From: Motilibacter deserti
GTDB taxonomy: Bacteria; Actinomycetota; Actinomycetes; Motilibacterales; Motilibacteraceae
Reading direction: 5' to 3'
NCBI RefSeq assembly: GCF_011250635.1
Contig: NZ_JAANNP010000001.1
Coordinates: 395,480 to 459,479, forward strand
Length of the DNA: 64,000 nucleotides
Both the position numbers and the translations under genes were made by a program. Below are positions 1-64,000 of this stretch, in pieces (positions within the stretch are counted from its first letter, which is position 1; every line of letters begins with the position of its first letter). The notes beneath the pieces are model-generated. The model had not been told where the DNA came from, did no database searches, and saw nothing but the letters and a program-made list of their open reading frames with translations.

Positions 1-385
1 GACGAGCCGGCCTGTAAGCCGGATTCTGTCCCGCCGCCGGAGCGACGGGGGCGGCCATCCATCTAGGACCGCCGTTGCCGGCGGCCTCGTGCGGCCTACC
101 CGGAAGCTCGGGCGGGCCGCCCTCCCCAGCTGACGCTGTGCGCTTCCTGTCTGGCCTTGCTCCGGGCGGGGTTTGCCGAGCCGCTCGGGTCACCCCGAAC
201 GCTGGTGGTCTCTTACACCACCGTTTCACCCTTACCGGCGCTCGAAGCTCCGGCGGTCTGTTTTCTGTGGCACTTTCCCGCGGGTCGCCCCGGGTGGGTG
301 TTGCCCACCGCCCTGCCCTGTGGAGTCCGGACTTTCCTCGGCGGGGCCCCGGAGGGACCCGTCGCGACCGCCCGGCCGGCTCGTC
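1..385 (-). ncRNA. rnpB: RNase P RNA (bacterial class A)
   Basis: Catalytic RNA of RNase P, which trims the 5' leader of tRNA precursors. Read on the minus strand, the sequence has the conserved core blocks of bacterial RNase P RNA: the GAGGAAAGTCCGGACTCC block near 320-337, the GGTAAGGGTGAAACGGTG block near 220-238, and the GACAGAATCCGGCTTACAG 3' block near 12-30. The first 12 bases of the window (GACGAGCCGGCC) are perfectly complementary to 374-385, forming the terminal P1 helix, so both ends are essentially present. At most a few 3' bases may be lost at the window edge. Its promoter must lie upstream, at positions above 385, overlapping the start of the divergent transporter gene. Confidence 0.95.
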
Positions 386-420
386 CGCGGCCAGGGTACC
401 GGCACGTACAGTCCCTCCCC

Positions 421-1551
421 GTGCCCGCAGTAGTCGCCCTGGCCGGAGCCCTGGCCGTCCTGACCGGCTGGCTCTCCCAGGACGGGGCGCAGGACGTGCT
501 CGAGCGCAGCGCGCCGGTCCTCGGCTTCCTCGTCGCGGTGACCGTCCTGGCCGAGCTCGCCGACGACGCCGGGCTCTTCGAAGCGGGCGCCAGCATCACC
601 GCGCGGCTGGGCGGCGGCAGCGTGCGCCGGCTCTTCCTCCTGGTGTGCCTGCTCTGCACGGTGACGACGCTCGTGCTCAGCCTGGACACGACGGCCGTGC
701 TGCTGACCCCGGTCGTGCTCGCGATGTGCCGGCGGCTCGGCCTGCCGGCGCTGCCGTTCGCGTTCGCCACGATCTGGCTGGCGAACACCGCGAGCCTGCT
801 GCTCCCGGTCTCCAACCTCACGAACCTGCTGGCCGCGCACGAGCAGGGCCTCGACGCGTTGACGTACGCCCGGCACGCGGCCCTCCCGCAGGCCGCCGTC
901 CTGGTCGTCACGGTAGCCGTCCTGCTGCTGCGGCACCGACGGGCGCTGCGCGGCACGTACGCCGTGGCCCCCCACCCGAGCGCCGAGGACCCGGTGCTGC
1001 TCCGTCTCGCGGCGGCCGTGACCGGAGTCGTCGCCGTGCTCCTCGTCCTGGGGCTGGCGCCGTGGGCGGTGGCGACGGGCGGGGCGGCCGTGCTCGTCGC
1101 CGCGTACGCCGGAAAGCGGCGCGACCGGCTCCGGCTGCGACTGCTGCCTTGGCGTCTGGTCGTGATGACCATCGGGCTCTTCCTCGTCGTGCAAGGCCTG
1201 CAGGAGCACGGGCTGACGCGGCTGCTGCACGACCTGGCCGGCGACGGGGAGGGCGGCGGCGCGCTGCTCCGGCTCACGGCCGTCTCCGCGGTCGCGGCGA
1301 ACGCCGTCAACAACCTGCCGGCCTATCTCGCGCTCGAGCCGATGGCGGGGACGGCGGACCGGCTGCTGGCGGTGCTCGTCGGGGTGAACGCCGGCCCGCT
1401 CGTCCTGCTGTGGGGCTCGCTGGCCACGCTGCTGTGGCGCGAGCGCTGTGCGGCCCGCGGCGTCCGGGTCGGTGCCTGGCAGTTCGCCCGCGAGGGCCTT
1501 CTAGTGGTGCCAGCCGCGCTCGTGGCCGGGGCCCTCGCCATCGGTCGCTAA
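421..1551 (+). CDS. ArsB/NhaD-superfamily membrane transporter
   Basis: Predicted polytopic inner-membrane ion transporter of 376 residues. A GTG start at 421 is chosen because upstream sequence in frame is RNase P RNA. About ten hydrophobic segments are visible. Family-like polar breaks inside membrane segments are SLDTTAVLLTPV (about 87-98), SNLTNLL (about 131-137) and NAVNNLP (about 294-300); the two related halves with 'D-T-T' and 'N-N-L-P' signatures are typical of ArsB, NhaD and SLC13-like carriers. Substrate cannot be told from sequence; arsenite, Na+/H+ exchange or a dicarboxylate are all possible. No arsenic-resistance neighbours (arsR, arsC) are visible, which argues against a dedicated ars operon. 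A hairpin at 1577-1601 may end the transcript. Confidence 0.75.
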   Translation: MPAVVALAGALAVLTGWLSQDGAQDVLERSAPVLGFLVAVTVLAELADDAGLFEAGASITARLGGGSVRRLFLLVCLLCTVTTLVLSLDTTAVLLTPVVLAMCRRLGLPALPFAFATIWLANTASLLLPVSNLTNLLAAHEQGLDALTYARHAALPQAAVLVVTVAVLLLRHRRALRGTYAVAPHPSAEDPVLLRLAAAVTGVVAVLLVLGLAPWAVATGGAAVLVAAYAGKRRDRLRLRLLPWRLVVMTIGLFLVVQGLQEHGLTRLLHDLAGDGEGGGALLRLTAVSAVAANAVNNLPAYLALEPMAGTADRLLAVLVGVNAGPLVLLWGSLATLLWRERCAARGVRVGAWQFAREGLLVVPAALVAGALAIGR

Positions 1552-1576
1552 CGCTCTAGAACTGATTAGCCCGAAC

Positions 1577-1601
1577 GGGTGATGACGGAAACGCATCACC
1601 C
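1577..1601 (+). terminator. Hairpin downstream of the transporter gene
   Basis: Perfect 8-bp stem GGGTGATG / CATCACCC with a 9-nt loop, starting 26 bases after the transporter stop and followed by CAAAAGG. It could be an intrinsic terminator with a very weak U-tract. The left-arm sequence recurs inverted once more (TCACCCGT near 1616-1623), so a protein-binding site in front of the next gene is the alternative. Confidence 0.4.
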
Positions 1602-1709
1602 AAAAGGCTCTGCGCTTCACCCGTTGTGACCGACATGATGAGTGCGTAGTCAACGCAGGGTCGCGAGGAAGTAGCGGTCCGTGACCTCCAACCGCCGCAG
1701 GAGCCTCTC

Positions 1710-2147
1710 ATGTCGCGCAACGTCACCCGTCGTCACGTCGCTTCGCTCGCCCTGGTCACGGTCGGGGTCACGGCCGGCCTCGTCGGGACCGCGACCACGG
1801 CCTCGGCCAAGCGGCTCCCCGTCGCCACCCTCACCCCCGACGTGGTCACGACCGCGAGCGCCCCCGCGGCGCCGACGGTCACCGGGTCCGCGGTCAGCTC
1901 GGCGGGCTACACCCTCCGCTTCACGGACAACGCGGACGACGAGACCGGCTTCCGCATGCAGAAGTCGACGGACTACGGCACCACGTGGGTGGACGTCGAG
2001 GGCACGGACACCGCTGCGCTCGAGGGCACCGGCGGCTACGGGATGGTGCGTACGCCGCGCGCCGGCGTCGGCTTCGGCACCCAGCTGCGCGTCGTCGCCG
2101 TCAACGAGACCGGCATCGGCGCCAGCGACCCGCGCACCTGCTGCTGA
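1710..2147 (+). CDS. Small secreted protein with a fibronectin-III-like region
   Basis: A 145-residue exported protein of unknown function. The N-terminus (basic MSRNVTRRH, hydrophobic stretch to about residue 26, then TASAK) is a signal peptide with an AxA cleavage site near 31-33. Residues about 50-140 read like one fibronectin type III-like beta sandwich (APAAPTVTGSAV..., FTDNADDETGF, LRVVAVNETG), the pattern seen in surface-adhesion and carbohydrate-active proteins. No catalytic motif is present. The protein ends in Asp-Pro-Arg-Thr-Cys-Cys. A clear ribosome binding site (AGGAG) lies 8-9 bases upstream of the ATG. It is convergent with the RNase H/phosphatase gene. Confidence 0.7.
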   Translation: MSRNVTRRHVASLALVTVGVTAGLVGTATTASAKRLPVATLTPDVVTTASAPAAPTVTGSAVSSAGYTLRFTDNADDETGFRMQKSTDYGTTWVDVEGTDTAALEGTGGYGMVRTPRAGVGFGTQLRVVAVNETGIGASDPRTCC

Positions 2148-2215
2148 CCCGCGCGTCTGCTGCCGGCGGAGCCGGGGCCAGCCCCCGGTCGCCCTGACAC
2201 GTGCAGCGGCTGGGG

Positions 2216-3400
2216 CTACAACCCCGGGTCCCCCAGCAGCCCCGCCAGATGGGTCGTGCTGTTGAACGCCCGCAGCGACGCTCCACCGTCCGGCCACCAT
2301 TGGACCAGGTGCAGCGACGCCGGCGTCATCTCCATGCGGAAGACCGTGTGCGAGGGCGCGTCCAGTGCCAGGCGCACGAGCTGCTTGAGCGGCGTCACGT
2401 GGCTGACCACGACGACGGTCCGCCCCGCATAGCGCGCGATCACCTTGTCCCTGGCCCGCTTCACCCGGGCGCCCACCTCGTCGAGGCTCTCGCCTTCCGG
2501 GGGTGCCACGGCCGGCGAGTCGAGCCACGCCTGCAGCTCGTCGGGCCACTGCTCGCGGACGGCCGCCAGGTCGAGGCCGTCCCACTTCCCGAATGATGCT
2601 TCGGCGAAGCCCTCTTCCACCTTCACCGGTACGCCCGCGAAAGCGGCGACGGCCTCGGCCGTCTCGCGCGCCCGCTGCAACGGCGAGGAGACCACGGCCA
2701 CCGGGCGGTCACCGCCGCAGAACGCGGGCAGCGCACGCGCGGCGGCCTCGGCCTGGGCACGCCCTCGCTCGGTCAGCCCCGGGTCGCTGCCGTCCCGGCC
2801 GCAGAACAGCTTGCGCAGCGTGTTCGCGGACTCCCCGTGCCGGACGAGCACGAAGGTGGTCGGCGTGCCGACGTCGTCCCATCCGGTGAGCTTGTTGGCG
2901 GGGACGGGCGGCTCCGGCTCGGCCTCGTCGATCGCGACCGGGACGGCGGCACCGCCCGCGACACTGACCTTCGGCGTCCAGCTCTCCCCGCGCGCCTCGG
3001 CGTCCATCGCCTCGTTGGCGAGCCGGTCGGCGTGCGAGTTCTGCGCCCGCGGGATCCAGGTGTAGCGGACCCGGGACTGGTCGAAGGCGTTCCGCGCCGC
3101 GAGTGCCAGCGGCTGCAGCGGCGGGTGCTTGATCTTCCAGCGCCCGCTCATCTGCTCGACGACGAGCTTGGAGTCCATCCGGACCTCGACCGTCGCGGAC
3201 GGGTCGATCTCAGCGGCCGCGCGCAGGCCCTCGACGAGCCCGGTGTATTCGGCCACGTTGTTGGTCGTACGCCCCAGCCCGCCGGCGCGCTCGGCCAGCA
3301 CCTGGCCGGTGTCCGCGTCCTTCACGAGCGAGCCGTAGCCGGCGGGCCCGGGGTTGCCCCGCGACCCGCCGTCGGCCTCGACGACGAGCCGGCGCGTCAC
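2216..3400 (-). CDS. Bifunctional RNase H / histidine phosphatase
   Basis: A 394-residue fusion well known in actinobacteria. The N-terminal RNase HI domain (about 1-135) shows the acidic set: D in EADGGSRGNPG, E in NNVAEYTGL, D in RMDSKLVVEQM and D in SHADRLANEAMD. A linker (about 140-180) leads to a histidine-phosphatase domain (about 185-390) with the VLVRHGES motif, SSPLQRARETA, and the second histidine in VSHVTPLKQL. The RNase H part cleaves RNA in RNA:DNA hybrids. The phosphatase part is of the CobC/acid phosphatase type, and an alpha-ribazole phosphatase role in cobalamin synthesis has been assigned to such fusions. GTG start, overlapping the stop of the upstream zinc-ribbon gene by 4 bases (GTGA), indicates translational coupling. 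Confidence 0.92.
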   Translation of the reverse strand: MTRRLVVEADGGSRGNPGPAGYGSLVKDADTGQVLAERAGGLGRTTNNVAEYTGLVEGLRAAAEIDPSATVEVRMDSKLVVEQMSGRWKIKHPPLQPLALAARNAFDQSRVRYTWIPRAQNSHADRLANEAMDAEARGESWTPKVSVAGGAAVPVAIDEAEPEPPVPANKLTGWDDVGTPTTFVLVRHGESANTLRKLFCGRDGSDPGLTERGRAQAEAAARALPAFCGGDRPVAVVSSPLQRARETAEAVAAFAGVPVKVEEGFAEASFGKWDGLDLAAVREQWPDELQAWLDSPAVAPPEGESLDEVGARVKRARDKVIARYAGRTVVVVSHVTPLKQLVRLALDAPSHTVFRMEMTPASLHLVQWWPDGGASLRAFNSTTHLAGLLGDPGL

Positions 3401-4182
3401 AGCCCGGACTCGGCGGTGCGGACCAGGATGCGGCGGCACTCCTCGCAGCGCAGCACCTCGTCACTCGGGGCGTCGCGGAAGCGCGCGAGGTCGACGGTGT
3501 TGAGCTCGAGCCGGCAGCCCTGGCAGCGCCGCTGCTTGAGCTCGGCCGCGCCGATGCCGGCGGAGGAGGCGCGCACCTTCTCGTACAGGCTAAGCAGCTC
3601 GCCGCCCACGTCGCGGACCACGGCCTCGCGGGCCTGCTGGGTCAGGTAGGCCTCGTTGTCGATCTCCTCGACCGCGGCGTCCCGCCGTCCGACCGCGGCG
3701 GCGCGCTTGCCCTCGACCCCGGCGGCGTCGGCCCGCAGCCGCTCGACCTCGGACTGCACCTCCTCGGCGCGCTCCATGACGGCCAGCTCGACGTCCTCGA
3801 GCTCGGACTGCCGGCGCGCGAGCGAGGCGAGCTCGGACTGCAGGTCCATGAGCTCCTTCGGCGAGGAGACCCGGCCCGAGTCCAGGCGGGCCTGGTCGCG
3901 GCGGGCGCGGGCACGTACCTGCTCGACGTCGGCGTCCGCCTTGGCCTGCTCGCGCTCGAGGTCGCTCGCCCGCGTCTCGGCGGCGACGGTGAGGTCGCGC
4001 AGCCGGCGCAGGTCCCGGTCGAGCTGCTCAATCTCGGCGTGCTCGGGCAGCGTGCGACGGCGGTGGGCGAGCTGGTCGAGGCGGGCGTCGAGGCCCTGCA
4101 GGTCGAGCAGGCGCAGCTGCTCGGCGGGGTCGGCCTTCAGGGCAGGCTCCTCTATCGCGATGACGGCACGTGGAGCGTCCAC
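3397..4182 (-). CDS. Coiled-coil zinc-ribbon protein (DUF164 family)
   Basis: A 261-residue protein of the C4-type zinc-ribbon family, usually encoded beside nif3-like and RNase H genes in actinobacteria. Residues about 20-190 are a long charged coiled coil rich in Leu, Glu, Arg and Ala. The C-terminus carries two CxxC knuckles, CQGC and CEEC, that form the zinc ribbon. The family resembles the CT398/FlgZ-type fold; a role in nucleic-acid or secretion complexes has been suggested but is not settled. The start is uncertain: a GTG at 4182 lies inside the end of the nif3-like gene, giving an overlap of about 31 bases; the conserved part begins near ADPAEQLRLL. Confidence 0.85.
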   Translation of the reverse strand: MDAPRAVIAIEEPALKADPAEQLRLLDLQGLDARLDQLAHRRRTLPEHAEIEQLDRDLRRLRDLTVAAETRASDLEREQAKADADVEQVRARARRDQARLDSGRVSSPKELMDLQSELASLARRQSELEDVELAVMERAEEVQSEVERLRADAAGVEGKRAAAVGRRDAAVEEIDNEAYLTQQAREAVVRDVGGELLSLYEKVRASSAGIGAAELKQRRCQGCRLELNTVDLARFRDAPSDEVLRCEECRRILVRTAESGL

Positions 4183-5300
4183 GGGTCGGTGACGGCCCGC
4201 GAGACGACTGCCTCCACCGTAATGCCGTCCGCGGCGAGCCCGGCACGCAATCGCGCGGCGGCGTCGGCGAGCCACGGCCACTCGGTGGCCCAGTGGCCCG
4301 CGTCGACCAGGGCGAGCCGCCGCTCGGCGCGCTCGTCCGCGGCGGGGTGGTGGCGCAGGTCGGCCGTGACGTACGCGTCGGCGCCCGAGCGGCGCGCCGC
4401 GGCGAGGAGCGAGTCCCCCGACCCCCCGCAGACCGCGACGGTGCCGATGCGCGCGTCGGGGTCGCCGGAGGCGCGCACGCCGACCGGCGCGGCCGGCAGC
4501 GCACGCGCGACCCGCCGCGCGAACTCCGACAGCGGCACCGGCTCGGCAAGCCGCCCGACCCGGCCGATCCCGCGCGGGCCCGGCGGAAGGGCCAGCTCGA
4601 GCACGTCGAAGGCCGGCTCCTCGTAGGGGTGGGCCGCCCGCAGGGCCTGCACGACCGCAGCCCGGCGCCCCCGGGGCAGCACCATCTCGACGCGGGCCTC
4701 CTCGACGTACGCCGCCTCCCCCACGCGCCCGACCGCCGGCTGCGCGCCCGGCCCGGGCAGGAACGTGCCCGTCCCGTCCGCGACGAAGGCGCACCGCGTG
4801 TAATCGCCGATCGCGCCGGCGCCGGCGGCGGACAGCGCGTCGACGAGACGGTTGGCGTCCGCCCGCGGCACGAAGGCGATGATCTTGTCCAGCGGGTCGG
4901 CCGGGCGCGGGTCGAGCGGCACCAGCCCCGTGAGGCCGATCGCGGCGGCGAGCGCGTCCGAGACGCCCGGGTCGGCGACGTCGGCGTTGGTGTGCGCGAC
5001 GTGCAGGGCTACCCCGTTGCGGATCAGCCGGTGCACCAGCCGCCCCTTGGGCGTCGTGGCGGCCACCGACGAGGTCCCGCGCAGGTAGAGCGGGTGGTGC
5101 GTGACGAGCAGGTCGTAGCCGCCGTCCACGGCCTCCTCGACCGTCGCCTCGACCGGGTCGACCGCGAACAGCACCCGGCGTACCGGGGCGTCGGGGTCGC
5201 CACAGACCAGCCCGACGGCGTCCCACGGCTCGGCCCAGCGCGGGTCGTAGAGCGCGTCGAGCACGGCCACGACGTCGCCCAGCGTGGCGGTGCCCGCCAT
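4152..5300 (-). CDS. Nif3-like dinuclear metal centre protein
   Basis: A 382-residue member of the Nif3/YbgI family (DUF34), sometimes annotated as GTP cyclohydrolase I type 2; the true activity is unclear. Metal ligands of the family are recognisable: the THHPLYLRG histidines (about 67-75), HTNADVADPG, and the C-terminal DAGHWATEWPW histidine and glutamate. The middle insert (PYEEPAFDV region) is the PII-like domain found in the long bacterial form, so length fits. The ATG shares its A with the TGA of the small zinc-ribbon gene upstream (TGATG), and the 3' end overlaps the next gene, so the four genes at 2216-5464 form one coupled operon. Confidence 0.9.
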   Translation of the reverse strand: MAGTATLGDVVAVLDALYDPRWAEPWDAVGLVCGDPDAPVRRVLFAVDPVEATVEEAVDGGYDLLVTHHPLYLRGTSSVAATTPKGRLVHRLIRNGVALHVAHTNADVADPGVSDALAAAIGLTGLVPLDPRPADPLDKIIAFVPRADANRLVDALSAAGAGAIGDYTRCAFVADGTGTFLPGPGAQPAVGRVGEAAYVEEARVEMVLPRGRRAAVVQALRAAHPYEEPAFDVLELALPPGPRGIGRVGRLAEPVPLSEFARRVARALPAAPVGVRASGDPDARIGTVAVCGGSGDSLLAAARRSGADAYVTADLRHHPAADERAERRLALVDAGHWATEWPWLADAAARLRAGLAADGITVEAVVSRAVTDPWTLHVPSSR

Positions 5301-5464
5301 CAGGACCCGCCGTCGGCGAGCAGGGCGTCGTCCTCCCCCGGGCCCGGGCTTCCCCCGGCGTTGGCGTCGCCGTGCGACACCTCGAGGGCACAGACGGGAC
5401 AGGCGGCCACGGGGTGCTCGCTCGGCCAACTGGCCCCGCACCGCTGACAGGTCAGGCGCTCCAC
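5300..5464 (-). CDS. 54-residue zinc-ribbon protein coupled to nif3-like gene
   Basis: Short reading frame starting with GTG at 5464 (GTG-GAG-CGC...) and ending in TGA that overlaps the ATG of the nif3-like gene (TGATG). It has an upstream AGGAGAGG ribosome binding site. The predicted protein begins VERLTCQRCGASWPSEHPVAACPVC and carries two CxxC pairs (CQRC and CPVC) spaced like a minimal zinc ribbon, followed by a Gly/Pro/Asp-rich tail. It is likely the first gene of the operon that continues to the RNase H/phosphatase. Function unknown; a zinc-binding adaptor is an inference from the cysteine pattern. Too short for many gene callers, so it is easily missed. Confidence 0.65.
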   Translation of the reverse strand: MERLTCQRCGASWPSEHPVAACPVCALEVSHGDANAGGSPGPGEDDALLADGGS

Positions 5465-5503
5465 GCGCTCACCCTCTCCTAGCCACGCCGGGGAGGCGGC
5501 AAG

Positions 5504-5575
5504 TGGGCCCGGACGGGTTCGAACCGCCGACTCCCTCGGTGTAAGCGAGGTGCTCTACCGCTGAGCTACGAGCCC
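5504..5575 (-). tRNA. tRNA-Val (anticodon TAC)
   Basis: The minus strand folds as a standard cloverleaf: acceptor GGGCTCG pairing with CGGGCCC, D-arm GCTC...GAGC, anticodon stem CTCG/CGAG around loop CTTACAC (anticodon TAC), and T-arm with GTTCGAA. The discriminator base is A and CCA is not encoded. It decodes GUA. Confidence 0.95.
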
Positions 5576-5583
5576 GACGGCCC

Positions 5584-6096
5584 TCAGGGTACGGGCTCTG
5601 CGAGCGCGGCGACGGCCGCTCGGTAGTCGGCGGGGTCGCGCGCCTCTCCCGGCCCGTTGACCACGGACCAGCGCACGAGGCCCTCGGCGTCGAGCAGGAA
5701 CGTGCCGCGGGTCGCGAAGCCGCGCGGCTCGAAGAAGACGCCGTAGGCGCGCGACACGTCGCCGTGCGGCCAGAAGTCCGACAGCAGCGGGTAGGTGATG
5801 CCCTCGCGCTGGGCGAAGACGCGCAGCGCGGGCGACGGGTCGCAAGAGACCCCGACCACCTGGACGCCCTCGAGGCCAGAGGCCTGCTCGTCGGTCTCCG
5901 CGAGCTCGTCGCGCACGGCGCACAGCTCCCCCGTGCACGTCGGGGTGAAGGCGTGCGGGAAGAACACGAGCAGGACGGGCCGGCCCCGCAGCGCCGAGAG
6001 CCGCAGGGGCGTGCCGTGCTGGTCCTCGAGCTCGAAGTCGGGCGCGGGCGTGCCCACGGCCGGCGGGGTCTGCCGGACGGAGCCCTCGGCGCTCAT
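5584..6096 (-). CDS. AhpE-like peroxiredoxin
   Basis: A 170-residue thiol peroxidase of the AhpC/TSA superfamily that reduces peroxides in the cytoplasm. The thioredoxin-fold core is clear: PDFELEDQHG (about 19-28), then the active-site stretch FFPHAFTPTCTGELCAVRD (about 45-63) with the peroxidatic Cys in TPTC; a second Cys five residues later could act as resolving thiol, as in some Bcp/AhpE proteins. An Arg in the C-terminal half (EPRGFATRGTFLLD) fits the conserved active-site arginine. It sits just downstream of DUF3052 on the same strand (10 bases apart). The pairing of peroxiredoxin, DUF3052 and divergent aceE is a recurring actinobacterial arrangement. Confidence 0.9.
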   Translation of the reverse strand: MSAEGSVRQTPPAVGTPAPDFELEDQHGTPLRLSALRGRPVLLVFFPHAFTPTCTGELCAVRDELAETDEQASGLEGVQVVGVSCDPSPALRVFAQREGITYPLLSDFWPHGDVSRAYGVFFEPRGFATRGTFLLDAEGLVRWSVVNGPGEARDPADYRAAVAALAEPVP

Positions 6097-6106
6097 GCGC
6101 AGCCCG

Positions 6107-6538
6107 TCACTTGCGCGCGGCCTTGGGCGCGACGAGCCGGGTGCCCTGCCACTCGCGGCTGGCGCTCACGCTGCTCGTCGACGACAGCCCTGCCGTGGGC
6201 GCGGCGTCGCCGATCTCGCTCGGCTCGACATGGCCCGGCCGGCCCGTCTTGGGCGTCAGCAGCCAGACCATGCCGCCGTCGGCGAGGTCGGTCAGCGCGT
6301 CCACCAGCGCGTCGACGAGGTCACCGTCGCCGTCGCGCCACCAGAGCAGCACCACGTCGACGACGTCGTCCGGCTCGCCCCCGACGAGCTCGTTGCCCGA
6401 CAGGGCGACGATGCTCTCGCGCAGCTCCTCGTCGCAGTCGTCGTCGTAGCCCAGCTCCTGGACCATCTGCCCAGGCTTGATGCCGAGCCGCGCACCCACT
6501 GCGCGCTGGCCTTCCGCGGGCTCCGCGGTCGCGCTCAC
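6107..6538 (-). CDS. DUF3052 family protein
   Basis: A 143-residue conserved actinobacterial protein of unknown function. It is recognised by the N-terminal block LGIKPGQMVQELGYDDDCDEEL, the central VVLLWWRDGDGDLVDALVDAL and the ending GLSSTSSVSASREWQGTRLV, which together are the family's signature. There is no signal peptide or membrane segment, and it is strongly acidic. It is encoded directly upstream of the peroxiredoxin and close to aceE. The fold has been compared to a phosphotransferase-like or DNA-binding-like domain, but no activity is established. Confidence 0.85.
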   Translation of the reverse strand: MSATAEPAEGQRAVGARLGIKPGQMVQELGYDDDCDEELRESIVALSGNELVGGEPDDVVDVVLLWWRDGDGDLVDALVDALTDLADGGMVWLLTPKTGRPGHVEPSEIGDAAPTAGLSSTSSVSASREWQGTRLVAPKAARK

Positions 6539-6674
6539 CCTGCTCCTCCCCGACGCGTCACCAACCCGTCGCCGCCCTCCGTCCAGGCGCCGTTGCCGTA
6601 GTCAACGCCGTCAGGACGAACGCGCGCAAGCGCAACGAGCGGTTACGTCGCCGCGAGTCGGGCATCGGGCAGCC

Positions 6675-6938
6675 ATGCAGGCTGACGCGCAACGGGGTAG
6701 CGGGCGGGTCGTGCGGTGGGACGAACACGCCAGGAAGGGCGCGCTCGTCATCGACTCGCTGCCCGCCGAGGTGGGGTTCGACGGCGACGCGATCGACGCC
6801 GCCGGGCGCCACGGCGTCGAGCCCGGCGAGCTCGTCGAGGTGGTCTACGCCCTGGTCGGCCCACCGGCGGGCGAGGGGGCCGAGCGCGCGGCGGCCGGGC
6901 CGGCGTACCGCGCGACGAGGGTGACGCCCACCGACTAG
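6675..6938 (+). CDS. 87-residue cold-shock-like small protein
   Basis: Small soluble protein starting at ATG 6675. The order of residues in GRVVRWDEHARKGALVIDSLPAEVGFDGDAI and then GVEPGELVEVVYAL follows a cold-shock-domain beta-barrel: G-x-V-x-W/F, a glycine turn, I-x-D, V-x-F, and G-x-x-V-x-F-x-hydrophobic. The aromatic RNP1/RNP2 nucleic-acid-binding residues are mostly missing, so RNA binding is doubtful. Function is unknown. It is divergent from DUF3052 and convergent with yjbQ. Alternative: an unrelated OB-fold protein. Confidence 0.55.
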   Translation: MQADAQRGSGRVVRWDEHARKGALVIDSLPAEVGFDGDAIDAAGRHGVEPGELVEVVYALVGPPAGEGAERAAAGPAYRATRVTPTD

Positions 6939-6972
6939 GGCGGCCACCGACGAGGACGGGCGCCGCTCGGCC

Positions 6973-7386
6973 TCAGCCACCCAGGAAGCTGAGCCGCACC
7001 TCGCGGCGCGGGTTGTCGACGTTCGTGTCGACGAGCACCAGCGACTGCCAGGTGCCGAGCGTCATCGCACCGCGGACGACGGGGACCGTCGCGTGCGGAG
7101 GGACGAGTGCCGGGAGCACGTGGTCGCGCCCGTGGCCGGCAGTCCCGTGCCGGTGCCGCCAGCGGTCGTCGGCCGGCAGCAGGTCGCGCAGCGCGGCGAG
7201 CAGGTCGTCGTCGCTGCCCGCCCCGGTCTCGATCACCGCGATGCCTGCCGTCGCGTGCGGCACCCAGAGCGAGAGCAGCCCGTCGCCGCCGCCGCTGGCC
7301 TCTCGGACGAACGCCGCGCACCGGTCGGTGAGGTCGTACGCGGCCTCCTGGCCGCCGGTCCGGACCTCGATCACCTGCGTCTTCAT
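6973..7386 (-). CDS. YjbQ-family protein (UPF0047)
   Basis: A 137-residue member of the UPF0047/YjbQ family, some of which show weak thiamine-phosphate synthase activity. Conserved features are the WVPHATAGIAVIE block (about 42-54) with its histidine, DLLPADDRWRHRH, the HVLPALVPP stretch with further histidines, and the C-terminal TWQSLVLVDTN...PRREV. The start is chosen at ATG 7386 (MKTQVIEV...) because an AGG lies at suitable distance; an ATG three codons upstream (7395) is also possible. The gene is divergent from aceE. Confidence 0.88.
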   Translation of the reverse strand: MKTQVIEVRTGGQEAAYDLTDRCAAFVREASGGGDGLLSLWVPHATAGIAVIETGAGSDDDLLAALRDLLPADDRWRHRHGTAGHGRDHVLPALVPPHATVPVVRGAMTLGTWQSLVLVDTNVDNPRREVRLSFLGG

Positions 7387-7476
7387 GGCCTTCATCCTGC
7401 CTCTGAGCTGCCGTGTCGCATACTCCTCGCGCCCCCCTGGTGACGAGCACCCCCCGGGGGAGGGACACTGTGCGGT

Positions 7477-10221
7477 GTGGCGAACGATCAGAGTCCGGTG
7501 GGCGTACCCGTCCCCCCGGTGCAGACCGCCCCGGCGTCGTACCAGGACGTCGACTCGGCGGAGACCCAGGAGTGGCTCGAGTCCCTCGACGCTCTCGTCA
7601 AGAACGCCGGCCCGCGCAGGGCGCGCTACATCGTGCAGCAGCTGCTGCAGCACGCCGGCGAGACGGGCGTCCCGGTGCCCGGCGTCGTCCGCACGGACTA
7701 CGTCAACACCATCGGACCGGACCGCGAGCCCGACTTCCCCGGTGACGAGGCGCTCGAGGAGCGCATCGCCAACATCGACCGCTGGAACGCGGCGGTCCTG
7801 GTGTCGCGGGCGAACCGGCCGGGCGTGGGCGTCGGAGGGCACATCGCGTCCTTCGCCTCGTCGGCGACGCTCTACGAGACCGGGTGGAACCACTTCTTCC
7901 AGGGGCCGGACGCCCCGGGCGGTGGCGACCAGATCTTCTGGCAGGGGCACGCGTCCCCCGGCATGTACGCCCGGGCGTTCCTCGAGGGCCGGCTGTCCGA
8001 GGACGACCTCGACAGCTTCCGCCAGGAGCTGACCGGCCCGGGCAAGGGGCTGCCGTCGTACCCGCACCCCCGCCTGATGTCGGACTTCTGGCAGTTCCCC
8101 ACGGTGTCGATGGGCCTCGGCCCGATCGACTCCATCTACCAGGCGCGCTTCAACCGCTACCTGCACAACCGTGGCATCAAGGACACGTCCAACCAGCGGG
8201 TGTGGGCGTTCCTCGGCGACGGCGAGATGGACGAGGTCGAGTCGATCGGCGCCCTCGGCGTCGCCGCCCGCGAGGGCCTGGACAACCTCACCTGGGTCGT
8301 CAACTGCAACCTGCAGCGCCTCGACGGGCCGGTCCGCGGCAACGGCAAGATCATCCAGGAGCTCGAGGGCTACTTCCGCGGCGCCGGCTGGAACGTCGTC
8401 AAGGTCGTGTGGGGCCGCGAGTGGGACGAGCTGTTCGCCCGTGACACCGACGGCGTGCTGGCCGAGGCGATGGCCGACGTCGCCGACGGGCAGTGGCAGA
8501 CCTACAGCGTCGAGAGCGGCGCGTACTTCCGCGAGCACTTCTTCGGGCGCAGCCCGCAGCTGGCCAAGCTCGTCGAGGACCTGACCGACGAGCAGCTCAA
8601 GGCGCTGCGCCGCGGCGGCCACGACCCGCGCAAGGTGTTCGCGGCCTACAAGGCGGCCACCGAGCACAAGGGCGCCCCGTCGGTCGTCATCGTCCAGACC
8701 GTCAAGGGCTGGGGCTTGCGCAGCTTCGAGGCGCGCAACGCCACGCACCAGATGAAGAAGCTGAGCAAGGTCGACGTCAAGGAGTTCCGCGACCGGCTCG
8801 GCCTGCCGATCCCGGACGAGGCGCTCGCCGACCTGCCGCCGTACTACCACCCGGGCGAGGACTCCCCCGAGGTGCGCTACCTGCGTGAGCGCCGGGCCGC
8901 CCTCGGCGGGTCGGTGCCGCAGCGCCGCGACCCGGGCAAGGCGCTCGACCTGCCCGAGGACAAGGTCTACGCCGAGCTCAAGGCCGGGTCCGGCAAGCAG
9001 CCGGTCGCCACCACCATGGCCACGGTCCGGCTCATCAAGGACATGGTCAAGATCAAGGGCTTCGGCGAGCGGATCGTCCCGATCATCCCGGACGAGGCCC
9101 GCACCTTCGGCCTGGACGCGCTCTTCCCCACGGCGAAGATCTACTCCCCGCACGGCCAGCGATACGAGGCCGTCGACCGTGCGCTCCTGCTCTCCTACAA
9201 GGAGTCCACGCAGGGCCAGCTGCTCAACGAGGGCATCACCGAGGCCGGCTCGATGGGCTCGATGATCGCGGCCGGCACGTCGTACTCCACGCACGGCGAG
9301 CCGATGATCCCGATGTACATCTTCTACTCGATGTTCGGGTTCCAGCGGACCGGCGACCAGATCTGGAAGTTCGGCGACCAGCTCGGCCGGGGCTTCCTGC
9401 TCGGCGCCACCGCGGGCCGCACGACGCTCAACGGCGAGGGCCTGCAGCACGAGGACGGGCACTCTCCGCTGATCGCGTCGACCAACCCGGCGTGCGTCTA
9501 CTACGACCCCGCGTGGGCGTTCGAGGTCGGGCACATCGTCAAGGACGGCCTGCGCCGGATGTACGGCCAGGACGCGGAGAACGTCTTCTACTACCTGACG
9601 ATCTACAACGAGCCCTACCTGCAGCCGGCCGAGCCGGAGGGGCTGGACGTCGACGGGCTGCTCAAGGGGCTCTACCGCTACGCCTCGGCCCCGCAGCTGC
9701 ACGACGGGGCGCCCGGCGCGCAGATCCTGGCGAGCGGCGTCGCGATGCAGTGGGCGCTCGACGCGCAGAAGATGCTCGCCGAGGACTGGGGCGTCGCGGC
9801 GGACGTCTGGTCGGCCACGTCGTGGAACGAGCTGCGCCGCGAGGCGCTCGAGTGCGACGGAGCGAACCTGCTCAACCCCGACGGCGAGCAGCGGGTGCCC
9901 TACATCACCCGCACCCTCGCCGGGACGCCCGGCCCGGTCATCGCCGTGTCGGACTACATGCGGACGGTGCAGGACCAGGTCCGGCCGTGGGTCCAGCACG
10001 ACTTCGTCTCGCTGGGCACGGACGGCTTCGGCCTCTCCGACACCCGGGGGGCGCTGCGCCGGCACTTCAAGGTCGACGCGGCGTCCATCGTCGTGGCGAC
10101 GCTGATGCAGCTGGCACGCCAGGGCGGGGTCAAGCCCGAGGCGCCGCGCGAGGCCGTCGAGAAGTACCAGCTCGGCGACATCCGAGCCGCCGGCGCGGGC
10201 AACACGCTCGGGGAGTCGTAG
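7477..10221 (+). CDS. aceE: Pyruvate dehydrogenase E1, homodimeric type
   Basis: A 914-residue thiamine-diphosphate enzyme that decarboxylates pyruvate and acetylates the lipoyl group of E2, feeding acetyl-CoA to the TCA cycle and fatty-acid synthesis. It has full family length. The ThDP/Mg-binding stretch GDGEMDE...[16 protein letters not shown] lies at about 247-290. The amino-terminal block with [17 protein letters not shown] and the central [19 protein letters not shown] are typical of single-chain AceE rather than the alpha2beta2 type. GTG start, 8-9 bases after GGGGGAGGG. Its product supplies the acetyl-CoA used by the fab cluster further along, though the two are not linked in one operon. 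Confidence 0.97.
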
Positions 10222-10283
10222 CCACCCCTGGTCCGGCCAGGCGCGCGCTGACGCCCGCGCTCCGGCCCAGCTTCGCACCGCTC

Positions 10284-10324
10284 ACGGGCTCGGCCGGGAC
10301 GACACTCGTCCCGGCCGAGCCCGT
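10284..10324 (+). terminator. Strong hairpin terminator after aceE
   Basis: Perfect 19-bp inverted repeat ACGGGCTCGGCCGGGACGA with its complement, separated by a 3-base loop (CAC), 62 bases after the aceE stop. There is no U-tract, which is common for actinobacterial terminators. Confidence 0.85.
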
Positions 10325-10473
10325 TCCGCTGCAGGGCGCGGGCGTCGTCGAGTGGCTGGTCCCAGGCATCCGACGCGCGGGCCGAGTGGCGCGGTCGACC
10401 ACGGAAGGTTTCCCGCAGGCTGTGCGGGCAACGGGTGCAGGGTCCAGCCCAACGCCCCGGAGGCCGCCTGCCC

Positions 10474-11433
10474 ATGAGCCCGCGCATCGGCTACTTCCTG
10501 TCCTGCGAGGAATACTCCCCCGCCCAGTTGATCGAGCAGGCCAAGCTCGCAGAGCGCGCCGGCTTCGAGGCGCTGTGGATCTCGGACCACTTCCACCCCT
10601 GGAACGACGCGCAGGGCCAGAGCGCGTACGTCTGGGGCATGATCGGCGCCATCTCCCAGGCCTGCTCGCTGCCGATCACCACCGCGGTGACCTGCCCGAT
10701 CCTGCGCCAGCACCCGGCGATCGTGGCCCAGGCCGCAGCGACGTCGAAGGTGCTGACGAACGGCAGGTTCACGCTCGGCGTGGGGACGGGCGAGGCGCTC
10801 AACGAGCACGTGCTCGGCCAGCGCTGGCCGAACGCCGACGTGCGCCTGTCGATGCTCGAGGAGGCCGTCGACGTGATGCGCCAGTTGTGGAGTGGCGAGT
10901 CCGTCACGCACCACGGCGAGCACTACACGGTCGAGGACGCGCGGATCTACACGCTGCCCGACGAGCCGGTGAAGGTGTACGTGTCGGCGTTCGGGCCGAA
11001 GGCGCTGGACCTGGCGGCGCGCATCGGCGACGGCTACTGCTCCACGATGCCTGAAGCAGACATCGTGAAGACGTTCCGCGAGAAGGCCGGGCCGGGCAAG
11101 CCGACGCAGGTCGGCTACAAGGTGAGCTACTCCGACGACGCGGAGAAGGCGCTGGAGTACGCCCACAAGCTGTGGTTCAACTCCGGAATCCCAGGTGAGG
11201 CGTCGCAGGTCCTCTACTCGCCCAAGCACTTCGAGCAGCTGGCTCCGCTGGTGACCAAGGAGTCGATCGCCGAGTCGACCGTGCACGGGCGCGACGTCGA
11301 GAAGCACGTGCAGGAGTTCCAGAAGCACGCCGACGCCGGCTACGACGAGATCTTCGTCGCGGACATGGGACCGGAGTACGAAGGGTTCTTCTCCTTCTAC
11401 GAGAAGGAGATCCTGCCGCGGGTCCGCGGGTGA
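10474..11433 (+). CDS. F420-type LLM-class oxidoreductase
   Basis: A 319-residue luciferase-like monooxygenase-superfamily protein of the F420-dependent group related to F420-dependent glucose-6-phosphate dehydrogenase. Recognisable blocks are IGYFLSCEEYSPAQLIEQA at the N-terminus, WISDHFHPW (about 34-42), LGVGTGEALNEHV (about 99-111) with the Gly-rich loop, and AFGPKALDLAARIGDGY. The HF/HPW region contributes catalytic histidine and tryptophan in FGD-like enzymes. The substrate is unknown. ATG start chosen at 10474 where homology begins; a GGAGG lies about 12 bases upstream. Confidence 0.85.
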   Translation: MSPRIGYFLSCEEYSPAQLIEQAKLAERAGFEALWISDHFHPWNDAQGQSAYVWGMIGAISQACSLPITTAVTCPILRQHPAIVAQAAATSKVLTNGRFTLGVGTGEALNEHVLGQRWPNADVRLSMLEEAVDVMRQLWSGESVTHHGEHYTVEDARIYTLPDEPVKVYVSAFGPKALDLAARIGDGYCSTMPEADIVKTFREKAGPGKPTQVGYKVSYSDDAEKALEYAHKLWFNSGIPGEASQVLYSPKHFEQLAPLVTKESIAESTVHGRDVEKHVQEFQKHADAGYDEIFVADMGPEYEGFFSFYEKEILPRVRG

Positions 11434-11479
11434 CCCAGCGGGCACGGCCTGCGGGCCGGCGCCACCGGGAGAGCCCGCG

Positions 11480-11905
11480 TTGATCTCGGTGGTCGTCGTC
11501 GACGGCGCCTCGGGCGGCGGGCGCGCGTTCGCCGGGCTGCTCGCGTCCGACCCGCTGGTCCACGTCGTGGCGGTCAGCGGGGACGGCGCCGACGCCGCAC
11601 CGCTCGCGCAGCTGCACCGTCCCGAGGTCGTCGCGCTCGACGTGACGCCGCCCGAAGGCGGCGCGGACACCGTGCGCGCGGTGCTGGCGGCGTACCCGGA
11701 GACCAAGGTGCTCGGACTGGCCGCGAGTGCCGATGCGGCGACGATCGTCGAGCTCGTGGGCGCGGGCGCGACGGGCCTGCTCGTCAGCGGGGAGCCGGTC
11801 GACGACGTGGCCGAGCTCGTCCGCTCGGTGGCCGAAGGGCACGTGGTCCTGGCGACGGCACGAGCGGGGGCGGCCTGGCAGACGCTGCTGTCCCGGCCGG
11901 CCTGA
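11480..11905 (+). CDS. Stand-alone receiver-like domain protein
   Basis: A 141-residue protein whose whole length resembles a CheY-like receiver: hydrophobic strand ISVVVVDG, helix, strand VHVVAVSGDG, then VVALDVTPPEGG with an Asp at the phosphorylation position (about 54), and a late strand/loop (GATGLLVSGEPVDDVAELV). The N-terminal acidic pair of true receivers is reduced to one Asp and the usual Lys near the end is Ser, so phosphorylation is uncertain. Unusual TTG start, supported by GGGAGAG upstream. It is convergent with the GGDEF-EAL gene; co-function in c-di-GMP signalling is only suggested by position. Confidence 0.6.
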   Translation: MISVVVVDGASGGGRAFAGLLASDPLVHVVAVSGDGADAAPLAQLHRPEVVALDVTPPEGGADTVRAVLAAYPETKVLGLAASADAATIVELVGAGATGLLVSGEPVDDVAELVRSVAEGHVVLATARAGAAWQTLLSRPA

Positions 11906-11918
11906 CCGGCGGCCGCCC

Positions 11919-13826
11919 TCACCCGGTGGCGGAGGCCTCCAGCAGGCGGTCGATCCCGGCCGCGAGGCCGGGCCGGTGGAACAGGTACCCCTGCACGAGG
12001 TCGCAGCCGAGCTCCTCGAGCATCCGGCGCTGCGCGGGGGTCTCCACGCCCTCGGCGACAACCGCGAGCCCGAGCGCCTTGCCCAGGGCGACCAGGTTCG
12101 CGGCGATGACCGTGTCGGTCTCGTTGGCCCCCAGCCCGGCGACGTAGCTGCGGTCGAGCTTCATGGTGTCCAGCGGCAGCGCGCGCAGCTGGCAGATGTC
12201 GTTGTGCCCGGTGCCGAAGTCGTCGAGCGCCAGCCGGCAGCCCATCTCGGCCAGCTGGGTGAGCTCGGCCCGCACCGGGCCCGTGACCTCGACGACCTGC
12301 CGCTCGGTCAGCTCCAGGCCGAGCTTGTGCGCGGGCAAGCCGGTGGAACGCAGCGCCTCGTCCACGACGCCGGCCAGCTCGTCCCTCCCGAGCTGACGGC
12401 TCGACACGTTCACCCAGAGCAGCGGCGCCCGCTCCCCGGCCGCGTGGTACCACGACGCGGCCTGGGCGCACGCCGTCCGCAGCACCCACGCCCCGAGCGG
12501 CACGATCACCTCGCGCTCCTCGGCCACCTCGATGAACTCCGCCGTGCACTGCAGCCCGTGCTGCGGATGACGCCAGCGCAGGAGAGCCTCCACACCGTGC
12601 AACTGCCCGTCACGGAGCCCGAACGCTGGCTGGTAGGCGAGGGACAGCTGGTCGTCCGCGCGCAGGGCCGCGCGGAGCTCGGCCGCGACGCGCATCCGCA
12701 GCAACGGGCCGTTCCCGCCTCCCCAGTCCCCCCAAGAGCGGCTGGGGCGGTGCCGACGCTGCTTCGCGACGTGCATGGAGGAGTACGCCGCCTGCAGCAG
12801 CGCCTCGCCCGCACCCCCGGGGTCAGCGCGGTGCGTCTGCTGTGCGGTCGCTTGCCGGTGCGCGAGGGCGCTGCCGATCGAGGCGCTGACCGCGACCAGT
12901 TGCCCGCCGAGCAGGAGGTCGCGCCCCAGGGCGGCCTGCACGCGAGAGGCGAGCTGCTGCACACCGCCCGCCCCCCGCACGTGCCTGCACATGACCGCGA
13001 GGACGTCGCCTCCCAGCCCGGCCACCAGGTCCTCGCCGTGCACGGTGCCTCGGAGCCGTGCCGCGACCGCGTCGATCAGCTCGTCACCAGCGGCGTGGCC
13101 GAGAGCGCTGTTGACCGCCGTGACGTCGTCGAGGTCGACGCAGACCACGGCGACGTCGGCCACGCCGTCCTGGCCGGCGCGCACGACGGCGTCGGCGAGG
13201 CGGCGCAGCAGCAGCCGGCGCCCGGGCAGCCCCGTCAACGGGTCGCCGTCGACCGACGGCACGGGGAGCGGGACGTCGTCTGCGGCCGATGCGGGCCGGT
13301 CGCCGCCGGCCTCGACGAGCGTGAGGACGGCGACCGCCTGTCGCGCCACGCACTCCAGCAACTGCCACGCGTCAGCGGTCGGCGCCCCGAGCGCCGGGAC
13401 CCCCTCAACGCAGACCGACCCGATCACCCGGCCGTCGTGGCATCTCAGCGGCACGGCGACGCAACACCCGGGATCGACCGGCAGCCCTCCGCGCAGCGAT
13501 CGTTCCGACAGCGTCCCTGGGGCGGTCAGGCGCTCCCCGGTGCACGCGGCGAGGTCGTGCAGCGCCCGCGCCGAGAGCGAGGGCGGCCCTCCCCAGGAGC
13601 ATCTGACCCGCGGGACGTCGGAACGGCCGCGCGCCGGACGCGACCAGATGGAGGCCTGGGACCCGCCGAGCAGCCGGGCGGCCAGCTCGGCCAACGGGTC
13701 GAGGAGCCGGGCGGTGGCTGCCCCGGCCCGTGCCGCGCCGCGCTCCGCCCGCGCGTCGACTCGCGCTGCGCCCCGTGGCGAGGCCGCTTCCGCGGCGCCT
13801 TCCGGGCGGACGTCCAGCTCGTGCAC
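11919..13826 (-). CDS. GAF-like / degenerate GGDEF / EAL c-di-GMP phosphodiesterase
   Basis: A 635-residue cytoplasmic signalling protein. Residues about 35-170 resemble a GAF sensor (CVAVPLRCHDGRVIGSVCVEG). A GGDEF domain follows (about 190-345): DPLTGLPGRR, VNSALGHAAGDELI, but the active-site motif reads GGDVL instead of GGDEF, so cyclase activity is probably lost. The EAL domain (about 375-630) keeps its catalytic set: EALLRW, VNVSSRQL, ELTER, LDDFGTG, KLDRSYV, AEGVETPAQ. The likely role is c-di-GMP hydrolysis, with the GGDEF part acting as a regulatory GTP-binding module. GTG start. A 239-bp non-coding stretch separates it from the divergent gene. Confidence 0.88.
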   Translation of the reverse strand: MHELDVRPEGAAEAASPRGAARVDARAERGAARAGAATARLLDPLAELAARLLGGSQASIWSRPARGRSDVPRVRCSWGGPPSLSARALHDLAACTGERLTAPGTLSERSLRGGLPVDPGCCVAVPLRCHDGRVIGSVCVEGVPALGAPTADAWQLLECVARQAVAVLTLVEAGGDRPASAADDVPLPVPSVDGDPLTGLPGRRLLLRRLADAVVRAGQDGVADVAVVCVDLDDVTAVNSALGHAAGDELIDAVAARLRGTVHGEDLVAGLGGDVLAVMCRHVRGAGGVQQLASRVQAALGRDLLLGGQLVAVSASIGSALAHRQATAQQTHRADPGGAGEALLQAAYSSMHVAKQRRHRPSRSWGDWGGGNGPLLRMRVAAELRAALRADDQLSLAYQPAFGLRDGQLHGVEALLRWRHPQHGLQCTAEFIEVAEEREVIVPLGAWVLRTACAQAASWYHAAGERAPLLWVNVSSRQLGRDELAGVVDEALRSTGLPAHKLGLELTERQVVEVTGPVRAELTQLAEMGCRLALDDFGTGHNDICQLRALPLDTMKLDRSYVAGLGANETDTVIAANLVALGKALGLAVVAEGVETPAQRRMLEELGCDLVQGYLFHRPGLAAGIDRLLEASATG

Positions 13827-14065
13827 GGTGCCCCCGAATCCCGCGTCGAATGTGTAGGTGCGTTACCCAGATCCGTTCTAGTAAGACACCGGCCTTCCTA
13901 CTCCTCTCGCAGAGAGATGCACAAGTTTTGGCCCGATTCACTCGACCGGGTGGCGGCATCCGCCTTCCCGCGCGCGTTCGTGCAACCCTGCCGGGGCGTA
14001 CGCGAACAGTGGCGGCTTTCCCTCGCCGAGAGGGCTGCTCCACATCGCTGAACTACAGTTCCGTC

Positions 14066-14608
14066 ATGGGCTCTCGTGTCGTCGTGGTCAACGGCGGCTC
14101 GAGCGCCGGCACGACGACCCTGTGCCGGGAGCTGCAGTCAGCGTTGCTGCCAAAGCCGTGGCTCACCACGGGCATCGACGTGTTCGTCGACTCACTGCCA
14201 CTGGATCTGCAGGCGTCGCCGGAGGCATTCGCCGTCGACGACCGGGGCGCGGTGGTCCTCGGCGACGTGTTCCGCCGGCTCGAGGCCGCATGGATGGCGG
14301 GTGTCGCGGCCACGGCGCGCGCGGGCGCCGACCTGCTGGTGGACGACGTCTTCCTCGGCGGCGTCGAATCGCAGCAGCGGTGGCGGCGGGCACTGGCGGG
14401 CCTCGACGTCGTCTGGGTAGGCGTCCGCTGCGCGCCGGACGTCGCCGAGCGGCGCGAGGCGGCACGCCCGGACCGGCCCGGCGGCATGGCGCGCTCGCAG
14501 GCCCTGCGCGTGCACCACGGGGTGAGCTACGACGTCGAGGTCGACACGACGGCCACCGCTGCTCGCGCCTGCGCCGAACACGTCATGGGCTTCCTGCGTC
14601 ACCGCTGA
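14066..14608 (+). CDS. Chloramphenicol-phosphotransferase-like protein with altered P-loop
   Basis: A 180-residue protein of the CPT/zeta-like nucleotide-kinase fold: N-terminal strand VVVVNGGSSAG, a Thr-Thr-Gly-Ile-Asp-Val segment (about 35-41), the paired acidic DLLVDDVFLGG (about 91-101), and WVGVRCAPDVAERREAARPDRPGGMA (about 117-142), which is the CPT lid region. The Walker A loop reads GGSSAGTTT: the usual invariant Lys (position 16, codon ACG at 14111-14113) is Thr. With this change ATP-dependent kinase activity is questionable. In chloramphenicol producers such enzymes give self-resistance, but many homologues in other actinobacteria have unknown substrates. Confidence 0.75.
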   Translation: MGSRVVVVNGGSSAGTTTLCRELQSALLPKPWLTTGIDVFVDSLPLDLQASPEAFAVDDRGAVVLGDVFRRLEAAWMAGVAATARAGADLLVDDVFLGGVESQQRWRRALAGLDVVWVGVRCAPDVAERREAARPDRPGGMARSQALRVHHGVSYDVEVDTTATAARACAEHVMGFLRHR

Positions 14609-14664
14609 GGCCTGCCGCAGCATCCGCTCGGTTCCTCCCGCTCGCGCGCGGGCACGTACGCCGG

Positions 14665-15408
14665 ATGACCGATCCTGGGCCGCCGGGCCTCGCCGCCCGC
14701 GTGGGGCTGTGCGGGTGGACGGTCGCGATGTCGACGTACGTGCAGCGCTTCCCCGTGCTCGAGGTGCAGCACACGTTCTACGAGCCGCCCGGCGAGGCCC
14801 TGCTGCGCCGCTGGCGGGCGTCCGTCCCCGACGGCTTCGAGTTCACGGTCAAGGCCTGGCAGGTGATCACGCACGATTCCTCGAGCCCGACCTACCGTCG
14901 CCTCAAGACCCCGCTCCCGGCCGAGCACCGAGGGCAGGTCGGGTCGTTCCGAACGACGCCGGCGGTACTGCAGGGCTGGGCGCGGACCCTGGAGAGCGCG
15001 TCGGTGCTGCGCGCGAGCGCGGTGCTGCTGCAGTGCCCCAAGAGCTTCCGCCCGACCGACGAGAACGTCCAGCGCATGCGCCGCTTCCTCACGACGGTCG
15101 AGCGCCCGGCGCCGCTACGGTTGCTGTGGGAGCCGCGCGGCGAATGGCCCACGGCGCTCGTCGCTGAGCTCTGCCGCGAGCTGCGGCTGGCCCACGTCAC
15201 CGACCCGATGCAGGTCGAGACCGTGACCCCGGAGCAGACGTACTACCGGCTGCACGGCACGACCGGGATCCGCCACGTGCACACCGACGAAGAGCTGCAC
15301 CGGCTCCGGGCCCTCGTCGCCGGGCACCCCGAGCCGTACGTCCTGTTCAACAACCTGTCACGGGCCCGGGACGCCGAGCGCTTCCTCGCGCTGCTCGACG
15401 GCGGCTGA
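14665..15408 (+). CDS. DUF72 family protein
   Basis: A 247-residue TIM-barrel-like protein of the DUF72/YecE family. The block PVLEVQHTFYEPPGEALLRRW (about 30-50), then GFEFTVKAWQVITHD (about 57-71), WEPRGEW and YYRLHGTTGIRH are the conserved family motifs. The biochemical activity of the family is not known. ATG at 14665 follows the upstream kinase-like gene by 56 bases on the same strand. It ends convergently only 3 bases from the next gene. Confidence 0.85.
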   Translation: MTDPGPPGLAARVGLCGWTVAMSTYVQRFPVLEVQHTFYEPPGEALLRRWRASVPDGFEFTVKAWQVITHDSSSPTYRRLKTPLPAEHRGQVGSFRTTPAVLQGWARTLESASVLRASAVLLQCPKSFRPTDENVQRMRRFLTTVERPAPLRLLWEPRGEWPTALVAELCRELRLAHVTDPMQVETVTPEQTYYRLHGTTGIRHVHTDEELHRLRALVAGHPEPYVLFNNLSRARDAERFLALLDGG

Positions 15409-15411
15409 CGG

Positions 15412-16161
15412 CTAGCCCAGCGGTGTCGCGCCCGGCGGCACGACCGCCGGCGCCGAGGTCGAGGGCACGGTCGTCGGAGTGGGCTGCGGCGTCGGCGTGG
15501 CTGTCGGGGTCGGCTCCGGTGTCGGGGTGAGCGACGGGCTCGGGCTCGCCTCCGGCGTCGGCGTCTCCTCCCCCGGCGTCTGCTCGGGCGACGCGTCCGG
15601 CGTCGCCTCGGCCGTCGGGCTGGGCCCGGGCACCGCCGGCTCGTCGTCCGCCGAGCTGTCGCCGACGAGCCTGCCGACGCTCGTGCCGCTGGGGCTGTCG
15701 TTGCCGAACAACGAGGACAGCGGGCGCCCGGCGATGGCCTCGAAGCTCGTCACGACCGTCATCGCCACGAGGAAGACGGTCAAGGCGACGCCGGCGATCG
15801 TGAGCCAGGCCCGGCGGGAGAGTCCGCCCTGCCCCGTCGTGTCGACGGCCGGAGCAGCGTCGTCAGGGGAAAGCCCATCACCGGTCACCGCGGGCATCAC
15901 CCGCGTCGACACGGTGCCCTCGTCGGGGTCCATGGCCGGCCGGCGCAGCGTGCGGACGATCTGCTCCTGCCCTCGCCGCAACGACCGCGAGTAGACGGCT
16001 GACCCGACCGTCGCGACCACGCTCATGACGCCGGCGCCGACGACCGTGCCGGCGACGCCGAGGAACGAGCTCGCGACCGAAGCGGAGACTGCCGCCAAGG
16101 CTCCCGCTGCCACCTGCGTGGCGCTGAGCCCCAGTTTGTCCTTCGAGTCCGAGCCTGCCAC
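15412..16161 (-). CDS. Two-TM protein with a Pro/Thr/Ser-rich extracytoplasmic tail
   Basis: A 249-residue membrane protein of unknown function. The N-terminus (residues about 13-55) is a long Ala/Gly/Val hydrophobic region, a charged cytoplasmic loop follows (about 57-115), then a clear transmembrane helix (about 118-140). The last 75 residues are a Pro/Thr/Ser/Glu-rich, low-complexity tail (repeats of PTPEPTPTATPTP type), which would span or decorate the cell wall. This N-terminal region plus one TM and PT-rich tail is frequent among actinobacterial envelope proteins. No catalytic motif seen. Confidence 0.75.
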   Translation of the reverse strand: MAGSDSKDKLGLSATQVAAGALAAVSASVASSFLGVAGTVVGAGVMSVVATVGSAVYSRSLRRGQEQIVRTLRRPAMDPDEGTVSTRVMPAVTGDGLSPDDAAPAVDTTGQGGLSRRAWLTIAGVALTVFLVAMTVVTSFEAIAGRPLSSLFGNDSPSGTSVGRLVGDSSADDEPAVPGPSPTAEATPDASPEQTPGEETPTPEASPSPSLTPTPEPTPTATPTPQPTPTTVPSTSAPAVVPPGATPLG

Positions 16162-16279
16162 CTGTCGCCTGACCCTCCTTGTCCCTGTCGAGCGCCCGCT
16201 GAGCGCGGGGCTTTCCGACGTTACGTCGTGCGCCTACCCGCCTTCCGCCCCGTCCAACGGCCGAGCGGCGTCGGGGGTG

Positions 16280-17515
16280 TCACATCCGGACCGCCCGGGC
16301 GAGCCGGCGCAGGTCCACCGCCTCGTCGGACAGCTGTGCCGGGCCCACCGCCGCGGCCGCGTCGACGAGACGGCGGGACGCGCGGGCCTCCGGGCCACGC
16401 CCCACGGACACGGCTGCCGCCAGCCGGCCGTCCTCGAGGAAGAAGACCGCGAACGAGCCGGACTCCGGGTCTCCCCGCAGCACCGGCACCCCGTCCTGCG
16501 GGACCGTCCCGGCGACCTCCACGTGCACTCCGTAGCGGTCGGTCCAGAACCACGGCGCGGCGGGCGCGGGAGGTTCGGCCCCGAGCAGCGTCGCCGCCGC
16601 GCCCTCCCCGGTGCGGACCGCGGCGTCCCAGTGCTCTCGACGCGCGAGCGGGCCGTCGTACCCCCGCGGACGGGCCACATCACCAACGGCGAGCACTTCA
16701 GGAATCGAGGTGCGCAGGTCTGGCCCCACCAGCACGCCGCCGGCCACGTCCAGGCCGGCCGAGACGGCCAGCGCCTCGTCGGGCACGATGCCGATCCCGG
16801 CGAGGACCACGTCGGCCTCCACCTCCTCGGCGACCGGGTTCGCCCCCAGCCGGGCGTGCACGGCGCCGCCCCGCCGCTCCAGCGCGGTGACCCCGGCCTC
16901 GACCAGCCGTACGCCGGCGTCCGCGTGCTGCCGGTGCAGGTATGCCGCGACGAGCGCACCCGCCGGCCCCGCGAGCGGCAGCGGGTCGGGGTCGGCGAGC
17001 GTGACCTCGCAGCCCAGGGAGACCGCGCTCGACGCGACCTCCGCCCCGATGAGGCCGCCGCCCACGACGAGCAGCCGGGCCCCGGGCACCAGCTCCGCGC
17101 GCAGCCGGTCGGCGTCGTCGCGGGTGCGCAGCAGGTGGGCCAGGCCGCCGCCCGGGACGGGCAGCGGGCGGGCGGTGCCGCCGGTCGCCAGGACCACCGC
17201 GTCGGCGCGCAGGGTCGAGCCGTCCGCCGTCTCGACGGCGCGCTCCGCGGGGCGCAGGGCCACGGCACGCGTGCCGAGGCGGACGTCCACGGCGTTGGCG
17301 GCGTACCAATCCTCGGGCTGCAGTTGGGTGTCCGCGGCCGTGGAGGCGCCCGTCAGCACCTCCTTGCTCAACGGCGGCCGGTCATAGGGCAGATGGGGCT
17401 CTGCCGCAAGCAACACGACATCTTCAGCGAAGCCGGATGCACGAAGCGCAGAGCAGGTGCTGAGACCGGCGAGCCCGCCGCCGACGACCACGACCGACCG
17501 GAGTGCAGGCTGCAT
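16280..17515 (-). CDS. FAD-dependent ferredoxin-reductase-type oxidoreductase
   Basis: A 411-residue two-dinucleotide-binding-domain flavoprotein. FAD site VVVVGGGLAGLS (about 8-19), the PYDRPPLSKEVL block (about 43-54) typical of rubredoxin/ferredoxin reductases of dioxygenase and P450 systems, NAD(P) site LLVVGGGLIGAEVA (about 147-160), and the second FAD motif EVLAVGDVARP (about 272-282). A C-terminal reductase domain starts near WFWTDRYGVHVEVAG. It passes electrons from NAD(P)H to a ferredoxin; no ferredoxin or oxygenase gene lies next to it. The pirin gene ends 21 bases upstream on the same strand, so the two may be co-transcribed. Confidence 0.9.
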   Translation of the reverse strand: MQPALRSVVVVGGGLAGLSTCSALRASGFAEDVVLLAAEPHLPYDRPPLSKEVLTGASTAADTQLQPEDWYAANAVDVRLGTRAVALRPAERAVETADGSTLRADAVVLATGGTARPLPVPGGGLAHLLRTRDDADRLRAELVPGARLLVVGGGLIGAEVASSAVSLGCEVTLADPDPLPLAGPAGALVAAYLHRQHADAGVRLVEAGVTALERRGGAVHARLGANPVAEEVEADVVLAGIGIVPDEALAVSAGLDVAGGVLVGPDLRTSIPEVLAVGDVARPRGYDGPLARREHWDAAVRTGEGAAATLLGAEPPAPAAPWFWTDRYGVHVEVAGTVPQDGVPVLRGDPESGSFAVFFLEDGRLAAAVSVGRGPEARASRRLVDAAAAVGPAQLSDEAVDLRRLARAVRM

Positions 17516-17536
17516 GGGCCTAGTTTCGCCGACTGC

Positions 17537-18247
17537 TCAGAGCAGCGACGCCTGCATCGCCCAGGCGAGCACCTCGGCTCCGGCGTCGCCGGCCTGCACC
17601 GTCCCACCCTCGACCGCACGCAGCCGGGCCGCGTCGCCGGCGTCCAGCCGCCCCACCCCGTCCACCTGCACGGCGCCGGACGCGACGAACAGGTGCACGT
17701 ACGCCCCCGCAGGCAGCGGCGCCCGCGCCCCCGCGCCCAACCGCGCGACGTGCAGCGCGGCGGCCGGCTGCCGGAGCGCGACGCCGTCACCCGACCCGGA
17801 GGCGGCCGTGACCCACCCGCCGCCCACGAGCGCCGTGCCGATGTCGAGCTGGGAGTACGCCGGCTCGCCCCCGCGCTCCGCCGGCAGCAGCCAGATCTGC
17901 AGGAACCGGACGGGTGCGTCCGCGGACGCGCGCTCGGTGTGCTCGACGCCGCGGCCGGCGCTGAGCCGCTGGACCTGGCCGGGGCGTACCTCTCCGGAGC
18001 TGCCCGCCGAGTCCGCGTGCAGCAGAGTGCCCGAGAGCACCCAGGTGACGATCTCGGTGTCGCGGTGCATGTGGGCCTCGAAGCCGCTCCCGGCCGCGAG
18101 CGAGATCTCGTTGAACGCGAGCAGCAGGCCGAAGGAGACGTTCGCCGGGTCGTAGTGGTGCTCGAAGGAGAACGACGGGCGCAGCTCGAGCCAGTCGGTG
18201 CGCGTCAGGAAGCGGTCGCTGGACCGGCGGACCTCCGCGGCGGTCAC
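17537..18247 (-). CDS. Pirin family protein
   Basis: A 236-residue bicupin. The N-terminal cupin has the pirin signature SFGLLLAFNEISLAAGSGFEAHMHRDTEIVTWVLSG, in which the histidines of HMHRD and a glutamate bind the metal, followed by PGQVQRLSAGRGVEHTE. The C-terminal half (about 130-236) is a second, weaker cupin. Some bacterial pirins are quercetinases, others act as regulators; which applies here is unknown. GTG start overlaps the stop of the upstream gene by 4 bases, showing coupling. Confidence 0.88.
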   Translation of the reverse strand: MTAAEVRRSSDRFLTRTDWLELRPSFSFEHHYDPANVSFGLLLAFNEISLAAGSGFEAHMHRDTEIVTWVLSGTLLHADSAGSSGEVRPGQVQRLSAGRGVEHTERASADAPVRFLQIWLLPAERGGEPAYSQLDIGTALVGGGWVTAASGSGDGVALRQPAAALHVARLGAGARAPLPAGAYVHLFVASGAVQVDGVGRLDAGDAARLRAVEGGTVQAGDAGAEVLAWAMQASLL

Positions 18248-18633
18248 GGGCCGAGCCGTGCCAGCAGCGCCAAGGCGTACGCGTCGTCGGCGAAGAGGGC
18301 CTCGAAGGCGGCGCCGTCCTCGCACACCACGCGGTAGCCCGGGTCCGCCCGCTCCAGCCGCGCGAAGGAATCGGCCAGCCGCTCGCGCAGCTGCTCCTCG
18401 GTCGGCAGCCAGAGTGCCTGCTCGGCGGACACGCTGTCGAGCGCCCACTCCACCGTGCCGTTGAAGCCGATGACCGAGCCGCCGGGGAAGTGGTGCACGT
18501 CAGCGACCATGTCGCTGAGCACGAAGACGTCGTCGCTCATCTCGGGGCTGAGCAGCACGAAACGGTCACCGCTCGCGGGCTCCCACGTCAGGCCCGCGTC
18601 CCGCAGCCGACGAGCCAGGGCGAGCGACAGCAC
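18244..18633 (-). CDS. Conserved actinobacterial protein (often mislabelled CpaE)
   Basis: A 129-residue soluble protein. The pattern LARRLRDAGLTWEPASGDRF, MSDDVFVLSDMVADVHHFP, VIGFNGTVEWALDSV and ALWLPTEEQLRERL is a conserved actinobacterial family that databases often label 'pilus assembly protein CpaE', although no CpaE ATPase domain is present and the label is not supported by anything here. Function unknown. GTG start; 3' end overlaps the pirin gene start. Confidence 0.75.
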   Translation of the reverse strand: MLSLALARRLRDAGLTWEPASGDRFVLLSPEMSDDVFVLSDMVADVHHFPGGSVIGFNGTVEWALDSVSAEQALWLPTEEQLRERLADSFARLERADPGYRVVCEDGAAFEALFADDAYALALLARLGP

Positions 18634-18657
18634 GCGTCCAGCTTGCCAGCGGTGGCC

Positions 18658-19719
18658 TCACCCCGCCCGGCCGGTCCACTCCAGCAGCCGCTCCACGGGC
18701 CAGGTGTTGACCACCGACTCAACCGGCACGCCGCACGCCGCCGCCCGCTCGCAGCCGTAGGGCTGCCAGTCCAGCTGCCCCGGGGCGTGGGCATCGGTGT
18801 CGATCGAGACGTAGCAGCCGGCCTCGACCGCCAGCCGCAGCAGCCGCTTCGGCGGGTCCAGCCGCTCCGGCCGGCAGTTGACCTCGACCGCCACGCCGTT
18901 GTCGGCGCACGCGGCGAAGACGGCGTCGGCGTCGAACTCGGACTCCGGGCGCACCCGGCCGCCGCGCCCTCCGCTCGTGACGTTGCGGCCGGTGCAGTGG
19001 CCGAGGACGTCGGTGTGCGGGTTGTTGACCGCCAGAAGCATGCGCCGGGTCATCACGTCCTTGGGCGAGCGCAGCTTCGAGTGGACGGAGGCGACCACCA
19101 CGTCGAGCCGAGACAGCAGCTCGTCCTCCTGGTCGAGCGTCCCGTCCTCGTTGATGTCGACCTCGATGCCGGTCAGCAGCCGGAACGGCGCCAGCTGCTC
19201 GTTGAGCTCGGCCACGACGTCGAGCTGCCGGCGCAGCCGCTCCGGCGACAGGCCGTTGGCGACGGTGAGCCGGGGCGAGTGGTCGGTGAGCGCGGCGTAG
19301 TCGTGGCCCAGGTCGCGCATCGCGCGCGCCATCTCCTCGATCGGCGACCCGCCGTCGCTCCAGTCGCTGTGGGTGTGCAGGTCCCCGCGCAGGGCCGCGC
19401 GCAGCTCCGCCCCGCCCTCGGCCACCGGCCGGCCGCCGGTCGCCTCGAGCCGCCGCAGGTAGACCGGGACCTCGCCGGCGAGCGCCTCGGCCACCACGGT
19501 CGCGGTGACCTTGCCCAGCCCCTTGAGCTCGGTCAGCGACGAGCCCGCCGCCCGGCGCTCGAGCTCGGCGCGCGGCAGCTGCTCGACCACCGCGGCGGCG
19601 GTGCGGAAGGCGCGTACGCGGTAGGTCGGCTCCAGCGCCCGCTCGAGCAGGAAGGCGATGCGCCGCAGCGCGTCCACGGGCTCGATCGGGCCGTCGCCGC
19701 CGGGCGTCTGCTCTGCCAC
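18658..19719 (-). CDS. PHP-domain protein with PolX-like N-terminal helix-hairpin-helix
   Basis: A 353-residue protein. Residues about 15-80 resemble the helical N-terminus of family X DNA polymerases (ALRRIAFLLERALEPTYRVRAFRTAA, then the GSSLTELKGLGKVTA hairpin). The polymerase palm is absent; instead the PHP phosphoesterase domain follows with metal ligands in GDLHTHSDWSDG (about 112-123), LTDHSP, GIEVDI, HSKL, CHR-type GHCTG, EVNCRPERL and DTDAHAPGQL. PHP domains linked to PolX hydrolyse phosphoesters, for example 3'-phosphates or 3'-ends during repair. So this is probably a repair-linked phosphoesterase; a histidinol-phosphatase-like activity is the alternative. GTG start. Confidence 0.85.
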   Translation of the reverse strand: MAEQTPGGDGPIEPVDALRRIAFLLERALEPTYRVRAFRTAAAVVEQLPRAELERRAAGSSLTELKGLGKVTATVVAEALAGEVPVYLRRLEATGGRPVAEGGAELRAALRGDLHTHSDWSDGGSPIEEMARAMRDLGHDYAALTDHSPRLTVANGLSPERLRRQLDVVAELNEQLAPFRLLTGIEVDINEDGTLDQEDELLSRLDVVVASVHSKLRSPKDVMTRRMLLAVNNPHTDVLGHCTGRNVTSGGRGGRVRPESEFDADAVFAACADNGVAVEVNCRPERLDPPKRLLRLAVEAGCYVSIDTDAHAPGQLDWQPYGCERAAACGVPVESVVNTWPVERLLEWTGRAG

Positions 19720-19805
19720 GGCCCGACGCTACCGGGACCGGCCCGCTTGTCGGCACGCGACAAGCGGCACCCGCCGCGGCGGGTGCTGCGTCGTACGCTT
19801 CCCGC

Positions 19806-21029
19806 GTGCCCGCCGCAGCCGCCACCCCGCGCCCGGCGGCCACCGCGGCCCGCCTCGAGCGGCAGATCGGCGCCCTGGCGACCGCGGCCGTCGCCCGGAT
19901 GGAGGCGACGCTGCCGTGGTACGGCGCGATGCCCGCCGAGGACCGGTCCTGGGTGAACCTCGTGGCCCAGGCCGGCATCGCCGCCTTCGTCGACTGGTTC
20001 CGCGACCCGCGCAGCGACCGGGCGATCAGCGCCGACGTCTTCGGCACCGCCCCGCGCGAGCTCGCCCGCGCCGTGACGCTGCAGCAGACGGTCGAGCTGG
20101 TCCGGGTCACCATCGCCGTCGTCGAGGAGGGCATCGAGCAGCTCGCCGAGCCCGGCGACCAGGCCCTGCTGCGCGAGTCCGTCCTGCACTACTCGCGAGA
20201 GGTCGCCTTCGCCGCGGCCCAGGTCTACGCCCAGGCGGCCGAGGCCCGCGGCGCCTGGGACGCGCGGCTCGAGGCGCTCGTCGTGGACGCGTTGCTGCGT
20301 GCCGAGGCCGACGAGGCGGTGCGCTCGCGGGCCGCCGCGCTGGGCTGGCGGGCGACCGACGCCGCGCTCGCCGTCGTCGGCACGACCCCGGCCGGTGAGC
20401 CCGAGGCCGTCATCGACGAGGTGCACCGCGCCGCCCGTGCTGCGGGCGCCGACGCCCTCGCCGCCGTCCAGGGCGAGCGGCTGGTCGTGGTGCTCGGCGC
20501 CCCGGCCGGCGTGCTCGACGACCCGCGCGACCAGATCGGCGCCGGCGGGCTCTCCCTCGTGCGCCGGCTCTCCCCCGCCTTCGGGCCGGGCCCGGTCGTC
20601 GTCGGCCCGCTCGTCGCCGACCTGCTCGGCGCCGGTGACTCCGCCCGCGCCGCGCTCGCGGGGCTGCAGGCGGCGCCCGCCTGGCCCGGGGCGCCGCGTC
20701 CGGTGCTCGCCACAGAGCTGCTGCCGGAGCGCGCCCTCGCCGGCGACACGGACGCCCGCCGCACCCTCGTCGAGGGGACGTACGCCGCCCTGGCCGCCGC
20801 CGGTCCGGCGCTCGGCGAGACCCTGGCGGCGTACCTCGAGCACGCGGGCTCGCTCGAAGGCGCCGCGCGCATGCTCTTCGTCCACCCGAACACCGTGCGC
20901 TACCGGCTCCGGCGTGTCGCCGAGCTGACGGGGTACGCACCGGCCGAGCCCCGGGACGCGTTCGCCCTCCGGCTGGCGCTCGCTCTGGGCCGGCTCGCCG
21001 AGGCGGACGAGGCTCCGCCCGGCGGCTGA
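19806..21029 (+). CDS. fasR: PucR-family regulator, likely FasR
   Basis: A 407-residue transcription factor. The C-terminus has the PucR helix-turn-helix (GSLEGAARMLFVHPNTVRYRLRRVAELTG), and the central GGDEF-like region is typical of CdaR/PucR proteins. Its place directly before fabD-fabH-acpP-fabF on the same strand matches FasR, the activator of this operon described in Streptomyces and mycobacteria. It probably binds the inverted repeat at 21091-21103 in front of fabD. GTG start at 19806. The 144-bp gap to fabD holds the operator and presumably the fab promoter. Confidence 0.88.
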   Translation: MPAAAATPRPAATAARLERQIGALATAAVARMEATLPWYGAMPAEDRSWVNLVAQAGIAAFVDWFRDPRSDRAISADVFGTAPRELARAVTLQQTVELVRVTIAVVEEGIEQLAEPGDQALLRESVLHYSREVAFAAAQVYAQAAEARGAWDARLEALVVDALLRAEADEAVRSRAAALGWRATDAALAVVGTTPAGEPEAVIDEVHRAARAAGADALAAVQGERLVVVLGAPAGVLDDPRDQIGAGGLSLVRRLSPAFGPGPVVVGPLVADLLGAGDSARAALAGLQAAPAWPGAPRPVLATELLPERALAGDTDARRTLVEGTYAALAAAGPALGETLAAYLEHAGSLEGAARMLFVHPNTVRYRLRRVAELTGYAPAEPRDAFALRLALALGRLAEADEAPPGG

Positions 21030-21087
21030 GGGGCAGCTGACGGGGTCGGCACCGACGGACGCCGAGCGCCCCGCACATGCTCGTGGA

Positions 21088-21105
21088 TTTGTAGGGAACC
21101 TACGA
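21088..21105 (+). promoter_or_regulatory. Candidate FasR operator upstream of fabD
   Basis: Inverted repeat GTAGG-GAA-CCTAC inside TTTGTAGGGAACCTACGA, about 70 bases before the fabD GTG start. It lies between the PucR-family regulator gene and the operon this regulator type controls, and it is notably A/T-richer than its surroundings. Assignment to FasR is an inference from position. Confidence 0.55.
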
Positions 21106-21173
21106 TCCGACACCGCAGGATTCGTCCGCGTCGTTACCGGCCGTTCAGCGGCTGGACAGGAAGGGTAGGTAGG

Positions 21174-22157
21174 GTGCTCGCAGTCGTCGCCCCCGGTCAG
21201 GGGGCCCAGACCCCCGGTTTTCTCAGCCCGTGGCTGGCCCTTCCCGGCTTCGCCGGCCGTCTCGCCGCGCTCTCGCAGGCGCTGCGCGAGCGGCCCGGCG
21301 CCCCGGCCCCCGGCCCCGACCTCGCCTCCTACGGCACCGAGGCCGACGCTGACACCATCCGCGACACCGCAGTCGCCCAGCCGCTGCTGGTGGCGGCCGG
21401 CATCGCGGCGCTCGCCGAGCTCGTCGGCTCGGACGACCCGGCCGGCACCGGCGCTTATGACGTGGTCGCCGGGCACTCCGTCGGCGAGCTCACCGCCGCG
21501 TTCGCCGCGGGGGTGCTGACCGGCGAGCAGACGATGGCCCTCGTCGGGGCGCGCGGCGACGCGATGGCGGCCGCGGCGTCCACGACGCGCACGGGCATGA
21601 CCGCCGTGCTCGGCGGCGACCGCGACGAGGTGCTCGCGGCCGTGGCCGCCGCCGGGCTCACGCCCGCGAACGACAACGGCGGCGGCCAGCTGGTCGTCGG
21701 CGGCACCCTCGAGCAGCTCACGGCCTTCGCCGAAGCCCCACCGGCCCGCGCCCGGCTCGTCCCGCTGCAGGTGGCGGGTGCGTTCCACACCGAGCACATG
21801 CGTCCCGCGGTCGACGCGCTCGCGCCGGTCGCCGCCGCGCTCGAGCCGCGCGACGCGCGCGTCCCGCTGCTGTCGAACAAGGACGGCCAGCAGGTCGCGT
21901 CCGGCCGCGAGGTGCTCACCCGGATCGTCGCCCAGGTCGCCAGCCCGGTCCGCTGGGACCTGTGCACGGAGGCGCTGCGCGAGCTCGGGATCACGGCGCT
22001 CATCGAGCTGCCGCCGGCCGGCACCCTCGCCGGGCTCGCCAAGCGCGGCCTGCGCGGCATCGAGATCGTGGCGCTCAAGACCCCGGACGACCTGGACGCG
22101 GCGCGCGCCCTGGTGCGCGAGCACGCCAAGGCGCCGGGGACGGAGGGCCAGGAGTGA
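21174..22157 (+). CDS. fabD: Malonyl-CoA:ACP S-malonyltransferase
   Basis: A 327-residue acyltransferase that moves malonyl groups from CoA to acyl carrier protein, supplying extender units for type II fatty-acid synthesis. Motifs: APGQGAQTPGF at the N-terminus, the nucleophile Ser102 in GHSVGEL, the active-site His in GAFHTEHM (about 200-207), and QVASPVRWDL near the C-terminus. GTG start after GGTAGGTAGG. The stop overlaps the fabH start (GTGA), so the two are coupled. Confidence 0.96.
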   Translation: MLAVVAPGQGAQTPGFLSPWLALPGFAGRLAALSQALRERPGAPAPGPDLASYGTEADADTIRDTAVAQPLLVAAGIAALAELVGSDDPAGTGAYDVVAGHSVGELTAAFAAGVLTGEQTMALVGARGDAMAAAASTTRTGMTAVLGGDRDEVLAAVAAAGLTPANDNGGGQLVVGGTLEQLTAFAEAPPARARLVPLQVAGAFHTEHMRPAVDALAPVAAALEPRDARVPLLSNKDGQQVASGREVLTRIVAQVASPVRWDLCTEALRELGITALIELPPAGTLAGLAKRGLRGIEIVALKTPDDLDAARALVREHAKAPGTEGQE

Positions 22158-23236
22158 GCGTCTCGCAGACCGGGCCGCAGAACGGCTTCGAGATCAAGCT
22201 CGCGCCGACGCCGCGCGGCTCGCGGTTGGTCTCGCTCGGGGCCTACCGGCCGCGGCGTGTGGTCGACAACACCGAGATCTGCACCTTCATCGAGTCCTCG
22301 GACGAGTGGATCCAGCAGCGCAGCGGCATCGCCGAGCGGCGCTGGGCGGCCGACGACGAGACGCTCGTGGGCATGGCGGAGGCCGCCTCCCGGCAGGCGC
22401 TGGCCGGAGCCGGTCTGACGGGCGAGGACATCGACCTCGTGCTGCTGGCGACCATGACCAGCTTCTCGACGACGCCGACCGCCGCGAACCTCCTGCAGGC
22501 CGCGCTCGGCACGCGCGGGGGCGCGGTGGAGCTGAACTCGGCCTGCGCCGGGTTCACGTACGCCCTCGCCCTGGCCGACCAGGCCATCCGGGCCGGCAAC
22601 GCGCGCAACGTGCTCGTCGTCGGGGCCGAGCGCATCACCGACATCATGAACTTCTCCGACCGCACGACGATGTTCCTGTTCGGCGACGGCGCCGGCGCGG
22701 TCGTGGTCAGCGCCGCGGACGAGCCGGGCATCGGGCCGGTCGCGTGGGGCTCGTGGGGCGAGCAGTCCGAGGCGCTCGGCGTCCTGCCGCTGCTCTCCGA
22801 CGTGGCCCGTGGCCTCGCGACCGAGCGGCCGCTGCTCTTCCAGAAGGGCCAGTCGGTCTTCCGCTGGGCCGTGACGGAGATGCCGAAGACCGCGGCGAAA
22901 GCCCTCGAGCTCGCCGGGCTCAAGGCCGAGCAGCTCGCGGCGTTCGTCCCGCACCAGGCGAACATCCGGATCATCGACGCGATGACGAAGTACATGAAGC
23001 TGCCCGAGCACGTCGTCGTCGCGGACGACCTGCGCCACACCGGCAACACGTCGGCGGCGTCGGTCCCGCTCGCGATGGAGCAGGTGCTGTCCTCGGGCCG
23101 GGCAACCCCTGGTGACCTGGCCCTGCTGGTGGGCTTCGGCGGCGGGCTCTCGCACGCCGCGCAGGTCGTGACGCTGCCCACCCTCGGCCCGGCGGGCGCG
23201 TCCCGGCTGCCCGACCCTGCCCCCCTGGCATCCTGA
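22154..23236 (+). CDS. fabH: Beta-ketoacyl-ACP synthase III
   Basis: A 360-residue initiating condensing enzyme; it joins an acyl-CoA primer with malonyl-ACP. Catalytic triad: Cys131 in NSACAGF, His in PHQANIRI and Asn in HTGNTSAAS. ESSDEWIQQRSGI near residues 48-59 is the family signature. It carries an N-terminal extension of about 20 residues and a Pro/Ala-rich tail. In actinobacteria this enzyme usually prefers branched-chain primers, but that cannot be read here. GTG start overlaps fabD. Confidence 0.95.
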   Translation: MSVSQTGPQNGFEIKLAPTPRGSRLVSLGAYRPRRVVDNTEICTFIESSDEWIQQRSGIAERRWAADDETLVGMAEAASRQALAGAGLTGEDIDLVLLATMTSFSTTPTAANLLQAALGTRGGAVELNSACAGFTYALALADQAIRAGNARNVLVVGAERITDIMNFSDRTTMFLFGDGAGAVVVSAADEPGIGPVAWGSWGEQSEALGVLPLLSDVARGLATERPLLFQKGQSVFRWAVTEMPKTAAKALELAGLKAEQLAAFVPHQANIRIIDAMTKYMKLPEHVVVADDLRHTGNTSAASVPLAMEQVLSSGRATPGDLALLVGFGGGLSHAAQVVTLPTLGPAGASRLPDPAPLAS

Positions 23237-23290
23237 GCCGTCCCGTCGCAAGCCGCGGCGGGCCCGTACCGAACATCACTAGGAGAGCGC

Positions 23291-23536
23291 ATGGCACTCA
23301 GCGAGCAGGAAGTCCTCGCGGGCCTCGCCGAGCTGATCCACGACGAGACCGGCCTCCCGCAGGACCAGGTCGCGCTGGACAAGTCCTTCACCGACGACCT
23401 CGACATCGACTCGCTGTCGATGATGACCGTCGTCGTCAACGCAGAAGAGCGCTTCGGCGTGAAGATCCCGGACGACTCGGTCAAGGACCTCAAGACCGTT
23501 CGCGACGCCGTGGACTTCATCGTCAAGCAGGGCTGA
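23291..23536 (+). CDS. acpP: Acyl carrier protein
   Basis: An 81-residue acidic helical carrier. The 4'-phosphopantetheine attachment site is Ser41 in DLDIDSLSMM, after the typical helix I and loop. It shuttles growing acyl chains between FabH, FabF and the reductases. A strong ribosome binding site (AGGAGAG) precedes the ATG, fitting the high expression needed for ACP. It sits between fabH and fabF, 18 bases before fabF. Confidence 0.97.
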   Translation: MALSEQEVLAGLAELIHDETGLPQDQVALDKSFTDDLDIDSLSMMTVVVNAEERFGVKIPDDSVKDLKTVRDAVDFIVKQG

Positions 23537-23554
23537 AGGAGCCTCCGGCCACCC

Positions 23555-24811
23555 ATGAGCGAATCGACCTCCGTCGTCGTCACCGGGCTCGGTGCGACGA
23601 CTCCCCTGGGCAGTGACGTCCCGTCCACCTGGTCCGCCGTGCTCGCCGGCAAGTCCGGCGCGCGTGTCCTCCCGTACGAGTGGGTGGAGCGTTTCGACCT
23701 CCCGGTCAAGATCGGCGCCCCGCTGGCCGTCGAGCCGGCGGACGTCCTGACCCGCCAGGAGGTCAAGCGCAACGACCGCTCCAGCCAGATGTCGCTCATC
23801 GCGGCGCGGGAGGCGTGGAACGACGCCTCCCGCGACGCGGCGCTGGAGGTGGACGGCGCGCGCCTCGGCGTCGCCATCGCCTCCGGGATCGGCGGCGTGA
23901 CCACGCTGCTCGACGCGTACGACACGCTGCTGGAGAAGGGGCCGCGGCGGATCCTTCCGCTCACGGTCCCGATGCTGATGCCGAACGGCCCGGCCGCCTC
24001 GATCGGGCTGGAGTTCGGCGCCCGCGCCGGCGTCCACACCACCGTCAGCGCGTGCGCGTCGGGGTCGGAGGCCATCGGCTACGGCGTCGAGATGATCCGC
24101 TCGGGCCGGGCCGACGTCGTCATCGCCGGCGGCACCGAAGCGGCCATCCACCCGCTGCCGATCGGCGGCTTCGCCGCGATGCGGGCGATGTCGACCCGCA
24201 ACGACGAGCCCGAGCGCGCGTCCCGCCCCTACGACAAGGGCCGCGACGGCTTCGTGCTCGGCGAGGGCGCGGGCGTCGTCGTGCTCGAGTCCGCGGAGCA
24301 CGCGCGCGCCCGCGGGGCGAAGGTCTACGCGGAGGTCGCCGGCGTCGGCGTCACCTCCGACGGCTACCACATCACCGCGCCCGAGCCCGAGGGCGAGGGC
24401 GTGGTCCGCGCGATCAAGACGGCGCTGGCGGAGGCCGGGCTCGCCCCGCAGGACATCGTCCACCTCAACGCGCACGCCACCTCGACCCCGGTCGGGGACA
24501 TCGCCGAGGTCAACGGCGTCCGGGCGGCGCTGGGGCCGGCCGCCGACTCGGTCATCGTCTCGGCCACCAAGTCCATGACCGGCCACACGCTCGGCGCGGC
24601 CGGCGCCATCGAGTCGATCTTCACGATCCTCGCGCTGCGCGACCGGCAGGCCCCGCCCACGATCAACCTCGACGACCCCGACGACGACATCGATCTCGAC
24701 GTCGTCAAGGGCTCTCCACGCGCGCTGCCGGCGGACGGCCAGCTCGCCGCGATGAACAACTCGTTCGGGTTCGGCGGGCACAACGTGGTGCTGATCCTGC
24801 GCACGGTCTGA
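23555..24811 (+). CDS. fabF: Beta-ketoacyl-ACP synthase II
   Basis: A 418-residue elongating condensing enzyme. Catalytic Cys167 lies in VSACASGSEA, the two histidines in NAHATSTPVGD and KSMTGHTLGAAG, and the C-terminal NNSFGFGGHNVVLI loop is complete. It is the last gene of the fabD-fabH-acpP-fabF operon and is followed by a strong terminator at 24895-24925. Confidence 0.96.
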   Translation: MSESTSVVVTGLGATTPLGSDVPSTWSAVLAGKSGARVLPYEWVERFDLPVKIGAPLAVEPADVLTRQEVKRNDRSSQMSLIAAREAWNDASRDAALEVDGARLGVAIASGIGGVTTLLDAYDTLLEKGPRRILPLTVPMLMPNGPAASIGLEFGARAGVHTTVSACASGSEAIGYGVEMIRSGRADVVIAGGTEAAIHPLPIGGFAAMRAMSTRNDEPERASRPYDKGRDGFVLGEGAGVVVLESAEHARARGAKVYAEVAGVGVTSDGYHITAPEPEGEGVVRAIKTALAEAGLAPQDIVHLNAHATSTPVGDIAEVNGVRAALGPAADSVIVSATKSMTGHTLGAAGAIESIFTILALRDRQAPPTINLDDPDDDIDLDVVKGSPRALPADGQLAAMNNSFGFGGHNVVLILRTV

Positions 24812-24894
24812 CGCCGGGCCGTCGGGCCCCGGGCGGGAGCCGACGGACCTCAGACGCAGCAGCGGCAGCGCTGCCTGCGTAGCGGCAGCAACAG

Positions 24895-24925
24895 CGATGG
24901 CCACGCCCCTCGGGCGTGGCCATCG
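24895..24925 (+). terminator. Terminator of the fab operon
   Basis: Perfect 14-bp stem CGATGGCCACGCCC with its complement and a 3-base loop, followed by TCGTCCCCCC; 84 bases after the fabF stop. No U-tract, as usual for this base composition. Confidence 0.85.
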
Positions 24926-24947
24926 TCGTCCCCCCACTCCTCCCCCT

Positions 24948-25024
24948 CGCTGATCATGCAGATGTGGCGAGTTGTCCCCAGGCCGCGGCACTGTGGACAA
25001 CTCGCCACAAGTGCATGATCAGCG
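24948..25024. repeat. 77-bp interrupted palindrome (REP-like element)
   Basis: Left arm CGCTGATCATGCA-gatg-TGGCGAGTTGTCC is mirrored by GGACAACTCGCCA-caag-TGCATGATCAGCG, with a 17-base centre. Arms of 13+13 bp are perfect and separated by matching 4-base internal mismatches, giving a cruciform- or hairpin-capable unit. Its low-G+C ATGATCA ends stand out from the surroundings. Similar palindromes occur between genes of other high-GC actinobacteria (from memory, not checked). It is not needed as a terminator because one lies just before it. Confidence 0.75.
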
Positions 25025-25036
25025 GGGAGTGAGGGT

Positions 25037-25133
25037 GCGCGGAGTGGGGTGGTGGGTGCGCGGGGTGGGGTGGTGGGTCCGCGGGGTGGGGTGGTGGGTC
25101 CGCGGGGTGGGGTGGCGGGTCCGCGGGGTGGTG
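25037..25133. repeat. 21-bp tandem repeat, about 4.6 copies
   Basis: Four near-identical 21-base units (25037-25057, 25058-25078, 25079-25099, 25100-25120) and a partial fifth. The core is GCGGGGTGGGGTGGTGGGT; units differ by one or two bases. The strand is extremely G-rich (runs of GGGG and GGG), so a G-quadruplex on the plus strand is possible. It lies just after the DUF3145 stop (minus strand) and beside the long palindrome. Confidence 0.9.
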
Positions 25134-25152
25134 GAGAGGGCCGCAGACGGGG

Positions 25153-25680
25153 TCAGACGACCTGGTGCAGCCAGCGGACCGGGGCTCCCTCGCCGGCCCG
25201 GCGGAAGGCCTCGAGCTCGGCGTCCCATGAGGTGCCGAGCAGGCGGGCGAGAGCGTCCGGCAGGGGGACGCCGCCGGTCGAGGCCTCGGCTACGACGGTA
25301 CGCAGCCGCTCCTCCGGCACGAGGATGTCGCCGTGCACGCTCATGACCGCGCTGAACAGCCCGAGGGACGGGGTGAAGGCGTAGCGCTCGCCCTCGGCGC
25401 CGGGGCTGGGCTCCTCGGTCACCTCGAAGCGGAGCAGCCGGCAGTCACGCAGCGCCGACGTCAGTCGCGCGCCTGTGCCCGCAGCGCCCTGCCACGAGAG
25501 CTCGGCACGGAGCAGGCCAGGGGCCGCTGGCTGGGCGGTCCAGTCCAACGTGACACGCGTACCCAGCACTGCGGCCAAGGCCCACTCGACGTGGGGGCAC
25601 AGCGCGGGCGGTGCAGAGTGCACCAGGACGACGCCGCGCGTGGTTGCGGGCGTCCGCGGACGGGTCGAGCCGACGCTCAC
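25153..25680 (-). CDS. DUF3145 family protein
   Basis: A 175-residue conserved actinobacterial protein, typically found near fabF as here. The family pattern is GVVLVHSAPPALCPHVEWALAAVLG at the N-terminus, LRAELSWQG in the middle, and the C-terminal DALARLLGTSWDAELEAFRRAGEG. Soluble; function unknown. GTG start at 25680 has a GGGAGG ribosome binding site. Convergent with fabF, so the conserved neighbourhood rather than co-transcription links the two. Confidence 0.85.
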   Translation of the reverse strand: MSVGSTRPRTPATTRGVVLVHSAPPALCPHVEWALAAVLGTRVTLDWTAQPAAPGLLRAELSWQGAAGTGARLTSALRDCRLLRFEVTEEPSPGAEGERYAFTPSLGLFSAVMSVHGDILVPEERLRTVVAEASTGGVPLPDALARLLGTSWDAELEAFRRAGEGAPVRWLHQVV

Positions 25681-25918
25681 GATGCCTCCCGGGTCGATCG
25701 AGGTGCGCCTTCCCCTGCGGCCTCGGTCGAACGGGCATGGCGGCGTGCGCCTAGGACCCCTCCGTCCCCCATTGTGCCCGCATCCGCTCGCGATCACCAG
25801 CCCCCGTCCGCAGAACGGCCTGCGCCCGGGCTCGGGTCAGCCCGCGTACGCGCCGACAACGGGCAGGGGCGGGCCGTCGCGAGGGCGGCCGTCGCCCGCC
25901 GAGCGGACGGAGGACGAG

Positions 25919-26365
25919 GTGCACGAGGCAGCTGCCGCGACGGAAGGCCCGCTCGAGGACGCCGGACTGGTGGCGGAGGTGATCCGACCGGCAGCGATCC
26001 TGCCCGCGGGCGCCGCTCGCGGCGTGCTTGTCGAGATCGCTGGGCGGTCGGTGGCGCGCGGCGGGCTGTGGCACTGCGAGCCGACGCTGTGGAGCCGCTA
26101 CGACCGGCCGTGGAACACGGCAACAGATCCAGGCCCCGCGCGGCTGGTCGGCACGCTGCAGGTCGCGCACGGCACTCCGAGCAGGTTCGAGACGACGGTG
26201 TATCGCGTCAGCGTCACCGTGCACGGGACCGAGCTCGGCTGGAGCGTCTCCTCGCTGTGCGACGAGACCCTCGGTTTTGGCGGCACCGACCTCGCCAGCT
26301 GCCCGCGGGCAGCCCTGGTGGCCGCCCGGCGAGTGCCGGGCGGCGCAGGGACGACGGGCGCCTAG
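25919..26365 (+). CDS. Hypothetical protein
   Basis: A 148-residue soluble protein I do not recognise. GTG start at 25919 is supported by GGAGG five bases upstream. The protein is predicted mostly beta: VAEVIRPAAILPAG, GVLVEIAGRSVARGGLWHC, ARLVGTLQVAHG, TTVYRVSVTVHGTELGWSV. Two cysteines (WHCEP and SLCDE) are present, plus one near the C-terminus (SCPRA). No signal peptide or catalytic motif is seen. It is divergent from DUF3145 and ends 25 bases from the convergent LPXTG gene. Confidence 0.6.
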   Translation: MHEAAAATEGPLEDAGLVAEVIRPAAILPAGAARGVLVEIAGRSVARGGLWHCEPTLWSRYDRPWNTATDPGPARLVGTLQVAHGTPSRFETTVYRVSVTVHGTELGWSVSSLCDETLGFGGTDLASCPRAALVAARRVPGGAGTTGA

Positions 26366-26390
26366 CGCGCCGCAGGCGTCAGCAGGGCGG

Positions 26391-26876
26391 TCAGGTCGCG
26401 GCCGGCGGCTCGGGGTCGGCCCCACCGGACCGGCCGGCCCGCGACGCCGCCATCCGAAGCGCCACGCCGGTCGCGACGGCACCGAGGCCGAGCGCGCCCG
26501 CCGGCACGATGGACGCGCCGGTGCGCGGCAGCGTGTCCGGCAGCGCCTCCGAGGTCGGGCTCGAGGTCGGGCTGTCGCTCGGCTCGAGGGAGGTCGGCTC
26601 CGGCTCCGGCGTCACCGTGTCCGAGGGGACGACCTCGGGCGGAACCGTGTCGGTGGGCGACGGCTGCGGGGTCTGGGACGGCGTCGGAGTGCTCGACGGC
26701 AGCGGCTGCTCGGGCGTGAACGGCCCGGGGCTCGCGGCGGCGGCGGACGAGGCGTCGAGCACGGTCACCGAGATGGCCGGAACGACCCACGCCCCCACGC
26801 CTAGCGCCGTGCCGGCCGTCATCAGTCGGCGTCGGGAAAGCGTCGTTGCGTCCCGCTCAGGGCCTTGCTGGGTCAT
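26391..26876 (-). CDS. Sortase-anchored (LPXTG) surface protein with Tat-like signal
   Basis: A 161-residue cell-wall protein. The N-terminus has SRRRLMTAGTALGVGAWVVPA (about 14-35), a twin-arginine-like signal with hydrophobic core, and AAAAS as likely cleavage region near 46-49. The middle (about 50-112) is Pro/Thr/Ser-rich. The C-terminus has the sorting signal LPRTG at 116-120, a hydrophobic helix (about 123-146) and a basic tail (RAGRSGG). Sortase would cut between Thr and Gly and link it to peptidoglycan. There is almost no folded domain; it may be a stalk or spacer. GAGGAGGGG precedes the ATG. Confidence 0.82.
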   Translation of the reverse strand: MTQQGPERDATTLSRRRLMTAGTALGVGAWVVPAISVTVLDASSAAAASPGPFTPEQPLPSSTPTPSQTPQPSPTDTVPPEVVPSDTVTPEPEPTSLEPSDSPTSSPTSEALPDTLPRTGASIVPAGALGLGAVATGVALRMAASRAGRSGGADPEPPAAT

Positions 26877-27037
26877 GAGCCCCCTCCTCGGTGGTGAGTG
26901 GCGCATTATTCCACTAAGCGGGCACGAATAGCCATCATCCGTCCACAGCCTGTGCGCCACGCGGTGTCGCGTTCCCGAGGAGCTGCGCGCAGGGCGAGCC
27001 GCGACGATCTTCGAGGACAGCTCCGAGCGGGTTCCCG

Positions 27038-27991
27038 CTACGGCAGCCGCGCAAACCACCGGAGGGACGCTCCCGCGGCCGCGAGCGCGGCCAGCAGGCC
27101 GAGCCCCACGAACCACGCCCCGACCTCCCGACGCTCCGTGCGGTAGCCCACCGACCCGCTGATGTTGCGGTAGACCTCGGTCAGCTGGTCCTCGGACTCG
27201 GCCGTGTAACCGCGGCCCCCCGTCGCCCGGGCCAGCTCCGCGAGCGACTCGCGGTCCACCGGGACAGGAACCGGCCGTCCCTCGACGAGCACGATCCCGT
27301 CGTCAGTGCCGTAGGCGATGGTCGAGACCGGGACGGACTCCTCGAGCGCTGCCTGGGCGGCCTCCTCCAGGCTCCGCCCGACGGTGTTCGACCCGTCGGA
27401 GAGCAGCACCACGCGGGCGGGCGGGCGCGCTCCGCCGGTGCCCGCTCGCGAGTTCGTCGCCTGGATGCTGGCCAGCGAGGCGAAGACCGCCTCGCCGATC
27501 GCGGTGCTCGGGCCGAGCTGGAGCGCATCGACGCCCGCTCGGACCGCGTCATGGTCCTGGGTCGGGGAGACGACGACGTTGGCCGCGCCGCTGAACGCCA
27601 CCAGCCCCACGTCGAAGGAGTCGGGCAGCCCCGCGACGAACGACGAGGCCGCCCGCTTCGCCGCCGTGAACCGGTCCGGCTCGACGTCCTCGGCCTGCAT
27701 CGACAACGACACGTCGACCGCGACGAGGATGGTCGCCCGCTCTCGCGGGACCCGGACGCTGGCCTCGGGCCGGGCGAAGCCGACGACGAGCAGCACCAGC
27801 ATGAGCAGGAACGCGACCGCAGGCACGTGCCGGCGCCACCCGGGCCGCTCCGGGGCCACCCGGTCGAGCAGGTCGAGGTTGGTGAAACGGACGGCGTACT
27901 CGGTGCGCCGCCGCTGAGCGGCGAGGTAGGCGGCGACGAGCGCCGCGACACCGAGCAGGAGGAGCAGCCGTTCGGGGGCGAGGAAGCTCAC
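27038..27991 (-). CDS. Membrane-anchored VWA-domain protein (BatA/B-like)
   Basis: A 317-residue protein. Two N-terminal transmembrane helices (about 8-25 and 58-74), then a von Willebrand A domain with a complete MIDAS: DVSLSMQAED (DxSxS), Thr in PSTAIGEAV, and Asp in LLSDGSNTVG. A final TM helix lies near 290-310. This is the BatA type that works with MoxR ATPases and DUF58 proteins; such modules act in envelope stress or assembly of other complexes, with client unknown. GTG start overlaps the DUF58 stop (GTGA). Confidence 0.9.
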   Translation of the reverse strand: MSFLAPERLLLLLGVAALVAAYLAAQRRRTEYAVRFTNLDLLDRVAPERPGWRRHVPAVAFLLMLVLLVVGFARPEASVRVPRERATILVAVDVSLSMQAEDVEPDRFTAAKRAASSFVAGLPDSFDVGLVAFSGAANVVVSPTQDHDAVRAGVDALQLGPSTAIGEAVFASLASIQATNSRAGTGGARPPARVVLLSDGSNTVGRSLEEAAQAALEESVPVSTIAYGTDDGIVLVEGRPVPVPVDRESLAELARATGGRGYTAESEDQLTEVYRNISGSVGYRTERREVGAWFVGLGLLAALAAAGASLRWFARLP

Positions 27992-29010
27992 GTACCGCTC
28001 TCCACGAGTGTCGGGTGGTCCGCACCGGCGCCCGCGCGAGCCGGCCGCGCGTAGGCGGCCCCGCGCCGGGTCGCGATGGCGAAGCGCGCGACGTCGGCGA
28101 CCCAGTCCGCGTCGGTCCGCAGCCGTAGGTGGCGGGCCCCGGCCCGGGTCAAGGCCGCCGCCGTCTCCGCGCGCTGGGCAGCGGCCGCGGCGGCGTAGCG
28201 CTCGCGCAGCCGCCGGCTGCCGGTCCACACCTCGCGGCGACGGCCCGTCTCGGGGTCCACGAGCGTGAGCAGGCCGACGTCCGGCAGCTCGAGCTCGCGC
28301 GGGTCCAGGACCTCGACGGCGACCACGTCGTGCCGGACGGCGAGCCGGCGGACCGCGCGCTCCCACTCCGCGACGTCGGGGTCGAGGAAGTCGCTGACCA
28401 GCACGCTGAGCCCCCGCCGCCGGGCCTGGGCCGATGCGCCGGCGACCAGGTCGGCGAGCGACGGGCGCGGGCCCGGCTGCGCCTCGCCGCGCGGCAGCGT
28501 GACCAGCCGGGTGAGCAGCGCCAGCAGTGCCTCGCGGCCGGCCCGCGCGGGCCAGCGCAGCTCCTGGGCGTCGGACCGCACGTAGGCGCCGAGCCGGTTG
28601 CCCCCGCGCTGGGTGAGGAAGCCGAACGCCGCCACCGCCCCGACGGCGAGGTCGCGCTTCTCGCGCGCGGCCGTCCCGAAGTCCATGCTCGCGCTCGCGT
28701 CCAACGCGACGGTCGTGACGAGCTCGTGGTCGGCGAGCAGGTCGCGCACGTGCGGGACGGCGGTGCGCGCCGTGACCGCCCAATCCATCCGGCGTACGTC
28801 GTCCTCGCCCGCGCGGTACTCCCGCGACTCGGCCGGCTCGCTGCCTACGCCCGGCAGCAGGCCGAGATGCTCGCCGTGCAGCAGCCCCTCGAGCCGGCGC
28901 GTCACGGTCAGCTCGAGCCGGCGCAGCGCCTGCGCCTGGGAGAGCTCGCCGAGCAGCGGCGTGGGGCCGGCAGGGGCAACGGCCGCCCCCGGGACGCGCC
29001 GAGCGCTCAC
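27988..29010 (-). CDS. DUF58 domain protein
   Basis: A 340-residue soluble protein. The DUF58 core GVGSEPAESREYRAGEDDVRRMDWAVTARTAVPHVRD lies at about 52-88. It is followed by a VWA-like fold in which DASASMDFG carries a DxSxS-type metal site, and LVSDFLDPD a second acidic position. It is the middle gene of the MoxR-DUF58-VWA operon, where it probably contacts both partners. GTG start overlaps the moxR stop by 4 bases; its own stop overlaps the VWA start in the same way. Confidence 0.9.
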   Translation of the reverse strand: MSARRVPGAAVAPAGPTPLLGELSQAQALRRLELTVTRRLEGLLHGEHLGLLPGVGSEPAESREYRAGEDDVRRMDWAVTARTAVPHVRDLLADHELVTTVALDASASMDFGTAAREKRDLAVGAVAAFGFLTQRGGNRLGAYVRSDAQELRWPARAGREALLALLTRLVTLPRGEAQPGPRPSLADLVAGASAQARRRGLSVLVSDFLDPDVAEWERAVRRLAVRHDVVAVEVLDPRELELPDVGLLTLVDPETGRRREVWTGSRRLRERYAAAAAAQRAETAAALTRAGARHLRLRTDADWVADVARFAIATRRGAAYARPARAGAGADHPTLVESGT

Positions 29011-30095
29011 GCGCTCTCCAGCCGCACCGTCGGCTCGTCGCCGTCCGCCGGCCCGCGGGCCGGGCCGGGCTGCGGCGCAGACGGTTGCTGGGGCTGCTGG
29101 GCCGGGGACTGCTGGGCCGGGGGCTGCTGGGCGGAGACGCGCGGCGGCGGGACGGTGGCCAGCACGCGCTGGACGACGTAGCCCGCCTCGAGCCCGTCGG
29201 CCAGGGCGTCGAAGGAGAGCACGAGCCGGTGCGGGAGCACGTCCGGGGCGACGTCGGCGATGTCCCCGGGCAGCACGTACGTCCGCCCCCGCAGCAGCGC
29301 GAGCGCGCGCCCGGCCGCGACCAGCCCGAGGCTGGCGCGCGGCGATGCCCCGTAGGCCAGGGCGCCCGCGAGCTCGCCGAGGCCGTACGAGGCCGGCTCC
29401 CGCGTCGCGAGGACGAGCCGGACGGCGTACTCGGCGACCGCGTTGTGCACGAAGACGCGGTCCGCCTCCGCCTGCAGCTCCTGCAGCCGCTCCGGCGAGA
29501 GGATCTGCGCGGCCTCGGGGGCGTCGACGCTCATTCGCTGGACGATCGCCAGCTCCTCGCCCGCCGTCGGGTACGGCACGAGGATCTTCATCAGGAAGCG
29601 GTCGCGCTGCGCCTCGGGCAGCTGGTAGACCCCCTCGCTCTCGATCGGGTTCTGCGTCGCGAGGACGAGGAACGGCGTGGGCACGCGGTAGCTCCGGCCG
29701 CCCAGGCTGACCTGCTTCTCGGCCATAACCTCGAGCAGCGCCGACTGGACCTTCGCCGGCGCCCGGTTGATCTCGTCGGCCAGGACGAAGTTGGCGAAGA
29801 CCGGGCCGAGCTCGACGTCGAAGGTCTCGGTGGACGGGCGGTAGATCCGCGTGCCCACAACGTCGCTCGGGACCAGGTCGGGGGTGAACTGCACGCGGGA
29901 GAAGCTGCCGCCGACGACCCGGGCGAGCGTCGACACGGCGAGCGTCTTCGCCACGCCGGGGACGCCCTCGAGCAGGCAGTGGCCGCGGGCCAGCAGCGCG
30001 ACGAGCATCCGCTCGACCATGCGGTCCTGCCCCACGATGACGCGCTTGACCTCGAAGAGCGCGCGCTCGAGGGTCTCCGGGTGGGACTGCGCCAT
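29007..30095 (-). CDS. MoxR-family AAA+ ATPase
   Basis: A 362-residue chaperone-like ATPase. Walker A GVPGVAKT (about 44-51), Walker B VLADEINR (about 111-118), sensor ATQNPIES and the arginine-finger region AQRDRFLMKI are all present. Residues about 318-362 are an extra low-complexity Gln/Pro/Ala tail (QQPPAQQSPAQQPQ-type), not part of the family fold. First gene of the operon with DUF58 and VWA; the ATPase likely remodels or loads a metal-dependent client together with the VWA proteins. ATG start at 30095 after AAAGGGG. Confidence 0.93.
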   Translation of the reverse strand: MAQSHPETLERALFEVKRVIVGQDRMVERMLVALLARGHCLLEGVPGVAKTLAVSTLARVVGGSFSRVQFTPDLVPSDVVGTRIYRPSTETFDVELGPVFANFVLADEINRAPAKVQSALLEVMAEKQVSLGGRSYRVPTPFLVLATQNPIESEGVYQLPEAQRDRFLMKILVPYPTAGEELAIVQRMSVDAPEAAQILSPERLQELQAEADRVFVHNAVAEYAVRLVLATREPASYGLGELAGALAYGASPRASLGLVAAGRALALLRGRTYVLPGDIADVAPDVLPHRLVLSFDALADGLEAGYVVQRVLATVPPPRVSAQQPPAQQSPAQQPQQPSAPQPGPARGPADGDEPTVRLESA

Positions 30096-30397
30096 CGCGC
30101 CGTGCCCCTTTCGCTGGGAGTTCGGCCTGCCGGTCCGCCCGTCGTGCCCGTGGGCGGCGACGGCCCCCTCGCCGTCGCACACCGGTCTACCCGATGCGCC
30201 CGGCAGGAGACGCCGCGCCCGGCGGAATACGGCTGACCGACACCGCGACGGCAACGCGCCCCGGGCGCCGCCGGTTCCCGCGCCCTGGGTGCCCGCCGAG
30301 CCGCAACCGAGCAGCAACGGAGCAGCTGGCAGGCAGCTTGTCGGGCAGCTGTCGGGAAGGCGCTTGCCCCGAGCTCTGGCCACGTACGGTTCCTCGC
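30096..30397. promoter_or_regulatory. Divergent promoter region between moxR and a response regulator
   Basis: A 302-bp non-coding stretch separating the minus-strand moxR operon from the plus-strand two-component operon; it must hold promoters for both. A direct double motif GGCAGCTTGTCGGGCAGCTGTCGGGAAG near 30331-30358 (two copies of GGCAGCT(T)GTCGGG, 13-14 bases apart) lies about 40-65 bases before the regulator's ATG and would suit a response-regulator dimer. No clear -10/-35 can be fixed by eye. Confidence 0.45.
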
Positions 30398-31108
30398 ATG
30401 CGACTGCTGGTGGTGGAGGACGAGGAGGACCTGGCCGACGCCCTCCGCTTCGGGCTGACCCGGGCCGGGTTCGCCGTAGACGTGGCGCTGACCGGGGCGC
30501 AGGCCGAGGAGCGGCTGGGCGTCAACGCCTACGACGTCGTCGTGCTCGACCTGAACCTCCCCGACACCGACGGCGTCGACCTGTTGCGCCAGCTGCGCTC
30601 GGGTGGGTTCGACGGGCCGAGCGGCAGCGACACCCGCGTCCTGCTGCTGACCGCGCGCTCCTCGCTGGACCACCGCGTACGCGGCCTGGACGCCGGCGCC
30701 GACGACTACCTGGTCAAGCCGTTCGCGTTCGAGGAGCTGCAGGCGCGGCTGCGGGCGCTGCTGCGCCGCGAGGTCGCAGGCGGCGACGTCGTGCTGCGCT
30801 CCGGCCCGGTCGAGCTGGACACCGCGCGCCGGCTGGCCTTCCGCGACGGGCGCGAGCTCAAGCTGACCAACAAGGAGCTCGGCGTCCTGGAGTACCTCCT
30901 GCGCCATCCCGGCCACGTGGTGAGCAGCGAGGACCTGCTCGAGCACGTGTGGGACGAGAACGCCGACCCGTTCACGCAGACGGTCCGGGTCACCGTTGGC
31001 ACGCTGCGCCGGAAGCTGTCGTTGGACGATGAGGAGCAGCTGCTGGAGACCCTCGTCGGACAGGGCTACCGGCTGCGCACCCCCACCGGACCGACTGACG
31101 GGGGCTGA
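30398..31108 (+). CDS. OmpR-family response regulator
   Basis: A 236-residue two-component regulator. Receiver domain (about 1-125): acidic pair VVEDEEDL, phosphorylation Asp in VLDLNLPDTDG (about 51), Thr in LLLTARSS and Lys in YLVKPFAFEE. The winged-helix DNA-binding domain (about 135-230) has LKLTNKELGVLEYLLRHPG, TVRVTVGTLRRKL and GQGYRL. Followed after 3 bases by its sensor kinase. The repeated GGCAGCT-GTCGGG motif upstream is a candidate autoregulatory site. Confidence 0.93.
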   Translation: MRLLVVEDEEDLADALRFGLTRAGFAVDVALTGAQAEERLGVNAYDVVVLDLNLPDTDGVDLLRQLRSGGFDGPSGSDTRVLLLTARSSLDHRVRGLDAGADDYLVKPFAFEELQARLRALLRREVAGGDVVLRSGPVELDTARRLAFRDGRELKLTNKELGVLEYLLRHPGHVVSSEDLLEHVWDENADPFTQTVRVTVGTLRRKLSLDDEEQLLETLVGQGYRLRTPTGPTDGG

Positions 31109-31111
31109 CGG

Positions 31112-32365
31112 GTGAGCGACCTCTGGGGCGGGCTCTCGCGCCACGCGCCGATGTGGGCGCGGACGATCCGCTTCCGGCTGACCGTGACGTACTCCGCGCT
31201 GCTGTTCGGCCTGGCGACGCTCGTCGTGCTCGTGATCTACCTCGCCGTCCGGCACCAGGTCGAGTCGGCACAGGTGCCGCCGACGGTCAAGCTGACCGAC
31301 GTCACGCTCTCGGACCTGTCGACCGGGCGGTCCTACAACCTCAGCGAGGTCGCGCTCACCAGCCGCCGCGCGTTCAGCCGCAGCGTCAACGAGCAGACGC
31401 TCGACACGCTGCGGCAGTACTCCCTCTCGGCGATCGCGCTGCTGCTCGTCGTCAGCCTCGTCATCGGCTGGTGGCTCTCGGGGCGTCTGCTCGCCCCGGT
31501 CGCGCGCATCACGCAGACCGCACGCGAGATCACGGCGACCGACATCTCGCGCCGGATCCGGCTCGACGGCCCCGACGACGAGCTGCGGCGGCTGGCGGAC
31601 ACGATCGACGCGATGCTCGACCGGCTCGACGCGGCCTTCACCGCCCAGCGCCAGATCGTCGACGACGCCTCCCACGAGCTGCGCAACCCGCTGGCGATCA
31701 TCCGGGCCAACGTCGATGCGGTGCTGTCGCGGTCGGACACCGAGGAGGAGGACCGGACGCGGGCCGTCGCGGTCGTCAGCCGCGCGACGGACCGCATGGC
31801 CCGGCTGGTCGACGACCTGCTCGCCTCCGCGCGCCGCGCCGGCCCCGCCTTCATCGAGTCCGACGTGGACCTCGCATCCGTCGGGCGGGAGGCCCTCGAC
31901 GAGCAGGAGCTCGTGGCCCGCGAGGCCGGCGTCCACCTGCGCTCGGGCCTGGTGGACGGCGTCTCCGTCGTGGGCGACCGCGACGCCCTCCGCCGCGCCC
32001 TCGGCAACCTGCTGAGCAACGCCGTCCGCTTCAGCCCGCCCGGCGGAGACGTGCTGCTGGCCGGGGGCCGGCTCGGCGACTGGGCGTGGCTGGCCGTCCG
32101 CGACCAAGGGCCGGGGATCGGGCCCGACGACCAGGGGCGGGTGTTCGACCGCTTCTCCCGCATCGTCGGGCGCCGGGCCCGCCACGACGGCCACGCGGGC
32201 CTGGGCCTCGCCATCGTGCGCCAGATCGTCGAGAGCCACCGCGGGCGGGTGGCCCTGCAGTCCGAGCCGGGCAGGGGCAGCACGTTCATCCTCTGGCTGC
32301 CGGTCCGCGACGCGAGCCTGGACGGCCTGCCCGTCCCGATGGACGTCGACCCCATCCCCCATTGA
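31112..32365 (+). CDS. Sensor histidine kinase
   Basis: A 417-residue membrane kinase paired with the preceding regulator. TM1 about 25-45, a short extracytoplasmic domain of some 60 residues, TM2 about 107-127, a HAMP domain (LAPVARITQTAREITATDISRRI), the HisKA box DDASHELRNPLAII with the phospho-accepting His (about 189), and an HATPase_c domain with NLLSNAVRFS, VRDQGPGIG and GLGLAIVRQIV. The signal is unknown; the small external domain is not a recognised sensor. GTG start. Confidence 0.93.
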   Translation: MSDLWGGLSRHAPMWARTIRFRLTVTYSALLFGLATLVVLVIYLAVRHQVESAQVPPTVKLTDVTLSDLSTGRSYNLSEVALTSRRAFSRSVNEQTLDTLRQYSLSAIALLLVVSLVIGWWLSGRLLAPVARITQTAREITATDISRRIRLDGPDDELRRLADTIDAMLDRLDAAFTAQRQIVDDASHELRNPLAIIRANVDAVLSRSDTEEEDRTRAVAVVSRATDRMARLVDDLLASARRAGPAFIESDVDLASVGREALDEQELVAREAGVHLRSGLVDGVSVVGDRDALRRALGNLLSNAVRFSPPGGDVLLAGGRLGDWAWLAVRDQGPGIGPDDQGRVFDRFSRIVGRRARHDGHAGLGLAIVRQIVESHRGRVALQSEPGRGSTFILWLPVRDASLDGLPVPMDVDPIPH

Positions 32366-32450
32366 CCGAGCCTCGAGCGCAAGCACCGGCCCGGCCCGCG
32401 TACGCCGCCGTGCGCTTGATCGCGCGCGGCCCTGGGTAGCGTCCCCGCCC

Positions 32451-33530
32451 ATGGCACTCCGCTTCGGCGTCGTCGGCACCGGCCACTGGGCGCGCACGAC
32501 GCACGCCGCCACCCTGGCGCGGCTCGCCGGCGAGGGCACGGTCGCGCTCGGCGGCCTGTGGGGACGTGACCGCGGGCGCACGGCCGCCGCTGCCGAGGCC
32601 GTGGGCACCACCGCGTACCCGAGCTTCTCCGCTCTGCTCGCCGACGTAGACGCGGTCACCTTCGCCGTGCCGCCGGACGTGCAAGCCGCGCTGGCGGCCG
32701 AGGCGGCCGCGGCCGGGCGGCACGTGCTGCTCGAGAAGCCGGTGGCGGCGGACGTCGAGGCGGCTCGCGCGCTGGAATCGGCCGTCCGCGCGGCCGGGGT
32801 GTCGTCCGCGGTCTTCTTCACCCGCCGCTACGACCCCGCGACGTCGGCGTGGCTGGCGGAGGCGTGCGCCGCGGGCGGCTGGACGGGCGGGCACGGCGAG
32901 TGGTCCGCACGGGTGGCGGGCGGCCCGTACGCCGAGTCCGCGTGGCGGCGGGAGCTCGGGGCTCTGTGGGACGTGGGCGCGCACGCGCTCGGGCTGATGC
33001 TGCCCGTCCTGGGCGACGTCGTCGCGGTGGAGGCTGCAGCCGGCCCCGGTGACACCACGCACCTCGTGCTCCGACACGTCACCGGCGCGTCGAGCACCGT
33101 CACGCTGAGCATGACGGTCCCCGAGGCCGCCAAGGCGCAGGAGCTCGTGTTCTACGGGACAAACGGACGTACTCGGATTCCCGAAACCCGCTTCGATGCT
33201 TCCGAGTGCTTCGCGAACGCCGTGGTCGGGCTTGCGCGGTCTGCAGACGAAGATGAAGCAGACATCCCAGATGTGCGCTTCGGCCGAAGAGTGGTCGAGG
33301 TGCTGGCGGCTGCTTCCACCAGCCGTCTTTCCGCCCATCCCGTGGAGGTGCCGATGGACACGCAGGGCCAAGCCGACGACCGGCTCGCCGAGGTCGAGCG
33401 CAAGCTCGCCGAGATGGACGCGAGGTACGGCATCTCACCGGACGTGAAGACCGCGATCGTGCCCGAGGAGGTCGCCGACGAGCGTCGAGCGCTCGTCGAG
33501 GAGCGCCGCCGGCTGAGCGGGGAGCAGTAG
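32451..33530 (+). CDS. Gfo/Idh/MocA-family oxidoreductase with a charged C-terminal tail
   Basis: A 359-residue NAD(P)-dependent dehydrogenase, likely of a sugar or inositol derivative. Rossmann loop GVVGTGHWA (6-14), the family EKP motif in LLEKPVAA (95-97), and the C-terminal catalytic-region WDVGAHALGLMLPVLG. The family fold appears complete by about residue 300 (VLAAASTSRLSAHPVEV). Residues 302-359 form a charged, helical, Glu/Arg-rich extension with no counterpart that I know in the family. An in-frame ATG at 33354 with GGAGG before it means this tail could instead be translated as a separate 58-residue protein. Confidence 0.85.
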   Translation: MALRFGVVGTGHWARTTHAATLARLAGEGTVALGGLWGRDRGRTAAAAEAVGTTAYPSFSALLADVDAVTFAVPPDVQAALAAEAAAAGRHVLLEKPVAADVEAARALESAVRAAGVSSAVFFTRRYDPATSAWLAEACAAGGWTGGHGEWSARVAGGPYAESAWRRELGALWDVGAHALGLMLPVLGDVVAVEAAAGPGDTTHLVLRHVTGASSTVTLSMTVPEAAKAQELVFYGTNGRTRIPETRFDASECFANAVVGLARSADEDEADIPDVRFGRRVVEVLAAASTSRLSAHPVEVPMDTQGQADDRLAEVERKLAEMDARYGISPDVKTAIVPEEVADERRALVEERRRLSGEQ

Positions 33531-33541
33531 CCCGCGCCGCT

Positions 33542-33579
33542 ATGCCTCCGGAGAGGCGGACCGCCTTCTCCGGAGGCAT
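33542..33579 (+). terminator. Hairpin terminator after the oxidoreductase
   Basis: Stem ATGCCTCCGGAGA...GGCGG against CCGCC...TCTCCGGAGGCAT with one bulged T and a tiny loop, 11 bases after the stop; followed by TGGGCC without a U-tract. Confidence 0.75.
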
Positions 33580-33724
33580 TGGGCCGGGCGTGTGAGGCCG
33601 GGCACACGGACTAAATGCCCGGGCCCAGAAGGCCGACATCCAGAGGGAACACGGCAGCGCAGCGGGATGCACCGCTCCGCACGGCGCGCCGCTCCTCTGT
33701 CTGTCGCCTGAAGGGTTTTTCCTG

Positions 33725-35125
33725 ATGCGCCGCCGCGTCGCTCTGCTCGGTGTCACCGCCGCTCTCGCCCCCGTCACCCTCGCCGCCAGCCTGCTCGCTC
33801 CGGGGCTGGCGCAGGCCGCCACGACGGCCTCGCTCGTCGTGGACACGCGCCCGCTGGACAAGGCCACCGTCGCCCCGGTCAGCGTCGCCTCCGTCGTCGG
33901 CGAGGGCATCGCCAGCGTCCGCTGGTCCGTGGACAGCGGCGACTACGTGACCGACTCCACCGCACCGTTCACTCTGCCGCTCTCGCTGCAGGCGGGCGAG
34001 CACCGGGTCCGCGCCCGGGTCGAGGTCGGTGGCGACGAGACGCGTCTCGACGCGAAGTTCACCGTGTCCAGCAGCACCGCCGCGCCGACGACCCCCGCAC
34101 CCACCACGTCGGCCCCCGCGCCCACCACGCCGGCCCCCGCGCCGACGACGCCGGCCCCGGTGCCCGCCGCCCCGGCCCCGGTCGTCACCACGCCCGCACC
34201 CGCGCTGCCCCCGGTCCCGGCCGGTGCACGGGTCGTCAACGTCTCCACCGCCGACGGCCTCGTCAAGGCGCTCGACGACGCCCGGCCCGGCGACGTCATC
34301 GCGCTGGCCGACGGGAAGTACCAGGCCAAGGACCAGCTCGAGGCCGCTGCCGACGGCACCGCCGCCGCCCCGATCACCCTGCGCGGCAGCCGCAAGGCCG
34401 TGATCACCACCGGCACCGCGACGAACAAGGGCTACGGCCTGCACGTCACGGGCAACCACTGGCGCATCGAGGGCCTGAAGGTCGACACGGCCAAGAAGGG
34501 CATCATCCTCGACAACTCCGTCGGCACCGTGATCTACGGCGTCGAGGTCGCGAACATCGGCCAGGAGGCCGTGCACTTCCGCGACAACTCCTCCGACGGC
34601 GCGATCTACAACAGCGACGTGCACGACACCGGCCTGAAGTCCCCGTCGTTCGGCGAGGGCATCTACGTCGGCTCTGCGGTCAGCAACTGGGGCACCTACT
34701 CCCACGGCGAGGCCGACCGCTCCGACCGCGTCATCGTCCAGGGCAACCACGTCTGGAACACGACGGCCGAGGGCATCGACGCCAAGGAGGGCACCACCGG
34801 CGGCGTCATCCGCGGCAACCGCTTCGACAACGCCGGCTGGTCCGGCGAGAACTCCGCCGACTCCTGGGTCGACGTGAAGGGCAACGGCTGGCTGGTCGAG
34901 GGCAACACCGGCAGCGGCACGCTGCTCGACGCCTTCCAGACCCACGTCGTGGCCGGCGGCTGGGGCGAGGGCAACACGTTCACCCGCAACGTCGTCGAGG
35001 GTGGCGTCCCCGGCGTCGTCGTCGGGATCTACCCGAAGCCGAGCACGCACGGCAACATCGTCCGCTGCGACAACGTGCCGGCCTCCGCCGCGCAGGCGAT
35101 CAGCAACATCGGCTGCAGCGGCTGA
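33725..35125 (+). CDS. Secreted right-handed parallel beta-helix protein
   Basis: A 466-residue exported protein. Signal peptide 1-31 (MRRRVALLG...LAQA-A). Residues about 32-113 form a beta-sandwich of a bacterial Ig-like type (VRWSVDSGDYVTDSTAPFTLPLSL, HRVRARVEVGGDE). A Thr/Ala/Pro linker spans about 116-160, with PTTPAPTT-type repeats. Residues 165-466 are a parallel beta-helix with repeating turns (GLHVTGNHWRIEGLKV, IIYG-type GTVIYGVEV, VIRGNRFDNAG, WLVEGNTGSG). This is the pectate-lyase-like fold: a polysaccharide lyase, or a glycan-binding surface protein. No lyase catalytic triad can be fixed. About 195 bp of upstream non-coding DNA. Confidence 0.82.
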   Translation: MRRRVALLGVTAALAPVTLAASLLAPGLAQAATTASLVVDTRPLDKATVAPVSVASVVGEGIASVRWSVDSGDYVTDSTAPFTLPLSLQAGEHRVRARVEVGGDETRLDAKFTVSSSTAAPTTPAPTTSAPAPTTPAPAPTTPAPVPAAPAPVVTTPAPALPPVPAGARVVNVSTADGLVKALDDARPGDVIALADGKYQAKDQLEAAADGTAAAPITLRGSRKAVITTGTATNKGYGLHVTGNHWRIEGLKVDTAKKGIILDNSVGTVIYGVEVANIGQEAVHFRDNSSDGAIYNSDVHDTGLKSPSFGEGIYVGSAVSNWGTYSHGEADRSDRVIVQGNHVWNTTAEGIDAKEGTTGGVIRGNRFDNAGWSGENSADSWVDVKGNGWLVEGNTGSGTLLDAFQTHVVAGGWGEGNTFTRNVVEGGVPGVVVGIYPKPSTHGNIVRCDNVPASAAQAISNIGCSG

Positions 35126-35143
35126 CGCTGCGTTCCCCCGCCC

Positions 35144-35175
35144 GGGCCGGGTGCCTCCCATGAGGCGCCCGGCCC
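35144..35175. terminator. Bidirectional-type hairpin between beta-helix and EAL genes
   Basis: Stem GGGCCGGGTGCC / GGCGCCCGGCCC (one G-T wobble) with an 8-base loop. It lies 18 bases after the plus-strand stop and 14 bases before the minus-strand stop, so it could serve both convergent genes. Confidence 0.75.
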
Positions 35176-35189
35176 TTCGCGTGTCCTAG

Positions 35190-36512
35190 TCAGGCGCGCC
35201 GGCGGAACCTGCTCATCAGGGCGCAGGCGGCCGCCACGGCCAGCCCACGGTCGAAGGTGAGCACGTGGTCGAACCGGCGCTCGGCGTCGGGGACGTCGGT
35301 GTCGCCGCGGTCCGCAGCGACGAGGGCGGCGCTGAAGTGCGGCCCGATCACGACCAGGTCCCACTCGCGCACGAGCGGGTCGTCCGGAGCGAGCGCCGCG
35401 CCGCGTACGCCGGCGGCCGGCGCGTCGGGCATCGCCCCGCCCAGTGCGCCGACGAACGCGGCCCCGCTCGCCATGTCGGAGAAGCGCCGCGCCGAGGCGC
35501 CGGAGAAGCGGCGCGCGTGCTGGAACGTCGAGAGGACCACCGCGGCAGGGCCCAGCGCCCGGGCCTGGTCCTCGAGGTGCCGGCTGAGGGCAGCCAGCAG
35601 GTGCTTGCTGGACCGCCGGACGGGACGCGCCGCGCTGACGAGGGCGAAGGGGCTCGCCGCAGGAGGTGAGTACGCGCCGCGGGAGGCCAGCACTGCCTCG
35701 TCCGGCGGCGGTGGGGGGTCTGCCGGGAGCCGGCCCGGCCGCCCCAGGCCGAAGCCCTGCCCGAACCGGGCACCCATGGCGAGCGCCTCGGCGCGGTGGG
35801 CCGGCGTCTCGATGCCCTCGGCGAGGACGACGGCGCCCGTCCGCTCGGCGTGCGCGTTGACCGCGGTCAGGATGGCGGCGGTCTCGACGGTGGGCCGGTC
35901 CTGCACGAGGCGCAGGTCGAGCTTGATCACATCGGGGTCGAGCAGCGGCATCACCGCGAGCGACGCCGGGTCCGCCCCGATGTCGTCCAGGGCGATGCCC
36001 CACCCGCGTGCCCGCGTCCGCAGCACCAGGTCGAAGAGGGCCGACGGGGACGAGACGACCGCCCGCTCGGTGATCTCGAGAACGACCGACAGCCGCGCGA
36101 GGGCCTGCTCCGGAAGGGCCTCGAGGACGTCCGGAGCGTCGCCCAGCCCTTCGGGCTCCACGTTGACGAACAGCAACCGCCCGTCGAGTGCGCCCCCGTC
36201 GAGCGCGCCCTCGACCGCCCGGCGCTGGCACCATCCGTCGAGCCGGGCCACCTGGCCGGTCCGCCGCGCGAGCCCGAAGAGCGCCGCCGGCAGCTCGAGC
36301 CCGGTGCCGGCCGGACCGCGGGCCAGCGCCTCGTAGCCGACGACATCCCCGTTCTCCAGGTTCAATACAGGCTGGTAGACCGGCTGCACCGCACCCGTCT
36401 CCAGCAGGTCGCGGAAGGCCGGCATCTGCGTGGTGCTCTCCGACAACTCCGCCGTCACGGCGCCACCCCCGTTCGCAGCGCCCGCCTCGTACCCCTCACT
36501 GATCGCGTCCAC
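35190..36512 (-). CDS. EAL-domain c-di-GMP phosphodiesterase with C-terminal DICT-like domain
   Basis: A 440-residue protein. EAL domain (about 35-265) keeps catalytic residues: YEALARG, FVNVEPEG, LEITERA, ALDDIGADP, IKLDL, AEGIETPAH. The C-terminal part (about 295-430; SKHLLAALSRHLEDQARALGPAAVVLSTFQHARRFS...) matches the DICT sensory domain, which often follows EAL or GGDEF domains and is thought to sense light or other signals. GTG at 36512 is chosen because GGAGGA lies 8-9 bases upstream. It is divergently paired with a PilZ gene, so hydrolysis and perception of c-di-GMP are encoded back to back. Confidence 0.87.
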   Translation of the reverse strand: MDAISEGYEAGAANGGGAVTAELSESTTQMPAFRDLLETGAVQPVYQPVLNLENGDVVGYEALARGPAGTGLELPAALFGLARRTGQVARLDGWCQRRAVEGALDGGALDGRLLFVNVEPEGLGDAPDVLEALPEQALARLSVVLEITERAVVSSPSALFDLVLRTRARGWGIALDDIGADPASLAVMPLLDPDVIKLDLRLVQDRPTVETAAILTAVNAHAERTGAVVLAEGIETPAHRAEALAMGARFGQGFGLGRPGRLPADPPPPPDEAVLASRGAYSPPAASPFALVSAARPVRRSSKHLLAALSRHLEDQARALGPAAVVLSTFQHARRFSGASARRFSDMASGAAFVGALGGAMPDAPAAGVRGAALAPDDPLVREWDLVVIGPHFSAALVAADRGDTDVPDAERRFDHVLTFDRGLAVAAACALMSRFRRRA

Positions 36513-36640
36513 GCGCCGCGTCCTCCGGAAGATCGACCGGAGCGACTGCGCGTACGCCGGCGAATACGCCGCGTTGGTTCGGGGAAGGTCGCACGCGTCG
36601 AGGGACCGGCGCATCGCGCTGCGGACGGAAGGCGGGGGCG

Positions 36641-37306
36641 ATGGACGCGACAGGGACGACGACGGCCGGCCCAGGAGCTCCCGAGCAAGGGGCGGCCCTG
36701 CCCGGCTCGGACGTACCCGAGCCCGGGGCGCCCGTGACGCTGCTGCCGACGGGGCGGGCGGACCTGCTGACCGGGCGCCTCGTCACGTGGTCCGCCGACT
36801 CGGGCCTGACGGCGGTCGACGCCGTCGCCGACGTGAGCCCGCACGGCGCGGAAGGCATCTGCGGTGAGCAGGTCTGGGCGAGCGTTCGGACCGCCGCGAC
36901 CAACAGCCTGCTCGCGCTGACCGCGACGGCCGCACCCGCCGACGGCCCGCACCAGGTACGCCTCTGCGGGCGCGTGCTCGCGCGCGAGCCGCGCCGGGAC
37001 GCCGTACGCGCGCCGGCGCAGCTGCACGTGACGCTGACCGTGGGCAGTGGCGCCTTCCCCGAGTGCGCCGGGCACACGCTCGACGTGTCGCGGACGGGCT
37101 GCCGCGTCGCGCTCGACCTGACCGACCAGCTGCGCCCCGGCCAGCCTGTGCGCGCGGCGATCACGCTGCACGGGTCGGCATTCACGGTCGCGACCCGGGT
37201 CGAGCGCGTCGAGCCCTCGGGCCGGGTCGTCGCCCTACGCTTCCTCGACGTGCCGGGCGAGGCCGCCGAGGCACTCGACCGGCTCGCCTTCCAGTCGCTG
37301 CGCTGA
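36641..37306 (+). CDS. PilZ-domain c-di-GMP receptor
   Basis: A 221-residue protein. N-terminal 95 residues form a YcgR-like beta domain. The PilZ domain (about 105-215) has the c-di-GMP-binding arginines in REPRRDAVRAPAQL (an RxxxR pattern) and the DVSRTGCRVAL motif (DxSxxG), then the typical barrel ending VVALRFLDV. It likely relays c-di-GMP levels to motility or envelope functions. Divergent from the EAL-DICT gene, 128 bases apart. Confidence 0.88.
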   Translation: MDATGTTTAGPGAPEQGAALPGSDVPEPGAPVTLLPTGRADLLTGRLVTWSADSGLTAVDAVADVSPHGAEGICGEQVWASVRTAATNSLLALTATAAPADGPHQVRLCGRVLAREPRRDAVRAPAQLHVTLTVGSGAFPECAGHTLDVSRTGCRVALDLTDQLRPGQPVRAAITLHGSAFTVATRVERVEPSGRVVALRFLDVPGEAAEALDRLAFQSLR

Positions 37307-37319
37307 CCCGGCCCCGGCA

Positions 37320-37356
37320 GCCTCGCCCTGGCGCTCCCGGGAGGCCAGGGCGAGGC
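37320..37356. terminator. Terminator after the PilZ gene
   Basis: Perfect 13-bp stem GCCTCGCCCTGGC / GCCAGGGCGAGGC with an 11-base loop, 13 bases after the stop; lies between convergent genes. Confidence 0.85.
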
Positions 37357-37433
37357 CGGAGCCGTGCCGGCGCGATCGGCGACGGCCCACGGACCAGAGC
37401 GGCCGGGGCCACCGCCGCGTACGAGCAATTCGC

Positions 37434-37817
37434 TCAGCGCTGGTCGCGTCGCAGCGGGTGATCAGCAGGGACCTCGACGAGCACGACCTCCACGCCGTCG
37501 GGGTCGCTGACCCGCAGCTCGACCAGGCCCCACGGCTGCACCCGCGGGCCGTCGAGCACGTGCGCACCCGCGGCGAGCAGGCGCTCGTGCTCGGCGCGCA
37601 CGTCCCGGACCTGCAGCCAGAGAGCCATTCCCGCCGGCGGCGCCGTCGCGTGCCCGGACACCTCGAGCAGCGCCTGGCCGGCGAAGAACACGACGCCCGG
37701 GTCGTCGGGAGGGCCGAACTCACGGTAGACCGCGAGCCCCAGCACGTCCCGGTAGAACGCCCGGGTACGCGCGGGGTCCGACGGCCGGAGCAGGACCCGG
37801 CTGCTGAGCACGTCCAC
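37434..37817 (-). CDS. VOC-family (glyoxalase-like) protein
   Basis: A 127-residue single vicinal-oxygen-chelate domain. The two beta-alpha-beta units start at VLLRPSDPARTRAFYRDVLGL (about 8-28) and LWLQVRDVRAEHERLLAAG (about 66-84), and the strand VELRVSDPDGVEVVLVEVP ends with the usual Glu. Family members act as glyoxalases, dioxygenases or drug-binding proteins; the role here is open. GTG start at 37817. Confidence 0.85.
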   Translation of the reverse strand: MDVLSSRVLLRPSDPARTRAFYRDVLGLAVYREFGPPDDPGVVFFAGQALLEVSGHATAPPAGMALWLQVRDVRAEHERLLAAGAHVLDGPRVQPWGLVELRVSDPDGVEVVLVEVPADHPLRRDQR

Positions 37818-37888
37818 GGCGCCATCGTGCCGCTCGCGCGGACCGTGCGGCAGCCCGTCCGGCGGGAGAAGGAGCAGGCTCGCTCAGG

Positions 37889-38134
37889 TCACCGCACGGC
37901 GCTGAGCACGTCGGCCCCGTTGAAGCGGTCGAGCGAGCGGAGCTGGTCCGCGCGCGCGAGCGCCTCCTCGGCGAGCTCGTAGGCCGCGGCCGCTGCCGCG
38001 GCGTACCGCTGGGACGCCTCACCCGTGGTGCTGGCCGCCATCTCGCGCAGCGCCTCCCCCTGTCGCTCGAGCCGGGTGGCTTCGAGCTCGACCAGGTCGG
38101 CACGTCGAGCACAGGCCTCGCTTCTGGACCTCAT
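37889..38134 (-). CDS. Small helical/coiled-coil protein
   Basis: An 81-residue protein starting at ATG 38134 (MRSRSEACARRADLVELE). It is almost entirely helical with an Ala/Glu/Arg heptad-like pattern (VELEATRLERQGEALREMA, AAAAAAYELAEEALARADQL), followed by LRSLDRFNGADVL. No homology recognised. An upstream ATG at 38155 would add seven residues. It lies between the VOC gene and the divergent ABC transporter. Confidence 0.5.
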   Translation of the reverse strand: MRSRSEACARRADLVELEATRLERQGEALREMAASTTGEASQRYAAAAAAAYELAEEALARADQLRSLDRFNGADVLSAVR

Positions 38135-38329
38135 GCCGCGGACGCTACCCCGCACGCAGCGTGTTCAGTCCACCACGAAGGGGTGATAAGGCGCGCTTTG
38201 TCGTCCGCATCGTCAACTTCACTTCGCAGGCACAACAGCGAACGACCGCCACCAGGCATGACAGATGTCAGGGCCGGGACGTGACGAGGAGCAGCGGCGC
38301 CCGGCCCCGCCGCGCGCCACCGTCGAGGC

Positions 38330-39301
38330 ATGCAGACAGCAGCTCGTACGCCCGGGCCGGCGCCCGCCACGCGCCCCGCCACCGACACAACTACGGACGC
38401 AGCCACCGCTGCCCTCACACTCACCGGTGTCACCAAGCGCTTCGGCGCGGTCAGGGCCGTCGACGGGCTCGACCTCACCGTCCCGGCTGGCGCGGTCGTC
38501 GCCTTCCTCGGGCCGAACGGCGCCGGGAAGACGACGACGATCGACATGCTCCTCGGGCTGGCCCGGCCGGACACCGGCACCGTGTCCGTCTGCGGGCTCT
38601 CGCCCGCAGAGGCGGTAGCCCGCGGCCGGGTCGCGGCGGTCATGCAGACGGGCGGCCTGCTCCGCGACCTCACCGTCCGCGAGACGGTGCAGCTGACCGC
38701 GTCGCTCTTCGCCGCGTCCCGCCCCGTGGACGAGGTCCTGACGCGCGCGGGGATCGCCGACATCGGCGGGCGTCGGGTCGGCAAGTGCTCCGGCGGCCAG
38801 CAGCAGCGGCTCCGCTTCGCCATGGCGCTGCTGCCCGACCCCGACCTGCTCATCCTCGACGAGCCGACCACCGGCATGGACGTCGAGGGCCGCCGGGAGT
38901 TCTGGGCGGCGATCCGCGAGGACGCCTCCCGCGGGCGGACCATCCTGTTCGCGACGCACTACCTCGACGAGGCGGACGCGTACGCCGACCGCGTCGTGCT
39001 GCTGCGCGCCGGCCGGGTGATCGCGGACGGGACCGCAGCGGCCATCAAGGCCACCGCGTCCGGCCGGCTCGTACGCGCCGTGCTCCCCGGCGCGCAACTG
39101 CCCGCCCTCGCGGCCCTGCCCGGCGTGCAGTCCGCCGAGGCCCACGGCGACACCGTCCTGCTGCGGACGACCTCCTCCGACGCGGTCGCCCGCCACCTGC
39201 TCACCCGCACCCCCGCCCACGACGTCGAGATCGTCGCTCACGGCCTCGAGGAGGCCTTCGTCGCACTGACGTCGACCCGACCCACGAAGGACTTTGCGTA
39301 A
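38330..39301 (+). CDS. ABC transporter ATP-binding protein (export type)
   Basis: A 323-residue ATPase of the DrrA/CcmA-like export class. Walker A GPNGAGKTTT (about 63-72), Q-loop MQTGGLL, signature CSGGQQQRL (about 152-160), Walker B LLILDEPTTGMD (about 174-185) and H-loop FATHYLDEAD. The N-terminal 30 residues are Pro/Thr/Ala-rich. It is the first gene of a four-gene operon; its TAA stop overlaps the permease start (TAATG). Substrate unknown; DrrA-type systems export drugs or lipids. Confidence 0.93.
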   Translation: MQTAARTPGPAPATRPATDTTTDAATAALTLTGVTKRFGAVRAVDGLDLTVPAGAVVAFLGPNGAGKTTTIDMLLGLARPDTGTVSVCGLSPAEAVARGRVAAVMQTGGLLRDLTVRETVQLTASLFAASRPVDEVLTRAGIADIGGRRVGKCSGGQQQRLRFAMALLPDPDLLILDEPTTGMDVEGRREFWAAIREDASRGRTILFATHYLDEADAYADRVVLLRAGRVIADGTAAAIKATASGRLVRAVLPGAQLPALAALPGVQSAEAHGDTVLLRTTSSDAVARHLLTRTPAHDVEIVAHGLEEAFVALTSTRPTKDFA

Positions 39302-40080
39302 TGGACGCTTCGCTGATGCGCACTTCACCCGTCTTGCCTGCGCTCGGCGGGTTCACCCCCACGTTCGTGCTGCTCGAGGCCCGGCGCATCCTGCGCAACC
39401 GGCGGACGCTGGTGTTCATCCTCGTGATGCCGGCGGTGTTCTTCCTGATGTTCGGCAAGGGGCAGGACCAGGAGCGGGTCGGCGGTGCGGCCGCCGAGTT
39501 GTACGTCCTCGTCAGCCTCGCGGTCTACGCCGCCATGGTGGCGGCGACCAGCGCCGGGGCGTCGGTGTCGGTCGAGCGGGCCCAGGGCTGGAGCCGCCAG
39601 CTCCGTCTCACCCCGCTGCGCCCGGCGGCGTACGTCGCGGTCAAGGCCGTCACCGCGCTGCTGCTGGCGCTCCTGTCCGTCGTCGTCGAGCTCACGGTCG
39701 GCGCGCTGTCGGGAGTGACCATGCCCGCGCACGTGTGGCTGCTCGCCGGCTTGACGGCCTGGCTCGGCTCGCTCGTCTTCGCCGAGCTGGGGCTGCTCGT
39801 CGGCCTGCTCGTGCCGGCGGAGAACGTCATGCAGCTCCTCGGCCCGGCGCTCGCGCTGCTCGCGATGTTCGGCGGGCTCTTCGTGCCCCTGGAGCTGCTC
39901 CCGCAGCTCATGCAGGACATCGCGCACGTGACTCCGGTCTACGGGATCAGCCAGATCGCGCGCGCCCCGCTCACGGGCGTGGGCCCGACGGCGGCGGAGG
40001 CGGCTAACGTCGCGCTGTGGGTGCTCGTGCTCGCCGCCGGCTCGGCCCGGCTCTTCCGCCGCGACACGGCGCGGGTCTGA
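39301..40080 (+). CDS. ABC-2 type permease
   Basis: A 259-residue membrane subunit. The N-terminus RILRNRRTLVFILVMPAVFFLMF is the typical ABC-2 amphipathic and first TM segment, and six hydrophobic helices follow. The region FGGLFVPLELLPQLMQDIAHVTPVYGISQIAR is the conserved ABC-2 C-terminal loop. It pairs with the ATPase encoded just before it (start and stop overlap by one base) to form a small export pump, probably controlled by the kinase and regulator that follow. Confidence 0.92.
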   Translation: MDASLMRTSPVLPALGGFTPTFVLLEARRILRNRRTLVFILVMPAVFFLMFGKGQDQERVGGAAAELYVLVSLAVYAAMVAATSAGASVSVERAQGWSRQLRLTPLRPAAYVAVKAVTALLLALLSVVVELTVGALSGVTMPAHVWLLAGLTAWLGSLVFAELGLLVGLLVPAENVMQLLGPALALLAMFGGLFVPLELLPQLMQDIAHVTPVYGISQIARAPLTGVGPTAAEAANVALWVLVLAAGSARLFRRDTARV

Positions 40081-40082
40081 CC

Positions 40083-41285
40083 GTGCCTGCGCAGGCGCCG
40101 CCCGTGGCGCTGGAGGAGAGCCTCGAGGGCGACATCGAGACGCGCGTCGCGGCCCTGCGTGCCCGCGTCTCGGACCCGTTCGAGCGGCGCCGCCGGCTCG
40201 GCTGGGCGGTGGCCGCGGTCTGGCTCTTCTTCCTCGGTGACCCGCTCTCGCAGGCCTGGCACGCCGACAACACGGTCGCCCGCCACCTCGGGATCCTCGC
40301 GCTCGTCGCGTTCGCCGTGACGTACGTCCTCTCCTTCCGGCTGATGCGCGCGATCCCGCCCGAGTCCGAGGCGCCCCCGCTGCCGTTGCGGCTCGGCCTG
40401 ATCGCCGCGATGCTCGGGCTCGGCGCGCTCGCGGTCCCCGGCGCGGGTGAGAGTGCGCTGGCCACGCTGGTCTACGTCGCCGCGGCCGCCGTGATGCTGC
40501 TGCCCGGCCGCCAGCGGATCGCCGCCGTGGGCCTGCTGGCCGCGGCGAGCGTCACGCTGCCGGCAGCCGTGCCGGGCTGGAGCGCGGACACGGGGCTCGT
40601 CTTCGGCATCGTGGTCGCCTCGACCGCGGTCTTCGGGATGACCAAGGTGGTCGAGCGCAACCGCCAGCTGCTCCGCGCGTACGAGGAGATCGCGCGGCTC
40701 GCCGTGAGCGAGGAGCGCTCGCGGATGGCGCGCGACCTGCACGACATCCTCGGCCACTCGCTGACCGTCGTCACGGTGAAGGCCGAGCTGGCCGGAAGGC
40801 TGCTGCCCGACCACCCGGGGCGCGCCGCGTCCGAGGTCGCCGACATCGAGCGCCTGTCGCGCGAGGCCCTCGCCGACGTGCGCAGCACGATCCGCGGGGC
40901 CCGGGAGGTCACGCTGGCCGGGGAGCTCGCGAGCGCGCGTGCCGCCCTAACCGGCGCCGGCATCGACGCGGACCTGCCCTCCGCGATCGACGAGGTGCCC
41001 GGCGACCGGCGCGAGCTCTTCGGCTGGGTCGTCCGCGAAGGCGTGACGAACGTCGTGCGGCACAGCGGAGCGCGGCGCTGCACCGTCCACGTGGGCCGGG
41101 ACAGCGTCGAGGTGGTCGACGACGGCCGCGGCCCGTCGTCCGCGCTGGACGGCAGCGGGCTCGCGGGGCTGCACGAGCGGGCCCGGGCCGCCGGGGCCCG
41201 TCTGACCGTGGCCCGCGCCGGGCCGCACGGCGGGTTCCGGCTGCGCGTCGAGCTTGCACCCCCGGCTGCTTCGATGAGGGCATGA
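40083..41285 (+). CDS. DesK/NarX-type sensor histidine kinase
   Basis: A 400-residue kinase. The N-terminal half has about five hydrophobic helices (between 40 and 190), as in DesK membrane sensors. The dimerisation/phosphoacceptor box is SRMARDLHDILGHSLTVV (HisKA_3, His in DLHDILGH), then a HATPase domain with VREGVTNVVRHSGA, VVDDGRGP and GSGLAGLHERA. GTG start, 2 bases after the permease stop. ABC exporter followed by DesK-like kinase and LuxR regulator is a common actinobacterial arrangement in which the kinase senses membrane state or the pump's substrate. Confidence 0.93.
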   Translation: MPAQAPPVALEESLEGDIETRVAALRARVSDPFERRRRLGWAVAAVWLFFLGDPLSQAWHADNTVARHLGILALVAFAVTYVLSFRLMRAIPPESEAPPLPLRLGLIAAMLGLGALAVPGAGESALATLVYVAAAAVMLLPGRQRIAAVGLLAAASVTLPAAVPGWSADTGLVFGIVVASTAVFGMTKVVERNRQLLRAYEEIARLAVSEERSRMARDLHDILGHSLTVVTVKAELAGRLLPDHPGRAASEVADIERLSREALADVRSTIRGAREVTLAGELASARAALTGAGIDADLPSAIDEVPGDRRELFGWVVREGVTNVVRHSGARRCTVHVGRDSVEVVDDGRGPSSALDGSGLAGLHERARAAGARLTVARAGPHGGFRLRVELAPPAASMRA

Positions 41286-41908
41286 GCGCAGCCGAGCCCA
41301 TCCGCCTGCTCCTGGCGGACGACCAAGCGCTCGTGCGCGGCGCCCTCGCGGCGCTGCTTGACCTCGAGGCCGACCTGGAGGTCGTCGCCGAGGTCGGGCG
41401 CGGGGACGAGGTGGTGGCGGCGGCGCAGCGCACCAGCCCGCACGTCGCTCTGCTCGACGTGGAGATGCCTGGCCTCGACGGGCTCGCCGCGACCGCCGCG
41501 CTGCGCCGGGCGGCGCCGGCCTGCCGCGTTCTCATCGTCACGACCTTCGGCCGCCCGGGCTACCTGCGCCGGGCGATGGAGGCGGGCGCGAGCGGCTTCG
41601 TCGTCAAGGACACGCCGGCGCGGCAGCTGGCCGACGCCGTCCGGCGGGTACGCGCCGGGCTCCGCGTCGTCGATCCCACCCTCGCCGCCGAGTCGCTGGC
41701 CTCCGGCGCGACGCCACTGACCGCGCGTGAGACCGACACCCTGCGCGCCGCGCGCGACGGCGCGACCGTTGCCGACCTCGCGGCGCTGCTGCACCTGTCC
41801 GAGGGGACGGTGCGCAACCACCTCTCGTCCGCGATCGGCAAGACCGGCGCACGCACGCGGGCCGAGGCCGTGCGGATCGCGGACGAGAACGGCTGGCTGC
41901 TGGGCTGA
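41282..41908 (+). CDS. LuxR/NarL-family response regulator
   Basis: A 208-residue regulator partner of the preceding kinase (4-base ATGA overlap). Receiver domain: LLADDQALVRGAL, phospho-Asp in LLDVEMPGLDG (about 58), Thr in VTTFGRPG, Lys in VVKDTPA. The C-terminal helix-turn-helix has LTARETDTLRAARDGATVADLAALLHLSEGTVRNHL. It probably controls the ABC genes upstream or genes of membrane-lipid adaptation, as in DesKR. Confidence 0.93.
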   Translation: MSAAEPIRLLLADDQALVRGALAALLDLEADLEVVAEVGRGDEVVAAAQRTSPHVALLDVEMPGLDGLAATAALRRAAPACRVLIVTTFGRPGYLRRAMEAGASGFVVKDTPARQLADAVRRVRAGLRVVDPTLAAESLASGATPLTARETDTLRAARDGATVADLAALLHLSEGTVRNHLSSAIGKTGARTRAEAVRIADENGWLLG

Positions 41909-41913
41909 CCGGC

Positions 41914-42273
41914 TCAGCCGGGCGGGAGGCGGAGCTGCGCGGGTGGCACGTCCACGTCCTCGGCCTGCCCCGCCAGCAGGTACTTCGGCGGCGTCCAGCT
42001 CACCCGCACCCGCTCCGGGCGGACCTCCAGCAGCCAGCACTGCTGCCACTCCTCCCCCGGCCGGCGCACCTCCCACGGCTCGCTCAGGGCGGCAAGGCCA
42101 CGCGACCGGACGACGTCCTCCGCCTCCTCGCGCGAAGCCACGGGCTCGCCGAGGGCTGCCCCGAAGACCGTCTCCGGCCGCCACCCGTCGGGCGCGGCCG
42201 TCCGCCGGACGCGGCCGAGGGTCTCGCCGTCCTCGGGCCGGACGACGTCGTGAAGGGCCGTGCTCGTGTGCAT
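41914..42273 (-). CDS. Hypothetical soluble protein
   Basis: A 119-residue protein starting at ATG 42273 (MHTSTALHDVVRPEDGE). It has a Trp-rich centre (PWEVRRPGEEWQQCWLLEV, VSWTPPKYLL) and ends in PPAQLRLPPG. There is no signal peptide, no membrane segment, and no family recognised. No convincing ribosome binding site precedes the ATG, so the start may be elsewhere. Convergent with the LuxR regulator (5 bases apart) and divergent from the Spo0M gene. Confidence 0.55.
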   Translation of the reverse strand: MHTSTALHDVVRPEDGETLGRVRRTAAPDGWRPETVFGAALGEPVASREEAEDVVRSRGLAALSEPWEVRRPGEEWQQCWLLEVRPERVRVSWTPPKYLLAGQAEDVDVPPAQLRLPPG

Positions 42274-42425
42274 GGGCGGGACGGTAGCCAGCTGCCCGCC
42301 GCCATCGCCAGCGCAATTCGGCGGACGGCCGCATGCCGAGGATGTATCACCGGCGCCGGCGGCGCCTCCGTAGCCTGGCCGGGCGCGCACGCGCCCGCTT
42401 CTCGCCGCCCCGCACAGGAGACGAC

Positions 42426-43205
42426 ATGGCCTTCCGCAAGTTCCTCGCCCGGCTCGGCGCCGGGTCCGCGTCCGTGGAGACCACGCTGGACTTCGCCACC
42501 GGCACCCCCGGTGGCGCGCTGCCCGGACGGGTCGAGGTCGTCGGCGGCGAGGTCGAGCAGCAGGTGGAGCGCGTCGTCGTCGCGCTCGAGGCGCTCGTCG
42601 AGGTCGAGTCCGGCGACTCCGAGTGGAAGGAGACCGTCGTCTTCGGCGAGGCCCAGGTCTCGGGCGGCTTCACGGTCTCGCCCGGGCAGCGGCTGGCGCT
42701 CCCGTTCTCGCTGCCCGTCCCGTGGGAGGCGCCACTCACGTCCATCGGAGGCTGGCGGCTGCACGGGATGAAGGTCGGGGTGCGTACGCGGCTGTCGGTC
42801 GCCGGCTCGGTGGACCCGGGCGACACCGACCCCGTCGACCTGGTCCCGACCCCGGCCCAGGCCACCGTCCTCGAGGCGCTGGCGGGCCTCGGCTTCCGCT
42901 TCAAGAGCGCGGACCTGGAGAAGGGGCGGATCGCCGGCTCGACGCTGCCGTTCTACCAGGAGCTCGAGTTCGCCCCCGCCCCGCAGTACGCAGGCCGCAT
43001 CAACGAGCTCGAGGTCACCTTCCTGACCAGCTCGACCGGCCTCGACGTGGTGCTCGAGGCCGACCGGCGCGGCGGGCTGCTCAGCGAGGGCTCGGACTCG
43101 GTCTCGCGGGTCCGTTTCGGCCACGGCGACCTCGACACCAGGGCGGTCGCCGAGGTGCTGGACGGCGCCGTCCACCAGCTGGGCGCCCGGCGCGGCTGGT
43201 TCTGA
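42426..43205 (+). CDS. Spo0M-like sporulation-control protein
   Basis: A 259-residue arrestin-like protein of the Spo0M family. The N-terminus MAFRKFLARLGAGSASVETTLD and the motif PGQRLALPFSLPVPWEAPLT (about 77-96) are typical of the family. The following LVPTPAQATVLEALAGLGFRFKSADLEKGR and the C-terminal GAVHQLGARRG complete it. In Bacillus Spo0M affects sporulation and cytoskeletal contacts; in actinobacteria its role is unclear. AGGAG lies 6-7 bases before the ATG. Confidence 0.88.
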   Translation: MAFRKFLARLGAGSASVETTLDFATGTPGGALPGRVEVVGGEVEQQVERVVVALEALVEVESGDSEWKETVVFGEAQVSGGFTVSPGQRLALPFSLPVPWEAPLTSIGGWRLHGMKVGVRTRLSVAGSVDPGDTDPVDLVPTPAQATVLEALAGLGFRFKSADLEKGRIAGSTLPFYQELEFAPAPQYAGRINELEVTFLTSSTGLDVVLEADRRGGLLSEGSDSVSRVRFGHGDLDTRAVAEVLDGAVHQLGARRGWF

Positions 43206-43220
43206 CGCTTCCCGAGAGGG

Positions 43221-43256
43221 GCGCTTCGGCGAACCAAGGTTCGCCGAAGCGCTTTT
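43221..43256 (+). terminator. Intrinsic terminator after Spo0M gene
   Basis: A 15-bp stem GCGCTTCGGCGAACC / GGTTCGCCGAAGCGC around AA, followed by TTTTC. It is one of few terminators here with a U-tract; it sits between convergent genes. Confidence 0.9.
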
Positions 43257-43270
43257 CTCGGAAGTGGTTC

Positions 43271-44905
43271 TTAGAGGTGGAACCGGCCCACGACCTGGTC
43301 GAGCTCGGCGGCGGCGCGGGAGACCTCTTCGGCCGTCCCCGCGGTGTGCGCCGCGCCCGTCGTCGTCTGGGCTGCTGCGGCGGCGATGCCGGCGATGTTG
43401 GACGAGATGTCCTGCGAGCTCGTCGACACCTCGGTGACGTTGCGGACCATCTCCGCCGTGGTCGCCGACTGCTCCTCGACCGCAGCGGCGATCGTCGACT
43501 GCAGCTCGTCGATCCGACCGATGACGTCGGTGATCTGCGCGATCGCCAACGAGGCCGCCTCGGCGTCGGCCTGGGTGGCGCCGACGCGCGCCGTGATGTC
43601 ACCGGTGGCGCGGGCGGTCTCCTGCGCCAGGTCCTTCACCTCGCCCGCGACCACGGCGAAGCCCTTGCCGGCCTCGCCCGCGCGGGCGGCCTCGATGGTC
43701 GCGTTGAGGGCCAGCAGGTTCGTCTGCTCGGCGATCGAGGTGATGAGCTTGACCACGTCGCCGATCTCGCGGGACGACGCGCTCAGCCTGTCCAGCGTCT
43801 CCTGAGCGGCGCGGGCGGCAGCGACCGCGCTCGCCGCGGTGGCGGTGGCCTCGGAGGTCGACGTCGCGATCTCGCGGATCGCGGCGGTCATCTGCTCGCC
43901 GGCGGCGGCAACCGTGCCGATGTTGCCGGAGATCTGCTGGCTCGTGGCCGACACCGACTGCGCCTGGGCCGAGGACTCCTCCGCCCCCGAGGACAGCTGC
44001 GTGGCGACCCCGGTCAGCTCCTCAGACGAGGACGCGAGCGTGGTGGCATTGGCGGCGATGTCGCGGATGGTCTCGCTGAGCCGGTCCATCGTCGCGTCCA
44101 CCGCACCGGCCAGCTTGCCGACCTCGTCCCGGCTGTCGTAGGCGACGCGCTGGTCGAGGCGGCCCTCGGCGAGGCCCTCCACGACGACCAGCGTCCGGCC
44201 AAGGGGGCGGGCGACGCCGCGGGCGATGGCGTACGCGATGCCGACGCCGAGCACGACCGCGACCGCTCCGACGACGAGCAGCAGCACGACGGACCCGTGG
44301 TAGGTGTCGTTCCCCTGGTCGGCCAGGTCGACCGCGGCCTGAGCCTCGGCCGTACGGAACTCCGTCAGCATCCCGAAAAGCTCGTTCGCCGGCGGAGTCA
44401 CCTCGGCCTTGCGCAGGTCGATGAAGCCCTGGATGTCACCGGAGTCGGCGAGCGGGATGAGCTTGTCGGCGGCGGCCTCGTACTCGGCCAGCTTGGCCTC
44501 GAAGGCATCCCGGGCCTGGGCCGTCGCAGCGGGCGCGCTGGCGAGGTACGCGTCCCAGGCCTGGGTCAGCGCCTGCTGGTCCTCCTCGAGCGCGCTCTTC
44601 ACCTCGGCCCGCCCGGCCGCGTCCGGGCTGAGGCCCAGGTTGGCGTAGTCCATCCGGACCTTAAGGAGAGCCGAGCGGGTGTCCCCCACCGTCTGGACGG
44701 ACGCCACGCCGGAGGTGGACATCGTCCGCAGGCTGTCCTGCAGCCCGCCCAGGCGGTTGATGCCCACAGCGACGGCAACGATCAACAGCAGACAGACGAC
44801 CCCGAAGCCGGCAGCGAGCTTCGCGGCGACACGGAGGTTGCGCACACGGTTCAGCATGTCCAGACCATCGGACGAGTGCGCCGGTCTCTTGAGGTTATCC
44901 CCCAT
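43271..44905 (-). CDS. Methyl-accepting chemotaxis protein
   Basis: A 544-residue chemoreceptor. A first TM (about 27-49) precedes a periplasm-side four-helix-bundle sensor (about 50-205), then TM2 (about 210-232), a HAMP domain ([20 protein letters not shown]...) and a cytoplasmic signalling hairpin whose tip reads [37 protein letters not shown], nearly invariant in MCPs. It signals to CheA/CheW, so the host should have a chemotaxis system and flagella or another motility machine, not visible in this window. The start is uncertain: ATG 44905 lacks a ribosome binding site and ATG 44857 ([15 protein letters not shown]) is a plausible alternative. Confidence 0.93.
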
Positions 44906-45046
44906 GCATCATCTAGATCGGTCGAGCGGCGCGAGCGCAGCCAGGCTCCTGCCGCACGGGCTGCTGTCCGTCGTGGACGGCCCTTGGGGGGCCCGGCGAA
45001 GGTGTCGGGGCTCGCGTACCTCGTCGGGGCTTCGCGGGCGAGGCAT

Positions 45047-45092
45047 GGTGGGGCGGGTGGGGCTCGAACCCACGACCCAGGGATTATGAGTC
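45047..45092. repeat. attL: left 46-bp copy of tRNA-Met 3' end
   Basis: Identical to 58635-58680. It covers the T-arm, variable loop and anticodon loop of the tRNA (minus-strand sense) but stops before the 5' half, so it is not a functional tRNA. Sequence diverges immediately after GAGTC (TGTTCG here, CCCTG at the right copy). Confidence 0.95.
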
Positions 45093-45629
45093 TGTTCGCG
45101 GTAGGTCGTTGGCCTGGTGCATACAGCGCATCGCCGCAGGTCAGGCTCTCGCGAAGCCCTGCCCAGCCCCGCCCGCTTCTGCCTGGTCCTGTGTGTCCTG
45201 CGGACTGTGTGCGGACCGCGAGAGCCGGTCTGCGACGCCGTACAGCAAGACGCTTGAGCGTGTGCCGTCGCTCTTGACCCCGGTCATGCTTACTGGCGTT
45301 CGCGTATATGTGTGACTAGTGCCCGAGGAGTCTGACTGACATGCCGTAGCTGCGGAGCTACGCAAGGTCAGCATCATCAGCGATGTCCCAGTGCATGGGT
45401 TGGTCACGCGTCGCAACCGTCCCGCGGGGCGGCTAGGGAACAGCTCGAAGTGCGTTTCCTGTTAGCATCTCGGTCTGTGCACGAAGGCACTACATGGCCT
45501 TCGCTTGAGTGAAGGACGTGCAGGGTGATCATCCTTCACGGAAGGTCAGCGTGGGAGTTCCTCCGCCGCACGGTTCACCAGCCTCCAGATGCTCAAGCAG
45601 CAGAGCTGCCTCTACCGCGAGGAACAGCT
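45093..45629. other. Non-coding left end of the element with several hairpins
   Basis: A 537-bp stretch where I see no convincing gene. It holds hairpins GTAGCT-GCGG-AGCTAC (45346-45361), CGAAGGC...GCCTTCG (45482-45503) and GTGAAGGA...TCCTTCAC (45509-45539). The last two stand in tandem about 90-150 bases past the minus-strand stop at 45630 and could terminate the cargo operon. The string CCTGCGGACTG near 45197-45207 recurs almost exactly inside the integrase 3' end near 58553-58564; such short repeats could be integrase arm sites, but the evidence is thin. Confidence 0.5.
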
Positions 45630-46196
45630 TCATAGCCGCCCCTCGCTCTTAAGACGCTTTATCACCCGACGATTGCGGGCCTTGGTGACCAGTCGGGTGC
45701 CTTGCCACCAGCGGGACAGCTTGCCGAGCTCTCGGAGCTCACCAGTGATGGTTCGTACCCAAGTCTTCCCTGAGTTGTCTCGGAACAGTAGAACCTTGTC
45801 AAAGGCGTAGTGGTGGTCTCCGATGGCCTCCTCCTTTCCGCCGGGTAGGAGAACATCCGCTCGCACCCCCCAGCTGTCCAACACGGACCTCCCCTTAGCC
45901 AACCAGAAGACCACGTCGTAGATTGGCTCGTCACTAAGGTTGGCAACGACATAGTAAGTCCAGGTACGGTGCTTACCCTCAACCTGCTCCGGGAGCCGGG
46001 CACGCCGCTCGGTATAAAACGCCACCTTTCTCGCCTGTTCACGGCGCCGAACCTTGGCGTCGCGCCTGATTACGTAGAAGGTGGCGAAAAAGGCAAGCGA
46101 TGTGCCCGTGGCGGACACCCACTGCCCGAGGGTGCCCCAGTTCTGCGCGTCGAAGTGCGGCGTCTGAAGTGCGGCGACCAACGCATCGCTAGACAT
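45630..46196 (-). CDS. Single-TM membrane protein of unknown function
   Basis: A 188-residue protein. One transmembrane helix (about 22-44, WVSATGTSLAFFATFYVI) is followed by a basic, helical stretch (RRDAKVRRREQARKV) and a soluble domain (about 65-188) with WTYYVVANLSDEPIYDVVFWLAKG, FDKVLLFRDNSGKTWVRTITGELREL and a very basic tail ending KRLKSEGRL. The C-terminal part looks beta-rich, as in small defence-island membrane proteins, but I do not recognise the family. It is the last gene of a minus-strand run (MazG, HNH protein, this gene), 57 bases after the HNH stop. Confidence 0.65.
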   Translation of the reverse strand: MSSDALVAALQTPHFDAQNWGTLGQWVSATGTSLAFFATFYVIRRDAKVRRREQARKVAFYTERRARLPEQVEGKHRTWTYYVVANLSDEPIYDVVFWLAKGRSVLDSWGVRADVLLPGGKEEAIGDHHYAFDKVLLFRDNSGKTWVRTITGELRELGKLSRWWQGTRLVTKARNRRVIKRLKSEGRL

Positions 46197-46253
46197 CGCT
46201 TGTCCTACGAGTGAAACCCACTCCGGGTGTGCGTCGCCTGCTTGCCTGCCTTA

Positions 46254-47198
46254 TCATCGGCGCTCCCGGGAGTGCCGGCTGGCGTGAGCGGCGAAGTACT
46301 CGCCCATCCGCGCGGTATGGCCGAGCACGGCTTTGCCTGCGAGACGCGCAATTGCGTTGTTCAAGTCTTCTGTTGCAACAGTCAACTTCTGATTCCGAAC
46401 CACCCTGCCCGTCTCGTCGACCATCACAAAGCCTCGCTCAAACAGTTCGTCGCAGCCGAGAGTGCATGCCGGCATCATATTGGCGGAATCCAAACGTTCC
46501 GCGGTCGTAGAATCAGCTCGCCGCTTGATGTGCGCCAATCTCAGAAGCGATATGGGCAACTCCCGATGACATAGGCTGCACGCTAGTGACGCGTGCCGCC
46601 CGAGGATTGCGCGCCGGAACTGCTTCTGCTCCTTCCGCACTAGGGCAAGTGCCAGGCCGTCTAGCCCCTCAAGCCCGGATAGTAGTCGGTCGGGAACTAG
46701 CGGCTCGTCGTCGTCTGGCACTGGATCGTCGTCCTCGTCCAAAGGTGGCGGGCCGACAACGGGCATACCCCTGTGATGCACCGCCCCATGCACGGCTTCG
46801 ATTCGCGCCTCTCCCCGTACTGCCAGCGGCGCGCCTGGCAGCTCAATCGGGGAATCCAGTGCCACTCGGTAGGGGTAGACGTCGTTCTTCCATAACGGCG
46901 TCGTGTCCTCGCGTAGAGGTCGAACGACCCGCGCAACTGTGACCGAGTTCAGTGACGCATGGCGCCAAGCCGGATGATGCAGAGGAGTGCGTGGCCATCC
47001 CGAAGGCGGATCAGTGGTCTTGACCCCTTGAGCGAAGACAAGGTAGGTCGGCCTGGACAACGCGCGCAACTGATCCATTGCTGCGTCGACCTCCGCACCC
47101 AGAGAGTCCTGCTTCCAGCCCCATGTGAGGTTGTTCAACCCGGTGTTGAAGTTTTTCTTGGCAGCCTTACCCGCGTAGACGTACAAGTACCGCGACAT
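46254..47198 (-). CDS. HNH endonuclease with an EVE/PUA-like N-terminal region
   Basis: A 314-residue protein. The C-terminal HNH module (about 205-262) has zinc knuckle CSLC (207-210), LAHIKRR with His223, SANMMPACTLGCD with Asn240, and a nearby DELFERGF. Residues about 1-140 (YLYVYAGKAAKKNFNTG, TWGWKQ, WRHASLNSVTVARVVRPL, YPYRVALDSPIEL) resemble the base-reading EVE/PUA fold seen in modification-dependent HNH endonucleases; this part is tentative. An acidic linker (DEDDDPVPDDDE) lies at about 154-165. If right, it would cut DNA with modified bases, as carried by some phages. The start is 9 bases after the MazG gene stop, so both are probably one operon. Confidence 0.7.
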   Translation of the reverse strand: MSRYLYVYAGKAAKKNFNTGLNNLTWGWKQDSLGAEVDAAMDQLRALSRPTYLVFAQGVKTTDPPSGWPRTPLHHPAWRHASLNSVTVARVVRPLREDTTPLWKNDVYPYRVALDSPIELPGAPLAVRGEARIEAVHGAVHHRGMPVVGPPPLDEDDDPVPDDDEPLVPDRLLSGLEGLDGLALALVRKEQKQFRRAILGRHASLACSLCHRELPISLLRLAHIKRRADSTTAERLDSANMMPACTLGCDELFERGFVMVDETGRVVRNQKLTVATEDLNNAIARLAGKAVLGHTARMGEYFAAHASRHSRERR

Positions 47199-47207
47199 CT
47201 CTTCCCC

Positions 47208-47543
47208 CTAGCGATCCCGACTCCACTTGCCGCGCCACTCCGCCGCGGGGAACCGGGCCTCGTTCCGTTCGATCTTGTCTGTCACAGCAGTCTGCAGGTC
47301 TACACCGACCACGTCCGCGAAACGCAGAAGATAGATGAAGACGTCAGCTAGCTCATCCTGAAGCCTGCTACTCGAGACGGAGGCGTCGTCAACGACCCAC
47401 TGATACAGCTCTGCTAGCTCGCCAACCTCGCCTATCAGCGCAAGCAGCAGGTTCTTCGGGGTGTGGACCCGGGTCCACTCACGCGCCTCCGCGAAGTCCC
47501 TCAGCCGAGCCTGCGTTGCAGCGGTCCAGTCCTGCTCCGACAT
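47208..47543 (-). CDS. MazG-like nucleotide pyrophosphohydrolase
   Basis: A 111-residue all-helical NTP pyrophosphatase of the MazG/dCTPase (RS21-C6-like) type. The metal-binding pattern ExxE...ExxD is visible: EVGELAELYQW with Glu39 and Glu42, and QDELADVFIYLLRFAD with Glu64 and Asp67; the distance fits the dCTP pyrophosphatase-like subgroup. It hydrolyses (d)NTPs to monophosphates. In a mobile defence island it may remove modified phage nucleotides or lower the dNTP pool. ATG 47543 has AGGA at 9 bases; an ATG at 47552 is also in frame. Confidence 0.85.
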   Translation of the reverse strand: MSEQDWTAATQARLRDFAEAREWTRVHTPKNLLLALIGEVGELAELYQWVVDDASVSSSRLQDELADVFIYLLRFADVVGVDLQTAVTDKIERNEARFPAAEWRGKWSRDR

Positions 47544-48119
47544 GGAAGACATCCTGCACGAGGCGGTTGCCGCGACACAGGCCAACCGTAGATGCGGTGG
47601 TGCCGCGTGACCCCGGATCGTTGAGTGTGTTCCCAACAGGGGGATGACCAGGCCTGAGGACGTGTTGACGCAGGTGAACGGCTCTTCCGTTCCGCCGGAG
47701 ACCGATTACACCTCCCCACGCACCCCTAGTTTGCGGACTGCCTGCGACTGCTCGAGCCTTAGCGCACCGTGCCTACGGCGCTACCCGCGCTGATGTCTGT
47801 CGGTGTCCCCGAGGCCGCCTACGGCTGCTCGTGGAGGGCAACTTCACGCTCGGACCCGGTTCGACCATCAGTCCCTGCAAGGGCCAGTTCTGTGACGAGA
47901 ACTGGCTCCTCCGGAGAGTGGACGAAGCGACGGCCTCCGAGGAGTCTCCCTGGTCACGACGGCAGCCGGCCGCATCTTGACCCGGGGATGCTGGCACACG
48001 ACAGCTTCATTTGGGCACGTCTCGCGTGTAGGTCTAGCTGACGAACTGCTACCGCCGAAGTAGGTCCGGAGAAACTCCGCACGTTCGCGCGGCTGGACGA
48101 ACAAGCAAGCCATCGACGG
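47544..48119. other. Gene-free stretch between ATPase and MazG genes
   Basis: 576 bp in which I find no reading frame with family-like sequence or a credible ribosome binding site. It must hold the 3' end signals of the nuclease-ATPase operon and the promoter for the MazG-HNH-membrane run. Base composition is like the rest of the element. Confidence 0.5.
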
Positions 48120-50018
48120 CTACTTCAGGTACTCACGTGGCATACGGATGACATGAGCTGCCTTCATAGCTCCGCGCACTGGTTTAGCCTGAGTGCTCAC
48201 TACCTGCGTACGGGTCTCCAGCGCAGCGTCAAATAGGAGGCGCAGCGCCACCTCAACTCGGGCGTCAGGTAGGCCATGCTGGTAGGGGTTGTCCAGAAGC
48301 AGAAGACCCGGGGGGCAAGCACGGTCACCCAAGTCAAGCTGAAGGTAGAGGATGGCGTAGCTGTACGCAAAGAAGAAGAGGACGCGCGCCTCGGCTCCCA
48401 ACTGCTGATCCCAAGGGCGCGACCCGACGAAGAAGGTCATGTCGTCGCCGTTCAGCACCACATAGTCATGACCCCACCCATTCCCGGAGAAGTTGCGTAG
48501 GAACTCATTCATCCTCCCGGCGAACACGGTACATCGATCCGCGATCTCCCGGCGGGGATCGGGCAGGTCTCTGGCCTGTTGCAATAGGTCATCGAGTACG
48601 GCCTCGGCATCCTCGACGGCGGCAACTGCTACCTCAACTTCCTTGTAGATCGCGCGCACGGCGGGAAGTGAAGCCAACTGGACTTCTACCCGGGCCTGCC
48701 GCGCAGCGAGTTCCTCTAGAGCAGCCACGAAAGGAGCGAGCACTGAGGCTCTCTCATTGTTTAGCCGACCCGCTAGTTCCGCCCGTTTCTGCCCCAGGTG
48801 CGACAAGCGGCTGCTTTCATTCTCAAGGTCGACTAGCGCATCCGAGATGGCGTCATTCAAGTCAAGGATTTCGGAGGCCAGGGCACGCTTCTCGATCTGA
48901 GCCCGTCTCTTGCGTTGGTCAGGAGATACAGGCTGACTACAGACGTAGCATTCGCCAGACTCTTGACGAGCCCTGCGACTGACCGTCTGGGCACAGGCGG
49001 GGCAGACGCGGACAGGTGTTTCGTCGAAGACGTCGACGGCGGAGATCAACCGATCAAGTCGGTCTTGATCCAAGACAGCCTCAGCTAGGGAGTGCCTATG
49101 TTCTTCCAATACAGATTCCAAGCCGGCCACGGCCTGTGCTGCCCGCGTCTCAGCCTCGGCTACAGCCTTGTACTGCTCTCCGAGATTACTGTCGTGCCCG
49201 GCGGCAGTGGCCGCCCCAGCTTCGGCCCCGCGCTCAGTTATGTCTCGACGTGCTCCCTCGATCTCCGCCAGAGCTGCTAGCAAGTGTTGTCGCGCCTGGT
49301 CCAAGTCCTCCGCTCCTTCTGCTGGCGGAAGACCAAGTTGGCGCAGAACGGCGCCCGCCGCCGCGTCAGCAGTTTCACGAGCCTGGGCCGCCACGATTCG
49401 TCGGGCGATCAACTGTCGGTCGGCCTCGACGATGGCATACTCAACGTTGTTGTACCTTTCTGGCGCAAGCCCTAAGAAGTAAGTTGTTACAGCCCGACGC
49501 AGGTACTCCTCCTCCTTGTTGGCGAACGACGTCCAAGACTCCTCATTCCGATGGACGTGTCTTAATAGAGCTCTGAAAGTCAGCGGAATCAGCTTGGATG
49601 CCATCTGAACGTTCTGCGCCATCGGTATGGTCAGAACCGGCCAGTCGAGTCTACTGAGCGCCCAAGTGGAGAACTCTTCGGGCGAGAGCAGGCTGCCGTC
49701 TACCTCAACTCTCCCGATAGACCCATGTTCGAGACGTCGGACGATCTCATGAATGTTTCCACGGATTCGGACCGTCAGCCTAAACTCGGCGTACTTTTCG
49801 GCGATCGACGAGCCGACCCGGTGCTGCGGCCCTTTAGTTGAACCAAGCACGTAATGGATGATCTTGAGCGTCGTAGTCTTCGACGAGTTTGGTGGGCCGT
49901 ACAGGATGGTGTGCGAGCTCGTGAAAGAGAACTCTTCGATTTCGCCGTTATTAGTGACAAGCACGAGCCGCAGCACGCGCAGTCCCTCCGGAACATCGAT
50001 CGATGCGCGTGCGCTCAC
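48120..50018 (-). CDS. SMC-like ABC ATPase with zinc hook (LmuB-like / ABC-3C ATPase)
   Basis: A 632-residue ATPase. N-terminal Walker A region GPPNSSKTTT (41-50), then two coiled-coil arms (about 195-330 and 365-500) flanking a zinc hook with CPAC (339-342) and CYVC (357-360), as in Rad50/SMC proteins. The C-terminal ATPase half has Walker B LLLLDNPYQ (572-580). The Gly before the P-loop Lys is Ser, and Asn stands where most ABC ATPases have the catalytic Glu; LDSP/LDNP-type Walker B variants are characteristic of conflict-system ABC ATPases. GTG start overlaps the stop of the middle gene (GTGA). It probably senses aberrant DNA ends or replication intermediates and releases the nuclease. Confidence 0.85.
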   Translation of the reverse strand: MSARASIDVPEGLRVLRLVLVTNNGEIEEFSFTSSHTILYGPPNSSKTTTLKIIHYVLGSTKGPQHRVGSSIAEKYAEFRLTVRIRGNIHEIVRRLEHGSIGRVEVDGSLLSPEEFSTWALSRLDWPVLTIPMAQNVQMASKLIPLTFRALLRHVHRNEESWTSFANKEEEYLRRAVTTYFLGLAPERYNNVEYAIVEADRQLIARRIVAAQARETADAAAGAVLRQLGLPPAEGAEDLDQARQHLLAALAEIEGARRDITERGAEAGAATAAGHDSNLGEQYKAVAEAETRAAQAVAGLESVLEEHRHSLAEAVLDQDRLDRLISAVDVFDETPVRVCPACAQTVSRRARQESGECYVCSQPVSPDQRKRRAQIEKRALASEILDLNDAISDALVDLENESSRLSHLGQKRAELAGRLNNERASVLAPFVAALEELAARQARVEVQLASLPAVRAIYKEVEVAVAAVEDAEAVLDDLLQQARDLPDPRREIADRCTVFAGRMNEFLRNFSGNGWGHDYVVLNGDDMTFFVGSRPWDQQLGAEARVLFFFAYSYAILYLQLDLGDRACPPGLLLLDNPYQHGLPDARVEVALRLLFDAALETRTQVVSTQAKPVRGAMKAAHVIRMPREYLK

Positions 50019-50602
50019 AGCGCGATCCTCGACCTCATAGCAGCGTCGCCTACTTCTCTCGGAAACAGCTCGTAGATGAGCTCCTTGAGTTCCGTCCCAG
50101 ACATCTTGGCTAGGGTTCCTGACATCACCGCACACCTCGATACGATGGGGCCGAACTCAGGACGGGACACGAGCCGGTCCGCAACGTCAACTCCTGCTCG
50201 CGTCAGCACGTACCTCTCAACCTTGCGGCCCTTGCGCACAGACAGCAGCTTTCGGGTCTCCAGGAACGACACGAAGTTCCGATACCTCGGGTCCCAGGGG
50301 CCGTACCGATAGCGAATCATGGGAGCCTCGATCTCCCCGTCGCTCACAGCGGAATGTGATCCCGCCTCACCTTCGAGCCCTTGCAACTGAGCTAGTGCCC
50401 GCTGCAAGAACTCGGGGTAGCGGACGAAGAAGTCGAGCTTGGCGAGCTTGGTCCTACCCGTCAGGGTCGGCACGTCGGGTTCCTCACTACACAAGCGGAA
50501 CAGGATCAATAGCCTCGCCGCGTGGAACTCAGGGCTCTCGTCAGGGTCCAAAGGGCGGTGCAGGGGTGGAACAAGCGCCGCCCCAACCTCAAGAATCGGC
50601 AT
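50015..50602 (-). CDS. Middle component of Lamassu/ABC-3C-like system
   Basis: A 195-residue winged-helix-type protein. The stretch TGRTKLAKLDFFVRYPEFLQRAL (about 48-70), then PMIRYRYGPWDPRYRNFVSFLETRKLLSV and YVLTRAGVDVADRLV, is characteristic of the middle (MC/LmuC-like) proteins that sit between the effector and the ATPase. It likely bridges the nuclease to the SMC dimer. Start overlaps the end of the nuclease gene by 14 bases; its stop overlaps the ATPase start by 4, so all three are translated as one operon. Confidence 0.8.
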   Translation of the reverse strand: MPILEVGAALVPPLHRPLDPDESPEFHAARLLILFRLCSEEPDVPTLTGRTKLAKLDFFVRYPEFLQRALAQLQGLEGEAGSHSAVSDGEIEAPMIRYRYGPWDPRYRNFVSFLETRKLLSVRKGRKVERYVLTRAGVDVADRLVSRPEFGPIVSRCAVMSGTLAKMSGTELKELIYELFPREVGDAAMRSRIAL

Positions 50603-51665
50603 ATCGGTTCACACACCGAGCGGTCACGTCGTGCAAGGCACCCTGCAGCAGCCGATTGCCAGCGGCGGGGAACTGCGCCGATCCGGCCGCTGTCACGGCC
50701 TTCAGTGTCTCGAGATAGGCGGTCTGCGGGTCTTGGATTCTGCCCGCCCGTCTAGCTGCCATCACTAAAGCACAAGCCGCGTACACCTCGTCCGCGATTT
50801 CGTCGAACTCGCGGCGCCGCTCGCCAACAGCATCTCGACGCGCGCTCCTGAAGCTGCGCAACTGTGCTTGTGCTGCTCGAATCTCCGCGTCAGGCAGTTT
50901 GACCGGCCGCAACTTCTCCTCGAGAGTTGGTTGTGGCACCGCGGCGATAGCGCGACCATCACCGCACACGCGATTGGCTACTTTGACGAGCAGAGCGAGG
51001 AAGCTTTCCCGGTTGTGATGCTCCACCTTGCTGGCCCTGGCGCTGCGGGCAACGGCTTCAAGTAGTTGCGCTATGACCTCTTCAACCTCAGCCAGCAAGA
51101 CGCCCGTGCTTGTAACTTGCTCGACTTGAGGCGCAATCCTCTGAGCAGCTTGGCGCTCAAGGTCCTCAATACTGCGGCTTGAGACAATGACTCGAAAGCC
51201 ACGGAGGCAGCCGGCAACGCTGAAGCCATCAGGAAGCCGAAGACCTTGTAGCCGCTCACAGACGTCTTTGATCGCGCGTTGAGGTACAGGCGCTTCGGCG
51301 AGCTTCTCGGGGGAGAAGGCGTACAAGTCTCGCAGCGGAGTCTCGTTCAGTACTAGGTCAAACCTGTCCCCGATAGTGAGACGCTTGCCCGAGAATAAAC
51401 GCCCCAAAATGCTCGTTGCCGGGTTGCCGCCCACTTCTGGACGGCACACGCTCGCAATGCTGTGTCGCGAGCCAGGGCCTTCAAGTGTCTTGACCTGCCT
51501 ATAGATTGAGCCGCGCTCGTCCGAGCAGTGGATGTCCTCGTCAGATTCCCAGCCAACTGAATGATAGGTACCGGCACAGAGCTCCAGACAATCCATGAGC
51601 GTTACCACGTCTTGGTACGCGAACCCGCGCCGACTGCGACGACCTCCCCCGCCCGGTCCGTGCAC
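50589..51665 (-). CDS. Cap4/DUF4297-type dsDNA nuclease effector (LmuA-like)
   Basis: A 358-residue protein. The N-terminus RGFAYQDVVTLMDCLEL (13-29) with VGWESDEDIHCSDERGSIYRQVKT (37-60) is the DUF4297/Cap4 nuclease: acidic Glu40 and Asp42/44 and the QVK motif (57-59) form a PD-(D/E)XK-like active site. The C-terminal 150 residues are helical (LRPVKLPDAEIRAAQAQLRSFRSARRDAVGERR) and probably tether it to the partner proteins. As the toxic effector it would degrade DNA once the ATPase is triggered by phage. GTG start at 51665; it is the first gene of the operon. Confidence 0.82.
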   Translation of the reverse strand: MHGPGGGGRRSRRGFAYQDVVTLMDCLELCAGTYHSVGWESDEDIHCSDERGSIYRQVKTLEGPGSRHSIASVCRPEVGGNPATSILGRLFSGKRLTIGDRFDLVLNETPLRDLYAFSPEKLAEAPVPQRAIKDVCERLQGLRLPDGFSVAGCLRGFRVIVSSRSIEDLERQAAQRIAPQVEQVTSTGVLLAEVEEVIAQLLEAVARSARASKVEHHNRESFLALLVKVANRVCGDGRAIAAVPQPTLEEKLRPVKLPDAEIRAAQAQLRSFRSARRDAVGERRREFDEIADEVYAACALVMAARRAGRIQDPQTAYLETLKAVTAAGSAQFPAAGNRLLQGALHDVTARCVNRYADS

Positions 51666-52133
51666 CCCTATGCCCTCGCTCCCCGTCAGCGAATTGTCCA
51701 GACGCGGGATGCTACTTGCTTAGACGCGTGATCCGCGGCAAGTTGACAGGTTGCGTCACGGGCGCAGCGGTCCACGCGCCCCCCTGACGCGCCGCTACGC
51801 CTACGCCAAGTGGGCGGTCTGCCACCAGAGCGCCAACCAGAGGCGTCGAGTCGACTGGCCGTCTGGTGGGCTTCCCGACGCGAGGGGAGAGCGCCTGGGC
51901 ACCACAGGATGACCAGCAGAAGCCACACAAGGGCGAGCTGACGGTCGCTCGCCCGCTGCTCTGCCTGCGTCGCGGAGGCAGCTGCGGTGGGCGCCGTCAA
52001 CCGGGGCGTGCACCGAGCGGGGCGACGTTTCCGAGCATGTCCCCTTCTCGGCAGGCGACGACAGGGCTAGTCTCCCGGTTCGAAGGCGAACTACGTCTCT
52101 CGCTTCAGCCGACTCACATAACCGGGGGAACCA
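51666..52133. promoter_or_regulatory. Divergent intergenic region of two defence modules
   Basis: 468 bp between the nuclease operon (minus) and the helicase-nuclease gene (plus). It must contain both promoters. No convincing gene or clear promoter consensus can be fixed by eye. A GGGGGAA lies about 9 bases before the helicase GTG start and acts as its ribosome binding site. Confidence 0.5.
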
Positions 52134-54626
52134 GTGGCAGGTCTTGACTTCGGCCGACTAGGCGGGCTTTCCGCCTCCGACACGGAAGTGCACCCCCGGG
52201 AAATCTTCGCTGCGCTGCCGGAGAAGATTTCGAAGTTTGAGTACCTGCGCGACGTGCAGCGTGAAGTCTTCAACGCCTGGTACGAGCGGCGCAAGCAACG
52301 CGACGTCGTAATCAAGATGAACACGGGGAACGGCAAGACAGTGGTGGGGCTGCTGCTACTGAAGAGCGCCCTAAACGAAGGTGCCGGGCCCGCTGCGTAC
52401 TTCACCCCGGACAACTACTTGGCGGATCAGGTCGAACAGACCGCGCGTGAGCTTGGTCTTAGGACCTCGCGCGACCCTAGAGACCCGATGGTAGCCGCCG
52501 GCACCGCGATTCTTGTGACGAATCTGAAGACCTTGTTCAATGGCAGGAGCAAGTTCGGCGTCGCCTCTGAGGGGCGCAAGATCAAGCTCGGTACCGCTTT
52601 GATCGACGATGCGCACGCATGCTTGTCCGTCACCGAAGAACAGTTCCAGTTGCGCATCCCTTCGAACCACGACGCGTACAAGGCACTGCTATCGCTCTTC
52701 GAGGCCCCGCTACAAGACCAGTCCCCGGCCCAGTTCCTTAGTCTGAAGGACGGGGACCGTACGGCTGCGATGCTCGTACCAGCATGGAGTTGGTTCGACG
52801 AGCAGAAGCGCGTGATAGCTACCTTGCATCCTCACCGGCAAGATGCCGAGTTCGAGTGGACGTGGCCCCTGCTGCTCAATGCGCTCCCCTTCTCTCGGTG
52901 CGTATTCACGCCTGAGGCAGTCGAGATCAAGCCCTACTTCCCGCCGGTGCAGGAGGTGCCGAGCTTCGATCAAGCAGCGAGACGCATTTACCTGACCGCG
53001 ACACTGGCCGATGACAGCGTGCTTGTCACCCACTTCGCCGCCTCGGCGACCTCTGTACGTGAGCCAATCACGCCGAGCGCGGCAGACGATATCGGTGACC
53101 GAATGATCATCGTTCCACAGAGCGTTCAGCCGAGCTGGACCGACGACCAGATCAAGGGCTACCTCGCCGAGCTCGCGCAGCGCCGCAACGTCATCGTCAT
53201 CGTCCCTTCTAATTCGCGAGCCAAGTACTGGGGTGACGTGGCGGCTGCGACACTCACCGCCAGCAATCTGCAGGCTGGGGTGACACGACTGAAGGCTGGG
53301 CACGTTGGACTCGTCGTGCTCGTCGGCAAGTACGACGGCGTGGACCTGCCGGACGACGCCTGTCGAGTCCTGGTGATCGATGGGCTGCCGGAGTACTACA
53401 GCGGGGTGGAGCGCGTCGAGGCATCCGCGTTGAGCGACACTATGGCGATGACTGGGAGGCACCTCCAGCGGATTGAACAGGGCATGGGCCGAGGTGTCCG
53501 CTCACGAGACGACTACTGCGTAGTTCTGCTACTAGGGGCCAAACTGGTGTGGCGTCTACACGACGCCCCTGCGGCAGAGTTATTTGGACCCGCTACGAGG
53601 GCGCAGATGGCGCTGTCAAAGGAGGTTGCAAGTCAGCTCTCCTCGGGAGACTTGGACGACCTCAAGGCTGCGGTCGAGCAGTGCCTCCAGAGGGTTCGAG
53701 GCTGGACCACTGCTAGCCGCAACGCCTTGGTGGGCGTCAAGTATGGACCCGGAGCGGTACAGCCGGCCGCTGAACATTCCCGTCGAGCCTTCGAGCTTGC
53801 TCTGCAGTCACGGTACGGCGAGGCGCAGGGGGCTCAGCAGATGGCCGTGAACGCCCTCGCTGAACCGAGAGAACGCGGATGGCTTAAGCAGATGCTCTCC
53901 GCCTATCTACATCCGGAAGATGCTGTGCGCGCCCAAAAGAACCAGATGAGTGCACTGGACGACAACAGGGCGCTGCTTAAGCCTGAGCAAGGTATTGCCT
54001 ACGTTAAGCTGAAGGGAGCCGCGGGACAGCAGGCTGTGGCTGCGAGTGAATTCCTGTCCGCCACCTACGAAAGCGGCCAGGAGTTGCTGATCGGCGTCAA
54101 CGCGATGTTGGCCGATCTCGACTTCGATGACGACCCGCTACGAGTAGACAGCTTCGAAGAGGCCGTCGCGAATCTGGGTCGGCACCTCGGCTTCGTGACC
54201 CAACGGCCCGAGAAAGACTTCAAGCGCGGACCGGACGGACTGTGGGCACTCGGTGGCCTCAACTATCTCGTCATTGAGTGCAAGAGCGGTGCGGTCACAG
54301 ACTTCATCCGGAAGAAGGACCTTGACCAACTCTCCGGCGCGGTGAGTTGGTTCCATACCGAGTACGAGGACCCCGCGGCCTGCACACCTGTGATGTTTCA
54401 CCGGGTGAGCAAGCTTCACCAAGAAGCTTCAGCTGCACCCGGCACCCGCGTGGTCACCGAGGCGCAGCTGACGAAGTTGCGAACCGCGGTGCTCCAGGTG
54501 GCCACCGCCCTTGCGGTCGACGACGCTTTCCGGAACCCTGACTTGGTCGGTGAACAACTCCGCTTGCGAAAGCTGCAGGGTCGAGGAGTTGTCGAGGCGT
54601 ACGCGTCGAGCACACTCATGCCCTAG
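52134..54626 (+). CDS. SF2 (DinG/XPD-like) helicase with C-terminal PD-(D/E)XK nuclease motif
   Basis: An 830-residue protein. Helicase motifs: I MNTGNGKTVVG (62-72), II LIDDAHACLS (156-165, DDAH box), III LTATL (287-291), and VI EQGMGRGVRSRDD (448-460), giving a DinG/XPD-like order but without the Fe-S cysteine cluster. Residues about 670-740 (SFEEAVANLGRHLGFVTQ, GPDGLW, YLVIECKSGA) fit a restriction-type nuclease core: Asp701 and Glu715-x-Lys717. A linker of some 200 helical residues joins the two. Motor plus nuclease in one chain on a mobile element suggests a stand-alone anti-phage or restriction-like protein. GTG start. Confidence 0.82.
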   Translation: MAGLDFGRLGGLSASDTEVHPREIFAALPEKISKFEYLRDVQREVFNAWYERRKQRDVVIKMNTGNGKTVVGLLLLKSALNEGAGPAAYFTPDNYLADQVEQTARELGLRTSRDPRDPMVAAGTAILVTNLKTLFNGRSKFGVASEGRKIKLGTALIDDAHACLSVTEEQFQLRIPSNHDAYKALLSLFEAPLQDQSPAQFLSLKDGDRTAAMLVPAWSWFDEQKRVIATLHPHRQDAEFEWTWPLLLNALPFSRCVFTPEAVEIKPYFPPVQEVPSFDQAARRIYLTATLADDSVLVTHFAASATSVREPITPSAADDIGDRMIIVPQSVQPSWTDDQIKGYLAELAQRRNVIVIVPSNSRAKYWGDVAAATLTASNLQAGVTRLKAGHVGLVVLVGKYDGVDLPDDACRVLVIDGLPEYYSGVERVEASALSDTMAMTGRHLQRIEQGMGRGVRSRDDYCVVLLLGAKLVWRLHDAPAAELFGPATRAQMALSKEVASQLSSGDLDDLKAAVEQCLQRVRGWTTASRNALVGVKYGPGAVQPAAEHSRRAFELALQSRYGEAQGAQQMAVNALAEPRERGWLKQMLSAYLHPEDAVRAQKNQMSALDDNRALLKPEQGIAYVKLKGAAGQQAVAASEFLSATYESGQELLIGVNAMLADLDFDDDPLRVDSFEEAVANLGRHLGFVTQRPEKDFKRGPDGLWALGGLNYLVIECKSGAVTDFIRKKDLDQLSGAVSWFHTEYEDPAACTPVMFHRVSKLHQEASAAPGTRVVTEAQLTKLRTAVLQVATALAVDDAFRNPDLVGEQLRLRKLQGRGVVEAYASSTLMP

Positions 54627-54779
54627 TGCAGTGTCGGAGCGGCCACCGAGCGCTGCCGGTGGCCCTCCGGCCTGCCTTCCCTGCCACAACAACAGAAATC
54701 CGTAATGAGTCGCTTATGCTGTCGCGGCTCGGCTAAGGCATGTCTCTGATGTTGAGCGCGTTCGGCTTGATGATCCTGG

Positions 54780-55196
54780 GATGAAGCGCGGATCGCTGCT
54801 GATGACATTCGGGCTCGGGGCGAGCCGGTGCTCCCGCAGGTCGAAGGGAGGATGGGTCCGGCGACACCTTGGCCCTGCCCGAGCTGCTGACCGAGCAGCG
54901 GGTCCCGCGGAGGGGGCGGGGCGGTCCCCGCACCACGCCGCAAGCGCGGCGCAGGGACAAGGCGTACTCCTCGCGCAGGACCCGCGCGCCTGCGCTCGCA
55001 AAGCCAGGGCGTGACGCCCGAGCCCGCCGACCAGAAGCAGCACCGCAAAAACCGCATCTCGGCCGGCGGGCGGCCATTGAGGCTTCGACGCCGTGAATCA
55101 CAAACGCCGTAACGTCTTAGGGCGCTCGCTCAACACCGAACAGTGGCGAGGCCTCACCAGCCGCCACGACAAGCTCGCCCTCGTTCAGCTTGGCGG
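54780..55196 (+). pseudogene. IS5-family transposase remnant, frameshifted
   Basis: Translated pieces match the C-terminal half of IS5-type DDE transposases. In one frame (about 54866-55096): TLALPELLTEQRVPRRGRGG, then PRTTPQARRRDKAYSSRRTR, the 'RPRTRPDRVRADKAYSSR' region of these enzymes. After a stop, the next frame (from 55093) continues NHKRRNVLGRSLNTEQWRGLTSRHDK, the 'YKRRNVVERCFNRLKQWRGLATRYDK' region with its Glu lost. A preceding piece (about 54830-54865) corresponds to the 'LLTPGQ' stretch. Frameshifts, stops and loss of both ends show it is dead; no terminal inverted repeats found. Confidence 0.75.
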
Positions 55197-55249
55197 AATG
55201 TCCTCCGCGCGACCACCCCTTCTGGGGGTCATGACCTTCCAGACACGCC

Positions 55250-55450
55250 CTAGTCCCGTCGCCGTGTCTTCACCCTGTACTCGCTTGGTGCTTGACTACG
55301 GAAAGTTTCTCCTGCCTCGATCCTTCGCTTGTTGCGCCAGGCGGCTGCGCAGTGACTACACGCCCACCCGGCCTGCAACATCGTGATCTCGTCGCCCGCT
55401 CCGAAGGTCTCTCCCCCCAGGGCGCAGGTGCCACTGTATCTCGCTTGCAT
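55250..55450 (-). CDS. Small putative zinc-binding protein
   Basis: A 66-residue reading frame, MQARYSGTCALGGETFGAGD, then EITMLQAGWACSHCAAAWRN. It resembles short actinobacterial proteins that start xARYxGTCxxCG and carry a second Cys pair (CSHC here); the first knuckle has only one Cys (TCALGG). GAAGGG lies 7 bases before the ATG. It may be real but decayed; it lies between the dead transposase and a gene-free region. Confidence 0.4.
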   Translation of the reverse strand: MQARYSGTCALGGETFGAGDEITMLQAGWACSHCAAAWRNKRRIEAGETFRSQAPSEYRVKTRRRD

Positions 55451-55967
55451 GTGTATTGCCCTTCTGTTGGTGCCAACATCGACAGGTGATGCTGAGTGCA
55501 GTGCTCGAGGCCCTTGGCGCCTCGACCCCTTACATTTCGCCTTACATGCCCCCCCACATGAGTGGCACTACTCGTTCGTAAGGCAGGTGGCTGGCGCACG
55601 CATATGCGCAGGTCAGCGGTGGGAAGGACTCGGTAGCCGCTCGCGGCCATGTACCACAGCTTCGTTCTTTGAGCCGATGCGGAGAACTTCTGCAAGAAGC
55701 ACGAGTTACACCGGATGCGGCGCAACTCCCAGCAGGACCACGACACTGGCAGGCGCACCCTGTCGTCCTACTGCCGACCGGGCGCACCCTCGCGGCCTGG
55801 TGGCTCCACCAAACGTGTACCGCACAGACGGCTTGACGTTAAGCAGCAGGGCGCTCACGCCTTAGAGGAGAATCACTCAGCCCCACGCTTGTTCTCTCTC
55901 TATAGAGCTGTCCGGCGTCACCGCAGGTCAGGGCCGCTGTCCGGGGACCAGGACTACCGCTTGAGCG
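55451..55967. other. Gene-free stretch within the element
   Basis: 517 bp with only short, unconvincing reading frames on both strands and many in-frame stops. Likely degraded DNA beside the IS remnant. Nothing else recognised. Confidence 0.45.
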
Positions 55968-56477
55968 TCACGCTCGGAATCCGCGCTTCCTGGCCTTGAG
56001 CCCTTCGGCGAGCTGTAGAGGATCGATCCAGCCGCCGCTCAAGCCGCCAGTCCAGGAGAGTTGGTGACCGTGGGTCGAGCACGGTGCCGGTCGGTACTTC
56101 ACGTCCGCATCCCAAACCTCCATGGGCAGGACAACGCAGCGATCCGTCGATGCCGGTGAGATCAAGCCCTGTTCCATCAGCCGCCTCAGTGTGTTCCTTA
56201 CATGGCGGTCGCCGTACGGCCGGACCTCTCCGGTGTTCTTCTGCAGATGCAGAAGGTCTGCTTGCAACTGTCCCTCCTCAAAACGAGCGTGTCCCCCTGG
56301 ACCTGCGATCGCCGTCGCCAACAGGAAGAGCCTGAGGTCAAGGCTCAGTTCCGTACCCTGCCGTGCGATGCGCCCGCACGCGGGACCGTGCAACTTGCCC
56401 CAAAGGAGGGTCCATCCTCCAGGGAAACGGGGGCGGGCAGCAGGAGCGTTCGGCACGTTAGCTCGTGGAGTGTTCAC
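55968..56477 (-). CDS. Element-type helix-turn-helix protein (replication/regulation-like)
   Basis: A 169-residue basic protein. GTG start at 56477 overlaps the excisionase stop (GTGA). Conserved-looking parts are GGWTLLWGKLHGPACGRI (about 16-33), LFLLATAIAGPGGHARFEEGQLQADLLHL and VRNTLRRLMEQGLISPAST, which reads as a winged-helix DNA-binding unit. The C-terminal HGHQLSW follows a Cys/His pair. Similar proteins occur beside integrase/excisionase genes in actinobacterial integrative elements, with assumed roles in control or replication; none is established. Confidence 0.6.
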   Translation of the reverse strand: MNTPRANVPNAPAARPRFPGGWTLLWGKLHGPACGRIARQGTELSLDLRLFLLATAIAGPGGHARFEEGQLQADLLHLQKNTGEVRPYGDRHVRNTLRRLMEQGLISPASTDRCVVLPMEVWDADVKYRPAPCSTHGHQLSWTGGLSGGWIDPLQLAEGLKARKRGFRA

Positions 56478-56641
56478 GTCGTGGCCTGCCGGTTCAGCCA
56501 CTCTTCCACATCCTGATGCCGAAACCGAAGCTGCTTGCCGAGACGCAGTGCGGGCAAGTCGCCCACATTGTTGTAGACCCAAGACTTGGGCTTGGCGATG
56601 TAGCTCGCCAAGTCCTCCACGGTGAGCAATCGTTCGCTCAT
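56474..56641 (-). CDS. Excisionase-like MerR/AlpA-type helix-turn-helix protein
   Basis: A 55-residue DNA-binding protein: LLTVEDLASYIAKPKSWVYNNV, then PALRLGKQLRFRHQDVEEWLNRQ, the standard AlpA/excisionase winged helix ending in DVxxWL. It probably directs excision by the integrase encoded 0.8 kb away. ATG start at 56641 has GAAAGG 9 bases upstream. About 180 bases separate it from the divergent gene at 56823; that gap is A/T-richer and should hold both promoters. Confidence 0.85.
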   Translation of the reverse strand: MSERLLTVEDLASYIAKPKSWVYNNVGDLPALRLGKQLRFRHQDVEEWLNRQATT

Positions 56642-56822
56642 TGTTAGACCTTTCGTGACGGTGACAGGACTCGCGTTGCGATCCGAGAGCTTCATCGGCC
56701 CCAGGTTCAGACACCTGTGGCGCCAACCTGGGGATGATTCGCTGCTAGACTAAGAGCCCCTAGGTTCCACCGAGCTACCCTTGAACCTGGGTAGGAGAAG
56801 CACGAGTGCGAGGTAGGCGGGG

Positions 56823-57461
56823 TTGGAAGAGCGAGTGATCTTGTCTCGTGCCGATGTCAAGCGCGGGCTCTATGAGCACGTCGTTGCAGTCGGAGGGTGG
56901 TGTGTGGTGATCACTCTCGGCATGCAGGCGTCTCGTCTCGTAGTCGCCGAGTTGCGCGTAATCCCGTGGTTGGAGGGCCTGCCGGAGGACACGGAGCCGG
57001 CTTGGCCAGGGACCGCTGACGCCGTCGAGCAACACGTGCCCGAAGGAGGCCTCACGACCTCCGCGCTCGGCGCGCTTCACCTGGGTCGCCTCGTCGAGCA
57101 GGCGAGAAGGGAGGCGCGCGTCGCGATCCCTGTCTTGGAAGCCGAAGGCGAACAAGCGGCAGGCATATGGGCAGGCAAGCTCCGTGAGGAGCGGCGCGCG
57201 GTCGGACGGCGTGGCTACGACGACGGGTACTACGCGGAGGTCGCACGCGACTTCGCTCGCGAGCGTCTCCGAGGCGGTCGGGGACCGATCAAGCGCCTGG
57301 CGGCTCAGTGGTTCGTCTCCGAGGAGACAGCACGCAACCGCGTCCAAGAAGCGCGACGGCGTGGCCTTCTGACTTCCGCACGCCCGGGACGAACCGAGGG
57401 CGAGCTGACCGACCGAGCACAAGAGCTGCTGATTCAGCGAGAGGAGCAACACGGTGGCTAG
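56823..57461 (+). CDS. Element-borne protein with C-terminal DNA-binding-like region
   Basis: A 212-residue protein. The start is uncertain: TTG 56823 or GTG 56835. Residues about 95-140 are charged and helical, and the C-terminus GPIKRLAAQWFVSEETARNRVQEARRRGLLT is a helix-turn-helix that resembles repressor/WhiA-like recognition helices. Proteins of this arrangement lie directly upstream of, and overlap, integrase genes in actinobacterial elements. Its stop overlaps the integrase start by 8 bases. It may be a regulator of integration; function not known. Confidence 0.6.
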   Translation: MEERVILSRADVKRGLYEHVVAVGGWCVVITLGMQASRLVVAELRVIPWLEGLPEDTEPAWPGTADAVEQHVPEGGLTTSALGALHLGRLVEQARREARVAIPVLEAEGEQAAGIWAGKLREERRAVGRRGYDDGYYAEVARDFARERLRGGRGPIKRLAAQWFVSEETARNRVQEARRRGLLTSARPGRTEGELTDRAQELLIQREEQHGG

Positions 57462-58632
57462 CGCGACAAAGCGCGGACAGGGCAGATGGCTCGGGCGGTA
57501 CCGCGGCCCGGATGGCAGAGAACGCACGAAGACGTTCGCTACGAAGCGCGACGCTGAGCGATGGGCGCAGGAGCAGGAGCGGAAGGTCCGGACGATGGAC
57601 TGGACCGATCCGGTGCTCGCGAAGACGACGATCGCAGAGTGGGCCGATCACTGGGTCACGACGCTGCACGTCGCGCCAAGCACGCTGGACTCCTACCGCT
57701 CGATTCTTAGGGGGTTGGTGATTCCCCGGTGGGGAGCCCTACGGCTGGATCAGGTGACGTTCACGGCGGTGCAGTCATGGGTGGCGGGCATGACCGGTGC
57801 GAAGGGGCAGCTCCTCAGCGCCTCACGCCGACGACATGCGGCGCACCTTCTGACCGCGATGCTGGACGCTGCGGTCGCTGACGGGCGTCTTCCGAAGAAC
57901 CCGGCACGCCCTCAGGGAGGCGCCGGGAGGAAGGGCATGCTGCCCAAGCTGCCTGCAACGGGCGGGCATCGCTACCTGCGGCACGAGGAGCTGCAGAAGC
58001 TCGCGGCTCACGCGGCGTCGTACGAGACGCTGGTCCTCGTTCTCGGCTACTGCGGGGTGCGCTGGGGAGAAGCTGCCGCACTCAGGGTCCGGTCCGTTGA
58101 CCTGCTGCGCGGGCGGCTTCTGGTCACGGAGTCTGTGTCGGAGGTGGAGGGCGGGCTCTCCTACGGGCCGACGAAGACGCACCAGGCCCGAACCGTCCCG
58201 GTGCCCTCGTTCCTGCGCAAGCAGCTCGACGCCCTGATGGAGGGCAAGTCGCCGGACGACCTCCTGTTCACGTCGCCTGAGGGCGCGTCGCTGCGCAACG
58301 GCAACTTCCGCAAGCGTGTGTTCCTCCCCGCGATTAAGGCTTCAGGCCTGCCCGCTCTCCGTATCCACGACCTGCGGCACACCGCCGCGTCGCTTGCGGT
58401 CGCCTCCGGGGCGAACGTCAAGGCCGTGCAGAAGATGCTGGGGCACGCCAGCGCCACGATGACGCTGGACACGTACGCGGACCTGTTTGATGACGAGCTG
58501 GACGCCATCGCCGAGCGGATGGACGAACGCGCTGCGCAGGCGCGTGCGGACTCCCTGCGGACTGCGGACGGCTCAACCTTGGTTTCGCTGCCCGCGTCAG
58601 AGGTGCAGCAGGTCGCTGACTTGCGCAGATGA
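57454..58632 (+). CDS. int: Site-specific tyrosine recombinase (integrase)
   Basis: A 392-residue phage-type integrase. N-terminal arm-binding domain (about 1-50, GRWLGRYRGPDGRERTKTF), SAM-like core-binding domain (about 60-150), catalytic domain with Arg203 (CGVRWGEA), Lys241 (TKTHQAR), His305 and Arg308 (HDLRHTAAS), His331 (LGHAS) and nucleophile Tyr341 (TLDTYADL). All catalytic residues are present, so it should be active. It ends 2 bases before attR in the tRNA gene. GTG start at 57454. Confidence 0.96.
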   Translation: MASATKRGQGRWLGRYRGPDGRERTKTFATKRDAERWAQEQERKVRTMDWTDPVLAKTTIAEWADHWVTTLHVAPSTLDSYRSILRGLVIPRWGALRLDQVTFTAVQSWVAGMTGAKGQLLSASRRRHAAHLLTAMLDAAVADGRLPKNPARPQGGAGRKGMLPKLPATGGHRYLRHEELQKLAAHAASYETLVLVLGYCGVRWGEAAALRVRSVDLLRGRLLVTESVSEVEGGLSYGPTKTHQARTVPVPSFLRKQLDALMEGKSPDDLLFTSPEGASLRNGNFRKRVFLPAIKASGLPALRIHDLRHTAASLAVASGANVKAVQKMLGHASATMTLDTYADLFDDELDAIAERMDERAAQARADSLRTADGSTLVSLPASEVQQVADLRR

Positions 58633-58634
58633 TC

Positions 58635-58680
58635 GGTGGGGCGGGTGGGGCTCGAACCCACGACCCAGGGATTATGAGTC
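58635..58680. repeat. attR: right 46-bp repeat within the tRNA-Met gene
   Basis: Identical to 45047-45092. It covers the 3' half of the intact tRNA gene from the anticodon stem to 2 bases past the discriminator, so integration leaves the tRNA whole. Confidence 0.95.
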
Positions 58681-58710
58681 CCCTGCTCTGACCGGCTGAG
58701 CTACCGCCCC
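58637..58710 (-). tRNA. tRNA-Met (anticodon CAT)
   Basis: Minus-strand cloverleaf with acceptor GGGGCGG / CCGCCCC, D-arm GCTC...GAGC, anticodon stem GGGGA/TCCCT around loop CTCATAA (anticodon CAT), and T-arm GTGGG-TTCGAGC-CCCAC; discriminator A. Elongator Met is most likely; Ile with a lysidine-modified CAU is the alternative. It is the integration site of the adjacent element. Confidence 0.88.
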
Positions 58711-58756
58711 CGACGGCCGAGGCCGCAGCCCGACTCTGCCATCCCGGCCCGGCCCG

Positions 58757-58828
58757 GCGCAGCCCGACCCGCCCAGCACGGCACAGCCCGACCCGCCCAG
58801 CACGGCGCAGCCCGACCCGCCCAGCACG
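58757..58828. repeat. 24-bp tandem repeat, three copies
   Basis: Three consecutive 24-base units with core CAGCCCGACCCGCCCAGCAC (58757-58780, 58781-58804, 58805-58828); the middle unit differs by one base (GCAC for GCGC). Next to the tRNA-Met 5' end, in a gene-free stretch that runs to 59303. Confidence 0.9.
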
Positions 58829-58975
58829 GAGTCAGCCAGCGTGCGTGGCTGCTGTCACGGCCACGACTGCGGGCTGACTCCGCTCAGGCCCTCGACCGGC
58901 ACCCAACGCCCCGCCACAGTGATCGTTTGGCGCCCATGGCTGCTGGGACAGCCGATCCGGCCGAACGTCTCCGCC

Positions 58976-59043
58976 GACCCCGACCCGCGACTCGACCCGC
59001 CCCGACCCGACCCGACCCGACCCGACCCGACCCGACCCGACGG
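58976..59043. repeat. (CCCGA)n microsatellite
   Basis: Eight perfect copies of CCCGA (59001-59040) flanked by degenerate copies. The repeat is a 5-mer and thus would shift frame if translated; no gene is recognised here. The rest of the gene-free stretch 58711-59303 also holds an imperfect 27-28 bp direct repeat (59060-59087 and 59193-59219). Confidence 0.9.
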
Positions 59044-59303
59044 AGCATGCGGCGTCTAGTGCCGCACTCACGACAGCAGGCGCCGCGCGCCTCGAGCGCG
59101 ACCCCCGGGTGCGGCCCCCGACGACTCCCGCCGGGCGCCTGCGCAACCCCGCGGTGGCACCGGCGGCTCGCCGCCCACTCGACCGACGAAGGTGCCACCT
59201 CGCGACAGCAGACGCCGCGTATGGACGCCCGGCCCACGTATCGACCGCGTTACGTCTTCGCCGACCGGCTGCAGCCGAGCCCGCGACCCGCCGACGATGA
59301 CTC

Positions 59304-59630
59304 ATGGCACACGCTCAGGACCCGTACGCCGAAGCGCCCGTCGTCGCGACGATCGCGGCCCGCCTCGCCGAGGACCGGCGAATGACGATCGACGAGCACG
59401 ACGAGATCATGGTCAAGATGTTCGCCGAGGCGCAGCGGGCGCTGCCGCCGCTGGCGTTCCACGCTTTCGTCGCCTGCTCCTACGCCACCCGGCGTGGGCT
59501 CGCCACGGACGAGGAGCTCGACGCGCTCGGGGACGACCCGTACGTCGTGCTCTTCGAACTGGAGCGGCGCGGGATCCTGCAGGAGCTGGCGCGCACGGTC
59601 GACGCCATCCCACGCCAGCGTGAGCCCTGA
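59304..59630 (+). CDS. Hypothetical helical protein
   Basis: A 108-residue acidic soluble protein (MAHAQDPYAEAPVVATIAAR). It is predicted nearly all helical (DEHDEIMVKMFAEAQRALPPLAFHAFVAC, ELDALGDDPYVVLFELERRGILQELART). No family recognised. A short overlap-free gene beyond the repeat region; the preceding CGACGATGACTC gives only a weak ribosome binding site. Confidence 0.5.
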   Translation: MAHAQDPYAEAPVVATIAARLAEDRRMTIDEHDEIMVKMFAEAQRALPPLAFHAFVACSYATRRGLATDEELDALGDDPYVVLFELERRGILQELARTVDAIPRQREP

Positions 59631-59690
59631 CCCCAGCCCGGAAGCAACGCCCGGAGACAAGCCCGTCGAGCCACACGGTCGCGCAGAAAG

Positions 59691-60179
59691 CTAGACCGCC
59701 AGCCTCCGCGCGACGACGACGGCCGTCCCCGCCCCGTCCGGGGACAGCTCGGCGGACCAGGCGCGCACGACCTCGTCCGGGTCGGCGCAGTCGCCGAGCA
59801 CGAGCGGCATCCGCGCGACGGACTCGAGCGGGAGCGCCTCGAGGAACGACGCCGAGAACGCCGCGATGACCCCACCCTCCTCGAGCAGGTCCTCGGCTGC
59901 GCTCGTGCCGCCGATCATGGGCAGCGGAGCGACCAGACCGTGACGGACGACGAGCGCGGACGGCGCGGCGCTGCAGGCGACGTCGACACGGCCGTCGCTC
60001 CACAGCCGGAGCACGACCTTCGAGCCTGCGGGCTGCCCGTCGTGCAAGATCACCTGCACGCGCTCCCCGGACGACGTCGCCACTGCCCGGCCGCGGCCGC
60101 CGGACGCGGTGCTGACCTGCCACCCCGCGAGCGACGGGGCGGGTGCGGCGAGCCCGGGGTGCAGCCCGACCGTGGTCAC
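59691..60179 (-). CDS. Protein coupled to a STAS gene; possible decayed SpoIIE-type partner
   Basis: A 162-residue soluble protein. GTG start overlaps the STAS stop by 4 bases. Residues about 75-160 (LVVRHGLVAPLPMIGGTSAAEDLLEEGGVIAAFSASFLEALPL, SPDGAGTAVVVARRLAV) follow the order of the C-terminal half of PP2C/SpoIIE phosphatases, but the metal-binding aspartates are missing. It may be a non-catalytic relative acting with the STAS protein; this is an inference. Otherwise unknown. Confidence 0.45.
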   Translation of the reverse strand: MTTVGLHPGLAAPAPSLAGWQVSTASGGRGRAVATSSGERVQVILHDGQPAGSKVVLRLWSDGRVDVACSAAPSALVVRHGLVAPLPMIGGTSAAEDLLEEGGVIAAFSASFLEALPLESVARMPLVLGDCADPDEVVRAWSAELSPDGAGTAVVVARRLAV

Positions 60180-60523
60180 CGGGCCCACCCTCCCTGCCGG
60201 TCACGGATGTGGAAGACGCGCCACAGGGCGGTGCGGTAGAGCAGGTCGACCACGCCCGGCTCGCAGCCGACGAGCTCGACGCGGCCACCGCGTACGCGAC
60301 AGAGCCGGTGCACGCCGAGCAGGCTCGACACGACGTCGGAGGAGAGGCTCGGGACGCCGCTGACGTCGACGACGACGGTGCGCGCACCTGACAGGACGGC
60401 GTCGCGCAGCTCCCAGCGCAGCTGGCTCACCCCGTCCGCGGGGTCGAGTTGAGAGAGGATGACGGTCACGGTCTCGTTCGCGGGCTCGGCGGTCGGGCGC
60501 TCGGGATGGACGGTCTCGATCAC
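60176..60523 (-). CDS. STAS-domain anti-sigma-factor antagonist
   Basis: A 115-residue SpoIIAA/RsbV-like protein: TVTVILSQLDPADGVSQLRWEL, then VVVDVSGVPSLSSDVVSSLLGVHR, in which a Ser of LSSD is the usual phosphorylation site, then the C-terminal helix region. It would bind an anti-sigma kinase when unphosphorylated. No RsbW-type kinase is adjacent. Its start is ATG 60523; about 200 bp of non-coding DNA lies between it and the divergent response regulator. Confidence 0.8.
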   Translation of the reverse strand: MIETVHPERPTAEPANETVTVILSQLDPADGVSQLRWELRDAVLSGARTVVVDVSGVPSLSSDVVSSLLGVHRLCRVRGGRVELVGCEPGVVDLLYRTALWRVFHIRDRQGGWAR

Positions 60524-60721
60524 GTCGTACTCCTTGCTGCGTAGCCGCCGGGCGACGTGCTGCGCTCCCCCGGAGAGCGGGCCCGACGTGGTGCTTGCGA
60601 CGCCCTCAGCCTGCGCGACCTTCCTTGCGGTGGATAGGCCAGAGATATTGCAGTCGTATGACTAGACACGGCCATGGGCCGTAACACGGAGGGACTAGCC
60701 GGGGCGTGCGAGCATGGCCCG

Positions 60722-61435
60722 GTGGGAGAGCGCATTCTCGTCGTGGAGGACGACGACCGCATCAGAGCCATGTTGCGACTCGCGCTCGAGGACGAGGGCT
60801 ATGAGATCGACGAGGCCCCGAGCGGTGAGGCCGGCGTCGAGACGATGCGGTCGACGCCCGCCGACTACATGATCGTCGACGTCATGCTCGGCGGCATGGA
60901 CGGCTACGAGTGCATCCGTCAGGTACGCCGGTTCAGCGCCGTGCCGATCGTGGTCGTCAGCGCCCGCTCGGACACCCACGACGTCGTCGCGGGGCTGGAG
61001 GCCGGCGCGGACGACTACGTGACCAAGCCGTTCCAGATCAAGGAGATCACCGCCCGGCTGCGCGCGCTGCGCCGGCGGGTCAAGCGCGGCGTGGAGCCCA
61101 TGGACGAGCCGCCGAGCGACGAGGTCGTCCTCGACAGCGGCCCGGAGGGCGACCTCGTCCTGTCGGCGGCGAGCGGGACCGTGCGCCGCGGCGCGGACGA
61201 GATCCACCTCACGCTCACCGAGTTCCGCCTGCTGTGCGAGCTGGCGGCCGAGCGGGGGCGCATCCTGAGCCGGTCCGCGCTGCTGGACAAGGTCTGGGAC
61301 CACGGCTTCCACGGCGACGAGCGGATCGTGGACGTCCACGTGCGACGGCTGCGCACGAAGATCGAGCCCGACCCGAGCGACCCGCGGGTGATCGTGACGG
61401 TGCGCGGGCTCGGGTACCGCCTCGACCGCCGGTGA
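60722..61435 (+). CDS. OmpR-family response regulator (MtrA-like)
   Basis: A 237-residue regulator. Receiver: ILVVEDDDRIR, phospho-Asp in IVDVMLGGMDG (about 53), Ser in VVSARSDT, Lys in YVTKPFQIKE. Winged-helix domain: IHLTLTEFRLLCELAAERG, VDVHVRRLRTKIEPDPSDPR, GLGYRLDR. An extra linker of some 20 residues (EPMDEPPSDEV) separates the two. GTG start at 60722. The stop overlaps the kinase start by 4 bases. Confidence 0.93.
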   Translation: MGERILVVEDDDRIRAMLRLALEDEGYEIDEAPSGEAGVETMRSTPADYMIVDVMLGGMDGYECIRQVRRFSAVPIVVVSARSDTHDVVAGLEAGADDYVTKPFQIKEITARLRALRRRVKRGVEPMDEPPSDEVVLDSGPEGDLVLSAASGTVRRGADEIHLTLTEFRLLCELAAERGRILSRSALLDKVWDHGFHGDERIVDVHVRRLRTKIEPDPSDPRVIVTVRGLGYRLDRR

Positions 61436-62838
61436 GGAGGCTCTGGCGCTCGTTCCTTCCGGGCAGCCTGCGCCACCGGGTGGTCCTCGCGTTCACCCTC
61501 GGCGGGCTGGCGATCTGCGCCGCCTTCGCCGCGTTGTCCTACTCGGTCACCCGCAGCTACCTGCTCGAGCAGCGCGAGCGCACGGTCCTGCGCCAGGCCT
61601 ACCTCGACGCCAGCCTGCTGCGCGGCCAGCTCAGCGCGTCCGGCACCAGCCCGGCCGACGCGCTCGCCGCGCTCGCACCGCAACGGACCGGCGCGGTCCT
61701 GGTGTCGCGGGGCGGTGAGTGGTTCTCCTCATCCCTCGAGGTCGGCTCCGACGTCGTGCCCACCTCGCTGCAGCGGGCCGCGGGCGAGGGCGCGCCCGCG
61801 CTGATGCGCGCCGACGTGCTGGGCACACCGTCCGTCGTCGTCGCGATCCCGGTCCCCTCGGTCGACGCAGTGGTCTACGAGGTGTCCCCGCTCGCGGAGC
61901 TGCGGACGACGCTGCGCGCGCTCGCCGTCGTGCTCGGCGCGGGAGCCGCGGTCGCCACGCTGCTCGCCGCGGTGCTCGGGCTGCGGGCCAGCCGGGGCGT
62001 GCTGCGCCCGCTGGACCCCATGGCCGGCACGGCCGCGGCGATCGCCAGCGGGGAGCTGTCCCGGCGGCTGCCGCGCACCGACGACCCCGACCTGGCCACC
62101 ATCGTGGGTAGCTTCAACAGCATGGTCGACGCGCTGCAGCAGCGGATCGAGCGTGACACCCGCTTCGCCGCCGACGTCAGCCACGAGCTGCGCTCGCCAC
62201 TCACCACGCTGGTCGGCAGCGTGGACGTGCTCGTGTCCTACCGCGACCAGCTCCCGGCCCGCTCGGTGCGTGCCTTGGACCTGGTGACGGCCGAGCTGGA
62301 CCGGCTCCGGATGCTGCTCGAGGACCTCATCGAGCTCTCCCGCGCCGACCCCGAGGCCGTCCGCAAGGCCGCCCGACCGCTCGACCTGCGCGAGCTCGTC
62401 GAGGCCGCGCTCGTGGCCGACGGCGACTCCCCCGCCCTGCTGCGGGCAGCCTCGGGCCCCTTCGTCGTGGAGGGCGACCCGCGCGCGCTGCGCGGGGTCG
62501 TCACGAACCTGCTGCACAACGCCGATCGGCACGGCGGCGGGGTGGTGGGCGTGTCGCTCGAGCGCGCAGACGGCTCCGTCCTGCTCGCCGTGGAAGACGC
62601 CGGCCCCGGCGTACCGGTGGCCGAGCGGGAGCGGGTGTTCGAGCGCTTCGCCACGCTCGGCGGCGCCCGCGGGTCGGCCTCCAGCACGGGGCTCGGGCTC
62701 GCACTCGTGCGCGAGACGGTGGAAGCGCACGGTGGAGCGGTCTGGTGCTCCGCGCGTCCACAGGGCGGCGCGCGGTTCGTCGTCTCGCTGCCCGCCGACG
62801 CGGGCGCTGGCACGACCGTCGACGGGGTGACGGCGTGA
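61432..62838 (+). CDS. Sensor histidine kinase (MtrB-like)
   Basis: A 468-residue kinase. TM1 about 18-39, an extracytoplasmic domain of about 110 residues, TM2 about 163-185, HAMP (LRPLDPMAGTAAAIASGELSRRL), HisKA with FAADVSHELRSPLTTL, HATPase_c with NLLHNADRHGG, EDAGPGVP and STGLGLALVRE. Its layout and the following lipoprotein gene recall MtrAB-LpqB, though the lipoprotein is much shorter than LpqB. GTG start, coupled to the regulator; the TGA stop overlaps the lipoprotein GTG. Confidence 0.93.
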   Translation: MRRLWRSFLPGSLRHRVVLAFTLGGLAICAAFAALSYSVTRSYLLEQRERTVLRQAYLDASLLRGQLSASGTSPADALAALAPQRTGAVLVSRGGEWFSSSLEVGSDVVPTSLQRAAGEGAPALMRADVLGTPSVVVAIPVPSVDAVVYEVSPLAELRTTLRALAVVLGAGAAVATLLAAVLGLRASRGVLRPLDPMAGTAAAIASGELSRRLPRTDDPDLATIVGSFNSMVDALQQRIERDTRFAADVSHELRSPLTTLVGSVDVLVSYRDQLPARSVRALDLVTAELDRLRMLLEDLIELSRADPEAVRKAARPLDLRELVEAALVADGDSPALLRAASGPFVVEGDPRALRGVVTNLLHNADRHGGGVVGVSLERADGSVLLAVEDAGPGVPVAERERVFERFATLGGARGSASSTGLGLALVRETVEAHGGAVWCSARPQGGARFVVSLPADAGAGTTVDGVTA

Positions 62839-63440
62839 ACCGCCGGACCGCGCTCCGGCTGCTCGTCGCCGGCCTGCTCCCGGCTGGTGCCGCGGGATGC
62901 GGCGTCAGCTCCGACAGCGGGCTGGAGCGCATCCCACCGGAGGACGTCCCCTACGGGCTGCTCGACGAGACCCCCGCGGCGGGAGGCAACGATCGGACGG
63001 CCAGCGCCGCCCCCGGACGGCCACGGGTCTTCTTCCTCGACGACGAGCTGCTGGTCGGGGTCGCCCTCTCCCCCGCCAGCCGCAACCCGCGCGCGGTGCT
63101 CGACCAGGCCGTACGCGCGCTCGACGACGGGCCGGACGAGGCCTCGCAGGCACGCGGGCTGACGACCGCGCTGCCGCCGCCGCTCACGCTCACGGTGCTC
63201 GACGTGACCGACGGCGTGGTGACCATCGACCTCGGCGGAGAGGCGAACGGCCTGTCCAACCAGCAGAACACGCTCGCCGTGGGGCAGGTCGTCCTGACGG
63301 CCACGTCCGTCGCGGGCGTCGACGCCGTGGTGCTCGCCCGCAAGGGCGAGCCCATCCAGGCCCCGGTGGGCGACGGGGCGCTCACCTGGCGCCCGCTGGT
63401 CGCCTCCGACTTCACGATCTTGCGCCGCAAAGCCTCCTGA
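62835..63440 (+). CDS. GerMN-domain lipoprotein
   Basis: A 201-residue exported lipoprotein. The signal RLLVAGLLPAGAAGC ends in a lipobox (GAAG-C, Cys about 23). The GerMN domain (about 60-190) has VFFLDDELLVGVALS, AVLDQAVRALDDGP, LTVLDVTDGVVTIDLGG and the C-terminal ATSVAGVDAVVLARKGEPI. GerMN proteins include LpqB N-terminal parts and spore-germination proteins; here it may modulate the kinase encoded before it. GTG start overlapping the kinase stop. Confidence 0.88.
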   Translation: MNRRTALRLLVAGLLPAGAAGCGVSSDSGLERIPPEDVPYGLLDETPAAGGNDRTASAAPGRPRVFFLDDELLVGVALSPASRNPRAVLDQAVRALDDGPDEASQARGLTTALPPPLTLTVLDVTDGVVTIDLGGEANGLSNQQNTLAVGQVVLTATSVAGVDAVVLARKGEPIQAPVGDGALTWRPLVASDFTILRRKAS

Positions 63441-63448
63441 ATCGCGAT

Positions 63449-64000
63449 TCAGGTTCTCGGGATCGCAACTCCTGGTCGGTCCGATGCGGCGAGGCCGGGG
63501 AAGACCGAGCCGGTCGGCACTCCGCAGCGCTTCTCGAGGATCTCGGCGAGGATCGAGCGGTAGTCCGTCGTGCCGGCGAGGTCGCCGTCGACGAGGCTCG
63601 GCGCGGCCAGCCCCGGCCACCGGCCGTGCACGCGGCCGCCGACCACGCCACCGCCGAGCATGAGGACGCAGTTGCCGTGGCCGTGGTCGCTGCCGCCCGA
63701 GCCGTTCTCGCCGACCCGCCGACCGAACTCGCTCAGGGTGATCAGGGTGACCCGGCCCAGCAGCTCCCCGAGGTCCGCGGCGAAGGCTGCCAGCGCGGAC
63801 CCCAGCTCCTTGAGGTGCCGGGTCATCCAGCCCGAGTCGACGGTCCCCTGCCCGACGTGCATGTCCAAGTCGCCGTAGTCGACGGCGACCGCGCGCAGCC
63901 CCACGTCGGCCTTCACCAGCCGGGCGACGTCCTGCAGCGCCGTGGCGAGCGAGTTCCCCGTCGGGTACGTGACGCCCGGGGTCGGCGTGTAGCCCGCGTC
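63449..64000 (-). CDS. DUF1501 domain protein, 5' part beyond window
   Basis: C-terminal 183 residues of a DUF1501 (twin-arginine-exported, alkaline-phosphatase-superfamily-like) protein. The stretch RAVAVDYGDLDMHVGQG, then ITLSEFGRRVGENGSGGSDHGHGNCVLMLGGGV is the family's metal-site region (SEFGR...N...G-T/S-DHG-x-G). The frame stays open to the last base. DUF1501 proteins are exported and usually partnered with DUF1800 genes; none is visible here. Convergent with the GerMN gene. Confidence 0.88.
   Translation of the reverse strand, partial: DAGYTPTPGVTYPTGNSLATALQDVARLVKADVGLRAVAVDYGDLDMHVGQGTVDSGWMTRHLKELGSALAAFAADLGELLGRVTLITLSEFGRRVGENGSGGSDHGHGNCVLMLGGGVVGGRVHGRWPGLAAPSLVDGDLAGTTDYRSILAEILEKRCGVPTGSVFPGLAASDRPGVAIPRT

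Follow-up and report, generated by a model that had tools for sequence, protein, structure and literature searches.

A DCTPP1-like MazG gene beside a predicted modification-dependent HNH nuclease on an actinomycete integrative element

Introduction

Type IV restriction enzymes have, to our knowledge, no cognate methylase that marks self. The closest described relative of the nuclease reported here is VcaM4I (PDB 6YEX), a protein of about 310 amino acids with an N-terminal reader of the PUA superfamily and a C-terminal HNH domain. In the structural account of VcaM4I (PMC7897488), the reader holds a flipped 5-methylcytosine (5mC) or 5-hydroxymethylcytosine (5hmC) through P24, W82 and Y130, and the enzyme requires H224, D250 and D254, with N241 playing a structural part. 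EVE-HNH architectures are treated as putative modification-dependent enzymes in PMC7641849, and the legend to Fig. 9 of that article, which states no mechanism, describes MutT homologues adjoining SauUSI homologues. Among enzymes of the nucleotide pool, the closest described protein is dCTP pyrophosphatase 1 (DCTPP1, or RS21-C6), whose favoured substrates are given in PMC4491611 as dCTP, 5-methyl-dCTP and 5-halo-dCTP. MazG, for its part, is listed in a 2026 survey as a predicted and unvalidated defence domain (PMC13092281). In the literature that we searched, we found no description of MazG or DUF2075 with EVE-HNH nucleases and no paper on a gene set of helicase, MazG, reader and nuclease.

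Here we analysed a 64,000-nucleotide stretch of Motilibacter deserti DNA (the window), in which a gene encoding a DCTPP1-like MazG protein is followed directly by one encoding a predicted VcaM4I-like nuclease. Like the MutT and SauUSI neighbours, the pair sets a pyrophosphohydrolase of the nucleotide pool next to a type IV restriction gene; it differs from them in having MazG instead of a NUDIX protein and an HNH enzyme instead of SauUSI, and it also differs from VcaM4I in that the nuclease has MazG next door. The pairing gives MazG a concrete context and a candidate substrate.

The locus and its integrative element

A preliminary description of this DNA had proposed a module of three genes, encoding MazG, an HNH endonuclease and a one-transmembrane (TM) protein. 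We recovered the same gene order on the minus strand at the same coordinates (Table 1), with 9 bases between the MazG and HNH genes and 57 bases between the HNH and TM genes, and all three open reading frames were also picked by a codon-position gene caller. A promoter/terminator scan found no promoter-like site, and its three terminator-like sites, against 1.7 by chance, are uninformative.

Searches of Pfam, PADLOC and NCBIfam assigned the product of the third gene to no family, and PHROG gave a weak match (E = 0.015). The best 19-residue Kyte-Doolittle mean, over the hydrophobic segment at residues 25-43, was 1.09, and because this segment is modest the one-TM call keeps only modest support: likely, not strong. 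No homologue was detected by tblastn (E < 0.01) in loci L002-L052 or by profile in loci L002-L062; homologues, mostly partial, occur in 5 of 296 genomes of the class, the window's own included, and a paralogue lies elsewhere in the same genome. A three-gene module in which the TM protein serves as a last-line membrane effector would fit the shared strand and the 57-base gap. Against it stand the lack of homologues around the nuclease in every locus scanned, their small number and mostly partial length elsewhere and a weak TM score; the module is unsupported and we consider it very improbable. We therefore regard the TM gene as a neighbour that lies where the element ends, and the locus is a two-gene pair with one neighbour rather than a three-gene module.

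The trio had been placed in a defence island, a setting that can now be sharpened: the pair and the TM gene sit at one end of a 13.59-kb tRNA-Met integrative element (45047-58680), the ends of which are a perfect 46-bp repeat, and the element also carries Lamassu and PDC-S28 genes. In the one congener compared (G064), the insert is absent, and about 240 bp with an intact tRNA-Met separate the two flanks; a gene at 43271-44905 is likewise missing from that congener. The Lamassu-type operon (48120-51665) lies upstream of the pair on the same strand, and both it and the PDC-S28 gene are cargo separate from the MazG-HNH pair. A gene at 56823-57461, encoding a helix-turn-helix DNA-binding protein (phrog_11473, E = 1e-6), overlaps the start of the integrase gene and is a candidate excision or regulatory gene. 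We also observed that the tRNA-Met segment of G064 has the opposite orientation to that of the window with respect to the flanking DNA (L109 compared with 45035-45092 and 58632-58774).

Table 1. Features of the gene pair, its neighbour and the integrative element (positions in the window)
Feature	Position	Strand	Remarks
Distal end repeat, 46 bp, identical to the tRNA-Met 3' end	45047-45092		
Third protein, probably one-TM	45630-46196	-	188 aa
EVE/YTH-type reader and HNH endonuclease, predicted VcaM4I-like	46254-47198	-	314 aa
HNH domain of the HNH protein	46257-46673	-	residues 176-314
Reader domain of the HNH protein, PUA-superfamily fold	46749-47198	-	residues 1-150
MazG, DCTPP1-like all-alpha NTP pyrophosphohydrolase	47208-47543	-	111 aa; Pfam MazG-like and MazG above cut-off
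LmuB, Lamassu-type	48120-50135	-	
LmuC, Lamassu-type	50015-50602	-	
LmuA, Cap4-type nuclease, Lamassu-type	50589-51665	-	
PDC-S28 candidate defence helicase	52134-54626	+	profile matched over almost its full length, E = 6e-298
Tyrosine integrase, beside tRNA-Met	57454-58632	+	
Second copy of the 46-bp repeat	58635-58680		inside tRNA-Met (58635-58710)

Reader and nuclease domains of the HNH protein

The HNH protein matched no Pfam or NCBIfam family. Its C-terminal part gave a weak PADLOC 'HNH' match (E = 1.7e-4) and a match to phrog_14240 (E = 5e-14); with the protein as query, phage records returned no match, and a search of the window's own genome with Pfam HNH_2 returned none either. We aligned the protein with those from 16 of the 33 loci found by the profile scan described below, giving 17 rows, and at E <= 10 a Pfam scan of these rows detected HNH_2 weakly in nine of them and EVE or YTH in none. 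An AlphaFold model built with this alignment as input had a mean pLDDT of 84 (about 91 in the reader). VcaM4I was the best Foldseek match to the model (E = 5e-9) and the sole match in a sequence-profile search of the PDB (E = 1.4e-8, over the HNH part); the reader alone matched no PDB sequence at E <= 10. In VIA-align, too, VcaM4I came first, superposed on the whole model with Z = 12.0 over 239 residues and an rmsd of 15.8, from which it follows that the orientation of the domains differs between the two; the HNH part aligned with TagI (Z = 10.0, rmsd 3.2, 110 residues). When model residues 1-160 were compared, YTH domains scored Z = 9-9.6 (the best with rmsd 3.2 over 123 residues). Two archaeal proteins that we take to be EVE-type folds scored 8.8-9.3 (MJECL36 9.3, PH1033 8.9), so that EVE and YTH tie within 1 Z. 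The N terminus had earlier been suspected of reading modified bases; in these model comparisons it matched a reader fold, of EVE/YTH type within the PUA superfamily, and not an unrelated one.

The putative active site, H223, N240, D250 and E254, is invariant in 17 of 17 rows and aligns with H224, N241, D250 and D254 of VcaM4I. The two proteins have in common the H, N and D of the active site and an acid four residues on, and the replacement of D254 by E254 is a conservative substitution. They differ in their cysteines, as the HNH domain of the window protein contains two pairs (C207/C210 and C245/C249) and VcaM4I has one cysteine in the aligned stretch. The readers are unrelated in sequence, that of the window being of the WGWK type and, in fold, as close to YTH as to EVE. 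Residues Y8, N16, G20, W26, G27, W28, W103, Y108 and R111 are invariant in the family; W26, W28, W103 and Y108 may form an aromatic pocket of the kind that P24, W82 and Y130 provide in VcaM4I. Together, the fold matches and the active site suggest that the HNH protein is probably a VcaM4I-like modification-dependent nuclease with an N-terminal EVE/YTH reader of the PUA superfamily.

The host genome encodes a C5-cytosine DNA methyltransferase and a D12-type DNA methyltransferase; adenine methylases are among the members of the D12 class. Searches of the genome for PF02384 and PF01555 methyltransferases found none. A host without DNA methylation is ruled out by the C5 and D12-type enzymes. Because both are present, a nuclease that cut all 5mC or all N6-methyladenine (m6A) should be harmful to its host, and the nuclease must therefore need a sequence context or another modification. 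It is conceivable that the reader recognizes m6A as YTH domains do, that MazG acts on another nucleotide and that the link to cytosine is coincidental. The dominance of YTH among the reader's fold matches, with Z up to 9.6, and the lack of PF02384 and PF01555 enzymes in the host are consistent with such a reader, but the host has its D12-type enzyme, PH1033 and MJECL36 match the reader equally well (Z about 9), and VcaM4I, the best match to the whole protein, reads 5mC and 5hmC according to its structural account (PMC7897488). We judge an m6A reader to be improbable.

Relationship of MazG to DCTPP1

The earlier assignment of the first gene as a nucleotide pyrophosphohydrolase is borne out by its Pfam matches (Table 1). 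As a single sequence, the MazG protein matched DCTPP1 with E = 1.1e-19. A profile of seven MazG rows matched DCTPP1 at 3.4e-36 and 4qgp, a structure named only 'pyrophosphatase', at 2.7e-28, and other MazG-type structures, MazZ included, at 5.4e-6 or weaker, which places the protein, by sequence comparison, closest to DCTPP1 rather than to other MazG proteins. Its metal motifs are intact, both ExxE (E39, E42) and ExxD (E64, D67), and seven of the eight pocket residues given for DCTPP1 in PMC4491611 are kept (W47, E63, E66, W73, E95, D98 and Y102). The metal motifs and both pocket tryptophans are thus common to the two proteins; the differences are a shorter loop between helices and a leucine (L14), invariant in 7 of 7 rows, in place of the eighth pocket residue, His38, which is a docking-derived cytosine contact and not a defining catalytic residue. 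MazG probably degrades free DNA precursors, and these may be modified nucleotides. DCTPP1-like MazG proteins (E <= 1e-15) occur in 103 of 393 genomes of the class, mostly away from nucleases of this kind; being so widespread, DCTPP1 likeness alone is no sign of defence.

MazG could instead act as an effector, depleting infected cells of dCTP as the nuclease attacks modified phage DNA, so that replication is aborted and self is not protected. Such depletion would agree with the description of canonical dCTP as a substrate that DCTPP1-type enzymes also hydrolyse (PMC4491611) and with the place of MazG among defence domains that are predicted and not validated (PMC13092281). However, MazG has no visible sensor or switch, is small and is an ordinary gene in many genomes too, and we regard depletion as quite unlikely.

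Recurrence of the MazG-nuclease pairing

To survey the surroundings of related nucleases, we collected loci from four sources: the window HNH protein searched against 393 genomes of the class (17 genomes with a match); genome contigs scanned with the A1 profile (33 loci); plasmids (15 matching records, of which the regions of 13 were taken in); and the MazG-linked HNH protein of L049 used as a query, which matched in 25 of the 393 genomes and in 22 plasmid records and added six more plasmid regions. Removal of duplicates left 69 distinct reader/HNH loci, among them that of the window. In 13 of these 69, a MazG gene or a remnant of one lies within 1.5 kb of the reader/HNH gene, mostly on the same strand and directly upstream of the nuclease. 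MazG is readable in ten loci (the window, L013, L046, L049, L051, L056, L059, L063, L114 and L137) and a remnant in three (L004, L055 and L136); the MazG of L137 is divergent. In L114, a single open reading frame (865-1989) spans MazG and the reader, and stop codons interrupt the nuclease part that follows. MazG is also directly upstream in two of six loci from the IMG/VR viral collection (L146 and L148).

The L049 query had been chosen for its MazG, so the figure free of this bias is that from searches with the window's protein only. Of the 42 non-window loci found in these, 5 have MazG, which is intact in 4; this tally omits L016 and L017, two weak places in class genomes that match no profile. 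Among 27 non-window reader/HNH places in the 393 class genomes, three have a MazG of this type within 1 kb, compared with about 0.004 expected for a mean genome of 5.4 Mb, a count biased upward by the use of a MazG-linked protein as one of the two HNH queries. In L046, L049 and L059, loci of other actinomycetes, the gene immediately upstream of the reader-HNH gene encodes a DCTPP1-like MazG, as in the window; in L063 the neighbour of such a MazG is a reader protein on the other strand. These four loci differ from the window in reader subgroup. These data show that the pairing of MazG with a reader-HNH nuclease is recurrent, and we consider this well supported. The interpretation in the preliminary description is therefore partly supported: MazG and the reader-HNH gene do recur together, whereas a homologue of the TM gene was never near them in the loci searched, leaving the inclusion of that gene wrong or unsupported.

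The four nearest HNH relatives of the window protein (L020, L021, L022 and L033; 41-57% identity) all lack MazG, so the pair is seen once in the window's own clade, and no other nucleotide-pool enzyme was present among the ten neighbours scanned around L020, L021, L022, L028 and L033. We built a tree from 59 HNH domains (123 columns, modest resolution), omitting L104, a duplicate of the window, and two long rows. On it the MazG label changes eight times, at least seven of which are forced by well-supported (starred) branches, and in the starred set that joins the window to its three nearest rows only the window has MazG. Intact MazG elsewhere pairs with the L049-type reader subgroup, which is different from the window's; beside window-type readers, the only other MazG is the L004/L036 remnant. 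The label changes point to repeated gain or loss of MazG along the HNH tree. At L033 (9995-12648), we observed a window-type reader-HNH gene present as two open reading frames and adjoining an Eco57I-type DNA methyltransferase.

Such a pattern raises the possibility that the nuclease and a housekeeping-type DCTPP1-like MazG came to lie side by side by chance on a gene-collecting mobile island. The closest HNH relatives without MazG would be as expected, as would the frequency of DCTPP1-type MazG in the class (103/393) and the presence of unrelated systems on the same element. On the other hand, chance would have to account for 13 of 69 loci with MazG within 1.5 kb and for three of 27 class places against about 0.004, as well as for the predominance of one strand and one position, directly upstream, and for the fused frame in L114. 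Independent cargo is, in our assessment, unlikely, and a functional link between MazG and the nuclease is probable.

Proposed mechanism

On the basis of these comparisons, we propose that the locus has at its core two genes, carried by a mobile defence element, that form a type IV-like restriction unit of a modified-base nuclease and a dCTP or modified-dCTP pyrophosphatase, and we put the probability of this reading at roughly 0.5. When DNA enters the cell, the N-terminal EVE/YTH-type domain would recognize a modified base by flipping it out, and the C-terminal HNH domain would then cut nearby, as in VcaM4I. The DCTPP1-like MazG would remove dCTP, 5-modified dCTP or both from the nucleotide pool. 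Modified cytosine, for example from 5-methyl-dCTP or 5-hydroxymethyl-dCTP of salvage or phage origin, could in this way stay out of new host DNA, and the nuclease would spare host DNA that lacks it. MazG may also starve the phage of modified precursors.

A more specific and tentative form of this proposal is that hygiene of precursors takes the place of DNA methylation, the modified-dCTP pyrophosphatase keeping modified bases from host DNA and denying them to the phage. We hold this to be possible rather than likely. In its logic such a pair would resemble a toxin-antitoxin system with the nucleotide pool as its point of action, and it may have been assembled or lost repeatedly, in combination with varying readers and often also with a helicase of the Schlafen type. 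A recurrent DCTPP1-like partner would offer a testable answer to the autoimmunity of type IV enzymes when modified nucleotides enter the pool.

Helicase-linked loci

The survey also exposes a wider gene set of helicase, MazG, reader and nuclease. A Schlafen-group-3 (SLFN-g3/DUF2075) helicase, the usual third partner of the MazG-nuclease pair, was found within 3 kb in 22 of the 69 loci, L033 and L131 among them on weak scores. L046, L049 and L063 carry it, and in L059 it lies farther off; the window differs from them, with no such helicase at the locus of its pair (L072) and none above the cut-off in its genome. In L063, L066, L070 and L073, we observed a DCTPP1-like MazG adjoining this helicase, also with other nucleases (in L066, an HNH_2 protein), and the association of helicase and MazG is a wider family than the reader-HNH loci. 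A model of the L049-type nuclease was poor (pLDDT 57); its Foldseek matches, VcaM4I (E = 7.6e-4) followed by 6p0g, the reader of Thermococcus gammatolerans McrB (E = 5.8e-3), give a hint that this subgroup may share their fold.

What the first reader, a model, noticed from the sequence alone, without database searches (positions are those of the whole stretch)
52134..54626. Candidate single-gene defence system: DinG/XPD-like helicase fused to a PD-(D/E)XK nuclease
An 830-residue chain combines all main SF2 motifs (MNTGNGKT, DDAH, TAT, QGMGRGVRS) with a C-terminal GPD...IECKS nuclease core. It lacks the iron-sulphur cysteines of XPD/DinG. It is divergent from the Lamassu-like operon in a mobile island. 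I cannot match it to a named defence system, so it may be undescribed or belong to a little-studied family.
Basis: partly seen in the sequence, partly recalled or inferred. Interest (0 to 1): 0.65.

Follow-up and report, generated by a model that had tools for sequence, protein, structure and literature searches.

The report
Hna single-gene phage-defence nuclease
The gene is a distant but clear member of Hna, a known single-protein bacterial anti-phage system (a helicase-like ATPase joined to a DNA-cutting domain), carried on a 13.6-kb mobile island beside other defence genes; it is a real defence gene but not an undescribed system.

Summary
One 830-residue frame (52134-54626, +) holds complete SF2 motifs and a C-terminal PD-(D/E)XK core, without an XPD/DinG-type iron-sulphur cysteine set. 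The claim that it matches no named system is wrong: the protein is Hna (helicase-nuclease abortive infection), described in Sinorhizobium meliloti in 2023, with cryo-EM structures released in 2025. Four tests agree. Its only PDB sequence match is Hna (E=4.6e-124). Window protein and S. meliloti Hna hit the same PADLOC model, PDC-S28, at 989 and 961 bits. The window model (pLDDT 90) superposes on Hna monomer 9yhn over 803 residues (Z 46, rmsd 2.2 A; next family Z about 17). The nuclease residues P712/D713/E727/K729 of Hna are P700/D701/E715/K717 here. The gene sits in a 13.6-kb tRNA-Met island absent from a congeneric genome, beside a Lamassu-type operon; no partner gene is conserved in 80 relatives. 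One point is unsettled: the loop of the ATP-locked inhibited dimer in S. meliloti Hna (T30/D31/P34) is not conserved in this branch (S33/K34/Y37), so the switch or its phage trigger may differ. Activity of this copy is untested.

The parts
52134..54626 (+). hna homologue: 830-aa SF2 ATPase/helicase + PD-(D/E)XK nuclease (GTG start)
52317..52340 (+). Walker A / motif I MNTGNGKT (residues 62-69)
52605..52616 (+). Walker B / motif II DDAH (residues 158-161)
52995..53003 (+). motif III TAT (residues 288-290)
53478..53504 (+). motif VI QGMGRGVRS (residues 449-457)
52227..52247 (+). loop (residues 32-38) at the position of the Hna dimer interface T30/D31/P34; sequence not conserved here (S33/K34/Y37)
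54135..54533 (+). C-terminal PD-(D/E)XK nuclease domain (about residues 668-800; helix, strands, helix, strand core)
54228..54236 (+). nuclease GPD motif (P700, D701 = Hna P712, D713)
54276..54284 (+). nuclease ExK motif (E715, K717 = Hna E727, K729)
45047..45092 (.). att-like 46-bp repeat, far end of the island
58635..58680 (.). att-like 46-bp repeat = 3' part of tRNA-Met
57454..58632 (+). tyrosine integrase of the island (context)
48120..51665 (-). neighbouring Lamassu-type operon: Cap4-nuclease LmuA-like 50589-51665, LmuC 50015-50602, LmuB SMC-like 48120-50135 (separate system, context)

Best explanation
The gene encodes a member of the Hna family, a one-protein anti-phage abortive-infection system. 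Two N-terminal RecA-like SF2 domains bind ATP and single-stranded DNA, and a C-terminal PD-(D/E)XK domain degrades DNA. By homology to S. meliloti Hna, the resting protein is held inactive in an ATP-bound dimeric state; [quoted passage not shown] Shown here: family membership, predicted fold, catalytic residues, mobile and patchy occurrence, absence of a conserved partner. Taken from S. meliloti Hna: exonuclease polarity, ATP inhibition, abortive infection, SSB triggering. Inferred only: that this copy is active, and that this branch uses the same inhibitory dimer and trigger, since the dimer-loop residues differ.
For: Only PDB sequence match is Hna 10uj/9yhn/9ykj, E=4.6e-124 over residues 8-765. 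AF2 model pLDDT 90.2; best PDB fold match 9yhn Hna monomer, Z 46.0, rmsd 2.2 A, 803 residues spanning 19-830; next family CasDinG/XPD, Z about 17 over residues 18-540. S. meliloti Hna and the window protein hit the same PADLOC model PDLC04986 at 961 and 989 bits. Hna P712/D713/E727/K729 and ATP-site R36/Q39 map to P700/D701/E715/K717 and R39/Q42. The PDB chain is 100% identical (residues 7-778) to pSymA of S. meliloti 1021. Published: Hna is an Mg2+/Mn2+-dependent 3'-5' ssDNA exonuclease, an ATP-inhibited dimer, activated by phage SSB, dead as K729A (PMC13381803); abortive infection, hna alone sufficient to restore phage resistance (PMC12445080). Among 60 genomes only the window's own carries it; 239 plasmid records carry homologues; no conserved neighbour within 3 kb in 80 loci.
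Against: Only 30-33% identity to S. meliloti Hna and on a different branch, so the mechanism is carried over by homology. The dimer-interface residues T30/D31/P34 are not conserved in this branch: D31 is mostly K or R, P34 mostly Y, R or F, and the loop is shortened in a Streptomyces-rich clade. No phage assay could be run.
Confidence: 0.95

Rival explanations
1. It is an Hna-family protein whose branch has a different regulatory switch: not the T30/D31/P34 dimer loop, and perhaps a different phage trigger, although catalysis is the same.
For: Catalytic residues invariant but dimer-loop residues divergent, with opposite charge at the D31 position across most of the branch; branch separate from S. 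meliloti Hna.
Against: Overall fold superposes at 2.2 A over 803 residues; a dimer interface can be kept with changed residues; ATP-site Q42 is invariant and R39 common; alignment of a short variable loop at 30% identity is uncertain.
Confidence: 0.25
2. A housekeeping XPD/DinG-type DNA-repair helicase.
For: SF2 fold similarity to XPD/DinG, Z about 17; Helicase_C_2 match.
Against: Among 60 genomes only the window's own has it; on an integrative island lacking in a congener; no Fe-S cysteine set; C-terminal nuclease domain matched only by Hna.
Confidence: 0.01
3. A subunit of the neighbouring Lamassu-type operon, working as its helicase partner.
For: Divergent neighbour of a Lamassu-type operon with a Cap4/HamA-like nuclease.
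Against: None of the island genes recurs next to any of 80 homologues; S. meliloti Hna acts alone; full-length Hna match.
Confidence: 0.03

Closest known systems
Hna of Sinorhizobium meliloti (SMa2245; PDB 9yhn, 9ykj, 10uj; PADLOC PDC-S28)
   Same: Full-length architecture, fold (Z 46), catalytic P/D/E/K, ATP-site residues, no Fe-S cluster, no conserved partner gene, mobile.
   Different: About 30-33% identity; different branch; dimer-loop residues T30/D31/P34 replaced; on a tRNA-Met island of a high-GC genome instead of pSymA.
DinG / XPD / CRISPR-associated DinG helicases
   Same: SF2 RecA-like domains and their arrangement (residues about 18-540).
   Different: No Fe-S cluster, C-terminal PD-(D/E)XK nuclease added, not housekeeping.
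Hachiman HamAB
   Same: Helicase plus nuclease defence logic; also reported to be stimulated by phage SSB (PMC13381803).
   Different: Two proteins. Here the neighbouring Cap4-like protein, not this gene, shows weak HamA similarity.
DdmD of the DdmDE anti-plasmid system
   Same: From memory only: SF2 helicase with a nuclease domain.
   Different: From memory: needs the Argonaute DdmE. Not tested against a DdmD profile here.

Membership tests
Hna (PDC-S28) | Full-length match to the family model shared with S. meliloti Hna | tested here: met
   PDLC04986: window 989 bits (residues 4-825), S. meliloti Hna 961 bits
Hna (PDC-S28) | Overall fold HEL1-HEL2-NUC as in PDB 9yhn | tested here: met
   Z 46, rmsd 2.2 A, 803 aligned, model pLDDT 90
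Hna (PDC-S28) | PD-(D/E)XK catalytic residues P712/D713/E727/K729 | tested here: met
   P700/D701/E715/K717
Hna (PDC-S28) | ATP-site R36/Q39 and SF2 motifs | tested here: met
   R39/Q42, K68, D158/D159, R453/R456
Hna (PDC-S28) | No iron-sulphur cluster | tested here: met
   Only C410 and C462 invariant
Hna (PDC-S28) | Single gene (no conserved partner) | tested here: met
   No gene family beside more than 5 of 80 homologues within 3 kb
Hna (PDC-S28) | Dimer-loop residues T30/D31/P34 (shown for S. meliloti Hna; not established as defining the family) | tested here: inconclusive
   S33/K34/Y37; residues not conserved in this branch, but dimerisation itself untested
Hna (PDC-S28) | Abortive infection, SSB triggering, 3'-5' ssDNA exonuclease | not testable with these tools
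   Needs assays; known for S. meliloti Hna (PMC13381803)
DinG/XPD housekeeping helicase | Core gene of relatives | tested here: not met
   Among 60 genomes only the window's own
DinG/XPD housekeeping helicase | Four-cysteine Fe-S domain | tested here: not met
   Only two invariant cysteines
DdmD | Match to DdmD and presence of a DdmE Argonaute partner | not tested
   Considered from memory; superseded by the full-length Hna match

The most novel reading that the evidence does not exclude
The branch of Hna to which this gene belongs (actinobacterial, proteobacterial and other members) has lost or rebuilt the inhibitory dimer loop and is switched on by a different phage signal, so the S. meliloti mechanism describes only part of the family.
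Probability: 0.25. Interest if true: 0.45.

Novelty: new member of a known kind. Interest (0 to 1): 0.2.

Why it matters
It adds a divergent member, on an integrative island of a high-GC bacterium, to a recently solved defence family, and shows that the residues of the published autoinhibitory dimer loop are not shared by its branch, which makes the generality of the Hna switch directly testable. The discovery of a new system is not supported.

Tried and rejected
Undescribed system: rejected by PADLOC, PDB sequence and fold matches. Housekeeping helicase: rejected by patchy occurrence. Part of the Lamassu-type operon: rejected, no co-occurrence in 80 loci. The single-sequence AlphaFold run was useless (pLDDT 34) and was replaced by the 55-sequence run. 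Phage carriage: one record of 50,697 in the phage collection, a 501-kb Salmonella entry, and 4 IMG/VR contigs; not pursued. A PADLOC scan of genes around close relatives gave 164 matched models (138 genes) against 7 in 83 control genes, but these are overlapping models hit by few genes, and the control differs in taxa and number, so it is only weak support for a defence setting. The two PADLOC PDC-S28 models do not separate the Hna branches. The window's organism was not identified.

Full report
Observation. The reported frame is real: 52134-54626, plus strand, GTG start, 830 aa, no internal stops. Pfam places DEAD, Helicase_C_2 and ResIII above threshold. One genome scan returned 80 relatives at about 40-61% identity; apart from a few incomplete loci they keep the whole length, with D701 and K717 invariant and E715 in 99%. 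Only C410 and C462 are invariant cysteines, so the XPD/DinG iron-sulphur set is indeed missing.

Identity. PADLOC names the protein PDC-S28 at 989 bits over residues 4-825; in PADLOC that label is only a candidate. The only sequence match in the PDB is the chain of 10uj/9ykj/9yhn at E=4.6e-124; 9yhn and 9ykj are titled Hna monomer and Hna dimer. That chain (residues 7-778) is 100% identical to a gene on pSymA of S. meliloti 1021, and it hits the same PADLOC model at 961 bits. An AlphaFold2 model from 55 aligned members reached pLDDT 90.2. It superposes on the Hna monomer 9yhn with Z 46.0, rmsd 2.2 A over 803 residues (19-830), nuclease domain included; the next structures, CRISPR DinG and XPD, have Z about 17 and cover only residues 18-540. 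The protein is therefore a member of Hna.

What is known of Hna. In S. meliloti, re-introducing hna alone restores phage resistance to strains cured of pSymA, and it works by abortive infection (PMC12445080, citing Sather et al. 2023, doi 10.1016/j.chom.2023.01.010). It is an Mg/Mn-dependent 3'-5' ssDNA exonuclease, showed no unwinding activity, is inhibited by ATP through a homodimer made by a HEL1 loop (T30/D31/P34), is dead as K729A, and is released by a phage SSB; escape phages carry SSB changes (PMC13381803).

Residue mapping. Window P700/D701/E715/K717 are Hna P712/D713/E727/K729, and R39/Q42 are R36/Q39. The dimer loop is different: T30/D31/P34 become S33/K34/Y37. In the five S. meliloti-like members sampled, G33 and P34 are constant and D31 is D, E or K; in the 59 sampled rows of the window's branch, D31 is mostly K or R, P34 mostly Y, R or F, and 13 rows lack the loop centre. 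The branch split is well supported in a quick tree, but members were chosen by similarity to the window, so the tree does not describe the whole family. The alignment of a short variable loop at 30% identity is itself uncertain. This is the one real open point.

Context. The gene lies in a 13.6-kb island between 46-bp perfect repeats (45047-45092, 58635-58680), the second being the 3' part of tRNA-Met, with a tyrosine integrase at 57454-58632 and GC near 62% inside against about 74% outside. In a genome of the same genus, the DNA matching the window up to 43205 and from 59238 lies 240 bases apart with an intact tRNA-Met between, in the opposite orientation; the chemotaxis gene at 43271-44905 lies on another contig there. 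Among 60 genomes only the window's own has the gene, while 239 plasmid records carry homologues. The island also holds a Lamassu-type operon (LmuB, LmuC and a Cap4-nuclease LmuA-like protein), a MazG-like protein and a weak HNH-like match. No neighbour family recurs next to more than 5 of 80 homologues, and none of the island's other genes recurs, which fits a one-gene system.

Verdict. Hna, a divergent new member of a known kind, confidence 0.95 for membership. That this copy is active, and that it uses the same dimer switch and SSB trigger, is inferred and untested.

Noticed in passing
48120-51665 (-): Lamassu-type operon with LmuB, LmuC and a Cap4-domain LmuA-like nuclease that also matches HamA weakly.
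   Followed up: partly
47208-47636 (-): MazG-like nucleotide pyrophosphohydrolase inside the island.
   Followed up: partly
46254-47198 (-): 314-aa protein with a weak PADLOC HNH match (E=1.7e-4) and an HNH-like stretch with paired cysteines.
   Followed up: partly
43271-44905 and 58635-58710: In a same-genus genome the tRNA-Met is inverted relative to the window and the methyl-accepting chemotaxis gene beside the island is on another contig, so the region next to the island has also been rearranged.
   Followed up: partly
58726-59037: Short G+C-rich direct repeats (copies spaced about 10-24 bases) just outside the tRNA-Met end of the island.
   Followed up: no
L110 (pTi of Agrobacterium C58), 5998-8508, and some 45 Agrobacterium plasmid records: Ti-type plasmids carry a distant Hna homologue near repABC.
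   Followed up: no
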